In this document: positions 1 to 37,551 of the stretch, piece by piece
Numbering within the stretch: position 1 is the stretch's first letter
Layout of the letters: each line of letters begins with the position of its first letter
The notes under the pieces: model-generated
Database searches by the model: none
Told to the model about the DNA's origin: nothing
The model's input: the letters and a program-made list of their open reading frames with translations, nothing else
DNA from: a virus
Direction: 5' to 3' (one strand)
DNA: 37,551 bases
IMG/VR virus record: IMGVR_UViG_3300036857_000124
Location: 1 to 37,551 of that record
Program-made: the position numbers and the translations under genes

Positions 1-203
1 GCCCGGCGCATTCGCTGCCGCTTGAACCACTTCGACTGATCCTCTTCCGAGCGCCAGACGCGCACCTCGCGGCCGTAGAAGGCCTCGTCGGCGACCCATA
101 CCGTGAGGCCGACGGCCCGCACGCCTGCCCGGCGGCTCGCGCCCGGCTTGATCGGCGGGCCCTCGAGCTCGCGGACGACGAAGCGGCGCCCGTCTACCGG
201 CAC
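1..203 (-). CDS. Small basic protein, partial (left variant of the gene at 36975-37211)
   Basis: The gene runs off the left edge, leaving about 67 codons. The protein is the same as the 78-residue product at 36975-37211 except at its N-terminus. In this variant the 62-residue gene normally upstream is deleted. The best start is a GTG at 203-201, which overlaps the end of the lysozyme-like gene by 10 bp and gives a protein beginning MPVDGRRF. Three substitutions against the right copy, inside the shared reading frame, are all synonymous, which supports translation. The function is unknown; the C-terminal part is rich in Arg, Lys and Gln. Confidence 0.6.
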   Translation of the reverse strand, partial: MPVDGRRFVVRELEGPPIKPGASRRAGVRAVGLTVWVADEAFYGREVRVWRSEEDQSKWFKRQRMRR

Positions 204-352
204 GCCCACTCGCCCCCTCGGCCGTTGTCGTGCATCCACCCGGCGGCGAGCGCCGAGGCATAGGGCGACGTCGGCGAAAAGACCCGGTAGGGCGTCGAGC
301 GCCACGTGCCGTCGAGGAATTGGAAGAGGCCGCTCGCGCTCGAGCTCGGATT
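1..352. repeat. Left copy of contig-end overlap (strain variant)
   Basis: This stretch matches 37015-37551 at the right end of the window. Positions 1-190 pair with 37015-37204 and 198-352 pair with 37397-37551. The copies differ by about five substitutions, and 185 bp present on the right are missing on the left between them. A perfect assembly overlap or a true terminal repeat would be identical. The simplest reading is a circular or circularly permuted genome assembled from two coexisting variants. A genuine diverged duplication is possible but less likely, because both copies are cut exactly at the contig ends. Confidence 0.85.
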
Positions 353-703
353 CTCGGCCTTCGGGTCGAAGGTGCCGCCCGTCTCGCACTTCGCCTTCCG
401 CCAGAGAGTCGAGCAATGCCCGTAGGTCGCACAAGCGAGGTTGATCGCCTCGACGACGTGCGGGCTCGCGAGCACGAGCCGCCGCTGCCGGGCGAGCCCG
501 CGCCGGAGCTCGACGACCTTCCGCTCGAGCTCGAGCTCGTGCCGGTGCGCCCGGCGATACCGCTGCGCCCACTTCTCGGGGCCGAGGCCCTCGAAGCGGA
601 CCTGCCCGTAGCCGACGACCCGGTCGGGCGAATCGCCGCCCCTCGAGACGACCGCGCCCACGAGGACCGCCGCGAAGGCGATGAGCAGCACGCGGGCGAT
701 CAC
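194..703 (-). CDS. Membrane-anchored lysozyme/transglycosylase-like protein
   Basis: The 169-residue protein has a hydrophobic N-terminal segment (residues 3-20, signal anchor or signal peptide), a basic and acidic helical stretch (about 42-78), and a C-terminal lysozyme-like domain (about 82-169). The domain has the soluble-transglycosylase style motif KCETGG with candidate catalytic Glu107, followed by SASGLFQFLDGTW. It should cleave peptidoglycan outside the membrane. The start is GTG, overlapping the upstream membrane gene by GTGA. Its place at the head of the early operon, far from the endolysin cassette, is unusual. It may act in wall remodelling, entry or superinfection control rather than final lysis. 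The right-end copy (37393-37551) differs at residue 160 (Asn to His). Confidence 0.75.
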   Translation of the reverse strand: MIARVLLIAFAAVLVGAVVSRGGDSPDRVVGYGQVRFEGLGPEKWAQRYRRAHRHELELERKVVELRRGLARQRRLVLASPHVVEAINLACATYGHCSTLWRKAKCETGGTFDPKAENPSSSASGLFQFLDGTWRSTPYRVFSPTSPYASALAAGWMHDNGRGGEWACR

Positions 704-891
704 GGCTTCACCTCGACGCGCAGGCGCAGGCGCCGCCGTAGTCGATCGAGGTCGTCCCGGCGAAGCATCCGGGCTCGAGCCCGGTCGTAGCGGCGACGGC
801 GATCGCGCACGCGCCAGCGAAGCCAGACGACCGCGAGCGCGAAGACGAGCGCGAGGCCCGCGACGGCGATCCCGAGCAGGACCGCGGTCAC
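700..891 (-). CDS. Small membrane protein with basic tail
   Basis: The 63-residue protein has one transmembrane helix (about residues 3-24) and then a very Arg-rich cytoplasmic tail containing a short acidic/leucine segment. It is the first gene of the leftward operon that continues through the lysozyme-like gene and across the contig junction. The start is GTG at 891, and its stop overlaps the next gene by GTGA. No family is recognised. The pairing with a membrane-anchored lysozyme suggests the two products act together at the membrane, which is inference only. Confidence 0.6.
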   Translation of the reverse strand: MTAVLLGIAVAGLALVFALAVVWLRWRVRDRRRRYDRARARMLRRDDLDRLRRRLRLRVEVKP

Positions 892-933
892 GCCGCGAGC
901 CCCCGGTTTACGGCTTGGCTATGCGGCCTGCGG

Positions 934-992
934 CACTCTTCGCGATATCGAGCGAAGAGTGAGCAAGCTACACACTCTATCGCGAAGAGGTG
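934..992. promoter_or_regulatory. Palindromic operator-like sites in divergent int / early-operon region
   Basis: CACTCTTCGC (934-943) and GCGAAGAGTG (952-961) form a perfect 10-bp inverted repeat around an 8-bp centre. A degenerate second copy, CACTCTATCGC followed by GAAGAGGTG, lies at 973-992. The sites sit between the leftward gene starting at 891 and the rightward integrase starting at 1035. This fits repressor operators for the lysogeny decision. An attP arm is an alternative, because serine integrases often recombine beside their own gene. No clear -35/-10 pair was identified. Confidence 0.6.
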
Positions 993-1034
993 ATACCCTT
1001 CCGGCGTCCCGAACGTCCCGAAGAGAGGAACGAA

Positions 1035-2444
1035 ATGAAGACGCTCGACGGCTATATCAGAGTGAGCCACGTCGGCAAGCGCGATCGCGACGGCGACGGC
1101 TTCTACACGGTGAAGGATCAACGCAAGGCGATCGAGGCATGGGCGAAAGCGAACGGCTCGAAGATCGTCGCATGGCACGAGGACCTCGACCAATCCGGCG
1201 GCACGCTCAACCGGCCCGGCTTCTCGGCCGCGCTCGAGCGGGCCCGGGCGGGCCTTACCGGCGGCATCGTCTCGGCGAAGCTCGACCGGCTCTCGCGCTC
1301 GGTCGTCGGCCTCGGCACGCTGCTCGAGGATGCACAAGAGCACGGCTTCAACGTCGTCGCGGTCGACTTCGGCCTCGACTTCCGCACCTCGAACGGCCGC
1401 CTCGTCGCGAATGTGCTCATGGCGGTCGCGCAATGGGAGCGCGAGCGGCGCGGCGAAGACTGGTCGGCGGCTCGCGCTAACGCGATCGAGCGCGGCGTCC
1501 CGAACGGGCCCGTACCGTTCGGCTACCGGAAGGGCGACGACGGCCGCCTCGTCGTGCACAAGCGCGAGGCCGCGAAGGTGCTCGAGGCCTTCGAGCTCCG
1601 CGCGAGCGGCATCGGGCTCGTCGAGCTCTCGAAGCGCCTCGGCTGGTCGCACTCGACCGTGCGGGCCCGGCTCGCCGACGAGGTCTACCTCGGCGTCGTG
1701 CGCTCGGGCGAGAATCGCAAGGAAGACGCCCACGAGCCGATCGTCCCGCGGGAGCTCTTCTACACGGTGCAGGCGGCGAAGCGTGCGCTCGCGCGGAGCG
1801 GCGAGACGACCGCCGAGCGGCTGCTCGTCGGGCTCGCCCGCTGCGGCGGCTGCGGCCGGACGCTCAAGGTCGTAAGCGGGCCGAAGCTGAAAGACGGCTC
1901 GCGCGGGCAGGGCTACTACTGCCGCGACTCGGCGAAGGATCGGTGCGTGTGCCGCGGCGGCGCCTCGGCGGCCGCGCTCGACGCGCACGTCGTCGCGTTC
2001 TTCGAGCGCGAGCTCGCGACGGAGGGGAGCGTCATCACGGCGGTCGAGTCCGGCGACGAGCTCGTCGAGGCCGAAGCCGAGCTCGCCAAGGCCGAGGCCG
2101 AGCTCGAGGCTTACGCGGTGCACGTCTCGGCGACCGAGCTCGGTTTCCGCGCGGGCTTCGAGGTGCGGCAGGCGCGCCTCGTCGAAGCGCGTGAGCGGGT
2201 AGCGATCCTCGGGACGCAAGCGCGGGCCCTACCGGCTTTCGGAGGTGCGTCGGTTGCGGAGGTCTGGCGAGACGCGACGACGCCCGAGCGCCGGGCGATC
2301 CTCGCGGGCTACCTCGACCGGGTCGTCGTGCACGGCTCGGCGACGAGCGGGCCGCTTGCTTCCCGCGTCGACGTCTACTGGTCCGACGGGACGCCCGCGC
2401 TCATCGCTGACCCGGAAGCTCGCGCCGGGGTAACGGCGTCGTAG
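1035..2444 (+). CDS. int: Large serine integrase (site-specific recombinase)
   Basis: The 469-residue protein has the layout of large serine recombinases. An N-terminal resolvase domain (about 1-150) carries the motif GYIRVS with nucleophile Ser11, and a later KLDRLSRS. A recombinase domain follows (about 155-260, including PFGYRK). Then come a zinc ribbon (CGGCG near residue 275, with further Cys after YYC), an Ala/Glu-rich coiled coil and a C-terminal DNA-binding part. It should integrate the phage between attP and attB without a high-energy cofactor. The ATG at 1035 follows the ribosome-binding sequence GAGAGGA; an upstream in-frame GTG at 990 lies inside the operator-like repeats and is less likely. 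A terminator follows. Confidence 0.95.
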   Translation: MKTLDGYIRVSHVGKRDRDGDGFYTVKDQRKAIEAWAKANGSKIVAWHEDLDQSGGTLNRPGFSAALERARAGLTGGIVSAKLDRLSRSVVGLGTLLEDAQEHGFNVVAVDFGLDFRTSNGRLVANVLMAVAQWERERRGEDWSAARANAIERGVPNGPVPFGYRKGDDGRLVVHKREAAKVLEAFELRASGIGLVELSKRLGWSHSTVRARLADEVYLGVVRSGENRKEDAHEPIVPRELFYTVQAAKRALARSGETTAERLLVGLARCGGCGRTLKVVSGPKLKDGSRGQGYYCRDSAKDRCVCRGGASAAALDAHVVAFFERELATEGSVITAVESGDELVEAEAELAKAEAELEAYAVHVSATELGFRAGFEVRQARLVEARERVAILGTQARALPAFGGASVAEVWRDATTPERRAILAGYLDRVVVHGSATSGPLASRVDVYWSDGTPALIADPEARAGVTAS

Positions 2445-2477
2445 TACCTCGAGCACGGCACGGAGTCCGCGCTCTTC

Positions 2478-2511
2478 GGCGCCCGCGGGAATCACGCGGG
2501 CGCCTTTTTTT
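2478..2511 (+). terminator. Rho-independent terminator after integrase
   Basis: GGCGCCCGCG (2478-2487) pairs perfectly with CGCGGGCGCC (2495-2504) around a 7-nt loop, followed by seven T residues. It lies 34 bp after the integrase stop. There is no T tract on the other strand, so it should act only rightward. Confidence 0.92.
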
Positions 2512-3154
2512 CGCGCTTGAGATAGCCGCTTGAAAGTTGGCTTAGCGAGTCGCTTGAGCTCTTGGAAGAGCTCGCTTGATTGGCGCTTAGACGTCTTAGA
2601 GACGTCGCGCGACTGATCTTTAGAAGTTGCTTTGTAAGCCTCGAGCGTTTACTCTCGACGAGTCTCGTTTTGTGGCTGCCCGAGCCACGTAGTCCGAGTC
2701 CCGAATCTCTAAGAGGATGACCCGCTTCTAGCCAATCAAGTACGCGCGGGGAGCTTCGAGCCTCCCTTGCAAGTTGGTCCGAGCCCCCCGCGCGTAGTTC
2801 CGGCGCGAGCCGCAGTAATACAGGAGGCGAGAGTCTCGCCTCGCGAGTCGTGATCCGACTTTCGCGTGCGAGCCCGTTCCCCCCTCCCTGCCGACGCCGC
2901 TTGCGTTCCATTGTCGTAGCCTTCCCCTTCCCCCCGCTGCGATCGGTCGCGGCGCGGGGTCACTGAGCAAGGGAGGCTACGAAGGTGAGCTCTCGAATCT
3001 ATGGCCGACCGGGCCTCGTGGCAAGAGGCTCGAAGTCGGAAAAGCGTGCTCTTTGCGACGATTTCCTACGGCCGCCAGCCGTCCGGTCGACTGAACGCGC
3101 CTTCCGTCGCTTCGGAACGGCGGTTCCGGTCGAGGATTAATAGCGTGCGGGGGG
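2512..3154. other. Noncoding control region rich in hairpins and short repeats
   Basis: No convincing gene lies here, and GC is visibly lower between about 2512 and 2740 than in the coding regions. The heptamer CGCTTGA occurs at 2514, 2527, 2551 and 2573, with a degenerate copy at 2584. Inverted repeats lie at 2556-2573 (8 bp), 2672-2688 (6 bp), 2742-2795 (10-11 bp stem), 2825-2841 (8 bp) and 2846-2860 (5 bp). The region follows the integrase terminator and precedes the HTH gene. It may hold attP, a replication origin, promoters or a structured RNA, but the sequence alone does not decide. The part from 2861 to 3100 shows C-rich tracts and nothing else recognisable. Confidence 0.55.
3113..3128. 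promoter_or_regulatory. Inverted repeat upstream of the HTH gene
   Basis: CGGAAC (3113-3118) and GTTCCG (3123-3128) form a perfect 6-bp inverted repeat with a 4-bp spacer, 26 bp before the start of the HTH gene. The size and place suit an operator for autoregulation by that protein. Confidence 0.4.
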
Positions 3155-3406
3155 ATGAAACGACCGCCGCGCTTGACGAAGCGGTCGGCGCGCAGGCTCG
3201 CGACGTTACGCGCCCGACAGAACAAACTCGAGGCCGACTGGTATCGAGTCGCCGACGAGCTCGCCCGCTCGACACTGAGCGTCATGGAGGAAGAGGGCGC
3301 CACGCTTAACGAGATAGCTGAGGCCCTCGAGGTCGGCACCTCGACGGTGCACGGCTGGACCGAGCGAGCCCGTGTCTTGAGGAAGCAAGAGGGCGAGTCG
3401 AGCTAG
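3155..3406 (+). CDS. Small helix-turn-helix DNA-binding protein (candidate repressor or recombination directionality factor)
   Basis: The 83-residue protein has a basic N-terminus, a helical middle and a clear helix-turn-helix at about residues 48-72 (ATLNEIAEALEVGTSTVHGW), resembling sigma region 4 or MerR/Xre-type recognition helices. The ATG at 3155 follows a G-rich ribosome-binding sequence. Besides the integrase it is the only rightward gene in this part. Its stop overlaps tail to tail with the leftward membrane gene at 3403. The neighbourhood suggests a lysogeny regulator or a directionality factor for the integrase; which one cannot be told from sequence. Confidence 0.75.
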   Translation: MKRPPRLTKRSARRLATLRARQNKLEADWYRVADELARSTLSVMEEEGATLNEIAEALEVGTSTVHGWTERARVLRKQEGESS

Positions 3407-3666
3407 CGGCGAGCTCGGCGCACGCGGACGAGCACGACGAGCCCGGCGGTCACTAAGGCGTAGCCGATGAGAGTCGCGGCGCGGAAGAAATCCGATTGAT
3501 CGCGGACGAAGTCGAGCCACGTGTTGACGAAGACGACGACGACCACGCCGAGGCCGATGAGCGCGTAGGCGGATCGCGCCTCCGGCTCATAGCGGGTCGT
3601 GTAGGCGGCGGCGTAGAAGAGGCTTCCGACGAGGAAGCCACTGATCGAGAGGAAGGCCCAATCCAC
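3403..3666 (-). CDS. Small membrane protein, holin candidate
   Basis: The 87-residue protein has about three hydrophobic segments (roughly 2-20, 33-49 and 64-82) and a short Arg-rich C-terminus. It is the last gene of the leftward lysis cassette. The start is GTG at 3666, directly abutting the stop of the gene before it. Number of helices, size and position fit a holin or a holin partner. No family signature is recognised, and small neighbouring membrane proteins are equally plausible holins. Confidence 0.65.
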   Translation of the reverse strand: MDWAFLSISGFLVGSLFYAAAYTTRYEPEARSAYALIGLGVVVVVFVNTWLDFVRDQSDFFRAATLIGYALVTAGLVVLVRVRRARR

Positions 3667-3834
3667 CTAGCCGCCCGTTGCTTTCTCGGTGAAGAGCCAC
3701 CCTACGACGCCGGTCATTAGCGGCGTCGTAGCTCGTAGGACCGTGAGGCCGTCGACGAGGGCGACGCCGAGCCCGATGAGCCAAGCTGCGACGACGAGGC
3801 TCGCGACGAGAGCCTGCGCACGAGCTCGAGTCAT
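3667..3834 (-). CDS. Very small membrane protein, holin-like
   Basis: The 55-residue protein has a hydrophobic helix at about 8-28 and a second, weaker one at about 33-47. The start is the ATG at 3834, which overlaps the previous stop by ATGA; a longer in-frame reading back to 3873 would run into the upstream gene. It lies between the single-helix protein at 3831-4061 and the three-helix protein at 3403-3666, so it is part of the membrane-active lysis group. Holin or antiholin is inferred from context. Confidence 0.6.
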   Translation of the reverse strand: MTRARAQALVASLVVAAWLIGLGVALVDGLTVLRATTPLMTGVVGWLFTEKATGG

Positions 3835-4061
3835 GCCCTCGGCGGGAGCTCGAGCGTATCCTCGACGTCCCACGGCTCGAGCTCTTCGGCGTGGCGGTCA
3901 CGCTCGAAGTAGACGCCGACCTTGAAGCGTGCTCGAGCTCGGCCCTTCGGCGGCGGCGGTCGCTCCCGGGTGAGCGCGACGACGATCACGAAGAGGATCG
4001 CGAGCACGATCACGACGAAGAGGATCGCGGCCGGGACGTTGACGGCGACGTCGGCGCTCAC
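3831..4061 (-). CDS. Single-pass membrane protein of the lysis cassette
   Basis: The 76-residue protein has one strongly hydrophobic helix (about residues 9-30), a Pro/Arg-rich linker and an acidic C-terminus. The start is GTG at 4061, overlapping the previous stop by GTGA. It is probably N-out with a cytoplasmic tail. The role is unknown; spanin-like roles are unlikely in an actinobacterial host without an outer membrane lipid layer, so a holin accessory is the more natural guess. Confidence 0.6.
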   Translation of the reverse strand: MSADVAVNVPAAILFVVIVLAILFVIVVALTRERPPPPKGRARARFKVGVYFERDRHAEELEPWDVEDTLELPPRA

Positions 4062-4240
4062 GGGTCGGTCGGCGGATTCCCGAGCCGACGGAAGACGTCG
4101 TCGGCGTCGTCGGCGAGCTCGCGCAGGCGCTCGAGCAGGCCCTCGAGCTTGTCGGCGCCGTCGGGGTCGCCGCCGTCTCGGTGACGATCGCGCAGGCCTT
4201 CGAGCTTCTCGAGGTACTCGCGTAGGCGTCGCGTGTTCAT
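4058..4240 (-). CDS. Small charged helical (coiled-coil) protein
   Basis: The 60-residue protein has no membrane segment. Residues 4-52 form a leucine-rich charged helix (LREYLEKLEGL, later LEGLLERLREL) that looks like a short coiled coil. It overlaps the endolysin gene and the next membrane gene by ATGA and GTGA. Its function is unknown. It may bind the endolysin or one of the small membrane proteins. Confidence 0.6.
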   Translation of the reverse strand: MNTRRLREYLEKLEGLRDRHRDGGDPDGADKLEGLLERLRELADDADDVFRRLGNPPTDP

Positions 4241-5157
4241 GGCGTGAGCGGGGGTCGCACGACGAAGAGAAAGTCGCCTCGATAGTAGAGCTTGCGTCTC
4301 GAGGGTGGCTCGCTGCCGAAGCTCCACCAATCGGCCGAGTCGGAGTTGCCCGCCTTGATACAGACGGTGACGTGCGACGAGTCGCCGTCGTCGCCGTAGT
4401 GGGCGAGGTCGCCGACTTGGTAGCTCCCGCTGACGCGCGGGTGCTCGACCTCGTAGTAGTCGGTATTGCCATAGCCCGAGTAGCCCTGCTTCGAGGGGTC
4501 GGGCACGTCGATTCCGGTCGCTCGCTTCGCGGCGTTGAAGGCCTGTATCGCCGACATTGAGCAGTCGCTCGTCACGTGTCCGGCCGGATCGACGGAGGGA
4601 TCGAGCGCCCGGACCATCTCGTAATCCCACCCGCTCGGATGGGCGAGGCCCGTCTCGCAAAAGTCGACGATCGCCTCGCGCACGCGTTCGACCGCGCTCC
4701 CGTCGTCGCCGCCCCCGGACGGTTCCTTGCCGCCGAAGCGGTCCCACGCCTGCTCGAGCAAGTTGACGGCGGTCGCGTCCATTGCGGGCTCGCCCGCGTG
4801 CGGCAGGCCCTCGGGGATTCGGATCGAGCGGAAGAGGTTGTAGGTTGCCGTGCCGACGAAGCCGGAGTCGGGCTCGATCTTCCCTTGCCGCTGCACGCCC
4901 GCGACGCCCGAGTCGCCGACGTTGCCGCCGGGTTTACCGTGGGCGAAGCCGTTCGAGTAGGCGTCGTCGAAGGTGCCCCACGGCCAACGCCCGGCCCTCG
5001 AGACGACGCGCTTATAGGCGACGACGTCGGGCCCGTCCGAGCTCGGCGTCTTCCCTTGCTTCGTTGCGTCGGGCGGATACAGGGGCCGTGGAAGCGGCGG
5101 CGTGTCGATCATCGGCCCACCCGGGTAGGCGCGCTGCCACCACGCGCCGCCGCTCAC
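4237..5157 (-). CDS. lysA: Endolysin with peptidoglycan-binding-like and Cys/His amidase/peptidase domains
   Basis: The 306-residue protein has two parts. Residues about 40-140 resemble a peptidoglycan-binding helical domain (GDSGVAGVQRQGKIEPDSGFVGTAT read as separate short motifs). Residues about 155-306 look like a CHAP or NlpC/P60 papain-like hydrolase with candidate Cys199 in TSDCS, the PGDLxHY-like motif QVGDLAHYG and candidate His262 in SSHVTV. It should cut the host cell wall at the end of infection. No signal peptide is seen, so a holin is expected, and several small membrane genes follow directly. The start is GTG at 5157. Confidence 0.85.
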   Translation of the reverse strand: MSGGAWWQRAYPGGPMIDTPPLPRPLYPPDATKQGKTPSSDGPDVVAYKRVVSRAGRWPWGTFDDAYSNGFAHGKPGGNVGDSGVAGVQRQGKIEPDSGFVGTATYNLFRSIRIPEGLPHAGEPAMDATAVNLLEQAWDRFGGKEPSGGGDDGSAVERVREAIVDFCETGLAHPSGWDYEMVRALDPSVDPAGHVTSDCSMSAIQAFNAAKRATGIDVPDPSKQGYSGYGNTDYYEVEHPRVSGSYQVGDLAHYGDDGDSSHVTVCIKAGNSDSADWWSFGSEPPSRRKLYYRGDFLFVVRPPLTP

Positions 5158-5169
5158 GGTGCGACCTCG

Positions 5170-5316
5170 CTACCGGCGCGAGGTTCGCTCGGTGTCGCCC
5201 GACTGAGCCCGATCCTCGTCGGCGTCGTCGCCGTTGTCGTCGCCCTGGTCGGGCGTCGGCTCGGTCGACGGCTGCCGCGGTTCCTGCGACTCGTCGGAGC
5301 GTGTCTCGTTTCCCAT
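5170..5316 (-). CDS. Small acidic protein (hypothetical)
   Basis: The 48-residue product (beginning MGNETRSDESQ) is rich in Asp, Glu, Pro and Gln and is probably disordered. This frame has about 88% G or C at third codon positions, as in neighbouring genes. A competing frame at 5154-5324 (56 residues, Arg/Thr-rich) has poorer third-position GC, but its ATG lies nearer the AAAGGGGG ribosome-binding sequence and its stop overlaps the endolysin start. The choice is therefore uncertain. Confidence 0.45.
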   Translation of the reverse strand: MGNETRSDESQEPRQPSTEPTPDQGDDNGDDADEDRAQSGDTERTSRR

Positions 5317-5350
5317 GAGCCCATGACTACCCCCTTTCGAGTTGCACGGA

Positions 5351-6043
5351 TCACGACGTGCGCACCGGCGTTATCGCGAGGAAGCGGTTGAGCACGGTGA
5401 GCGTGCCCGCGATCGCGTGCTGGTACTTGACCCGGAGCTCGTTGCCTGCGGTGAGCCCGGTGAGCGAGGCCTCGCCGATGATCGTCCCGTGGTAGTTCGC
5501 CGCGGAAATGTGCCCGCGGGCCTCGGCGAGCACGGCGCCCGCGGCGAAGTCGCCGATCCCGATCCCGACGTTGATCTGCGAGTCGGCGGCCGAGTCGATT
5601 ACGGTCGCCCCGAAGCGGACCGAGTAGTCGCCGCCCATCGGCACGGTGATCCGCGGGCCGAGCGTGGCGAGGTTGACGTAAGAGCCGATCGTCGTCGTCG
5701 TCTCGGAGGCCGCGACCGCGACGCGCAGGGCCGCCCCGCCGACGAAATCCCATCGAATCCGAGCGGCGTTGTAGCGGAAGCGCCATACGTAAGTCGGATT
5801 CGAAGCGTTGTCGACCATGAAACATTCCTGCCCGTCGATCGTGCCGCCGGGTAGCGCCACCGTGAGAGGGATGACGGCGCCCTGCGCGGCCGGGACGCGG
5901 CCGTCGGCACCGGTCGCGGCGAGCCCGTTCGGCACTCCGCGGGCGGCCTCGACGGCGGCGGCGAGCTCGCCGAGGTCGATCGGGACGTCGGCCGGATCGC
6001 TCTCGGCCGGGAAGGGAAGGTGCAATACGGGCGTCTGTGGCAT
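5351..6043 (-). CDS. Minor tail / tail-tip structural protein
   Basis: The 230-residue protein has an N-terminal segment (about 1-60) with LGELAAAVEAARGVPNGLA and a small ADGRVPAAQG motif, as commonly seen where phage tail-fibre proteins attach. A beta-rich C-terminal domain (about 75-230) resembles a trimeric fibre head, for example in the stretch ending VLNRFLAITPV. A strong ribosome-binding site AGGAGG precedes the ATG at 6043. It lies between lysis and baseplate genes, the usual place for receptor-binding or tail-tip proteins. The exact receptor role is inferred. Confidence 0.7.
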   Translation of the reverse strand: MPQTPVLHLPFPAESDPADVPIDLGELAAAVEAARGVPNGLAATGADGRVPAAQGAVIPLTVALPGGTIDGQECFMVDNASNPTYVWRFRYNAARIRWDFVGGAALRVAVAASETTTTIGSYVNLATLGPRITVPMGGDYSVRFGATVIDSAADSQINVGIGIGDFAAGAVLAEARGHISAANYHGTIIGEASLTGLTAGNELRVKYQHAIAGTLTVLNRFLAITPVRTS

Positions 6044-6056
6044 GGCGGATTTCCTC

Positions 6057-6344
6057 CTATCCCGAGACGTAGCCGAGCGCGACCATGATCGAGTAGTTCG
6101 CGTCGACTAGGACGTAGACGGCGTTGCCGGGCGGGATGACGTAGCCCTGCCCGCGGAGCTTCGGGATCACGTAGTCGGCCCCGGCGATTCGGACATTCGT
6201 GTATGAGCCGTCCTGCCCGGTCGAGTCGAGCGACTCGCCGATGATGAGACGGAGGCCGCTCGTCTCGCCAAGCTGCCCGCGAAGCACGCGGCTTAGCGCG
6301 CGGTTCGCCGGGACCGGCTGCCCCTCGCGGCCGTTCGTGCTCAT
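6057..6344 (-). CDS. Small tail protein (hypothetical)
   Basis: The 95-residue protein shows beta-strand character in the C-terminal half, with VRIAGADYVIPKLRGQGYVIP followed by PGNAVYVLVDANYS. It overlaps the upstream baseplate gene by ATGA and precedes the tail-tip gene. It is likely a small structural or adaptor subunit of the tail tip. No family is recognised with certainty. Confidence 0.65.
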   Translation of the reverse strand: MSTNGREGQPVPANRALSRVLRGQLGETSGLRLIIGESLDSTGQDGSYTNVRIAGADYVIPKLRGQGYVIPPGNAVYVLVDANYSIMVALGYVSG

Positions 6345-7993
6345 ACGCCGACCGCCTGCGCGACCCGGGCATTCTTCACGACTTCCCACGCGGCATCGCC
6401 GACGTAGACGGCGCGGCTCGGCGGCGGTAGCGGCGTCCAGTCGTCGTCGCCGGGCTTCCAGCGCGAGCGGGTCGCGAGCTCTTGCGCCGAGGTCGGCTCG
6501 AGGCCGAGCCGGATCGTGTCGACGACGTGAAGCTCGCTTCGCCCGTCGTCGAAGACGACTTCGATCACGTCGGCGGCCTCGAGCGCCGGGTTTGGCGCCG
6601 CGGTCAGAGTGACGGAGCGGCTGAGGCCGAGCCGGGCATCGAGCAGGGCGCGAGCGGCGTCCTGCGCCTGCTGCACGGTCTTGACGACGCTCGACTGCTC
6701 GATCCGCACGACGCGGCCGTAGGGGCCGCCCCACCGGGTCGGGCTCGAGTCGTCGTCGTCGACGACGGTCGCCTGTATCGGCGGTTGCTCGGGGTCGCCC
6801 TGCCCCTGCACGAGCACGCCGTTGTAGATTCCCGTCCGGTCGAGCGCCTCGACGTCGGAGACGAGCACGCCGGTCGCGCCCGCGTCGACCGTCCAGACGG
6901 GGTCGACGTTGTCGGTCGTCGGCGGCTGAGTAAAGACGAAGTCGCCGTTAGCGTCGAAGTAGGGGTAGCCGCTTGCCGCTTTCGCGAGGTCGAGCAGGGC
7001 GTCGACGCGCGAGCCTGTATAGGCCGTGTTCGTGAGCTCGTAAGGGGGGTCCCACAAGATTTGATAGGCGATCGTGTCGAAGAAGACGGGGTAGACGATT
7101 TCGCCCGCGGCCTGCCCGGCGGTGACGTTGCCGCCGAAGGTGATCGAGAGCGACGCCGTCGTGCCGGTGCCAACGAAGAAGTTGAGCGGGCGGCTCGAGG
7201 TGACGAGCGCGGCCGTGCTGAGCACGACGTCGCGGCCGTTGCGGGCGGGAATGTAGACGGCCGCTACGGTCGTGCCCGCCGGGAGCTCGCCCGCGATCGG
7301 CGAGGTGACGGTCATACCGACCTCGATGCCGGACTTGTCGCCCATCCGGTCGAGGTAGGTGCGGCCCTTCGTGAAGTGGGCGTTTCGCTGGAAGCTGGTC
7401 GCGAGCGTCGTGTTAACGGTCACTTGGCTCGACGAGTCGATCGAGACGATGACGGTGCCGGGCGGGAAGAGCGGCCCCGATACCGCCATGCCGACGGTGA
7501 GGTCGCTTGTCTGCGAGAGCCCGGTGATCCGGTTCGAGCCGTTCGTGACGGTGCCGGTGCGGGTGATCGTCGGCTTCGGCGTCGGCATGTAGGGCAGGCG
7601 GAAGGGCTCGTCTCGCACTTGCGCCATGCGGTCGGCGAGCTCGAGCGAAGCCGTCTCGTCGGCGCGCCAGGAAACCGATTCGACCCGGAAGGTGCCGAGC
7701 CGACAGAGCTCGAGCGTGCCGTCGGGGTAGCGAAGGCCGCGATAGACGCGGGCGTAGCCTCCGAACGGCAAGAGCCGGAGGTCGACGCCGAGGGTCGAGC
7801 CCGCCTCGAGCGACCATGGGATAGTGACGCTGCCCGCCCGCTGCACGGCCGCCGTTCGATCCATCGTCACGGACCCGCCGACGACCGGTATCGGGACCCA
7901 CGTCGTTTGACCGGGCCAGCGAAGCTCGACCGAGCTCGCGACGAGGTGCTCGGTGCGGAGCAGGGCGAGGAATTGATCCGAGACGGGCCTCAC
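6341..7993 (-). CDS. Baseplate / minor tail protein (DUF5047-like)
   Basis: The 550-residue protein begins with a region like the DUF5047 family of actinophage tail proteins (VGGSVTMDRTAAVQRAGSV within residues 1-70). Two beta-rich inserts (about 120-270) contain repeated phrases such as GLSQTSDLTVGMAVSGP and GIEVGMTVTSP. The C-terminal half resembles the hub or ring portion of a tail tip. The GTG at 7993 overlaps the previous stop by GTGA; an upstream ATG at 8011 is possible. It follows the distal-tail-like gene and should form part of the baseplate under the tape measure. Confidence 0.75.
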   Translation of the reverse strand: MRPVSDQFLALLRTEHLVASSVELRWPGQTTWVPIPVVGGSVTMDRTAAVQRAGSVTIPWSLEAGSTLGVDLRLLPFGGYARVYRGLRYPDGTLELCRLGTFRVESVSWRADETASLELADRMAQVRDEPFRLPYMPTPKPTITRTGTVTNGSNRITGLSQTSDLTVGMAVSGPLFPPGTVIVSIDSSSQVTVNTTLATSFQRNAHFTKGRTYLDRMGDKSGIEVGMTVTSPIAGELPAGTTVAAVYIPARNGRDVVLSTAALVTSSRPLNFFVGTGTTASLSITFGGNVTAGQAAGEIVYPVFFDTIAYQILWDPPYELTNTAYTGSRVDALLDLAKAASGYPYFDANGDFVFTQPPTTDNVDPVWTVDAGATGVLVSDVEALDRTGIYNGVLVQGQGDPEQPPIQATVVDDDDSSPTRWGGPYGRVVRIEQSSVVKTVQQAQDAARALLDARLGLSRSVTLTAAPNPALEAADVIEVVFDDGRSELHVVDTIRLGLEPTSAQELATRSRWKPGDDDWTPLPPPSRAVYVGDAAWEVVKNARVAQAVGV

Positions 7994-8820
7994 ACGTCCC
8001 TCGGCGGCCATGGCTGCACGTCGATCGGGCCGACGGCGGCGTCGTAGTCGTAGAGCAGCGCGTCGTAGGTCGCATACGCGTCCGCGACCGCGGCGTAGTC
8101 GTCGTGCTGCTCGAGCAGCCGGGCGTACGTGTTCGGCGGGATCGGCACGTAGAGCGCCGGGTCGGGCCGCTCGACCTGCACGGCCGAGACGACGAAGCGG
8201 CGATCGGCGTGCAGGCTGAGCCTCGAGACGCGCTGCTCGTGCCACGACGGCACGGCGAAGTAGAGGTTTCCGACGCCCTGCTCGGGCGGCGTGCGGAGCA
8301 GGACCGGGACGCCGTTGCCGAGCGAGGCTCGAGCTCGGTCGCGCCCGTCTTCGTCGGCGACGACGAAGGTGAGCTCGAAGCTCGGCGTATGAGCGAGGTC
8401 GCCCGCGATGATCGGCGAGCGGCGGTTGAGTACCCAATGCACGCCCGCGGGCGCGTCGTAGCCGAGGTCGGCGAGCGCCTGCACGGTGACGCGCTGCGAG
8501 TTGGTCGGCCGGACGAGGTCGACGAGCCACGGGTCGTCGCTCTTCGTCGCCGGGATCGTGATCGTCGCGGGGCCGACCGGCGGCTCGCTCTCGTCGAGCC
8601 AGCATCGGTAGGTGAGCGGCACGCCGACCGGCGCCTCGTAGTCGCGCGCGATGACCGTGTCTTGCCCGGCCGGGATGAGGAAGGGGTCGTAGCCTCGCAC
8701 GCTTGCCTCAACGCCCGAGGGCCCGGTGCGGGCGATATGGAGATTCGTGCCGCCGAGGCCTGCCGTGCCGATCGTGGCGACGACCGAGTCGAGCGGGCCG
8801 ACCGTGACCCATTCGGGCAT
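7990..8820 (-). CDS. Distal tail / minor tail protein
   Basis: The 276-residue protein lies immediately after the tape measure gene and shares TAATG with its stop, which is the position of Dit-type distal tail proteins. Beta-rich segments cover most of the length. The C-terminal part (about 185-245) contains short motifs such as YFAVPSWHEQRVSRLSLH and VQVERP that suit a carbohydrate-binding or galectin-like fold. The assignment rests mainly on gene order; direct family recognition is weak. Confidence 0.65.
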   Translation of the reverse strand: MPEWVTVGPLDSVVATIGTAGLGGTNLHIARTGPSGVEASVRGYDPFLIPAGQDTVIARDYEAPVGVPLTYRCWLDESEPPVGPATITIPATKSDDPWLVDLVRPTNSQRVTVQALADLGYDAPAGVHWVLNRRSPIIAGDLAHTPSFELTFVVADEDGRDRARASLGNGVPVLLRTPPEQGVGNLYFAVPSWHEQRVSRLSLHADRRFVVSAVQVERPDPALYVPIPPNTYARLLEQHDDYAAVADAYATYDALLYDYDAAVGPIDVQPWPPRDV

Positions 8821-11800
8821 TAGCTTGTCGCCCCCGCGAGTAGCATCCGGGCGAGCGCGTCGCTCGAGCGTTCGACCTGCACGTCGACTATGTCGGTGAG
8901 CTCGCGGTCGCCGATGTAGACGCGGACGACGACGGGCCCGGGCTCGGTCGGCTGCGTCATCGTCCGGCCGAGCTCGCGGGTCATGGTCGCGAACGGCGAG
9001 CGCGGCGCGTAGACGGTTCCGGCGCCGTAGGTCGTCGCCGACGGGGCGCCGAGCCCGGCGGGAGCTCCGAGCAGGCCCCGGGCGACGCCCGACGCCGGGG
9101 CGACCGCGCTTGCTACCGAGCTCTTCGGCTTTACGCCCGCATTCGCCGAGCTCACGGCGTCGATCGCGTTGCGGATTCGGCGCAGGACCGTCTCGAGGTC
9201 GTCCATTGCCGCGTTGAGCGACTCGCGCAAGGCGGTCGCGAAGCCCTTGCCGAGCGCCGCCCCGGCCGTCTTGTAGCTGACGCCGTAGCGGTTGAGCATC
9301 GCGATCGTGTCTTTCTGTGCCTTCTCGGCGTTGACCTTGCCCGTCTCGAGGGCCTTGCCCTCGGCGGCGAGCCCGGCCTCGAGCTTCGAGCGCCTCGTCG
9401 CGATTTGCTGATCGAGCGCGATCCGCTGTTGCTCGGCCTGCCGCTCGAGGCGCGCGTGCTCCTGCTCGTAGAGCGCGTCGCCGAGCGCCTTTTGCGCGGC
9501 GAGTACGCGTTGCTTTGCCGCCTCGGCCCGGGCGGCGAAGTCGGCGGCGCTCTCGCCTTCCTGCGGGGCGAGCGCGGCTTGCTCGGCCTGCGCCTGCTCG
9601 AGCTCGGTGCGGGCGCTCGCGACGGCGGCTTTCATGTCGTCGACCTGCTTTTTGAGCTCCATCGCCGCGAGTTGCTTCTCGGCGCTCGTCTTGATCTTCG
9701 CCTGCGCGGCGTCGAAGGCCTTGAGCACGTTGTCGGCGAGCTCGCCCCACGAGCTCTCGAAGGCGGCGCGCGAATCGGCGACCGCCTTGCGCCCGGCCTC
9801 GATCGCTGCCGTGACCGTCTTCGCGAGGGCGCTCGAGAGCGGCTGCTCGCCCATGACGACGGCGCGGATCATTCCCTGCACCATCGGGATACCGATTTCC
9901 TTCTCGGTCACTTGGTCGGCGGTCGAGCCAATGTGACCCTTCGCCCATCCGATCGCGCCGCTGACGCTCGAGGCGATCTTCGAGCCGACGGCGCTCACGA
10001 GCCCGCCGAGGCCCGAGAGGATGCCCGAGACGATCGCCGTGCCGATCGCGACGGCGGCACCGGCGGCGGCACCGGCGACCGCGCTGATCGCGGCCCACAA
10101 GCGATCGAGGCCGCCCTTTGCCGCCCCGTAGACGCCCGCGAGCCCGGAGCGAATCCCCGAGACGACCGCGCTGCCGATCGCGGCGGCCGCGCTCGCCGCC
10201 TGCCCGACGAGCCCGCGAATGTAGTTGATCGCGCCGCCGACGAGCCCGGTCACGGTCGAGGCGAGATTCGCGAGGCCCGCCTTCATGCCCGAGACGATCG
10301 CCGCGCCGACCGAGCGCGCCGCCGACATTGCCGAGCTCGCCGCCGAGGTGATCGCCTGCCGAACGGCGTTGAAGACGCCGCTCACCATCGAGACGATCGT
10401 CGAGGTGCCCGACTTGACGCCCTCGACGATCGCCCGGCCGACGGCCGAGGCCGCGCTCGAGATTGCCGAGAGCGTGCCGGTGATCGCCGAGCGGACGGCG
10501 TTGAAGACGCCGGTCACGAGCGAAGCGAGCGTCGAGATAGCGGTCGTGACGCCGCGGCTGATTCCCTGCCCGACCGAGGTCGCGGCCGAGCTCACGGCGC
10601 CGATCGCGGCGCTGATCGCGGAGCGGACCGAGTTGAAGACGCCGGTCACGGCGCCGACGAGCCCGGAGACGCCCGCCATGACGCCGTCGGCGATCGCCTT
10701 CCCGACCGAGGTCGCGAGCGCCTTCGCCGGGCCGACTAGCTGCCCGAGCAGCCCGAGCACGCCGCTTTGCAGAATCGCTTTGAAGTAGTCGACGAAGCCC
10801 GAGACGACTTGCTTCGCGCCTTCCCACGCCTGCGCCCAATCGCCCGAGAGGATGCCGCGCACGATCTTGATTACGCCCGCCAGAATGTCGGCGAAGGCTT
10901 TAATCGAGGCGATCACGAGCTTCATGTTCGAGAGCACGATTTGCCCGAGCGCCTTCCATACGGGCATGAGGTCGCGGATCGCCTCGCCGATCACCTCGAG
11001 GTCGGGGCCCATTCCGGCGAAGGCGGGCCCGAGTTGCTTTTTGAGCCCGGCAATGATCCCGGGCATCTCCTTATTGAGCCGCTCCATGCCCTCGCCGATC
11101 GCCGAAAACATCTTCTCGGCGGCAGGGGCGACGGCGACCGCGACCCGGTTTTTGAAGAGCGTCCACTCTTCGGCGAAGTCGCGCGTATCCTCGGAGGCCT
11201 TCATCACGGTATCGCGGCCCTTGCCGATCGTCTTTACGAGGTCGTCGATCGAGAAGCGGCCCTCGCGGATTGCCGCCGCCATATCGGGCCCGGCTCGAGC
11301 GCCGAAGGCCTGTATCGCGAGCGCGTTCGCCTTCCCGGCGTCGCCGGTGTCGCGGATCGCCTGCATCGTCTCGCGCAGGGCCTTGACCGGGTCCTTCCCG
11401 GCCTTCGCGAACTTGCCGAGCGCGATCCGCATCGAGCCCATGACGAGCTCGGTGTTGACGCCCTCCTTTTCGAACTTGCCGAGCATCGCGAGCGTCTCGT
11501 CGAACGAGAAGCCGAGTTGCCGCATCGGCCCGCCGAACTTCGTCGCGAGGTCCGAGAGCCGGGTGATCGGCACCTGCGTCGCCTCGGCGGCGCGCCAGAG
11601 CTTGTCGATCCCCTCGCTCGCCTTCGCGCCCGAGAGCCCGGCATCGCCGAGCATCCGAGTTACCGAGTTGAGCGCCGTCTGTAGGTCGGTGCCGGTGAGC
11701 CGCGAGAGCTCGAGCACTTGATCGGAGACTTCGCGGAGCGGCTTGCCGGTGAGCCCGAGCCGGGTCGAGACGCTCGCGACCGCCTTCCCCGCGTCTTCGA

Positions 11801-12116
11801 ACGAGGTCGGGACGTCGGTGCCGACTTGCTTCGCCGTCTTCGAGAGCGCGTCGAGGTCCTTGCCCGTCTTGCCGGTCGCGACCCGGATCGTGTCGCTCAT
11901 ATCGTCGAATTGCTGCCCGACGCCGTAGAGGTACTTCCCGGCGGCGATCGCGCCGGTGACAGCGACGCCGATCCCGCCCGCGAGCGCGAGCCCGGCTTTC
12001 GAGCCCATCTTCCCGAAGGCCGACTCGAGGCCGCCGCCGAGCGGGCCTAGCTGCCTCGAGATTTGCTTCGGGTCGACGGCGACGTCGACGAAAGCGGTGC
12101 CGATCGAATCAGGCAC
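8820..12116 (-). CDS. tmp: Tail tape measure protein
   Basis: At 1098 residues this is the longest gene of the window. It begins with a tape-measure-type N-terminus (about residues 1-60) and a conserved helical core (about 60-330). The middle (about 490-710) has at least five tandem 44-residue helical repeats, starting with phrases such as GVFNSVRSAI, and hydrophobic segments. A Gln/Ala-rich coiled coil follows (about 800-950). It sets tail length and probably enters the membrane during DNA injection. It follows the chaperone pair, with which it overlaps by 8 bp. The start is GTG at 12116. The length would predict a tail of roughly 160 nm by the usual 1.5 Å per residue rule. Confidence 0.95.
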   Translation of the reverse strand: MPDSIGTAFVDVAVDPKQISRQLGPLGGGLESAFGKMGSKAGLALAGGIGVAVTGAIAAGKYLYGVGQQFDDMSDTIRVATGKTGKDLDALSKTAKQVGTDVPTSFEDAGKAVASVSTRLGLTGKPLREVSDQVLELSRLTGTDLQTALNSVTRMLGDAGLSGAKASEGIDKLWRAAEATQVPITRLSDLATKFGGPMRQLGFSFDETLAMLGKFEKEGVNTELVMGSMRIALGKFAKAGKDPVKALRETMQAIRDTGDAGKANALAIQAFGARAGPDMAAAIREGRFSIDDLVKTIGKGRDTVMKASEDTRDFAEEWTLFKNRVAVAVAPAAEKMFSAIGEGMERLNKEMPGIIAGLKKQLGPAFAGMGPDLEVIGEAIRDLMPVWKALGQIVLSNMKLVIASIKAFADILAGVIKIVRGILSGDWAQAWEGAKQVVSGFVDYFKAILQSGVLGLLGQLVGPAKALATSVGKAIADGVMAGVSGLVGAVTGVFNSVRSAISAAIGAVSSAATSVGQGISRGVTTAISTLASLVTGVFNAVRSAITGTLSAISSAASAVGRAIVEGVKSGTSTIVSMVSGVFNAVRQAITSAASSAMSAARSVGAAIVSGMKAGLANLASTVTGLVGGAINYIRGLVGQAASAAAAIGSAVVSGIRSGLAGVYGAAKGGLDRLWAAISAVAGAAAGAAVAIGTAIVSGILSGLGGLVSAVGSKIASSVSGAIGWAKGHIGSTADQVTEKEIGIPMVQGMIRAVVMGEQPLSSALAKTVTAAIEAGRKAVADSRAAFESSWGELADNVLKAFDAAQAKIKTSAEKQLAAMELKKQVDDMKAAVASARTELEQAQAEQAALAPQEGESAADFAARAEAAKQRVLAAQKALGDALYEQEHARLERQAEQQRIALDQQIATRRSKLEAGLAAEGKALETGKVNAEKAQKDTIAMLNRYGVSYKTAGAALGKGFATALRESLNAAMDDLETVLRRIRNAIDAVSSANAGVKPKSSVASAVAPASGVARGLLGAPAGLGAPSATTYGAGTVYAPRSPFATMTRELGRTMTQPTEPGPVVVRVYIGDRELTDIVDVQVERSSDALARMLLAGATS
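9984..10775 (-). repeat. Tandem 132-bp (44-residue) repeats in tape measure gene
   Basis: Five consecutive units of exactly 44 residues can be laid out by eye, starting with GVFNSVRSAI, GVFNAVRSAI, GVFNAVRQAI, GLVGGAINYI and GGLDRLWAAI. Each contains a VG-AI-GI core about 24-34 residues in. A sixth, partial unit precedes them. Four 11-residue steps per unit would fit a hendecad helix. Confidence 0.8.
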
Positions 12117-12396
12117 GCGGGCCCCATTCGAGCGCGAAGGCGAGCGGCGAGAGCACCGGCGTCGGCTTCACGTCATCGCCCGGCCGCGGCACGCGGAGCG
12201 GCTCGGGGATTTGCGTCTTCCTCGAGGAATGCGCGGCGAGGAAGGCGCGGTAGTGCGCGTGCGCGAGCTCGAGCCGAAGAGCCGCGAGCTCGTCGGCGAT
12301 CGTCCAGCGTTCCGCGGCGGCCTGCTCGAGCGCGTCGAACATGCGAGCGTCGAGCTCGAGCAGGCCTTGCGGGTCGAGGCCGAGGGCGACGCTCAT
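12109..12396 (-). CDS. Tail assembly chaperone, second frame (GT-like)
   Basis: The 95-residue frame overlaps the end of the first chaperone gene by ATGA and the tape measure start by 8 bp. The sequence is mainly helical (ALEQAAAERWTIADELAAL), like the T portion of tail-assembly chaperones. The same frame is open upstream through the end of the first chaperone, so a -1 frameshift at 12432-12438 would fuse the two into about 216 residues. Independent initiation at the ATG at 12396 is also possible. Chaperones of this type bind the tape measure during tail assembly. Confidence 0.75.
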   Translation of the reverse strand: MSVALGLDPQGLLELDARMFDALEQAAAERWTIADELAALRLELAHAHYRAFLAAHSSRKTQIPEPLRVPRPGDDVKPTPVLSPLAFALEWGPRA

Positions 12397-12758
12397 CCGA
12401 GCGACTCGACCTCGCTCTCGGTCGCCGGGACTTCCCCCGTTCGGAGCGGAATCGGTTCGGGGGATGCCGCCTCGTCGGCGGCCCCGCCAGGGTCCGCGTC
12501 CGTGACTGCGGCCCGAACGGCCGCGACTTGCTCTTCGTCGCTCGTAATGTCGTCGAGCGACTCGACCCACTCGTCGAGCGGGGTGTCGATCCTGAGCGCC
12601 CGGTGAGCGAGCCAGACGAGCTCGCGCACGGCGTGAGGCTCGCTCGGGGCGATCTTGTCGAACGTGTCGGCGAAGGCGATGAGGTCGGACGGCCGCCCGA
12701 CGGTCACGACCTCCTTGCGCCCGTCTGTGAAGACGAGCGCGACGTCAATGCGCGGCAT
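12393..12758 (-). CDS. Tail assembly chaperone, first frame (G-like)
   Basis: The 121-residue protein lies between the major tail protein and the tape measure, the conserved place for the lambda G / GT-type chaperone. An N-terminal beta-rich part (1-35) is followed by helices and an acidic, Pro-rich C-terminus that carries a possible slippery sequence near its end. It should coat the tape measure and help tail tube polymerisation. The start ATG at 12758 is 4 bp after the stop of the major tail protein gene. Confidence 0.8.
   Translation of the reverse strand: MPRIDVALVFTDGRKEVVTVGRPSDLIAFADTFDKIAPSEPHAVRELVWLAHRALRIDTPLDEWVESLDDITSDEEQVAAVRAAVTDADPGGAADEAASPEPIPLRTGEVPATESEVESLG
12432..12438 (-). 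promoter_or_regulatory. Candidate -1 ribosomal frameshift site (GGGGGAA)
   Basis: Read on the minus strand, ACG GGG GAA contains the heptamer GGGGGAA, a kind of slippery sequence reported in phage tail-chaperone genes. A -1 shift here joins the first frame (109 codons) to the open second frame (107 codons) without a stop. The distance to the end of the first gene (13 codons) is typical. Confidence 0.65.
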
Positions 12759-12762
12759 CCCA

Positions 12763-13434
12763 CTACGCCCCCATTGCCGCGATCACGGCCTCTTTGTTCG
12801 GGAGCGCCTCGGGGTTCTCGACGCCTGCCGCCGCCGCCTGCGCGTTGAGCTCTTCACGCGAGAGGTTGGCGGCCGCCTGCATCGCCACGATCGCGCCGAA
12901 GCCCGGGTGATCGGAGACGATCTGCCACTTCTCTTCGGCCGCGAGCACGTTGAAGGTGAGCGGCAGTCGCATCGCGTCGGAGCGGACTAGCTGCGTCTCG
13001 ACGTCCTCCGAAAGCTGCACGCGCGGGAAGCCGAAGCGGAACTGATAGGCGCCGTCGATCGCGTCGACGAGCAGGGCCCGCACGTCGGACGCGCCCGCAT
13101 CCGGCGGCGTGTAGACCCACGGCGCGGCCGACCCGGTGAAGGTGCCGCCGCGGAAGGCGAGCATCACGGTCGTCCGGTCGAATTGCAGGAGCTCGGCCGC
13201 GATCGTGATCGGCTCGTTCGTGACGAGCACGCGGACGGGCGTCGACACCTGCCAGGCGTTGACGTCTTCCTGCTCGCGCGAGAAGGTGAACGTCACGCCG
13301 TCTTCGGAGGTGTAGCCGACGTCGATCCACTCGGAAGGCGGATCGGCGAGGTCGTCCGGGATCGCCGTGCCGTCGGGAGCGACGTAGACCGCGCCGGTAC
13401 CGGCGACGACGACGTCTTGGGCGTTCTGAGCCAT
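12763..13434 (-). CDS. Major tail protein (tail tube)
   Basis: The 223-residue protein has the features of siphovirus tail tube subunits: a beginning MAQNAQDVVVAGTGAVYVAP, then a mostly beta-rich body with IDVGYTSEDGVTFTFSREQ (residues 37-55), and a helical C-terminal extension rich in Ala. It precedes the chaperones and follows the tail terminator gene. A good ribosome-binding sequence (AAAGGGGGAAACGC) lies before the ATG at 13434. Hundreds of copies would stack into the tube. Confidence 0.85.
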   Translation of the reverse strand: MAQNAQDVVVAGTGAVYVAPDGTAIPDDLADPPSEWIDVGYTSEDGVTFTFSREQEDVNAWQVSTPVRVLVTNEPITIAAELLQFDRTTVMLAFRGGTFTGSAAPWVYTPPDAGASDVRALLVDAIDGAYQFRFGFPRVQLSEDVETQLVRSDAMRLPLTFNVLAAEEKWQIVSDHPGFGAIVAMQAAANLSREELNAQAAAAGVENPEALPNKEAVIAAMGA

Positions 13435-13448
13435 TGCGTTTCCCCCTT

Positions 13449-13889
13449 TCAGGGAGTACCGGCGAGGACCACGCCGGAGGGTTTGACGGTGACCTCGAAG
13501 TCGCACACGTAGCGCGGCTTCGGAGGCTTGTAGGTCGGGTCCGGTTGCCACCTCTTCGGCCCGACGACGACGCCGCAGACGTTCCCGGCGTCGTCCGGTT
13601 GCTCGCCCTGCCACTCGCTGAGCGCGGCGAGGCACGTCGCGGCGAGCTCGTGCGCGGCCGCGTGCGTCCCGGCGTAGCAGTCGAGTTGCATGACGGCGAG
13701 GTCGATCACGAGCGGCCTCGAGAGCGACGGGAAGCCGCCGACCCGCTGCACGATCGCGAAGGTGAGCGCGGACGCGAGTTGCTTCGGGAAGACGGAGTAG
13801 ACGCGGTTGCCGACGAGCGCCGCGACCTCGGGCCTCGAGCGGAGGAAGCCCGACACGAGCGTCGTCACGTCCGGGAGCGGGGCCCGCAC
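13449..13889 (-). CDS. Tail terminator / tail completion protein
   Basis: The 146-residue protein lies between the HK97 gp10-like protein and the major tail protein, the usual place of the tail terminator. It has an N-terminal helix (TTLVSGFLRSRPEVAALVG), the strand YSVFPKQLASALTFAIVQRVG and a C-terminal beta strand region, which together resemble the DUF3168 or lambda gpU type fold. The GTG start at 13889 shares TAGTG with the upstream stop. It probably caps the tube and joins it to the connector. Confidence 0.7.
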   Translation of the reverse strand: MRAPLPDVTTLVSGFLRSRPEVAALVGNRVYSVFPKQLASALTFAIVQRVGGFPSLSRPLVIDLAVMQLDCYAGTHAAAHELAATCLAALSEWQGEQPDDAGNVCGVVVGPKRWQPDPTYKPPKPRYVCDFEVTVKPSGVVLAGTP

Positions 13890-14188
13890 TAGTGCGCCTC
13901 GTATCTGAGCCCGAGGGCCGTGACGGCCGACTGCACCGGCCGATAGGCGGGATTGAAGCGCGTCCCGTATTCCATCCAATGCCAAAAGCTCGAGCCGACG
14001 TGCACCTTGAAGCCGTCGTCGGCTTCCTCGACGGTCGGCTTGTAGCTCTTCTGCATCGTCCCGTCGTGCACCGGCACGAAGCTCGGGATCGTCGCGGCGA
14101 TCGCCTCGGCCGCAGGCCGAAGCCCGGGCTTCGCGAGCTCCCCGATCGTCTCGGGCGCGTCCGATTTCCAGCGCACGACGGTCGGCAC
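13889..14188 (-). CDS. HK97 gp10-like head-tail connector protein
   Basis: The 99-residue protein contains the pattern of gp10-like proteins: a helix (APETIGELAKPGLRPAAEAI), then a strand region GTMQKSYKPTVEE and the conserved ending HVGSSFWHWMEYGTRFNP. It precedes the tail terminator and shares TAGTG with its start. In this family the protein bridges head completion and tail tube. The GTG start at 14188 also coincides with the stop of the gene before it. Confidence 0.75.
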   Translation of the reverse strand: MPTVVRWKSDAPETIGELAKPGLRPAAEAIAATIPSFVPVHDGTMQKSYKPTVEEADDGFKVHVGSSFWHWMEYGTRFNPAYRPVQSAVTALGLRYEAH

Positions 14189-14490
14189 TACGCGACCTCG
14201 ATTTCGCCCTCTTCGGTGCCGAGGTCCTCGTCGGGCTCGCCCTGGACGCCGGGCCCGATATCGCCGCTCTCGCCGTCGTCGCGCCAACCGACGATCGTCA
14301 CGTGCGAGGTGCCGGTGAAGTCGTCGGGGTAGGTGAGCACGGCCTGCCCGTCGTTCGGCAGGGCGTTGCGGGTCGAGACGTCGCCGGTCGCGACGTTCTC
14401 GGCCTTGATATCGACGAGCTCGGCGTCGATCGCGTCGGCGTCCCACTTGATCGAGACGGCCTTGCGCGTCGAGTCGACTTCGACTGCCAT
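14188..14490 (-). CDS. Small structural protein, possibly Ig-like (hypothetical)
   Basis: The 100-residue protein has a short alternating beta pattern in residues 1-75 (VSIKWDADAIDAELVDIKAE, later HVTIVGWRDDGESG) and an acidic tail of about 25 residues. It sits inside the head-tail connector block. A small decoration or connector role is possible, but no family is recognised. A strong ribosome-binding sequence (AGGAAGGGGGAACGA) precedes the ATG at 14490. Confidence 0.6.
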   Translation of the reverse strand: MAVEVDSTRKAVSIKWDADAIDAELVDIKAENVATGDVSTRNALPNDGQAVLTYPDDFTGTSHVTIVGWRDDGESGDIGPGVQGEPDEDLGTEEGEIEVA

Positions 14491-14514
14491 TCGTTCCCCC
14501 TTCCTCGCGGCCTC

Positions 14515-14868
14515 TTAGGCGGCCGCCTGCCCGTAGTCGGTCCTGCGCACGACGGCCTCGACGTGCGCGTCGCCGGTGAGCGGCGAGCGGAGCTCGAAGG
14601 CGTCGCCCTCGAGCTCGAGCACCTCGCCCGTATCGACGAGCCGGATCGCGTCCCACCCGCGCAGGGGCGAGCCTGCGGCGAGGAAGAGCCGGTAGGTCGC
14701 GATTTGCACCGAGCCGGTCGCGTCTTCGCGCGAGCCTGCCGTCTGTAGCTCGCAAAGGGTCGCCTCGAGCACCTCGACGACCGGCTGCGCGCCGTCGGCG
14801 TCGGGGTCCTCGGCGTAGGTTCGCCGCACGAGCTCGACCGGGATCGTCAAGAGGTGCTCGACGCTCAC
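14515..14868 (-). CDS. Head closure / head-tail stopper protein
   Basis: The 117-residue protein is beta-rich, with VEVLEATLCELQTAGSRED, ATYRLFLAAGSPLRGWDAI and LVDTGEVLELEGDAFELRS read in order. This matches small phage head-closure proteins (SPP1 gp16 or lambda FII-like), where a 'grid' of strands and the phrase on defining a value and unit offset are typical. It follows the adaptor with GTGA overlap. The GTG start is at 14868. The role is taken from order and fold pattern. Confidence 0.65.
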   Translation of the reverse strand: MSVEHLLTIPVELVRRTYAEDPDADGAQPVVEVLEATLCELQTAGSREDATGSVQIATYRLFLAAGSPLRGWDAIRLVDTGEVLELEGDAFELRSPLTGDAHVEAVVRRTDYGQAAA

Positions 14869-15389
14869 GGCCACTCGCCCGAGTAGATTCGATCGAGGTC
14901 GCGCTGCCACCAATCGACCGGCCAGTCGAACGGCGGCCCGGAGGTGTCGAGCGTGTAGACGCGCCGGTGCCGGGGCGCCCACGGCCCGAGCGCCTCGGCG
15001 AGCTCGCCGAGCACGGTGACGACGTTGTCGAAGGTGAGCGGCGAGGCGAGCCGATAGGAGTAGCTCCCGATCGTCTCGCCGACGACCGACCCGGCCTTCG
15101 AGAGCTCGGCCCCGGCGAAGCGCGCGGCGAGCGCGAGCCCGACGGCGTGCACCGGCGGCGGTACCGGGTCGGGGATCACGTTCGGCCAGCAATAGGCCTC
15201 GATCGTGATTTGCACGAGCTCGGCGACCCGGGCCGCCTCGTCGGCCTCGAGGCCGAGCAGCGTCTCGAGCTCTTCGGGCGTGACGATCTGCCCCCACGTG
15301 TCCGCGGCCGCCGGGGCGCCCGTGGCGCCGACGCCGACGGGCGTCGCGAGCCGAGCTCGGCGATAGACGCGGTCAGAACGAGTAGACAT
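14865..15389 (-). CDS. Head-tail adaptor (gp6-like connector)
   Basis: The 174-residue protein contains the familiar adaptor pattern: a helix with [20 protein letters not shown], then [13 protein letters not shown] and later a helix [14 protein letters not shown]. This resembles HK97 gp6 / SPP1 gp15-like proteins that dock on the portal. The ATG at 15389 lies inside the end of the fibre gene, overlapping it by 17 bp. The genes after it encode the stopper and gp10-like protein, so the connector series is complete. Confidence 0.75.
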
Positions 15390-17700
15390 AGACGCCCCCT
15401 CGCGCGCCCGCGCCGCCGCTGCCGCCGGTCGCGGTGCCGCCGCCGCCGCCCCCGCCGCCGCCGCCGCCGGGAGCGCCACCATTGCCGCCGTTTCCGGCCT
15501 GCCCCGCCGTGCTGCGACCGCCGCCGCCGCCGCCGCCCTGCCCGCCAGACGTGAAGCCGCCCGCTGCGCCCGGCGAGCCGTTGACGCCGGTTCCTGCGCC
15601 GCCTGCGCCGCCGCCGCCTGCTGACTGCCCATGCGAGCCGCCGTCGCCGCCTGCGTTCGCTTGAATCCCGCCCGAGCCGCCGCCGCATCCGCCCTTGATC
15701 GAGCCGCCGCCCGAGCCGCCTGCGCTCGCGCCGCTCGGGCTCCCTGCGCCGCCGCCGCCGCCGTTGTAGCCCTGCCCGCCCGCGCCTGCGGCCGTACCGC
15801 CGCCGCCTGCGCCGCCGCTATCGCCCGAGGGCGAGCCGCTCGCCGCCGCGCCGCCGATATTGCCGCCTGCGCCGCCCTGCCCGGTGTTCGAGACGCTCGC
15901 CCCGGCGCTCATGTTTCCGCCGCCGCCGCCGCCCCCGCGGACGGCCGCCGAGCCGCCGCGCGAGCCGCCCCCGCCGCCGTAGGCCGTGAGCCGATTCTCG
16001 GCCGACGAGAAGCTCGAGTCGCTCCCCTGTGCGCCGTCGGTCACCACTCCGGCGATGCCCGTCGGCGCGCCAACGATGACCGTCTCTTGTGCGGCAAGGT
16101 CGGCCGCCCGATACCAACGCTCGACTCGAGCGCCGCCGCCGCCGCCTGCGCCCGCGCTGTTCGCGTTCGTATTGGCGCCGCCGCCGCCGCCCCCGCCGCC
16201 GTACACGACGACGAGCACAAGCGTCGCCCCGGTCGGTTTCTGCCAACCGCTCGCGCCGGTGAAGGTGCCCGCCACCTCGAAGGTCTGCACGTTGATCGCG
16301 GCGCCAGGCGTACCGGCGTCGCCCTTGTCGCCCTTGTCGCCCTTCGGCCCCTTAAGCGTGATTCCCGAGAAGACCCATCCGGCCGCTTGCTGCTCCCATA
16401 CGTTGCCGGTCGCGCCGTCGAGGTAGAGCGTCCCGACTCGGTCGGCCGAGGGTGAGGGCTCGCCGACGCCGTAAATCCACTCGTCGCCCGGCGTACCGGC
16501 CGGGCCCGTCGTACCTTGCGAGCCCGTATCGCCCTTCGGGCCCTGCGCGCCAGGCGTCCCGGGCGCGCCCTGAGCGCCGGTATCGCCCTTCGGCCCCTGA
16601 GCTCCATCGGCGCCGGGCGGGCCCTGAGCGCCGGTATCGCCCTTCGGGCCTTGCGGTCCGGGCACGGTCGAGTCGGCGCCGGGCGGGCCCTGAGCGCCCG
16701 TTGCTCCCGCGGGGCCTTGAGCTCCGGTATCGCCCTTCGGGCCCTGCGAGCCGGTGTCGCCCTTCGGGCCTTGCGAGCCGGGCAATCCGGTCGGCCCGCG
16801 AAGATTGCCGCGAAGCGTCCACGTCGACGCGTCCGTCTTCTCGTAGAAGTCGCCGCTCGAGGCGAGGTACCAGTCATCGACGGCGCCTATCGCCGGGCTC
16901 GGTACGCCCGCGCCGGTCCACCACTTTTCGCCCGGAGTACCGGGCGCGCCGGTCGCGCCGGTATCGCCCTTCGGGCCCTGAGCTCCGGGCGCACCGGGAT
17001 CGCCCTGCGGGCCTTGAGCTCCGGTATCACCCTTCGGACCCTGCGCACCGGGATCACCTTGCGGGCCCTGAGCTCCGGTCGCGCCGGGCGTTCCGGGATT
17101 GCCCTGCGGGCCCTGAGCTCCGGTCGCGCCGGACGGCCCTGCGGGGCCCTCGACGCCCTGCGGGCCTGCCGGGCCTGCCGGGCCTTCGGGCCCTTGAATC
17201 GGACCCGCGTTGATCCATTGCGCCGATTCGGCGTCCCATATCCAGAGGTCGCCCGTCGCCTCGACGACGTAGGCGTCGCCGTCGGCCGCGCCGCTCGGGA
17301 GGTCGCCGACGGTCGGGACCTGCCCCTTGACGTTGATTCCGGTCCCGGCCGGGCCCTGCGGGCCCTGCGGGCCGGTCGGCCCTGCCGGTCCGTCCGGGCC
17401 GGGCGGCCCCTGAGCTCCGGGCGCGCCGTCGGCACCATTCGCGCCCGGCGGCCCCGGATCGCCCTCGGGACCGGAAGGCCCTTGCGCGCCGGGCGGGCCC
17501 GCTGCTCCGGGCGGCCCGGGCACGGTCGAGTCGGCGCCGGGCGGGCCCGGCGGCCCCGGCGGTCCCGCGTTCGTTGCGAGGATCGTGAGCGTGAGCTCTT
17601 CGCTGAGCTCAGTGAGAATGTCGGGGCCGTCGAGGTCGACGTCGACCATGACGTCGCCGATGAGCTCGACGTCGACGGTTGCCTCGGGCGCCGGGCTCAC
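15373..17700 (-). CDS. Collagen-like and polyglycine-rich fibre protein
   Basis: The 775-residue protein has a short N-terminal anchor (about 1-45), then long Gly-X-Y collagen-like blocks (about 46-490). Three small beta modules interrupt them, each with a Trp-containing pattern such as [17 protein letters not shown]. Then comes a short beta domain ([18 protein letters not shown]) and a very glycine-rich region of some 240 residues that ends in GGVYVYSF. The repeats predict a trimeric fibre with a polyglycine tip, as in adhesins of some phages. It is placed inside the head module, not in the tail genes. The GTG start overlaps the BppU-like gene by GTGA. Confidence 0.85.
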
Positions 17701-18074
17701 GGGGCCCTCGTGACGTCGAGCGTGCACGTGACGGCGCCCTGCACGAGCGTTACCGGCTCGCTCCCCTCGGGCGTCCACTGGACGTCATAGACGCCCTTGA
17801 AGGCCTCGCCGGTGCCGTTGACGAGGGCCGCCGTCTGTGCGCCGGTGAGGTGCAAGACGACGACGCCCGAGGCCGCTTCGGCCGCGTCGACAGTGAAGTC
17901 GACGAGCGGCGCGGCGTCGGGCCGAGCGTGCCGGATTTGCGCCGTGACGGCGCCGGTGAGGTCGAGCGGCGCGGGCGGGCTCTCGGTGTTCCGCACGGTG
18001 ATCCGCAAGGCCGCGCCGTCGCCCGCGTACAGGGCGAGGTCGACCTGCTGCGGGACGAGCGAGAGCGTCGCCAC
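17697..18074 (-). CDS. BppU N-domain-like structural protein
   Basis: The 125-residue protein is like the N-terminal domain of phage baseplate upper proteins: [30 protein letters not shown] and a late VYDVQW strand. In siphophages this fold anchors receptor-binding fibres. It directly precedes the collagen-like fibre gene with which it overlaps by GTGA, so it is probably the fibre's base or mount. The position after the capsid gene suggests attachment to the head. Confidence 0.7.
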
Positions 18075-18086
18075 GCGCCTACCGTC

Positions 18087-18263
18087 CTATTCGCCCGAGC
18101 TCTCGCTCGGGGTCGTGCCCGTCGCCTTCGAGCTCGAGCTCGAGCCCTTCGGCTTCGCCTTCGCCTTCGGCTTCCGCGGCGTCGGCGTCTTCGAGGCCTG
18201 CTCGAGCTCGCCCTTCCTGCGGCGAGCGGCGAGCGACCGGCGTGCCGCGTGCGACCTCGGCAT
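18087..18263 (-). CDS. Small lysine- and arginine-rich protein after the capsid gene
   Basis: The 58-residue product (beginning MPRSHAARRS) has an Arg-rich N-terminus, a Lys/Pro tract and a Ser/Thr-rich tail. Third codon positions are about 94% G or C, far more than in the competing overlapping frame at 18079-18285. The ATG lies 2 bp after the capsid stop. The composition suggests a nucleic-acid-binding or disordered capsid-associated protein, which is inference. Confidence 0.55.
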   Translation of the reverse strand: MPRSHAARRSLAARRRKGELEQASKTPTPRKPKAKAKPKGSSSSSKATGTTPSESSGE

Positions 18264-18265
18264 CG

Positions 18266-19135
18266 CTACGGCGTCCAGTCGACATTCGCGAAGGCGTCCG
18301 AGGTGCCGCTGCCGTCGGCCTTGAGCGGCGAGCCGATCGCCGCGCCGAGGCGCATGTAGCAGCGCATCGCGACGAGGTCCTCTTGGAACGCGTTCGCGAT
18401 GATTTCGCCCGCGGCGTCCTGCAAGATCGCCGAGTCGGACGTCTCGAAGCGAATGTCCTGCCGAAGCCCGATCACGAGCTTCGTCCAGTCGCCGACGATC
18501 GCGTCGCCCTTGCTCGAGTCCCACACGGTCGAGACTTCGACCGGCAGGCCGTAGAGCGTCTGCGCGGGCGGCGCTTCGGGCGTGACCATGAGAGCGCGGT
18601 ACTCCTGCCGGAGCGCCGTGCCGATCGCGGTGCCCGAGGCGATCCCGTTCGGGATGAGGCCCTCGGCCTCGACCGCGGCCATGCCCTTGTCGATCGCGTC
18701 GAGGGCGTCGGTGCCGGTGATGACGGTCCCGCCGCTGACGCCGTTCGGCGGGAAGCTCGGCGGCTCGCCGTTGCCGAAGAGCAGGGCGTCGTCGATCACC
18801 TGCGCCATTGCCGAGCTCACGAGCGGCCGGACCTGGTCCCACACGGGGAAGCCCGCGTCGTCGACGAAGGCGCTCGGAATCGCTAGCGCGCAGGCGAGCT
18901 CTTCCGGGACGATCTGCTGCGACGACCACTCGATTTTCGTCGCGGGCTTCTGACCGCCGAAGCGCGGATTTACCCATCCGGCGGCGGGCAGAGCCGAGAC
19001 GACGGGGAACTGCTCGAGCCCCTGCGGCATTCGGATAACGGTGCCGAGCGCCATTGCGACGCTCTCGACCGTTACCGCGTTGAGAAGCTGATCCGAGACG
19101 GCCTGCGGAATCAGACTGTCGTAATCCGTTGCCAA
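18266..19135 (-). CDS. Major capsid protein (HK97 fold)
   Basis: The 289-residue protein matches HK97-type capsid subunits without a long N-terminal delta domain: MATDYDSLIPQAVSDQLL, then a helix MALGTVIRMPQG, the P-domain stretch AMAQVIDDALLFGNGEPP and the C-terminal ANAFQEDLVAMRCYMRLGA. The best start is a TTG at 19135, because it alone lies at good distance (about 10 bp) from AGGGAGGT. It is preceded by a 139-bp leader with two hairpins. Capsids of this type assemble with the scaffold protein encoded upstream. Confidence 0.92.
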   Translation of the reverse strand: MATDYDSLIPQAVSDQLLNAVTVESVAMALGTVIRMPQGLEQFPVVSALPAAGWVNPRFGGQKPATKIEWSSQQIVPEELACALAIPSAFVDDAGFPVWDQVRPLVSSAMAQVIDDALLFGNGEPPSFPPNGVSGGTVITGTDALDAIDKGMAAVEAEGLIPNGIASGTAIGTALRQEYRALMVTPEAPPAQTLYGLPVEVSTVWDSSKGDAIVGDWTKLVIGLRQDIRFETSDSAILQDAAGEIIANAFQEDLVAMRCYMRLGAAIGSPLKADGSGTSDAFANVDWTP

Positions 19136-19274
19136 AGCTGGACACCTCCCTTAGTGACTTCTCGGGTTAGGCGTCCGAGCTCCCGGCTCGGATGAGGCGA
19201 CAGTCGTACTCGTCGCGGCGGGCTCCCGGCCCGCTGAGGCCTGTCGCGAGGTTAGCGCGTCGAGCGGCAGGCGT
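19136..19274 (-). promoter_or_regulatory. Structured leader of the capsid gene
   Basis: The 139-bp gap holds two hairpins: CCGAGC / GCTCGG at 19175-19191 and GCGGGC / GCCCGC at 19218-19234. Each has a 6-bp perfect stem and the same 5-nt loop (TCCCG on the plus strand, CGGGA in the mRNA). A ribosome-binding sequence AGGGAGGT lies near 19146. Such a leader may set the high expression of the capsid protein, by RNA stability, processing or a ligand. Confidence 0.6.
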
Positions 19275-20132
19275 CTAGCCGAGGTCGTGCCAGTCCTGCG
19301 GCGTGAGCCCGATCGCGTAGACCGAGTCGCGCTTCGGGACGTAGTAGCCCTCGGCCTTGTAGCTCGCGACCGACTTGTAGGTCGCGCCCTCGCTCGAGCT
19401 CCCGTAGCAGCCGATCGCGTTGCCGCCGACGCCCGCGCCGTCGTCGCCGTAGTCGGGCACCTGCCAGGGCCAGACGTTCCGGTAGAGCTCGAAGGCGAGC
19501 AGCACCTCGCCGGTTCCGATCCGGTCGCATTGATCGGAGCGGAGCGCGGCGAATTGCCCGATCATCCGCCGGGCGCCGCCCGCGTAGGCGTTGTCGAACT
19601 CGGGCGCGGTTTCGCATTGCCCCCACGCGGGCCCGTCGAGGCCGAGCTCGTCGACCATCGCCTCGGCGACGTCGTAGCCGGTGCCTTCGCCCTCGACGTA
19701 GCCGGAGGGAATCCGGCAGTCGCACCATGCCTCGACGCGGCCGAAGTGAGCGCGAAGCTGCGCGATCGTGTCGGGCGAGTAGAAGTCGCGATAGCCGAGG
19801 TCGGCCGTGCATACCGGGACGAGCCACGAGGGCCCCTCGAGCGCGTCGAGGGGCGACTGCGCGAGGAAGGCTCGCGCCTGCGCGCTCGAGACGTTGACGC
19901 CGGGCGGTCGGTAGTCGTCGTCGTCGGCGGCGTCGTGATCGGCGAAGGTGATCGAGAGCGCCCGCTCGAGCTTGTCGTAGGCGCCCCACTGGTCGAGCGG
20001 GATCGTGAGCGTGCCGATCGACGGCCACTTGCCGTCGGCGCCCTTCCTGAGCTTCGTCCCGCCAGGGTCGAGGTTCCGCCAGCGGTTCGCCGCGGCGGTT
20101 GCGCCGTGCTGAGGCCCGATCGTCGTCGCCAC
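19275..20132 (-). CDS. Unknown protein with TIM-barrel-like hydrolase features
   Basis: The 285-residue protein lies between the scaffold and the capsid genes. The middle (about 95-240) shows alternating strands and helices with conserved-looking patches: PVCTADLGYRDF, AHFGRVEAWCDCRIPSG, GPAWGQCETAPEFDNAYAGG and GEVLLAFELYRNVWP. The acidic and aromatic residues in them could form a glycosidase-like site. No family is identified, and a fold assignment is tentative. The GTG start at 20132 shares TAGTG with the scaffold stop, which shows coupling to structural genes. Function unknown. Confidence 0.65.
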   Translation of the reverse strand: MATTIGPQHGATAAANRWRNLDPGGTKLRKGADGKWPSIGTLTIPLDQWGAYDKLERALSITFADHDAADDDDYRPPGVNVSSAQARAFLAQSPLDALEGPSWLVPVCTADLGYRDFYSPDTIAQLRAHFGRVEAWCDCRIPSGYVEGEGTGYDVAEAMVDELGLDGPAWGQCETAPEFDNAYAGGARRMIGQFAALRSDQCDRIGTGEVLLAFELYRNVWPWQVPDYGDDGAGVGGNAIGCYGSSSEGATYKSVASYKAEGYYVPKRDSVYAIGLTPQDWHDLG

Positions 20133-20734
20133 TATGACCGCCCCCTTCGCGCCGCCTTCCTGAGCCACGCCGAGCCGTCGACGTCGGTGTCTTTCGTTCC
20201 GCCCGGCTTCGTCCGGGCGCCTTGCGACTGGACGCCGACCTTCCGGCCTGCGCCGTTGTCGCTCACGCCGAGGTAGGGCTTCTCGTCGACGAGCCGGTCG
20301 ATCCGCTTGTCGAGCTCGCGGTCGTCCTCGTCGAGCTCGAGCAGGCCCTCGAGGTCGAGGTAGCGGACGGCGTCGTCGGGGTCCTGCAACTTGCCTGCGG
20401 CGGCGGCGAGCACCTGCGCCTCGAGCAGCCTGCGGCCGTGCTCGGCGGCGGCGGCGGCGCGGCCGCGCTGCTCGGCCTCGGCGAGCTCGCGCTCTTTCTC
20501 GCTGAGCCCTTCCGTCTTCGCACGCTCGAGGTCCTGCTCGGCCTTGCGGAGCTTGCGCCGGTGCTCGACGTTTTCGCGGCGTAGCTGCTCGATCGTCCGC
20601 TTCGCCCCTTCCGGGTCGGTGCGGATGAGCTCGAGCTCGTCGTCGCGGTCGTCGTCTTGGCGGTCGTCGCCGCGGTCGTCCTGCCGGTCGTCGTCGTGCT
20701 GATCGTCGTCGTGCTGCCGGTCGTCGTCGGCCAT
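20132..20734 (-). CDS. Scaffolding protein
   Basis: The 200-residue protein precedes the capsid region and has the long coiled coil of phage scaffolds: about residues 35-100 with QLRRENVEHRRKLRKAEQDL and EKERELAEAEQ, then an Asp/Leu-rich helix and a basic C-terminus (AWLRKAARRGRS) that probably binds the capsid subunit. The first 32 residues are a striking Asp/Arg/Gln/His tract (for example QHDDDQHDDDRQDD), absent from most scaffolds. The ATG at 20734 is preceded by AAGGGGGGCAGC. Confidence 0.85.
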   Translation of the reverse strand: MADDDRQHDDDQHDDDRQDDRGDDRQDDDRDDELELIRTDPEGAKRTIEQLRRENVEHRRKLRKAEQDLERAKTEGLSEKERELAEAEQRGRAAAAAEHGRRLLEAQVLAAAAGKLQDPDDAVRYLDLEGLLELDEDDRELDKRIDRLVDEKPYLGVSDNGAGRKVGVQSQGARTKPGGTKDTDVDGSAWLRKAARRGRS

Positions 20735-20744
20735 GCTGCCCCCC

Positions 20745-21392
20745 TTAGAACGGGATATCGGAATCGTCGAAGGTCCGCTCGGGCGGGCCCTCGAGGTCGG
20801 GCTCGACGCCGCACTTGTCGCCGTCGTGAAACGGGACCGCGTCGGCGTCGTCGTAGACGTTGTCGGCGATCGTTTGGCACCAATCGCACGCGTCGCCGCC
20901 GGGCGCCTTCCGCCACCCGCCGACCTCGAGCCCCGAGGCCTTCGCGCCCTCGTCGACGCCGACCCGCATCGCCGCTTGAAGGTCGGCCGCCGATAGCTGC
21001 CCGGCGTAGCTTGCCGCCGTTCGGAGCGCGGCCGGTTGCGACTCGCCCTCGGCGACGAGGTGCCGGGCTCGAAGCACGGGCGCGACGACCGAGCGCGTAT
21101 CGGGCCCAACGAGCACGCCGGATTTCCGAAGCGCGCCCTCAACGTCGAGCGGCCGCCGGGCCCGTCGCCGTCCGGCGAGCACCTCGGCGTAGGCGGCGGC
21201 GGTATCGGCCGAGACGCGCTGACCGCCCGCGACCGCCGGGTAGGCCGAGTCGACGTAACGCACGAGCTCGTCTTCGCCGAGGTCGCGCATCGTCACGAGC
21301 AAGGCCTCGAGGCGCGTGTCGACGAGCCGAGCGATCACGGCCTGCCGTTGTCGGTGCCGCTCGTCGACGATCGCACGGTGCACGGCCGCCAT
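20745..21392 (-). CDS. MuF-like minor head protein (VG15 type)
   Basis: The 215-residue protein follows the portal, as MuF-like proteins do in SPP1-type phages. Its helical N-terminal half (1-130) is followed by a typical ending: ACDWCQTIADNVYDDADAVPFHDGDKCGVEPD, here cited as short pieces CDWC, VPFH and DKC, the usual Cys/His cluster. MuF proteins enter the capsid and help DNA delivery or carry effector domains; no effector domain is visible here. The ATG shares TAATG with the portal stop. Confidence 0.8.
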   Translation of the reverse strand: MAAVHRAIVDERHRQRQAVIARLVDTRLEALLVTMRDLGEDELVRYVDSAYPAVAGGQRVSADTAAAYAEVLAGRRRARRPLDVEGALRKSGVLVGPDTRSVVAPVLRARHLVAEGESQPAALRTAASYAGQLSAADLQAAMRVGVDEGAKASGLEVGGWRKAPGGDACDWCQTIADNVYDDADAVPFHDGDKCGVEPDLEGPPERTFDDSDIPF

Positions 21393-22813
21393 TAGGCGGT
21401 CGGCGTCGGCGTCGGCTGAGCCGCGAGCGCCGCTGCCGCGGCGGCCGCCTCGCGCATTGCCTGCGCGTCGGCCTGCACGCGCATCCGGGCGATCGCCTGC
21501 GGCGAGAAGCCGAGGAAGGTCCAGACGGCCTCGGTCGGAACGCCGACCGACTGCAACTTGGTCGCGGCGTCGGCGACGACCGCGGGATTCCGACGCTCGG
21601 GCGTGTGCCAGAGGATTTCGAGGCCGAGGTCGTCGGCGAGCTCGGCGTCGTTCGCGGCCCGGCTCGCGATCCTTACGACCTGCTGCCACGACTCGCCGAA
21701 GCTGAGCATCCGGTCGAGGCACTTCGTGACGAGGCCCGTCTCGCTCGTGATGAGCGACTCGGCACTCGGCGGATTGGCGAGGTCGGACTGCACGAAGTAG
21801 TAGCTCGGGACGCGACTGATCGCGGCGAGCTCGGCGATTTCGTCGTCGATCGCGCGGAGGTACTGCCCGATATCGGTCGTCGGGAAGGTGCCGAAGCGCG
21901 TCTCGGGGTCCTCGCTCGCCCATATCCGGTAGGGCCCGGAGCGGAAGGGGTTGATTTCGTTCCCGGCCTCGTCGCGGTCGACCTTGATCCCGGTAACCCA
22001 CTTTTGCGCGAAGGTGACGGTATAGGTGCCGATGAGCTTCGCGAGCTCGAGCTCTTGAATCCGCTCCATGATCGGCACGATTTCGTCGAGCTCCGAGAGC
22101 CCCCACGACGCGGTAGTCGGCCGGTTCTCGAAGGGCACGATCGGCACGGCGCCGAGCTCGTTTGGCAGGGCGATCGGCTCGTCGCTCCACGGTGCCCGGG
22201 CGCCGTCGACGAGCGGTGAGCGGAGCGGGTCGCGATAGGCGGCTTCCCACGTGACGATCGACCGGGGCGTGTAGAGCTCGGCGAGCCAGGCGCCGTCGCC
22301 GGTCGGGAGCACCTTGAGCGCGGCGTCGACGACGCGCCGGTCGCCCGCGACCGCGAGGTGCGCGACCTCGAGGCACGTTTCGGGCGTGATCCGCACGGCC
22401 TCGCCCGAGCCGGAAACGCTGACGTAGCCGGTGCCGGTGATGAGCGACTCGGTGTGTACGTCGCGCTGGTCGGCGTCCATGCGCGAGTCGACGAATCGCT
22501 GCCACGCCCGAGCGTCGGCCGCTTCGCCTGCGGTCGAGCGGACGCCCTGCACGGCGAGCCGCTCGGTGATCGTGTCGACGACGAGCCGGGCCCACGCGCC
22601 GCGGCTCATCTGACGGAGGCGCTCGAAAGCGGGCTTGTAGTCGGCCGCGGGCGGCATATCGGGCGGCGGCTGCCTGCACCGATACCAGTCGTAGAACTCT
22701 TCGGCCGACTCGCGCTGACGGCGTAGCTTGTCGAGCAGTCGGTCCCGAAGGCGTTCGAGCGCGTCGAGCTCGTCGACCGCCCCGACCACCTGCTCGAGCT
22801 CGACCGCGCTCAT
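21392..22813 (-). CDS. Portal protein (SPP1 gp6-like)
   Basis: The 473-residue protein has the features of the SPP1 gp6-like portal family: an N-terminal helix with RLRDRLLDKLRRQRESAEEF, AYKP-like stretch ADYKPAFERLRQMSRG, GTGYVSVS near residue 130, the clip region around 215-300 with LDEIVPIMERIQELELAKL, and the helix with DEIAELAAISRVPSYYFV. Twelve copies should form the ring through which DNA is packaged. The ATG is at 22813. Its C-terminal Ala/Gln/Thr-Pro tail is likely flexible. Confidence 0.9.
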   Translation of the reverse strand: MSAVELEQVVGAVDELDALERLRDRLLDKLRRQRESAEEFYDWYRCRQPPPDMPPAADYKPAFERLRQMSRGAWARLVVDTITERLAVQGVRSTAGEAADARAWQRFVDSRMDADQRDVHTESLITGTGYVSVSGSGEAVRITPETCLEVAHLAVAGDRRVVDAALKVLPTGDGAWLAELYTPRSIVTWEAAYRDPLRSPLVDGARAPWSDEPIALPNELGAVPIVPFENRPTTASWGLSELDEIVPIMERIQELELAKLIGTYTVTFAQKWVTGIKVDRDEAGNEINPFRSGPYRIWASEDPETRFGTFPTTDIGQYLRAIDDEIAELAAISRVPSYYFVQSDLANPPSAESLITSETGLVTKCLDRMLSFGESWQQVVRIASRAANDAELADDLGLEILWHTPERRNPAVVADAATKLQSVGVPTEAVWTFLGFSPQAIARMRVQADAQAMREAAAAAAALAAQPTPTPTA

Positions 22814-22868
22814 CCCTCGCCCGAGTGTACGAGAAGCGATGCAAAACCGCTAGAGCGTGATTACACGA

Positions 22869-22890
22869 CGGGCCCGCCGAAGCGGGCCCG
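22869..22890 (-). terminator. GC-rich hairpin between winged-helix and portal genes
   Basis: A perfect 9-bp stem (CGGGCCCGC / GCGGGCCCG, 22869-22877 with 22882-22890) has loop CGAA, which on the minus strand is the stable UUCG tetraloop. The downstream leftward sequence has only a short TTTT stretch about 22 bp away. It may terminate, attenuate or process the leftward transcript between packaging and head genes. Confidence 0.55.
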
Positions 22891-22923
22891 CCGTGAGACG
22901 CGCGTCCTGTCCCGGCCTTGAGC

Positions 22924-23364
22924 TTAGCGCCGACGGCGACCGTTGCGCCGGTAGGCGACAGAATTCGGCGCCGTGCCGTAGACGAATTCCCGTCGTAAGA
23001 GCGTTGCCGTGAGCGCGTCGCCGTGCCGGTAGCGGCTCGTGACGTGAGCCATGACGTCGACGAGCTCTTCGTCGGGCACCTCGGCGAGCCGGTCGACGGT
23101 CGAGGCCTTGACGTCGGACTCGACGATTCGCTCGCCGCCCCTCGAGAGGCGCCAGAGTCGGCGCTCGTGGTCGTAGTCGAAGAATCCGAAGCGGCGCATC
23201 CACGACGAGCGGATCGCGACCGCCTGCACGTCGTCGGCCATGCCGAGCGCCTCGGCGAGCTCCTTCGAGGTGACGCCCTGCGCGCCGCCCTCGTCGGCGA
23301 CCTTGTGCATGAGGTCGACGTCGCGGAAGTCATAGAGCGTTAGGTGACGGCTGCCACTCTCCAT
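22924..23364 (-). CDS. Winged helix-turn-helix protein
   Basis: The 146-residue protein has a MarR-like winged-helix pattern in residues 8-85 (KVADEGGAQGVTSKELAEAL, then IRSSWMRRFGFFDYDHERRLW as the recognition helix and wing). The C-terminal helix contains DEELVDVMAHVTSRYRHG. It lies between the large terminase and the portal. It may bind phage DNA in packaging or control late expression; neither is shown. The ATG is at 23364. Confidence 0.7.
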   Translation of the reverse strand: MESGSRHLTLYDFRDVDLMHKVADEGGAQGVTSKELAEALGMADDVQAVAIRSSWMRRFGFFDYDHERRLWRLSRGGERIVESDVKASTVDRLAEVPDEELVDVMAHVTSRYRHGDALTATLLRREFVYGTAPNSVAYRRNGRRRR

Positions 23365-23368
23365 GACG

Positions 23369-23824
23369 TCAGACTAGGGCGAAGACGTGCGCGCCGCCGC
23401 GGCCGACGTGGTCGAGCCGGATCACGCCGCGCTCGTGCAGGGTGTCGAGAATCGCCTTCGTGTACGACTCGGAGTAGGGCCAGTCGTCGCGACGGCGAAG
23501 CCTTCCGCTCGTCATTCCGTGACCGTTCGCGAGCTCGGCGCGGTGCGCCTCGAGGTACTCGGAGACGGTCGCGATCGCCTTCTCGCTCGGCTGCTGCTTC
23601 GGCGTCGTCCGAGCTCTCTTTCGCGTCCTCGCCTCGGGCGCGAAAGTCGGATCGACGGTGCGGAGCGCGTTGCGAAGCTGCGTCCGGACCGTCTTGAGGC
23701 CCTGTAGGGCGACCTCGGTCGTCTCGATTTCCTGCTCGACTCGCTCGAGCCGCTCGCGGACCGGGCGGGCGAGCTCGTGAAGCTCGGCGGCGATCGCCGA
23801 GGCATCGGTTAACGCATCGGACAC
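23369..23824 (-). CDS. Coiled-coil plus winged-helix protein
   Basis: The 151-residue protein has an N-terminal coiled coil (about 8-55: ELARPVRERLERVEQEIET and on), an Arg/Lys/Pro linker (65-80) and a C-terminal winged helix (about 82-150: EKAIATVSEYLEAHRAEL, then SESYTKAILDTLHERGVI and a wing). The arrangement suits a DNA-binding oligomer, and the place just after the large terminase hints at packaging. The GTG at 23824 is preceded by AGGAGG. Confidence 0.7.
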   Translation of the reverse strand: MSDALTDASAIAAELHELARPVRERLERVEQEIETTEVALQGLKTVRTQLRNALRTVDPTFAPEARTRKRARTTPKQQPSEKAIATVSEYLEAHRAELANGHGMTSGRLRRRDDWPYSESYTKAILDTLHERGVIRLDHVGRGGAHVFALV

Positions 23825-23899
23825 GTCGGGACCTCCTACTAAGAATTTCGGGACGCCGGAAGTCTTGCAGACTGCCGACGGACCTGCGTTTCGCCGAGC

Positions 23900-25456
23900 C
23901 TAGAATGCGAGCAGCCTCGCGGCCTTCCGCTCGGGCTCGGGCCCGGCTGCGATCGCGTCGCCGCGAGCTTCCCACGAGAGCACGGCGGCCATTGCGCCGT
24001 CGATCTTCGCCGGTGAGCCGGGGCGATCCTTACCGATCACGAAGAGCGGCCGGTGATCGTCGTCGAAGACGGCGACAGCCCGCTTGCGCGCGTTCGCGAC
24101 GTGCCGGGTGAGGCCCGGGTCGCCGTTATGGCATACATCTCCGGCGGCGATCGCGCTCGCGAAATTGCGGACGGCCCACGCGGTCGCGCGCACTCTCGAG
24201 GTGTGCCAGGCGATCACCCGCCGCTCGCCGTAGCGGCCTCGCCACTTGTCGACGAGCACGTCGATCCATTGCGGGTCGATGTAGACGCGCCAGACGTTGT
24301 AGAGCTCGAAGGCGTCGTCGAGCGCGGCGTCGACCTCGTCGAGCGGGTGCTCGTAGTCATCCGGCGCCTGCGACGGCCGTTCCCATATCCCTAGCGGCCA
24401 CTGGAAGCCCGTCAAGACGTCGGTAGCGACCAAGGCGATTGCATCATCGAAGCGGGCGCCGTCGACGCCTACGACGACGAGAGCGCCTTCGTCGACGTCG
24501 CGCTCGCCCTCGAGCTCGAGCCAGCGGGCGAGGTCGAAGGCGTGATCGGCGGCGGCCCGCTTGCGGTTGAGGAAGTAGCGTTCGGCCTGCGCCGGGTCGC
24601 GCTCGAGCAGCGTGACGACTTCCTCGTCGACGCGATCGAGGTCGACCCACCACGAATCGCCGTAGACGCGCTTGAGCATCTTCCGGCGCTCCCGCTTGTT
24701 GCGCACCGAGCCGGTTCCGGGCTCGACGTCGTCGAGGAAGACGCCGGGCTCGCCCGACTCGCTCGTCTGCTGCGCGACCGAGTCGTCGGTCGGGTCCCAT
24801 GCGTTTGTCGACTCGAGGAAGCGGCCGCCGATCCCGGCGAGGTTGCGCCGCTGCGTATCGGCGAGCGCCCGGCCGCCGTTTCGGCCCGTCCAGCCTTCGG
24901 TCTGATCCTGCACGGCGAGCGTGAGCCGCTGCCCGAGCCGCGACTGCGCGCTCGAGGTCACGGGCTCGATCCGGCCGCCGCCCGGAAGGTTGATCCGCGT
25001 CTCGCCGGTGTCGGTCAAGACGGCCGAGAGCGGCCCGAGCTCGATCATCGGCACGAGCGCCCGCCAGACGTTGTCGGTTTGGTCTTCGGAGCTCGCCGTC
25101 ACCTGGACCCACGGCGTCGCCCACGGCCTGCCGACCGGCTCGCCTCGAGCATCCCATCCGGCGAAGAGCACCGGGCCCTCGGGGTCGACCTCGGCGCACA
25201 CGATCGCGGCCGTAAACGGTGCCTTCCCCCATTTTTGCGGCCGGACTAGCTGAGCCCCGCGCGAGTAGACGAAGCGGCCGCTTCCCGGGTCGATCCGGTA
25301 GTAGAAGAGCAGGAAGCGGAGCATCTCGTTCGTGAGCACGTAGGGCTCGCCCGCGTGATCGCCGTCGGGGATGACGCATCGCTCCTGTATGAGCTCGGCG
25401 ACGAGGTAGCCGAGGGTCGGGAAGTGACCGGGGTAGTCGGGACCGGCCCAGGGCAT
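23900..25456 (-). CDS. terL: Terminase large subunit
   Basis: The 518-residue protein is a packaging motor of the kind common in actinophages. An N-terminal ATPase part carries a degenerate P-loop-like VRPQKWGKAPFTAA (Lys78 the likely catalytic Lys) and a Walker B/acidic segment AVQDQTEGW. The C-terminal nuclease part (about 330-510) contains VVVGVDGARFDDAIAL and the late acidic KIDGAMAAVL. The ATG at 25456 is preceded only by a short leader. It will act with the small subunit, which is encoded about 2.3 kb away beyond a moron cassette. Confidence 0.92.
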   Translation of the reverse strand: MPWAGPDYPGHFPTLGYLVAELIQERCVIPDGDHAGEPYVLTNEMLRFLLFYYRIDPGSGRFVYSRGAQLVRPQKWGKAPFTAAIVCAEVDPEGPVLFAGWDARGEPVGRPWATPWVQVTASSEDQTDNVWRALVPMIELGPLSAVLTDTGETRINLPGGGRIEPVTSSAQSRLGQRLTLAVQDQTEGWTGRNGGRALADTQRRNLAGIGGRFLESTNAWDPTDDSVAQQTSESGEPGVFLDDVEPGTGSVRNKRERRKMLKRVYGDSWWVDLDRVDEEVVTLLERDPAQAERYFLNRKRAAADHAFDLARWLELEGERDVDEGALVVVGVDGARFDDAIALVATDVLTGFQWPLGIWERPSQAPDDYEHPLDEVDAALDDAFELYNVWRVYIDPQWIDVLVDKWRGRYGERRVIAWHTSRVRATAWAVRNFASAIAAGDVCHNGDPGLTRHVANARKRAVAVFDDDHRPLFVIGKDRPGSPAKIDGAMAAVLSWEARGDAIAAGPEPERKAARLLAF

Positions 25457-25466
25457 CGTCGAGCCG

Positions 25467-25472
25467 ATTGTA
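25467..25472 (-). promoter_or_regulatory. Candidate -10 element for the late leftward operon
   Basis: TACAAT on the minus strand lies 10 bp before the large terminase ATG. No good -35 is seen at 17 bp. Transcription from here would start almost at the ATG, giving a leaderless or nearly leaderless message, known in actinobacteria. The call is tentative. Confidence 0.3.
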
Positions 25473-25512
25473 AAAATTCTCGACCGCTTGGCTAGGCCGT
25501 CGCCGATCGAGC

Positions 25513-25618
25513 AAACGGCTTGAATCGTCTCGGGCGCGGCCCGCGAACGGCTTGCCTGCGTTGTCAAGTCGGAATCGTTTGCAGGGCTTTTGCCTCGAAA
25601 ACGGCCCGAAATGGCTTG
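25513..25618. repeat. Spaced direct repeats (AAYGGCTTG) upstream of terL
   Basis: AAACGGCTTG (25513-25522), GAACGGCTTG (25545-25554) and AAATGGCTTG (25609-25618) are spaced 32 and 64 bp, i.e. on multiples of about three helical turns. The 25457-25724 gap contains no gene. The repeats may be operators or binding sites for a late-gene activator, or packaging (pac) sites recognised by the small terminase. Confidence 0.5.
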
Positions 25619-25647
25619 TTTTAGCCGTTTCTCGGAAGGGCCCTCGG

Positions 25648-25653
25648 TAAAAT
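25648..25653 (+). promoter_or_regulatory. Candidate promoter (-10 TAAAAT) of the moron cassette
   Basis: TAAAAT fits a -10 element in a low-GC stretch 72 bp before the first moron gene. A TTGTTT lies upstream but at too long a distance. A 6-bp hairpin (GCGCGC / GCGCGC, 25660-25676) follows, and TTGACA occurs at 25686. This makes it unsure which element drives the rightward genes. Confidence 0.3.
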
Positions 25654-25724
25654 GACGGTGCGCGCTCGAGGCGCGCGCCCGATCCTTGACAATCGAGAGC
25701 GGCGGCGCGAGGAAGGAATCCGCA

Positions 25725-25958
25725 ATGGCGCAAGACACGATTCGGACCGTCCCGGTTCGATTTACGCACGGGCCGCTCGGCTTGATCGACGCGGCCAATC
25801 CCTACCGCTTCGCCGACCCGATCGTCAACGTCGGCGACGTCGGCGAGCTCATCGTCGAGGGCGAGCTTCCCTTCGCGGTGCCCGAGGATTGGGCGCTCGT
25901 GAAGGTCGGCGAGCTCTACTGCCCGACCCATCCGGCAACGCTCGAGGTGATCCGGTGA
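25725..25958 (+). CDS. Moron-like small protein 1 (hypothetical)
   Basis: The 77-residue protein is beta-rich, with VPVRFTHGPLGLIDAANPYR, a GELIVEGELPFAVPEDWALV strand pair and a C-terminal CPTHPATLEVIR. No family is recognised and no membrane segment or catalytic motif is seen. It is rightward, opposite to all surrounding phage genes, with its own ribosome-binding sequence GAGGAAGGAA before the ATG at 25725. Its stop overlaps the next gene by GTGA. The arrangement as an independent unit suggests expression in the lysogen. Confidence 0.7.
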   Translation: MAQDTIRTVPVRFTHGPLGLIDAANPYRFADPIVNVGDVGELIVEGELPFAVPEDWALVKVGELYCPTHPATLEVIR

Positions 25959-26203
25959 GCCGCGGCGACACGTCGCTCGGCTTCCGGGTCGGCATGAAAG
26001 TCGAGTGGCGCTACTACGCGACGCTCGAAGAGGCGCAGGCGGCCGCCAGGACGGCGATCGTCAAGGCCGAGCAGCGGGCGGCCGAGGGCTACGACTTCGG
26101 CTACCAGTCACCCGGCGCAATCCGCAAGGCTCACTCGTCGGATCACGGCGGGCTCGAGCTCGGCGGCTACGAAGGCGACGTCTACGAGGTCGTCTTCCCC
26201 TAA
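25955..26203 (+). CDS. Moron-like small protein 2 (hypothetical)
   Basis: The 82-residue protein begins at GTG 25955, overlapping the first moron gene by GTGA. Residues 12-45 form a strand and helix (VGMKVEWRYYATLEEAQAAA onward) and the C-terminal part ends in VYEVVFP. The overall pattern (strand, long helix, strands) suggests a small alpha/beta fold. No family is recognised. A terminator follows within 8 bp. It is a candidate for lysogenic conversion or superinfection immunity. Confidence 0.7.
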   Translation: MSRGDTSLGFRVGMKVEWRYYATLEEAQAAARTAIVKAEQRAAEGYDFGYQSPGAIRKAHSSDHGGLELGGYEGDVYEVVFP

Positions 26204-26210
26204 CGACCGA

Positions 26211-26228
26211 CGGGCCCCGAAGGGCCCG
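26211..26228 (+). terminator. Hairpin ending the moron cassette
   Basis: CGGGCCC (26211-26217) pairs with GGGCCCG (26222-26228) around CGAA. There is no T tract, but it lies 8 bp after the stop. On the minus strand the loop reads UUCG, so it could also stop leftward readthrough. Confidence 0.55.
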
Positions 26229-26419
26229 CCGATTCCACTTCTAACCGAAGAACACGATCATAGCGTCGCCGCTCCCGATTGTCATAGGCTCGATCCTGCG
26301 CCCGGCGGTCGGAGGGGTGGAGGGATCGGACGGCTAGCCTGCCGTCGTCGCTCGGGGCCCACGCCGAGCGGCGCAATCGGTGCGGCGGGGTAGGAGGTTG
26401 GACTAGCAGCCGCCGGGCG
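26229..26419. other. Noncoding gap between convergent units
   Basis: No gene, repeat or clear promoter is seen here. The gap separates the rightward cassette from the end of the leftward early operon, so no promoter is required. Confidence 0.6.
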
Positions 26420-26596
26420 CTACGGCCGCCGGTGCACCTCGACGAGCACGATCGTCGCGTAGAAGGCCGCGAGCATGGCGACGATCCCGACGATGATGAG
26501 CCAGACGAGGTCGCGCTCGAAGCCGAGGTAGACGCACGCGATCCCCGCGCCGACGCACGCGGCGGCGAGCACGGCGAGCAGGCGCGCTCGGCTCAG
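26420..26596 (-). CDS. Small two-helix membrane protein (possible CTG start)
   Basis: The protein has two hydrophobic segments (about 6-25 and 31-53) and a basic C-terminus (HRRP). If it starts at CTG 26596 it has 58 residues, a positively charged N-terminus and the 4-bp overlap (CTGA) seen at most junctions here. The first conventional start, GTG at 26572, would remove the N-terminal charge and part of the first helix. No family is recognised. It ends the long leftward operon. Confidence 0.5.
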   Translation of the reverse strand: MSRARLLAVLAAACVGAGIACVYLGFERDLVWLIIVGIVAMLAAFYATIVLVEVHRRP

Positions 26597-26844
26597 GGCT
26601 CGAGGATCGGGTCGTCAGTCACGGCGCCCCCGATCATGCCGTGCACGGCCCCCGTCCGCTTGAAAATCGCGTAAGGGTGCACGGCCCACGGCGGCCCGCC
26701 GTTCGTCGAGGCCTGCCCGAGCTCGACGAGCAGCCACGGCCCCGACTCCTGCCACTCGGCCCGGACGAGCTCGAGGTGCGGGTGCGTCTCGAGCAGCCGG
26801 TCGAGGCCTCGGCGAGCGAGTGAGGGCGAGAAGAGCTCGCTCAC
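26593..26844 (-). CDS. Small hypothetical protein
   Basis: The 83-residue protein has a helix (SLARRGLDRLLETHPHLEL) followed by two strands (VRAEWQESGPWLLVELGQA) and a Gly/His-rich ending with AIFKRTGAVHGMIGG. The start is GTG at 26844, overlapping the zinc-cluster gene by GTGA. No family is recognised; small proteins of this length are common accessory genes in actinophages. Confidence 0.6.
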   Translation of the reverse strand: MSELFSPSLARRGLDRLLETHPHLELVRAEWQESGPWLLVELGQASTNGGPPWAVHPYAIFKRTGAVHGMIGGAVTDDPILEP

Positions 26845-27032
26845 GGCTGCGGGTCGTCGACGCCGAGCTCGCGGAGCACCTCGCACCGAACACACTCGAC
26901 CTTCACCTTGCGCGGACGCTGCCCGCGGACGCGAGCGAAGTCGCCGCGAGCGTCGAGGCATTGGCATCGCTGCCGCTCGAGCACGTCGATCGCCGCCCGC
27001 ACGTTAGCCCGCCGCTTCGTCATCGTCTTCAT
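26841..27032 (-). CDS. Small Cys-rich (zinc-finger-like) protein
   Basis: The product is at most 63 residues, with a basic N-terminus, CQC near residue 23 and ECVRC near residue 46. These four Cys could bind one zinc ion. The ATG at 27032 overlaps the previous gene by 29 bp. A GTG at 27002, 2 bp after the previous stop, would give 53 residues and is also reasonable. A DNA-binding or anti-restriction role cannot be told apart. Confidence 0.55.
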   Translation of the reverse strand: MKTMTKRRANVRAAIDVLERQRCQCLDARGDFARVRGQRPRKVKVECVRCEVLRELGVDDPQP

Positions 27033-27195
27033 CGTCGCCCCGACCGAGCGCGCCCGACTCGGTCAGACGAGCGAGGCTATCGGCGAGCGCCTGCTCGGCG
27101 AGCTCGGCCGGATCGTTACCGCGCTCGTCGGCGACGACCGCGACCGCGAGCACGAATTCGTCGGCGGCCCTGCGGAGCTCGCTCTCGAGGCTCAC
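27004..27195 (-). CDS. Small acidic helical protein
   Basis: The 63-residue protein is mostly helical (ESELRRAADEFVLAVAVVAD, then AELAEQALADSLARL) and ends in a strongly acidic tail (GDDEDDDEAAG). It overlaps the gene before it by GTGA. DNA-mimic proteins are acidic and small, but no specific family is recognised. Confidence 0.55.
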   Translation of the reverse strand: MSLESELRRAADEFVLAVAVVADERGNDPAELAEQALADSLARLTESGALGRGDDEDDDEAAG

Positions 27196-27530
27196 TCGCC
27201 GAGCGCCCGCATCCGGCGGTCGATCGCCTCGTGCACCTTCCGACGGCCTTCCTCGAGGTCGACGTCGGCCTCGACGATTTCGTCGGCGACCGCCCGGAGC
27301 TTGTCCGGCACCTCGGCGCCGGGCATGACGACGGCGACGATCGGCTTGTCGAGCATGATCGAGAGCCCGAGCTCGACCGCGAACTTGATATCGGCCGGGC
27401 CCCTCGGGACGAGGCTCATCACGAAGGCCGACGAGTCGATCTTCTCGAGCGCATCGCGCCGGGCGCGATCGACGAAGTCGTCCCACGCCTTGCGATCGTC
27501 GCCCTCGAGCTCGTCGAGCCAGTCGCCCAC
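27192..27530 (-). CDS. Nucleoside 2-deoxyribosyltransferase-like protein
   Basis: The 112-residue protein has a Rossmann-like pattern: FVMSLVPRGPADIKFAVELG (residues 36-55) with a following helix, then LDKPIVAVVMPGAEVPDKL. This is similar in style to the nucleoside 2-deoxyribosyltransferase-like and TIR-like NAD-binding families, but the usual catalytic Glu arrangement is not certain. Similar small proteins occur in many actinophages. GTG start at 27530. A role in nucleotide or NAD metabolism during infection is possible. Confidence 0.55.
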   Translation of the reverse strand: MGDWLDELEGDDRKAWDDFVDRARRDALEKIDSSAFVMSLVPRGPADIKFAVELGLSIMLDKPIVAVVMPGAEVPDKLRAVADEIVEADVDLEEGRRKVHEAIDRRMRALGE

Positions 27531-27542
27531 GACCGCGCGAGC

Positions 27543-27713
27543 TTAGCCGCTCGACGTTCGGCCCGCCGAAAGCTCCCATTCGGCGATCGCCGCCCGGAAG
27601 TCTTCGAGCAGGCGAGCCTCGGGCGTGTCGGCGGCGTGCAGGCCGCGCTCGAGCTCCGCGATCGCATCGCGCACGGACTGCGCGAGCGCCTCGACCGCCT
27701 CGTCGACGCTCAC
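27543..27713 (-). CDS. Small helical protein (hypothetical)
   Basis: The 56-residue product is mainly one or two amphipathic helices (DEAVEALAQSVRDAIAELER, then EARLLEDFRAAIAEWEL). It overlaps the end of the small terminase gene by GTGA. It may be a terminase partner or an unrelated accessory protein. No family is recognised. Confidence 0.55.
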   Translation of the reverse strand: MSVDEAVEALAQSVRDAIAELERGLHAADTPEARLLEDFRAAIAEWELSAGRTSSG

Positions 27714-28162
27714 GCGCTCGCCGCCTGCGGATCGACCGCCCGAAGCCGCCGCACGCTCGAGGCCGAGCTCGGCGTTGTCACGCTCGCCGCCGGTGCGCCC
27801 GCCGCCCCTTCGGCCAGGACCTGCCATTGCAGGATTTGCCGCGAGCGCGGCGTGAGCCCGAAGCGATCCTCGAGCGCCTGTATCGCCGCGAGCCCGGAGA
27901 CGGGAAGATCGCCGCGGGCGTTGCGCTCGACGAGCTCGGCGAGCCGGTGCAAGGCGCCGAGGTCGGCCTCGAGGTAGGCGGCCGCCATAGGTGCCCGCCA
28001 TACGCGCCGCCACCATGCCCTAGTCGAAGCCGACCACGACGGGCGGCGGGCAGGAAGCGGCGGCACCTCGCCCGTCCGGGGCGCGGCCGCGAAGGTTCTC
28101 CATTGCGTCTGACCGGCGCGCTCTCGGCGTCGGTGCCCGGGCGGCTTCGGCGGCGGCGCCAC
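27710..28162 (-). CDS. terS: Terminase small subunit (P27-like)
   Basis: The 150-residue protein matches P27-type small terminases: a basic, Pro-rich N-terminus (PPKPPGHRRRERAGQ), then ARRPSWSASTRAWWRRVWRA, a helix EADLGALHRLAELVERNARG and the characteristic LEDRFGLTPRSRQILQWQV. Small subunits form a ring that recognises the packaging site. The GTG at 28162 lies directly after the previous stop (TAGGTG). It is separated from the large subunit by seven genes and the moron, which is unusual. Confidence 0.75.
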   Translation of the reverse strand: MAPPPKPPGHRRRERAGQTQWRTFAAAPRTGEVPPLPARRPSWSASTRAWWRRVWRAPMAAAYLEADLGALHRLAELVERNARGDLPVSGLAAIQALEDRFGLTPRSRQILQWQVLAEGAAGAPAASVTTPSSASSVRRLRAVDPQAASA

Positions 28163-28318
28163 CTAGTCGACGACCGCGAAGAGCTCGACGAGCCGGACGG
28201 CGCCGTAGACGATCGCTGCGTCGAGCGGCAGGCTGACGGCCGTCGCGACCGCGACCGCCCGGCTGACTCGAGAGCGGCGAGGGATCACGTAGACGCGAAA
28301 AAGCGGCTCAGGGCTCAT
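28163..28318 (-). CDS. Small membrane protein
   Basis: The 51-residue product has a basic N-terminal half (RVYVIPRRSRVSRA) and hydrophobic segments at about 20-35 and 36-48. The ATG overlaps the HNH stop by ATGA. The function is unknown. Confidence 0.5.
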   Translation of the reverse strand: MSPEPLFRVYVIPRRSRVSRAVAVATAVSLPLDAAIVYGAVRLVELFAVVD

Positions 28319-28878
28319 AGGGTCGCGACCTTCGATACCGCCACACTCGAGCCGACAGCCCCCACCGGGGCCCGGGCGCGCGCGCGGGGGGAGGGGTTGC
28401 CCACCCTTCGCGATTCTCTTTTCGTTTTCGGCGCATGGCACTCCCCGCATACGAGCTCGAGGTTGGTCGCCGCCTCGCCGCGCACGATCGAGCTCGAGCT
28501 CGGCAGTCGCCGCCCGCCTGCCCGGGGGGAGCGTCGCTTCGCGCTCGAGGGCGAGCCCTGCCCGCCTGCCCCCCTGCCCTGATCGAATGATTCGATCATC
28601 GTGTCAGTCGAGCCGCCGCGCGCGATCGGCACGCGATGGTCGACGGCACCTTCGCCGGGCGCGACCGGCCTGCCGCATTGCTCGCACCGATGCCGAGCCC
28701 GCTCGCGAACGGCGCGCGTGATCCGCTGCCAGGCCGAGCCGGACGGTAGGCCGAGGGCGCGACGTCTCGCCTTCGAGTCGGCCCACGGCTTCGGCGCGTG
28801 CGCCTCGCACCTGCCCCCGCGCACGGCGAGGCGCGGGCAACCGGGTCGGCTGCAAACGGTGAGCGTCCGGCCGCTCAC
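28315..28878 (-). CDS. HNH endonuclease with a low-complexity insert
   Basis: The 187-residue protein has an N-terminal zinc cluster (Cys9, Cys14, Cys24, His27) and an HNH core: CEQCG (65-69), the catalytic DHRVPIARGGS (80-90), then NLELVCGECHAPKTKRE (139-155). Between the two halves of the core lies an insert of about 46 residues (93-138), rich in Gly, Ser and Arg. In relatives this loop is usually very short. HNH proteins beside small terminase often assist DNA cutting in packaging. The start is GTG at 28878. Whether the insert leaves the enzyme active is unknown. Confidence 0.85.
   Translation of the reverse strand: MSGRTLTVCSRPGCPRLAVRGGRCEAHAPKPWADSKARRRALGLPSGSAWQRITRAVRERARHRCEQCGRPVAPGEGAVDHRVPIARGGSTDTMIESFDQGRGAGGQGSPSSAKRRSPRAGGRRLPSSSSIVRGEAATNLELVCGECHAPKTKRESRRVGNPSPRARARAPVGAVGSSVAVSKVATL
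28580..28598. repeat. 19-bp perfect inverted repeat inside the HNH insert
   Basis: TGATCGAAT and ATTCGATCA flank a single central base. The palindrome lies at the left border of the insert that splits the HNH core and differs in composition from the surrounding G-rich DNA. Confidence 0.7.
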
Positions 28879-29126
28879 GACGACGCCCCTCCGGCCGCGC
28901 TCGAGCGATCCCCCCCGGCATCGGAGCGCCCCTGCCCCCCGGCATCGCTACCCCCCCTGCCTGCCGAGGCCGACGCCCCCCCGGCTTCGCTACCCCCCCT
29001 GCCCCTCGAGCGGAAGGGCAGGCGAGAGACGAGCCCCCCCACCCTTCGCCGTAGCCTGCGCCATGCGACCCGCACGATGCCGACGATGAGCAGCCCGACC
29101 GCTGCGGCGAGCCGGGCTAGCCCCAC
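28875..29126 (-). CDS. Membrane protein with Gly/Ser repeat tail
   Basis: The 83-residue product has one membrane helix (about 5-20, LAAAVGLLIVGIVRVAW) followed by an Arg-rich stretch and a repetitive tail of about 40 residues built from units such as GGSEAGG, RGGSDAGG and GRSDAGG. The repeats in DNA are runs of six to seven G on the coding strand. The GTG start is at 29126, overlapping the previous gene by 10 bp, and the stop overlaps the HNH gene by GTGA. Function unknown. Confidence 0.5.
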   Translation of the reverse strand: MGLARLAAAVGLLIVGIVRVAWRRLRRRVGGLVSRLPFRSRGRGGSEAGGASASAGRGGSDAGGQGRSDAGGDRSSAAGGASS

Positions 29127-29224
29127 CCGTTGAAGTAGGCGAGCACGACGAAGACGGCGATCACGGCGAGGGCGATCCCCTCGAGCGGGAGCGTGAAGCT
29201 CCGCACGTCGCGCGGCGGGCGCAT
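29117..29224 (-). CDS. Very small single-pass membrane protein
   Basis: The 35-residue product (beginning MRPPRDVRSF) has one hydrophobic helix at about 15-30 and ends NGWG. The ATG shares TGATG with the preceding stop, as in the real junctions around it. It has no known family. It could be a membrane regulator or a holin-like toxin. Confidence 0.5.
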   Translation of the reverse strand: MRPPRDVRSFTLPLEGIALAVIAVFVVLAYFNGWG

Positions 29225-29490
29225 CACTTGCGTCGCTTCCCCTTCGCCGAGGCGCGCTTGCCGACGGCGCGCACGGCGGAATTCTTCGAGGCCTTGATCC
29301 GGCGCAGGACGTGGCGACGGCTGCCGCTGGTCGTCGAGCGCCCGGCGAAGGCGAGAGCAGCGCGGGCTCGCTTCGCGGTGTTGATCGGATACTCGCGGGT
29401 TCGGGGGTAGGCGAAGGCCGAGTCGGGCAGGCGAGCGACTCCCTTCGCGCTCGAGGCCTTGCCAGGGCGAGGGCGAGGCGAGCGTGCCAT
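29224..29490 (-). CDS. Small basic protein (DUF6582-like)
   Basis: The 88-residue protein is strongly basic. The middle contains the pattern ARLPDSAFAYPRTREYPINT, then AKRARAALAFAGRS and a C-terminal Lys/Arg-rich tail. This is similar to a DUF6582-type domain found in phage proteins near capsid or terminase genes. It may bind nucleic acid or assist the capsid. The ATG at 29490 is chosen since the earlier in-frame start lacks a ribosome-binding sequence. Confidence 0.6.
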   Translation of the reverse strand: MARSPRPRPGKASSAKGVARLPDSAFAYPRTREYPINTAKRARAALAFAGRSTTSGSRRHVLRRIKASKNSAVRAVGKRASAKGKRRK

Positions 29491-29581
29491 GCGCCGGACG
29501 GTAGCGCGCCTCGCCGATCCCGGCAAGCGGCCGAGCGGGGGAGAGGCTTGCGCCCGACCGCTGCGCACGGGACCGGGAGCT

Positions 29582-29845
29582 TCATTGTCGCCGGAATCGC
29601 TCCGGCTTCGAGCACGTCTGGAAGTGGGAGCGACGGAGCTCGACCTTCGCCCCTCGAAGTGTCGTCGCGCTGCCGAGCCGGGCTAGCTGGTCGCCGGTGA
29701 GCGAGACGACGAGCGGCGCGCCCTCGAGCCTGCCGACGACGACGAGCCTGCCGTCGGTGAAGGCGCCGAGGTCGAGCGGCATCTTCCGCCCGTTGTCGGT
29801 GATCGCCCACTCGAGCGGGGCCCCGCACTCGCGGCAGGCGCTCAC
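29582..29845 (-). CDS. Zinc-ribbon-like small protein
   Basis: The 87-residue protein has CRECG near the N-terminus (Cys4, Cys7) and a late HFQTC (about 74-78), together suggesting a zinc-binding site, with strands between (PLDLGAFTDGRLVVVGRLEG). GTG start at 29845, overlapping the previous gene by GTGA. Similar small zinc-ribbon proteins are common in phage early regions. Function unknown. Confidence 0.6.
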   Translation of the reverse strand: MSACRECGAPLEWAITDNGRKMPLDLGAFTDGRLVVVGRLEGAPLVVSLTGDQLARLGSATTLRGAKVELRRSHFQTCSKPERFRRQ

Positions 29846-30123
29846 GTCTCGCGCCCTTCGCTCGGCCAGTCGAGCGCCTCACGCGCGAGCATCCGCGCCG
29901 TCCACGAGGGCGCCACCTGCCCCGAGCCGAGCGCCGAGGTCGTCGAGAGCCAACGCTTCCCGTCGTCGCCCTGCCACTCGACGACGACGAGCACGGCCGT
30001 CGGGACGCCCTCGTGCGGCTCGTCGAGCTCATCCTCGCCCGGGTCGTACATCGGCACGGCTCGCGAGACGAGCTCGAGAAGCTCGGCCCGGAAGGCGACG
30101 GCGTCGAGCCGCTCTTCGCTCAC
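29842..30123 (-). CDS. Small hypothetical protein after the resolvase
   Basis: The 93-residue product contains an N-terminal helix (ERLDAVAFRAELLELVSRA), an acidic loop and two strands with a Trp-containing phrase (AVLVVVEWQGDDGKRWLST). It overlaps the RusA-like gene by GTGA. No family is recognised. Confidence 0.6.
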   Translation of the reverse strand: MSEERLDAVAFRAELLELVSRAVPMYDPGEDELDEPHEGVPTAVLVVVEWQGDDGKRWLSTTSALGSGQVAPSWTARMLAREALDWPSEGRET

Positions 30124-30560
30124 GTCACGAGCTCCCGCACGGTCACGTAGGCGGCAGGCGGCCCGAAGTGTTTCTCGGCCCTGAGCTTGACGATCGTCGC
30201 GTCGCTGACGACGACGGTGCCGGTGATCGCGTCGCCGATCGCGCGCACGAGCTTGTCGACGTCGGGAATCTTCGCGCAGTAGTGCGGGGCCGAGGGCTTG
30301 AGCTCGCCCGCTCGCTTGCCGGTCCGGTAGTGCGCCTTCGGGCGGGCGAAGACGAAGATCACCTCGAGCTCGACCGGCCCGGCGATCGGCCCTCGGCCGA
30401 GGTCGCCCATCGCTGCATTCGCGGCGGCGCTGACCGCGTTCCGCCACGGCTCGAGCTTGCGGTTGTCGTCGCGGACCCACGTCTTCCCCTCGGAGCTCGC
30501 GACCGTCTTCGAGCCCTGCGGCACGGGCTCGCCGTGCACCTCGAAAGCGACGACGCTCAT
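30120..30560 (-). CDS. rusA: RusA-like Holliday junction resolvase
   Basis: The 146-residue protein has the RusA-family order: FEVHGEPVPQGSKTV at the N-terminus, then EVIFVFARPKAHYRTGK, and the conserved PDVDKLVRAIGDAITGTVVVSD region with the expected catalytic Asp residues. It should cut branched DNA produced by replication or recombination. It belongs with the RecT-like and exonuclease genes in the same operon. The ATG at 30560 overlaps the previous stop by ATGA. Confidence 0.9.
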   Translation of the reverse strand: MSVVAFEVHGEPVPQGSKTVASSEGKTWVRDDNRKLEPWRNAVSAAANAAMGDLGRGPIAGPVELEVIFVFARPKAHYRTGKRAGELKPSAPHYCAKIPDVDKLVRAIGDAITGTVVVSDATIVKLRAEKHFGPPAAYVTVRELVT

Positions 30561-32308
30561 GCGGGGTAATCCCATTCGTCGCCGGGCTCGTCGGGTGATC
30601 CGGTAACGCCCTCTCCTATTAGAGAGGGCGGATCACCGGGATCACCCTCCGGAGCGAGCCTCAACTGATCCCCTGATCCGGGGCGATCCCGGTCGTCGGG
30701 ATCACTTGAGTAGAGCTTCGCGGTTGGCGCCCCCGGACGGCCGACTTGATAGGCGACCTGCCCCCGCTCGGCGAGGGCCTCGAGCATACGCCGGGCCTGC
30801 GCCTCGCGCACGCCGAGCTCGACCCGCCACTCTTTCACGGTCGCCCACGTCCTGCACGCCTCGAGGATCGCTTGCTCGAGCGACTCGTCGCTCGTCTTGT
30901 CGCGCGGGTCGAGCCGGAAGCCGTCCTCGCGCGAGTAGAGCAGCGTCACGGCCTCGCCGACCGGAAGGTCGCCGTCACGGTCCTTGAGGTAGCGGAGACG
31001 CGCGTAGCCGTGCCCGAGGCGCTCGAGGCCGAGCACGAGCTCGGCGCCCCGAGTCGCGGCGCCCGATCCGGCGACGTCGTGAATCGTGAGCTTGCGCGCG
31101 CCCTCGCGCCCGGCGACGTCCTTGCGCGGGTGCGCGGGCAGGATGAGCGCGAATTCGTAGGTGGCGCGCAGGGCGTCGAGGCGCCGCATGAGGTCGATGA
31201 TCGGCCGCTCGGCGTTCGGATCGTCGGCTCGGTGCGCCTTGTAGTACGGGTCGAGCAAGAGCATCGCCGGGCGGTACTCGGCGAGCACGTCGTCGAGAGC
31301 GGCGAAGTCGGCCGGGTCACGATCGAGGGCGAGCCCGTCGGGCGCGCTGACGTAGAGCACGTCCTCGCGATCGGCGAGGTTCGACTCGCGTAGGCCGCGC
31401 TTGATCGAGCGTATGCCTTGCTCGAGGTCGACAATGAGCGCGGGGCCGACGCCTGCGCCTTCGTGCTCGAGCATCGTCTCGCCCTTGAGCGCGGCGCCGA
31501 GCATCTGTAGGGCGAAAGACGTCTTGCCGTGTCCGGTGTCGCCGACGATCACGGTGCGCGAGCCGCGGTAGAGCAGGGGCCCGAGTAGCCGATAGTGATC
31601 GGGCGGCTCGGGGAGCGCGACCATCTCGGGCGCGGTGCGGACGATGAGCCGGGTCGGCTCGGCGGCGGCTTCGGCCTGCGGAAGCGGCTCGGGCTCGGCG
31701 ACGTCGAGCAGGAAGCCGAACTCGTCGGGCGTGTGCTCGAGCAGGAAGTCGGTGAGGTCGTAGCCGTCTTCGCGGTGTTCGGCGAGGTCGACGAGTCGGG
31801 CGTCGACGCCATGCTCGACGAGGCTATCGACGACGATCCCGGCGGCCTGCCTGCCGACGACGTCGCAATCGAAGGCGGTGTAGAGCGTCCAGCGGCGCCC
31901 GGCGAAGCGAGCGGCGTACTCGGCTCTCCATCCGTTCGTACCGGGCACGCCGACGGCGGCGAAGCCTGCCGACCACGCGGCGACGACGTCCGACTCGCCT
32001 TCGCATAGCACTAGCTGCTCGACGTCGTTCGGAATCGTCTCGGGCGGCGGGAATAGCTGCCGAGGTACGCCGGACGGTTGCTCGAGCTTCGGGCGGCCGT
32101 TACGAGCGTCCGGGTCGGGAAGGTAGAGCGCCTCGCCGAGCTCGACGAGCGCGGCGTCGCGGATCGGGAAGCCGACGCGGCCGCTCGCCGGGTCGTAGGT
32201 GAGCCCGAGGCGCTCGATCGCGGACACGGCCCACCCGCGGCGGCCGACGGTGCCGAGCCCGTCGTCGTTCCAGCCGAGTAGCTCGAGGCCGAAGTCGAGC
32301 TCGCTCAT
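30557..32308 (-). CDS. Toprim plus RecA-like ATPase replication protein
   Basis: The 583-residue protein has a Toprim-type domain (about 97-195) with LVLCEGESDVVAAW (Glu103) and FDCDVVGRQAA (Asp147, Asp149), then a RepA/AAA_25-type ATPase (about 235-450) with Walker A GDTGHGKT (256-263), a later LLLDPYYK and a QxH-like HPRKDVAG. A small helical/winged C-terminal part (about 475-535) and a disordered tail follow. No zinc finger or primase polymerase motif is seen. It probably acts as helicase loader or helicase in phage replication. The ATG overlaps the stop of the next gene by ATGA. Confidence 0.85.
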   Translation of the reverse strand: MSELDFGLELLGWNDDGLGTVGRRGWAVSAIERLGLTYDPASGRVGFPIRDAALVELGEALYLPDPDARNGRPKLEQPSGVPRQLFPPPETIPNDVEQLVLCEGESDVVAAWSAGFAAVGVPGTNGWRAEYAARFAGRRWTLYTAFDCDVVGRQAAGIVVDSLVEHGVDARLVDLAEHREDGYDLTDFLLEHTPDEFGFLLDVAEPEPLPQAEAAAEPTRLIVRTAPEMVALPEPPDHYRLLGPLLYRGSRTVIVGDTGHGKTSFALQMLGAALKGETMLEHEGAGVGPALIVDLEQGIRSIKRGLRESNLADREDVLYVSAPDGLALDRDPADFAALDDVLAEYRPAMLLLDPYYKAHRADDPNAERPIIDLMRRLDALRATYEFALILPAHPRKDVAGREGARKLTIHDVAGSGAATRGAELVLGLERLGHGYARLRYLKDRDGDLPVGEAVTLLYSREDGFRLDPRDKTSDESLEQAILEACRTWATVKEWRVELGVREAQARRMLEALAERGQVAYQVGRPGAPTAKLYSSDPDDRDRPGSGDQLRLAPEGDPGDPPSLIGEGVTGSPDEPGDEWDYPA

Positions 32309-33141
32309 CGGTTAAGGACGAAGGCGCGGCCGTGCGGCGGCTTGAGCGGCTTGTCGGCCGGGCCCTTGACGTAGGGACTGATCCACGTTTGCCGGTGCAC
32401 GCCGAGCGACGGGCACCATTGATTCCGCCAGTGACCGGCGACGAGGAAGCGGTGCGAGTAGTTAGCGGTGCCGCCGAGCGGCTCGTGCGGGCGCCGCTCG
32501 CGGCGTAGCCGGACGACTACGACGGACCGCATCTCGAATCCGGCGCGGGCGGCTGCCCGGCGCTCGGCCCGGGGTAGCTGCTCGGTCGAGCGGCCCGCCG
32601 GTTTGAATTCGCGCATGAGCCGAAAGGTCGTTTGCACGAGTCGCAAGAGCGGCGCCGAAGCCTGTTCCGCGGCGTCGTCGCCGAAGGCCCACTCGGTGCC
32701 GAGTAGCGGGAGGCGCTTGCCGCCGGTGCCGGTGTCGGCGTAATAGGTGACGTTCAAGACGTAGGGCCCGGCCGCGTCGGCGGGCCATTTGACGGCGGCC
32801 CACGAGAAAGCCGAGAAAGGACTCGTTAGCGAGTCGCCCTCGACGTGCGGGGCGGTGACGACCCGCTCGAAGAGCAGGAAGCCGGTCGGCGTTAGAAGGT
32901 CGTGGTCGGCGAGCGGTTCGGGCTCGAAGGTCGGTAGGGCGGCCTCGATGAGCTCGCATAGCTCGGCGGCGACGAAGACAGGGTCGGCGTGTAAGAGCTT
33001 GTAGAGCTCGATCTGCACGAAGCGGTCGAGGTCGTCGTCGTGCACGTTCGGTCGAGGGTGACGCTCGACGAGGTAGCGGTACTGCTCGACTTGCGCGTCG
33101 TAGGCGCTAAGCCACGCCGGGCGCGGTCTAGGACCCGACAC
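32305..33141 (-). CDS. Conserved actinophage/actinobacterial protein of unknown function
   Basis: The 278-residue protein resembles a conserved hypothetical family found in actinophages and mobile elements, with a C-terminal signature SHRFLVAGHWRNQWCPSLG followed by VHRQTWISPYVKGP. A helix near the N-terminus (YLVERHPRPNVHDDDLDRFV) and a strand-rich centre precede it. It lies between replication and recombination genes, so a DNA-related role is likely. GTG start at 33141. No catalytic motif is identified with certainty. Confidence 0.7.
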   Translation of the reverse strand: MSGPRPRPAWLSAYDAQVEQYRYLVERHPRPNVHDDDLDRFVQIELYKLLHADPVFVAAELCELIEAALPTFEPEPLADHDLLTPTGFLLFERVVTAPHVEGDSLTSPFSAFSWAAVKWPADAAGPYVLNVTYYADTGTGGKRLPLLGTEWAFGDDAAEQASAPLLRLVQTTFRLMREFKPAGRSTEQLPRAERRAAARAGFEMRSVVVVRLRRERRPHEPLGGTANYSHRFLVAGHWRNQWCPSLGVHRQTWISPYVKGPADKPLKPPHGRAFVLNR

Positions 33142-33145
33142 GGTG

Positions 33146-33433
33146 CTACGCCCGGCGCGACTCGGTGCGGGGCCAGTCTTCGCGGGCGAGCTCGATCGCG
33201 GCGGCCGAGGCTCGGCGCTGTTTCCAGTCGGCGAAGCTCGCGGCCATGCCGGGCGGTAGCTCGACGTCGACGGTGACGCCCTCGCTCGCGCATCGCTCGC
33301 GGGCGGCGGCGTACTCGGCGAAGGCGGCCTGCTCTTCGGCGTGCAGACGGCGAAGCCGCTCGGCGGCGTTGAGCATCCCCTGCATCGCGCCGCCGGTGCG
33401 AGTCGCGCTCGCGAGCCGCTCGACCGCGCTCAT
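33146..33433 (-). CDS. Small helical protein (hypothetical)
   Basis: The 95-residue product is mostly helical with a coiled-coil-like stretch (GMLNAAERLRRLHAEEQAAF and on), a central VTVDVELPPGM strand and a final helix. It overlaps the next gene by ATGA. It is located in the early block; function unknown. Confidence 0.6.
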   Translation of the reverse strand: MSAVERLASATRTGGAMQGMLNAAERLRRLHAEEQAAFAEYAAARERCASEGVTVDVELPPGMAASFADWKQRRASAAAIELAREDWPRTESRRA

Positions 33434-33726
33434 TGCCGCACCTTGCGAATCGAGAGCCGCTCGGAAGGCGCGCGCTCGAAGGCGACCTCGGTGCCGTCGA
33501 TCCTGCGCCGGGTGAGCACGAAGCGGCCGACCCGGATCGGGGCGTCGAGGCCGAGGTCGAGGCCCTCGGCGAGCGTCTTGACGTGCTCGGTTGCCCCCTC
33601 GAGCGTTTTGCGCGTCTTGCTCGCGCGCTCGCGGGCCGTCTCACGCGCCTCGAGCGCGGCCTCGAGCTCGGGGTTGTCGATCGTCTTCTCGTAGATCGAG
33701 GTCTGCGGTTGCGGGACGAGCTCCAT
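33430..33726 (-). CDS. Small coiled-coil protein with phage Mu-type features (hypothetical)
   Basis: The 98-residue product has a helical region (NPELEAALEARETARERASK onward) and a beta C-terminus (APIRVGRFVLTRRRI, later EVAFERAPSERLSIRKV). It shares TAATG with the stop of the gene before it. The layout is that of several small phage early proteins whose function is unknown. Confidence 0.6.
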   Translation of the reverse strand: MELVPQPQTSIYEKTIDNPELEAALEARETARERASKTRKTLEGATEHVKTLAEGLDLGLDAPIRVGRFVLTRRRIDGTEVAFERAPSERLSIRKVRQ

Positions 33727-33959
33727 TAGGTCTGACTCCCTTCGAGTAGTGACTGCTGCCCGGGCGTGACGCCGAGCTTCCGGTCGGTCGAGGCGAGCCG
33801 CACGCATGCGGCATGGGCGAAGTCGCCGGTCGTCTCGCGCAGGCGGATCGCGTTCGCGCCGCCGTCGTGACGGGGCGCTTCCCATCCGGTGATCGCCCGG
33901 TGCGTCGTGGCGCCGTCCGGGTCGACGGGCTTGCCGCAAAACGGGCACGTGTCGGTCAC
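33726..33959 (-). CDS. Zinc-binding small protein
   Basis: The 77-residue product begins with a clear zinc-ribbon half (CPFCG, Cys5 and Cys8) and has HAAC near residue 49-52, giving a plausible Cys/His zinc site. The GTG at 33959 overlaps the previous stop by GTGA. Similar zinc proteins near RecT genes are common; function unknown. Confidence 0.65.
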   Translation of the reverse strand: MTDTCPFCGKPVDPDGATTHRAITGWEAPRHDGGANAIRLRETTGDFAHAACVRLASTDRKLGVTPGQQSLLEGSQT

Positions 33960-34636
33960 GACGGCCGCCTTCCCGAGAGCACGAGCCGCTCGAGCTCGGT
34001 GAGGTGCCAGACGGCCTCGACGGCGTAGAGGTCGCCGCCGAGCGGCTTGAGTAGCGCCGGGTCGCCGGGCGGCTGCGGCACGGTCGACCACGTCCAGTCG
34101 TCGGCCTCCCACAAGACGAGCCGGTCGCCGAGGCCGCGACCGCGAAAGCGTGGCGGCACGATCGGGACCATTGCCGTCCACGCGTACCACCCGGTAGCGA
34201 CGTCGCCGCGGCCAGGCACGAAGCCCGCGGGGAGCTCGAGCCGGGTGTCGAGCTCGATCACGCCCGAGCGGTAGTCCCATCGGCGCCGAAGCGAGTCGGC
34301 GAAGGTGACGCCCCCGTCGGCCTGCACGCCGAGCGTGTAGACGAAGGCCGCCTGCCAGCGACAGACGGCGAGCCGCGGCACAGCGTAATGCTCGCGCCGC
34401 TCGTTGTCGCGGCCGCGGTTGTAGACGCGCGTCCGGGTGACGGTGCCGCCTGCGGCGATCGTCGGCGTGAGCGCGATGAGCGCGAGCTCGTCGCGGGCGG
34501 CGATCCGGTAGGCGCGAGCGAGCTCTTCGAGCTCTCGGCGCTCGCGCGGGTCGCTCGAGCGTCTCGCCGCGCGGGCGTAGTCGACGGCCGCCTGCCGGGC
34601 GCCTGCGCGCGGGATCGTGACGGTAGCGAGGTTCAC
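33956..34636 (-). CDS. Conserved phage protein of unknown function
   Basis: The 226-residue product has an N-terminal helical region (VDYARAARRSSDPRERRELE) and an alpha/beta C-terminal part with patches such as RRRWDYRSGVIELDTRL, AWTAMVPIVPPRFRGRGL and a final helical tail. No family is recognised. It overlaps the RecT-like gene by ATGA, which suggests a linked role. Confidence 0.65.
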   Translation of the reverse strand: MNLATVTIPRAGARQAAVDYARAARRSSDPRERRELEELARAYRIAARDELALIALTPTIAAGGTVTRTRVYNRGRDNERREHYAVPRLAVCRWQAAFVYTLGVQADGGVTFADSLRRRWDYRSGVIELDTRLELPAGFVPGRGDVATGWYAWTAMVPIVPPRFRGRGLGDRLVLWEADDWTWSTVPQPPGDPALLKPLGGDLYAVEAVWHLTELERLVLSGRRPS

Positions 34637-35709
34637 GTCGTTCCCCCTTCCTCGTTCGGGACTTCGGTCGCGTCGAATCGCTCCTTGGCTTCGTCGACGA
34701 AGGCCTGCTCGTCGGGCGGAAGCGTCGGCCTCGCCTCGAGGGCGTCAAGCGCCTCGATCATCCGGCTCGCCTCGAGCGAGGTGAGGTCGCGGCTCGAGCC
34801 GATCGAGCGACCGATCACGCTCTCGGTGTAGGCGTGCCGCTCGTCGCGATCGGTGACGCCCTTCTCGCCGAAGAGCGCGAACATTTTCCGCATCTGCGCC
34901 TCGGTAATCGGATCGGCCGGTGCGGGCTCGCCGGGCCCGGGCGAGGGCGTGTCCGGCTCGGGCTCGGGCGTCGGCTCGGGCCCGCTCTCTTCGGCCTTCT
35001 CGCGCTCAAGCTGGTCGATCACCTCCGCGGGCGTGTCGGCGGCGTCCTGCCCTTCGGCGGGCTCGGGGTCGGGCTCGGGCTCAACGGGCGTTACGGGCGC
35101 CGAGGCTGCGCGAGAGCGCCGTCTGCGGGTCGTCGTCGTCTTCGCCTGCGCCGGGTCCGCGTCGACGACTTCGCCCGTCTCGACGTCGACGATCGCGTCG
35201 AGCTCTTCGGTCGCCGAGAGCCCGCGGATCACGTCGGCGAAGAGGTCGCGGGCGAGCTCGGCGGTCGCGCGGGCCTTGAGCATCTGACGCGGGTAGGCCT
35301 GCCAATTCGACTTCCCGGCGATCCGGGCCCGCTTCGCGTCGTCGATCGTCCACGTGACTTTCGAGGTCGTGCGCCCGTCGCGACGGCGCCCGGCGACGGT
35401 CGCCCTGGTCGTCGTCGACTCTTCGACCCATAGCTCGTGACCGGCGGCGAGGATGAGCCCGCGCAGGCCCTCGGCGGCGACCGAGGGACGTCCGTCGATC
35501 ACGGCGACGAGCGAGAGCGAGGTCATGGGATCGAGGCCTATCTCGTGCCCGTAGAGCACGGCGGCGAGGATCGCGGGGGGATTACCGCGCAGGCTGCGCG
35601 GGACGAAATCGGTGTTGGCGATGTATTCGGCGAGCTCTTGATTCCGCTCGAAGACGTCGAGCGAAGACGGCCGCCCGATCGGCGGCGTCGGCATCGGGAC
35701 GAGGCTCAT
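34633..35709 (-). CDS. recT: RecT-family single-strand annealing protein
   Basis: The 358-residue protein has a RecT-type core (about 15-175) with PPAILAAVLYGHEIGLDPMT and QMLKARATAELARDLFADVI, characteristic of actinophage RecT-like annealing proteins. A Pro/Glu-rich linker (about 205-265) follows, and a C-terminal helical domain (about 268-325: ITEAQMRKMFALFGEKGV and onward) like that appended to several actinophage DNA-binding proteins. It should anneal strands made by the adjacent exonuclease. The ATG at 35709 is preceded by AAGGGAGC; upstream in-frame starts lack a ribosome-binding site. Confidence 0.85.
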   Translation of the reverse strand: MSLVPMPTPPIGRPSSLDVFERNQELAEYIANTDFVPRSLRGNPPAILAAVLYGHEIGLDPMTSLSLVAVIDGRPSVAAEGLRGLILAAGHELWVEESTTTRATVAGRRRDGRTTSKVTWTIDDAKRARIAGKSNWQAYPRQMLKARATAELARDLFADVIRGLSATEELDAIVDVETGEVVDADPAQAKTTTTRRRRSRAASAPVTPVEPEPDPEPAEGQDAADTPAEVIDQLEREKAEESGPEPTPEPEPDTPSPGPGEPAPADPITEAQMRKMFALFGEKGVTDRDERHAYTESVIGRSIGSSRDLTSLEASRMIEALDALEARPTLPPDEQAFVDEAKERFDATEVPNEEGGTT

Positions 35710-35930
35710 CGTGCTCCCTTCCTGAGCGCGAGCAGCGGAGGCTCTTGCTCTTCGGCATAGGTGTCGGTGACGATCCGGTCGACGACGTCGGCTAGGTCGC
35801 CGAGCACCTCGGCAACGGCGAGCACGACGATCGCGACTTCGGGATCGGCGCACGTGCGCACGAGCGCGAGCGCGGCTCGTGCCGTCTCGAGCATTGCGTC
35901 TTGCAGGCGCGCGACGTCGTCGCTTCTCAC
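35706..35930 (-). CDS. Small helical protein between exonuclease and RecT-like genes
   Basis: The 74-residue product is mainly helical (VARLQDAMLETARAALALVR, then VLAVAEVLGDLADVVDRIV), with the start at GTG 35930 and GTGA/ATGA overlaps on both sides. Its place suggests an accessory subunit of the recombination pair, like an inhibitor or coupler. No family is recognised. Confidence 0.6.
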   Translation of the reverse strand: MRSDDVARLQDAMLETARAALALVRTCADPEVAIVVLAVAEVLGDLADVVDRIVTDTYAEEQEPPLLALRKGAR

Positions 35931-36700
35931 GTTCGGCCCCCCGGCGGCAAGAGAGCGTCGCCGACCCACGTGTCGCGGGCGTCCTTCTCGCCGATGCCCG
36001 ACTTGTAGAGCTCGAGCGCGGCGAGGAAAACGGCGAAGGCCTGCTCGTCGGCGGGCACCGGGAAGAGGCCGTAGCCGTCGGCGCGGAGGTGAATGCACCC
36101 GGTCGCGTCGATCGGCGGGAGCGGCTTCTCGTTGCCGTCGACGTCGAGGTAGAAGTCGGCGTAGCGCGCGGCCGCCACCTGCAAGGTGTTCTCGGGCCAT
36201 ATCCCCGAGGCCGACGTCTTCCAGTCGAGCAGCCAGACGAGCCCGTCGACGAGCTCGGCGATCAAGTCGGGTGTCCCGGCGTAGCCGTAGCGGCGCGAGA
36301 AGACGGGCCGCTCGACGAGCAGCGGGACCGGCTGCCACTCGGCGTCGAAGCGATCGGCGGCGTCGATGTAGTCGCGGGCCTCGTCGGGCACCTCGGCCTC
36401 GGCGTCCTCGAAGAGCTTGTGCAAGATCGCGTGCACGAGCTTTCCGCGATCGCCCGCCTCGTTGAGCGCGATGTATCGGGCCCGGATCATTCGGTCGAGA
36501 CGCTCGGAGGGCTTGAGCGCCGAGAGCTCGTCCCAATTGTCGAAGGCATAACGGGCGGTCGTCTCGGCGGCTTTGTCGATAAATTGCGGCTTCGCGATCA
36601 TGCGCAGGGCCGTCGTGATTCCCGGCGCCCTTTCGCCGTCGATTTCGTAGGAGTGATTGCGCCCGCGATTGATCCGGCGCGTCGCGCCGTTCGTGCTCAT
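35927..36700 (-). CDS. PD-(D/E)XK exonuclease (RecE/Cas4-like)
   Basis: The 257-residue protein has the pattern of phage recombination exonucleases: an N-terminal half with GERAPGITTALRMI and RGKLVHAILHKLFE (helix with the His), then the catalytic sequence AGTPDLIAELVDGLVWLLDW followed by KTS, giving the Asp and the DxK pair, and a following Gln in NTLQVAAARYAD. It should resect double-strand DNA ends for the RecT-like protein. The ATG is at 36700. Confidence 0.85.
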   Translation of the reverse strand: MSTNGATRRINRGRNHSYEIDGERAPGITTALRMIAKPQFIDKAAETTARYAFDNWDELSALKPSERLDRMIRARYIALNEAGDRGKLVHAILHKLFEDAEAEVPDEARDYIDAADRFDAEWQPVPLLVERPVFSRRYGYAGTPDLIAELVDGLVWLLDWKTSASGIWPENTLQVAAARYADFYLDVDGNEKPLPPIDATGCIHLRADGYGLFPVPADEQAFAVFLAALELYKSGIGEKDARDTWVGDALLPPGGRT

Positions 36701-36978
36701 ACGTTCCCCCTTCGGTTGCCGTCGACGAAGAGCAGGCCGACGGCCGTGAGCTCGGCGAGCCCGCGGAGCACGTCGGCTTCGTCGCGGCCGGTGAACTCGA
36801 CGAGGCGATCGACGACCTCGCGGACGGTGATTTCCTCGTGCACCTCGAGCACGACCTCGACGTCGTCGGGGATGCCGCGAGGGAAGGCGTAGCAGACGAT
36901 TTCGAAGGCGACCTCGCCCACGAGCGGCCCGCCGTCGTAGGCGGGGAAGAGGCGATCGCACTCGGCCGTCGTCGTCAT
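36697..36978 (-). CDS. Small hypothetical protein
   Basis: The 93-residue product has a beta-rich N-terminal half (VGEVAFEIVCYAFPRGIPDD) and a winged-helix-like C-terminus (TVREVVDRLVEFTGRDEADV, then LAELTAVGLLFVDGNRR). It may bind DNA. The ATG at 36978 overlaps the previous gene by ATGA. Confidence 0.6.
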   Translation of the reverse strand: MTTTAECDRLFPAYDGGPLVGEVAFEIVCYAFPRGIPDDVEVVLEVHEEITVREVVDRLVEFTGRDEADVLRGLAELTAVGLLFVDGNRRGNV

Positions 36979-37211
36979 CCGGCGGCCTCGAGCTCGTCGG
37001 CGAGCGCCTGCGCCGCCCGGCGCATTCGCTGCCGCTTGAACCACTTCGACTGATCCTCTTCCGAGCGCCAGACGCGCACCTCGCGGCCGTAGAAGGCCTC
37101 GTCGGCGACCCATACGGTGAGGCCCACGGCCCGCACGCCTGCACGGCGGCTCGCGCCCGGCTTGATCGGCGGGCCCTCGAGCTCGCGGACGACGAAGCGG
37201 CGGCCGCTCAT
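36975..37211 (-). CDS. Small basic protein (right variant)
   Basis: The 78-residue product is basic in its second half (SKWFKRQRMRRAAQALADEL) with an N-terminal strand region (RRFVVRELEG, then VGLTVWVADEAFYGREVRVW). It is the full copy of the truncated gene at 1-203. The ATG at 37211 overlaps the stop of the 62-residue gene by ATGA. Three synonymous differences between the two copies show it is a translated, conserved gene. Function unknown. Confidence 0.65.
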   Translation of the reverse strand: MSGRRFVVRELEGPPIKPGASRRAGVRAVGLTVWVADEAFYGREVRVWRSEEDQSKWFKRQRMRRAAQALADELEAAG

Positions 37212-37396
37212 GGGAGCTCACCTAGAAGCCCGCTCGCACCCTCAACGATCCACACTCGCTCGTCGTCCCGTCCGGGCTTGCGCGTGAAGGCGCCTCGGAG
37301 CACTCGCTCGACGAGCTCTCGACGCTCGGCTGCCGACTGCACGAGGTCGAGCTCGTCCGGCGGCGACCGTAGTAGCCATTCGAGACGGAGCTTCAT
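37208..37396 (-). CDS. Small protein with presence/absence variation
   Basis: The 62-residue product begins MKLRLEWLLRSPPDELDLVQ and continues with a helical ERRELVERVLRG stretch and a short C-terminal strand (DERVWIVEGASGLLG). The ATG at 37396 overlaps the lysozyme-like stop by ATGA, and the stop overlaps the next ATG. The whole gene is missing from the variant at the left end. No family is recognised. Its neat insertion between coupled genes suggests a recently acquired or lost accessory gene. Confidence 0.6.
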   Translation of the reverse strand: MKLRLEWLLRSPPDELDLVQSAAERRELVERVLRGAFTRKPGRDDERVWIVEGASGLLGELP

Positions 37397-37551
37397 CGGC
37401 ACGCCCACTCGCCCCCTCGGCCGTGGTCGTGCATCCACCCGGCGGCGAGCGCCGAGGCATAGGGCGACGTCGGCGAAAAGACCCGGTAGGGCGTCGAGCG
37501 CCACGTGCCGTCGAGGAATTGGAAGAGGCCGCTCGCGCTCGAGCTCGGATT
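37393..37551 (-). CDS. Lysozyme-like protein, C-terminal fragment (right variant)
   Basis: The fragment is cut by the right edge and holds the last 52 residues of the same protein as at 194-703, with His instead of Asn at the position equal to residue 160 and a TGA instead of TAG stop. In this variant the stop overlaps the 62-residue gene by ATGA. It is a partial gene only because the contig ends here. Confidence 0.8.
   Translation of the reverse strand, partial: NPSSSASGLFQFLDGTWRSTPYRVFSPTSPYASALAAGWMHDHGRGGEWACR

Follow-up and report, generated by a model that had tools for sequence, protein, structure and literature searches.

The 37,551-base window, a whole IMG/VR virus record with a G+C content of 71%, carries between its capsid gene and a probable head-tail adaptor gene a two-gene cassette encoding a predicted socket protein and a collagen-like fiber. 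We tentatively read this pair as an optional adhesive module, most likely positioned at the neck (collar) of the virion, a reading based on the sequence, a predicted fold, and analogy to characterized phages, and to which we assign slightly less than an even chance. The socket, with its predicted Ig-like BppU/p132 fold, would oligomerize, probably into a ring, and the N-terminal ~45 residues of the fiber would thread into it. A presumed collagen-like trimer would then project outward, bearing a Gly-rich adhesive tip, while the socket would dock on the head side, most likely at the neck among the portal, adaptor, and stopper. Such neck "whiskers" could reversibly bind cell-surface or environmental glycans, with a separate tail-tip protein committing the virion to infection.

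The structural genes lie on the minus strand and begin with the terminase, an SPP1-type portal, a protease-like gene, the scaffold, and the capsid, which bounds the cassette site on the left. A 58-residue protein, the 125-residue socket, the 775-residue fiber, a probable adaptor, and the Hc1 stopper follow (Table 1), and downstream of Hc1 come the major tail protein, the tape measure, and the tail-tip genes. The original prediction had placed the fiber and its partner between capsid and adaptor genes; profile matches bear this out for the capsid and for Hc1, while the candidate adaptor had no PHROG match of its own and is named from gene order. The candidate adaptor gene is kept in 20 or more relatives. 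From its sequence, the 58-residue gene is apparently a shortened form of an 81- to 85-residue gene at the same place in relatives, and it is not clearly a member of the fiber cassette.

TABLE 1 Coordinates and supporting evidence for the cassette, its neighbors, and the tail-tip protein in the window
Feature	Position	Strand	Evidence or remark
Tail-tip receptor-binding candidate, own conserved N-terminal anchor	5351..6043	-	phrog_7565 minor tail protein, 2.2e-10
Head-closure (stopper) protein Hc1	14515..14874	-	phrog_501, 1.7e-6; two genes downstream of fiber
Candidate head-tail adaptor	14865..15389	-	Gene order: capsid-to-Hc1 interval, as in phages Eileen and Muddy
Collagen-like adhesive fiber, 775 aa (putative)	15373..17700	-	GTG start overlapping socket-gene stop (GTGA)
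Fiber C-terminal tip, residues 469-775, Gly_rich_2 plus Gly-rich sequence	15376..16296	-	PF21722
Fiber shaft, four collagen-like blocks with three Trp-containing beta modules between	16297..17565	-	
Fiber N-terminal anchor, residues 1-45	17566..17700	-	Alternating-hydrophobic strands ahead of first Gly-X-Y run
Socket/adaptor protein, 125 aa, predicted Ig-like BppU/p132 fold, PHROG 1084	17697..18074	-	Profile and predicted fold
Small basic 58-residue protein	18087..18263	-	Compared with L001:8873-9118 and L004:8891-9148
Major capsid protein, HK97-type fold	18266..19135	-	Phage_capsid, 1.4e-22; PHROG major head protein, 4.7e-40

The adaptor ATG overlaps the final 17 bases of the fiber gene, so that, with the overlap at the other end of that gene, the socket, fiber, and adaptor genes look translationally coupled. 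The fiber had been predicted as a 775-residue protein with collagen-like blocks and three repeated Trp modules, and the open reading frame, the Pfam Collagen match (PF01391; 2.3e-25, 88.6 bits, passing the cutoff of 27.2), and a shuffle test all agree with that description. Its Gly-X-Y runs comprise 20, 30, 14, 20, and 6 triplets, compared with a longest run of at most 11 triplets in 1,000 shuffles. The Trp modules occupy residues ~122 to 169, 260 to 301, and 408 to 450 (about positions 17194 to 17337, 16798 to 16923, and 16351 to 16479). Four alternating-hydrophobic motifs make up the anchor; three or more are found in 0.6% of background 45-residue stretches. At the C terminus, the Gly_rich_2 domain scores 5.8e-6 and 26.9 bits, above its cutoff of 24.3, and was missed by a six-frame scan of the genome. 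The Gly-rich end itself is present as predicted, although its length was underestimated at about 240 residues: it covers the 275 residues from 501 to 775, 44% of which are Gly. Among the Gly spacings there, just those at lags 1 and 3 show enrichment, by 1.3-fold. A phmmer search of the Gly-rich end against PDB sequences gave no match, and a tblastn search of the phage collection with the whole fiber gave none with the low-complexity filter acting. The polyglycine-II-like tip of the original prediction, a sandwich of packed polyglycine-II helices as in S16 gp38, is therefore a guess.

Differences from relative L001, whose capsid is 84% identical, fall 7, 3, and 16 times on codon positions 1, 2, and 3 over the first 51 codons of the fiber gene (84% of residues identical), which argues that the frame is real coding sequence. 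Codon differences in the socket gene follow the same purifying pattern as at the fiber anchor. Identity to L001 is 80% in the third Trp module and 53% in the Gly-rich end, and at the sequence level this combination of a conserved anchor and a fast-changing tip resembles the pattern typical of adhesive fibers.

Residues 8 to 124 of the socket align with positions 5 to 117 of the 123-position phrog_1084 profile (7.1e-15), a family labeled "unknown function," and a weak match (7.2e-5) was obtained to phrog_3304, the T5-type L-shaped-fiber assembly proteins. An AlphaFold2 model of the socket reached a pLDDT of 86.7 from an 18-sequence alignment (61.6 with 5 sequences). The top structural match of this model was p132 of T5/DT57C (Foldseek, 1e-9; VIA-align, Z 12.2 to 12.3), with Z 12.2 over 115 residues at an rmsd of 2.7 for T5 p132, followed by the BppU ring of mycobacteriophage Douge at Z 10.1; ordinary Ig domains reached about Z 7.5 or less. 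The Ig-like adaptor domain of R4C (Z 7.7) and the neck chain of P74-26 (Z 8.3) were matched as well, but with scores close to those of unrelated Ig folds. By whole-domain match of the predicted structure, the socket is assigned to the p132/BppU fold group. Because its predicted fold is that of T5 p132, a ring protein that grips side fibers, the pair is best read as a socket with an adhesive fiber.

Fold and PHROG family thus support the earlier description of the partner as BppU-like, whereas a Pfam match of its own to BppU_N (PF10651) was not found at an E value of ≤1; the socket relative in L004 reached 21.5 bits with this profile, under the cutoff of 23.1. In hhalign comparisons with TP901-1 N termini, the socket matched the neck-passage protein at 20% probability and BppU at 0.3%, and since these matches are weak, we do not claim membership in the lactococcal family. 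Used alone as a query against viral contigs, the window socket retrieved no relatives.

Relatives of the window were collected by capsid sequence, and the capsid-adaptor region was visible in about 23 lineages, counted by hand from partial contigs, with gene calls from a custom finder that had been trained on the window. A capsid-alignment profile search of genome contigs yielded one distant Clostridia contig. Synteny in relatives had been proposed as a check on the head-block location, and that location does recur, with a socket and fiber within the head block in about 5 of the 23 lineages. The cassette occupies the capsid-adaptor site in the window, L001-3, and L004 and the scaffold-capsid site in L022 and L017, in the latter on the opposite strand, and a sixth lineage, G023, carries it upstream of the terminase. 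Capsid and adaptor directly adjoin each other in L005 (71% capsid identity) and L021, among others. Present in some relatives and absent from others, the cassette is an optional accessory module, and it is mobile, with two head-block sites, one inversion, and one pre-terminase copy.

The content of the cassette also varies among these relatives. That of L017 (L017:4865-7847) consists of a socket, a 640-residue collagen fiber, and a LamG-like protein, inverted relative to the surrounding head operon. The capsid-adaptor interval of L004 (L004:8891-13078) holds a 145-residue product with a match to PHROG 240 "head protein" (6.7e-13) and a 941-residue Ala/Ser-rich fiber with a LamG domain, and the BppU-like gene there comes after the fiber, not before it.

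The socket family extends well beyond these relatives. Socket matches were found in 26 Streptomyces records, most of whose listed map positions, near 17 to 19 kb, resemble that of Faust; in the two in which gene order was read (Enygma and Faust), a PHROG 1084 gene is followed directly by a fiber gene in exactly the capsid-adaptor interval. Enygma gp51 to gp53 and their relatives in the Stanwilliamsviridae repeat the arrangement of a PHROG 1084 socket, a collagen-like fiber, and then a LamG-like protein, and the Enygma fiber likewise has a strand-rich N terminus and a Trp module. However, these are unrelated large phages, and their fiber is short (195 aa), lacks a Gly-rich tip, and is annotated as "tail fiber" or hypothetical. 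In marine CRP-6-like contigs, the socket gene lies between the portal and the protease/capsid wherever both ends are visible, with the exception of one contig whose portal match is on the opposite strand. A socket relative adjoins the terminase in the haloviruses HRTV-25 and HGTV-1. In Flavobacterium phage FCL-2, ORF17 (L158:8980-9324) is a PHROG 1084 member (1.2e-24) between portal and capsid, but no collagen fiber gene was found beside it. ORF17 has been named as an Ig-like protein possibly behind mucus binding, a role inferred in that work (PMC6867891).

Socket-family domains also occur in the tail modules of Vibrio phage V6Aob, Pseudomonas phage MD8, and Bacillus phage vB_BhaS-171, and in MD8 the socket gene is followed by a short protein with strands before GPPG. 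Taken together, PHROG 1084 reads as a fiber socket in general, and its gene position varies by group. Gene position alone as proof of a head site is ruled out by MD8, V6Aob, and G023.

We prefer the neck because gene position favors the head side and the predicted fold favors a ring around a tube, and only the neck meets both. On the side of a neck or head location are the head-block cassettes and the presence of PHROG 1084 among the head/packaging genes of unrelated phage groups. In Shigella phage Sf14, neck-whisker genes are located between portal and capsid (PMC11821841). Lactococcal neck-passage proteins combine a BppU-type N-terminal domain with a whisker and a carbohydrate-binding tip, have been located at the neck by immunogold, are nonessential, and vary among phages (PMC6669499, PMC4759559, PMC4493119). 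Those of the 936 and TP901-1 phages resemble the window cassette as accessory combinations of a BppU-type domain, a fiber, and a presumed glycan-binding end, and the 936 neck-passage gene, like the cassette, is one of the structural genes preceding that of the major tail protein. In contrast, the lactococcal version is a single protein with a coiled-coil shaft, whereas the window has two genes and a collagen shaft. Against the neck stand the best structural matches (p132 and Douge BppU), which are tail-tip rings, the tail-module socket genes of V6Aob and MD8, the pre-terminase cassette of G023, the apparent tail-tip loss in L022, and the weakness of the profile match to the TP901-1 neck-passage N terminus.

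The closest structural precedent leads to the strongest competing explanation. In T5, a collar of twelve p132 subunits is interwoven with density that was attributed to the ~50 residues at the side-fiber N terminus (PMC10038345). The T5 L-shaped-fiber system resembles the window not only in the predicted socket fold but also in keeping socket and fiber as separate proteins and in the length of the docking segment, to be compared with the 45 residues before the collagen in the window fiber. The T5 p132 gene, however, belongs with the tail genes, and its product is found at the tail tip. The same paper treats p140/p132 as a T5-family landmark (PMC10038345), whereas the PHROG 1084 family is wider. 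The window fiber could therefore be a tail fiber encoded out of place, with the socket forming a ring around the distal tail, like p132 in T5 or BppU in TP901-1 and Douge, and holding the collagen-like fiber there, and with its gene position an accident of cassette insertion, which we consider rather unlikely. The nearest solved structures being tail-tip rings (PMC10038345, PMC13033339) and the tail-module relatives in V6Aob and MD8 speak for this explanation, as do the "tail fiber" labels on the best PHROG families of the fiber, which match mostly through collagen repeats. It is countered by the recurrence of a head/packaging-side location, at several sites, across four or more phage groups that are unrelated, and in seven relatives with a readable tail-tip region, the cassette was not seen there.

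A tail location would also have to accommodate the tail-tip protein that the window and its relatives retain. Its conserved anchor (LPxPxxxDxxDVPxD...) is common to the window, G003, G004, G023, and L033, is also listed for L154, L153, and L155, and is unlike the fiber anchor. The tips are another matter: the C-terminal domain of the window tail-tip protein corresponds to the fiber tip of G023 (80 of 193 residues identical, G023 residues 384 to 589), and the tip of the G004 tail-tip protein is of the Gly_rich_2 type, as on the window fiber (52 bits). Such sharing is among the points in favor of a tail fiber. It also shows tips being exchanged between the fiber and the tail-tip protein in the window lineage while the two anchors stay distinct, and we take this crossover to indicate that the two proteins have similar binding roles at separate sites. 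L022 weakens the two-site reading and lends some support to a tail fiber, as its tail region seemingly lacks the anchored tail-tip protein and a related domain is found inside its head cassette. Replacement of the tail-tip protein by the fiber is ruled out, since the window, G003, G004, and G023 carry both. More broadly, PHROG 1084 may be a portable head-side socket in unrelated phage groups, holding neck or head whiskers made of collagen-like fibers that have a short, strand-rich docking N terminus in common and whose tips are traded with the tail-tip protein, a proposal that we hold with some reserve, as plausible but less than even.

The original prediction was of head fibers, and its adhesive fiber and link to head genes stand, but placement on the capsid surface fits less well than a neck collar, because the fold of the partner forms rings (T5 p132, TP901-1 BppU, and the lactococcal collar). 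To our knowledge, a BppU/p132-fold partner does not occur with hexamer-bound decoration proteins, and the fold is that of a known ring former. A capsid-surface fiber would, in the manner of SPP1 gp12 or phi29 gp8.5, be a collagen-like trimer bound to hexamers or at quasi-threefold sites, and we judge it unlikely. On the expanded SPP1 capsid, gp12 forms a collagen-like trimer, and its gene lies between those of the scaffold and the capsid (PMC6316719, PMC7602432), the interval that the L022 and L017 cassettes occupy. The window and SPP1 portals belong to one family (PF05133), both systems have collagen-like repeats encoded among head genes, and gp12, too, is nonessential. However, gp12 has 64 residues, lacks a BppU/p132-fold socket partner, and sits at hexamer centers, and the fiber anchor pairs with a socket gene in phages whose capsids are unrelated. 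That the pair is not part of the virion at all, but a secreted or vestigial product, would agree with the absence of the fiber from most relatives but is very improbable given overlapping genes embedded in the structural operon, the purifying codon pattern at the anchor and socket, and the structural fold of the partner.

As a neck module or otherwise, the cassette is an add-on that may help viruses adhere to cells or surfaces, and the analysis proposes a structural role for a PHROG family filed under "unknown function" that is spread across actinobacterial, marine, Flavobacterium, Vibrio, and haloarchaeal viruses. The analysis further connects the socket family with FCL-2 ORF17, suspected in phage-mucus binding. 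As a rule for recognizing such add-on adhesion devices, we offer a socket gene overlapping a fiber gene whose product has a short strand-rich N terminus before collagen repeats. If the module is on the head side, phages would reuse tail-fiber parts as neck or head whiskers, and if the socket is indeed portable, a single lineage would display one set of binding domains on two different anchors.

Several other genes of the window have relatives in different positions. A 297-residue gene without a Pfam or PHROG match in the scaffold-capsid interval (19275-20168, minus strand) has a relative (63%) upstream of the terminase at L154:17152-18021, and L004 has one (32%) lying between Hc1 and the following gene; as its relatives sit elsewhere, this gene, too, is a mobile accessory element within the head block. 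For a 100-residue gene adjoining Hc1 (14188-14490, minus strand), the only relative found is in L004 (1545-1787, 53%), where it precedes the terminase. The probable endolysin gene of the window (4237-5157) follows the tail genes, and its relatives at L009:6702-7802, L011:2622-3722, L014:2197-3018, and L015:2895-4103 are in scaffold-capsid or pre-portal positions. Finally, a 469-residue recombinase-like protein (1035-2444, plus strand), whose N terminus (IRVS...DQRKAIEAWA) resembles serine recombinases by eye, has relatives at L154:7665-9146 and L156:776-2245 and suggests a temperate phage.
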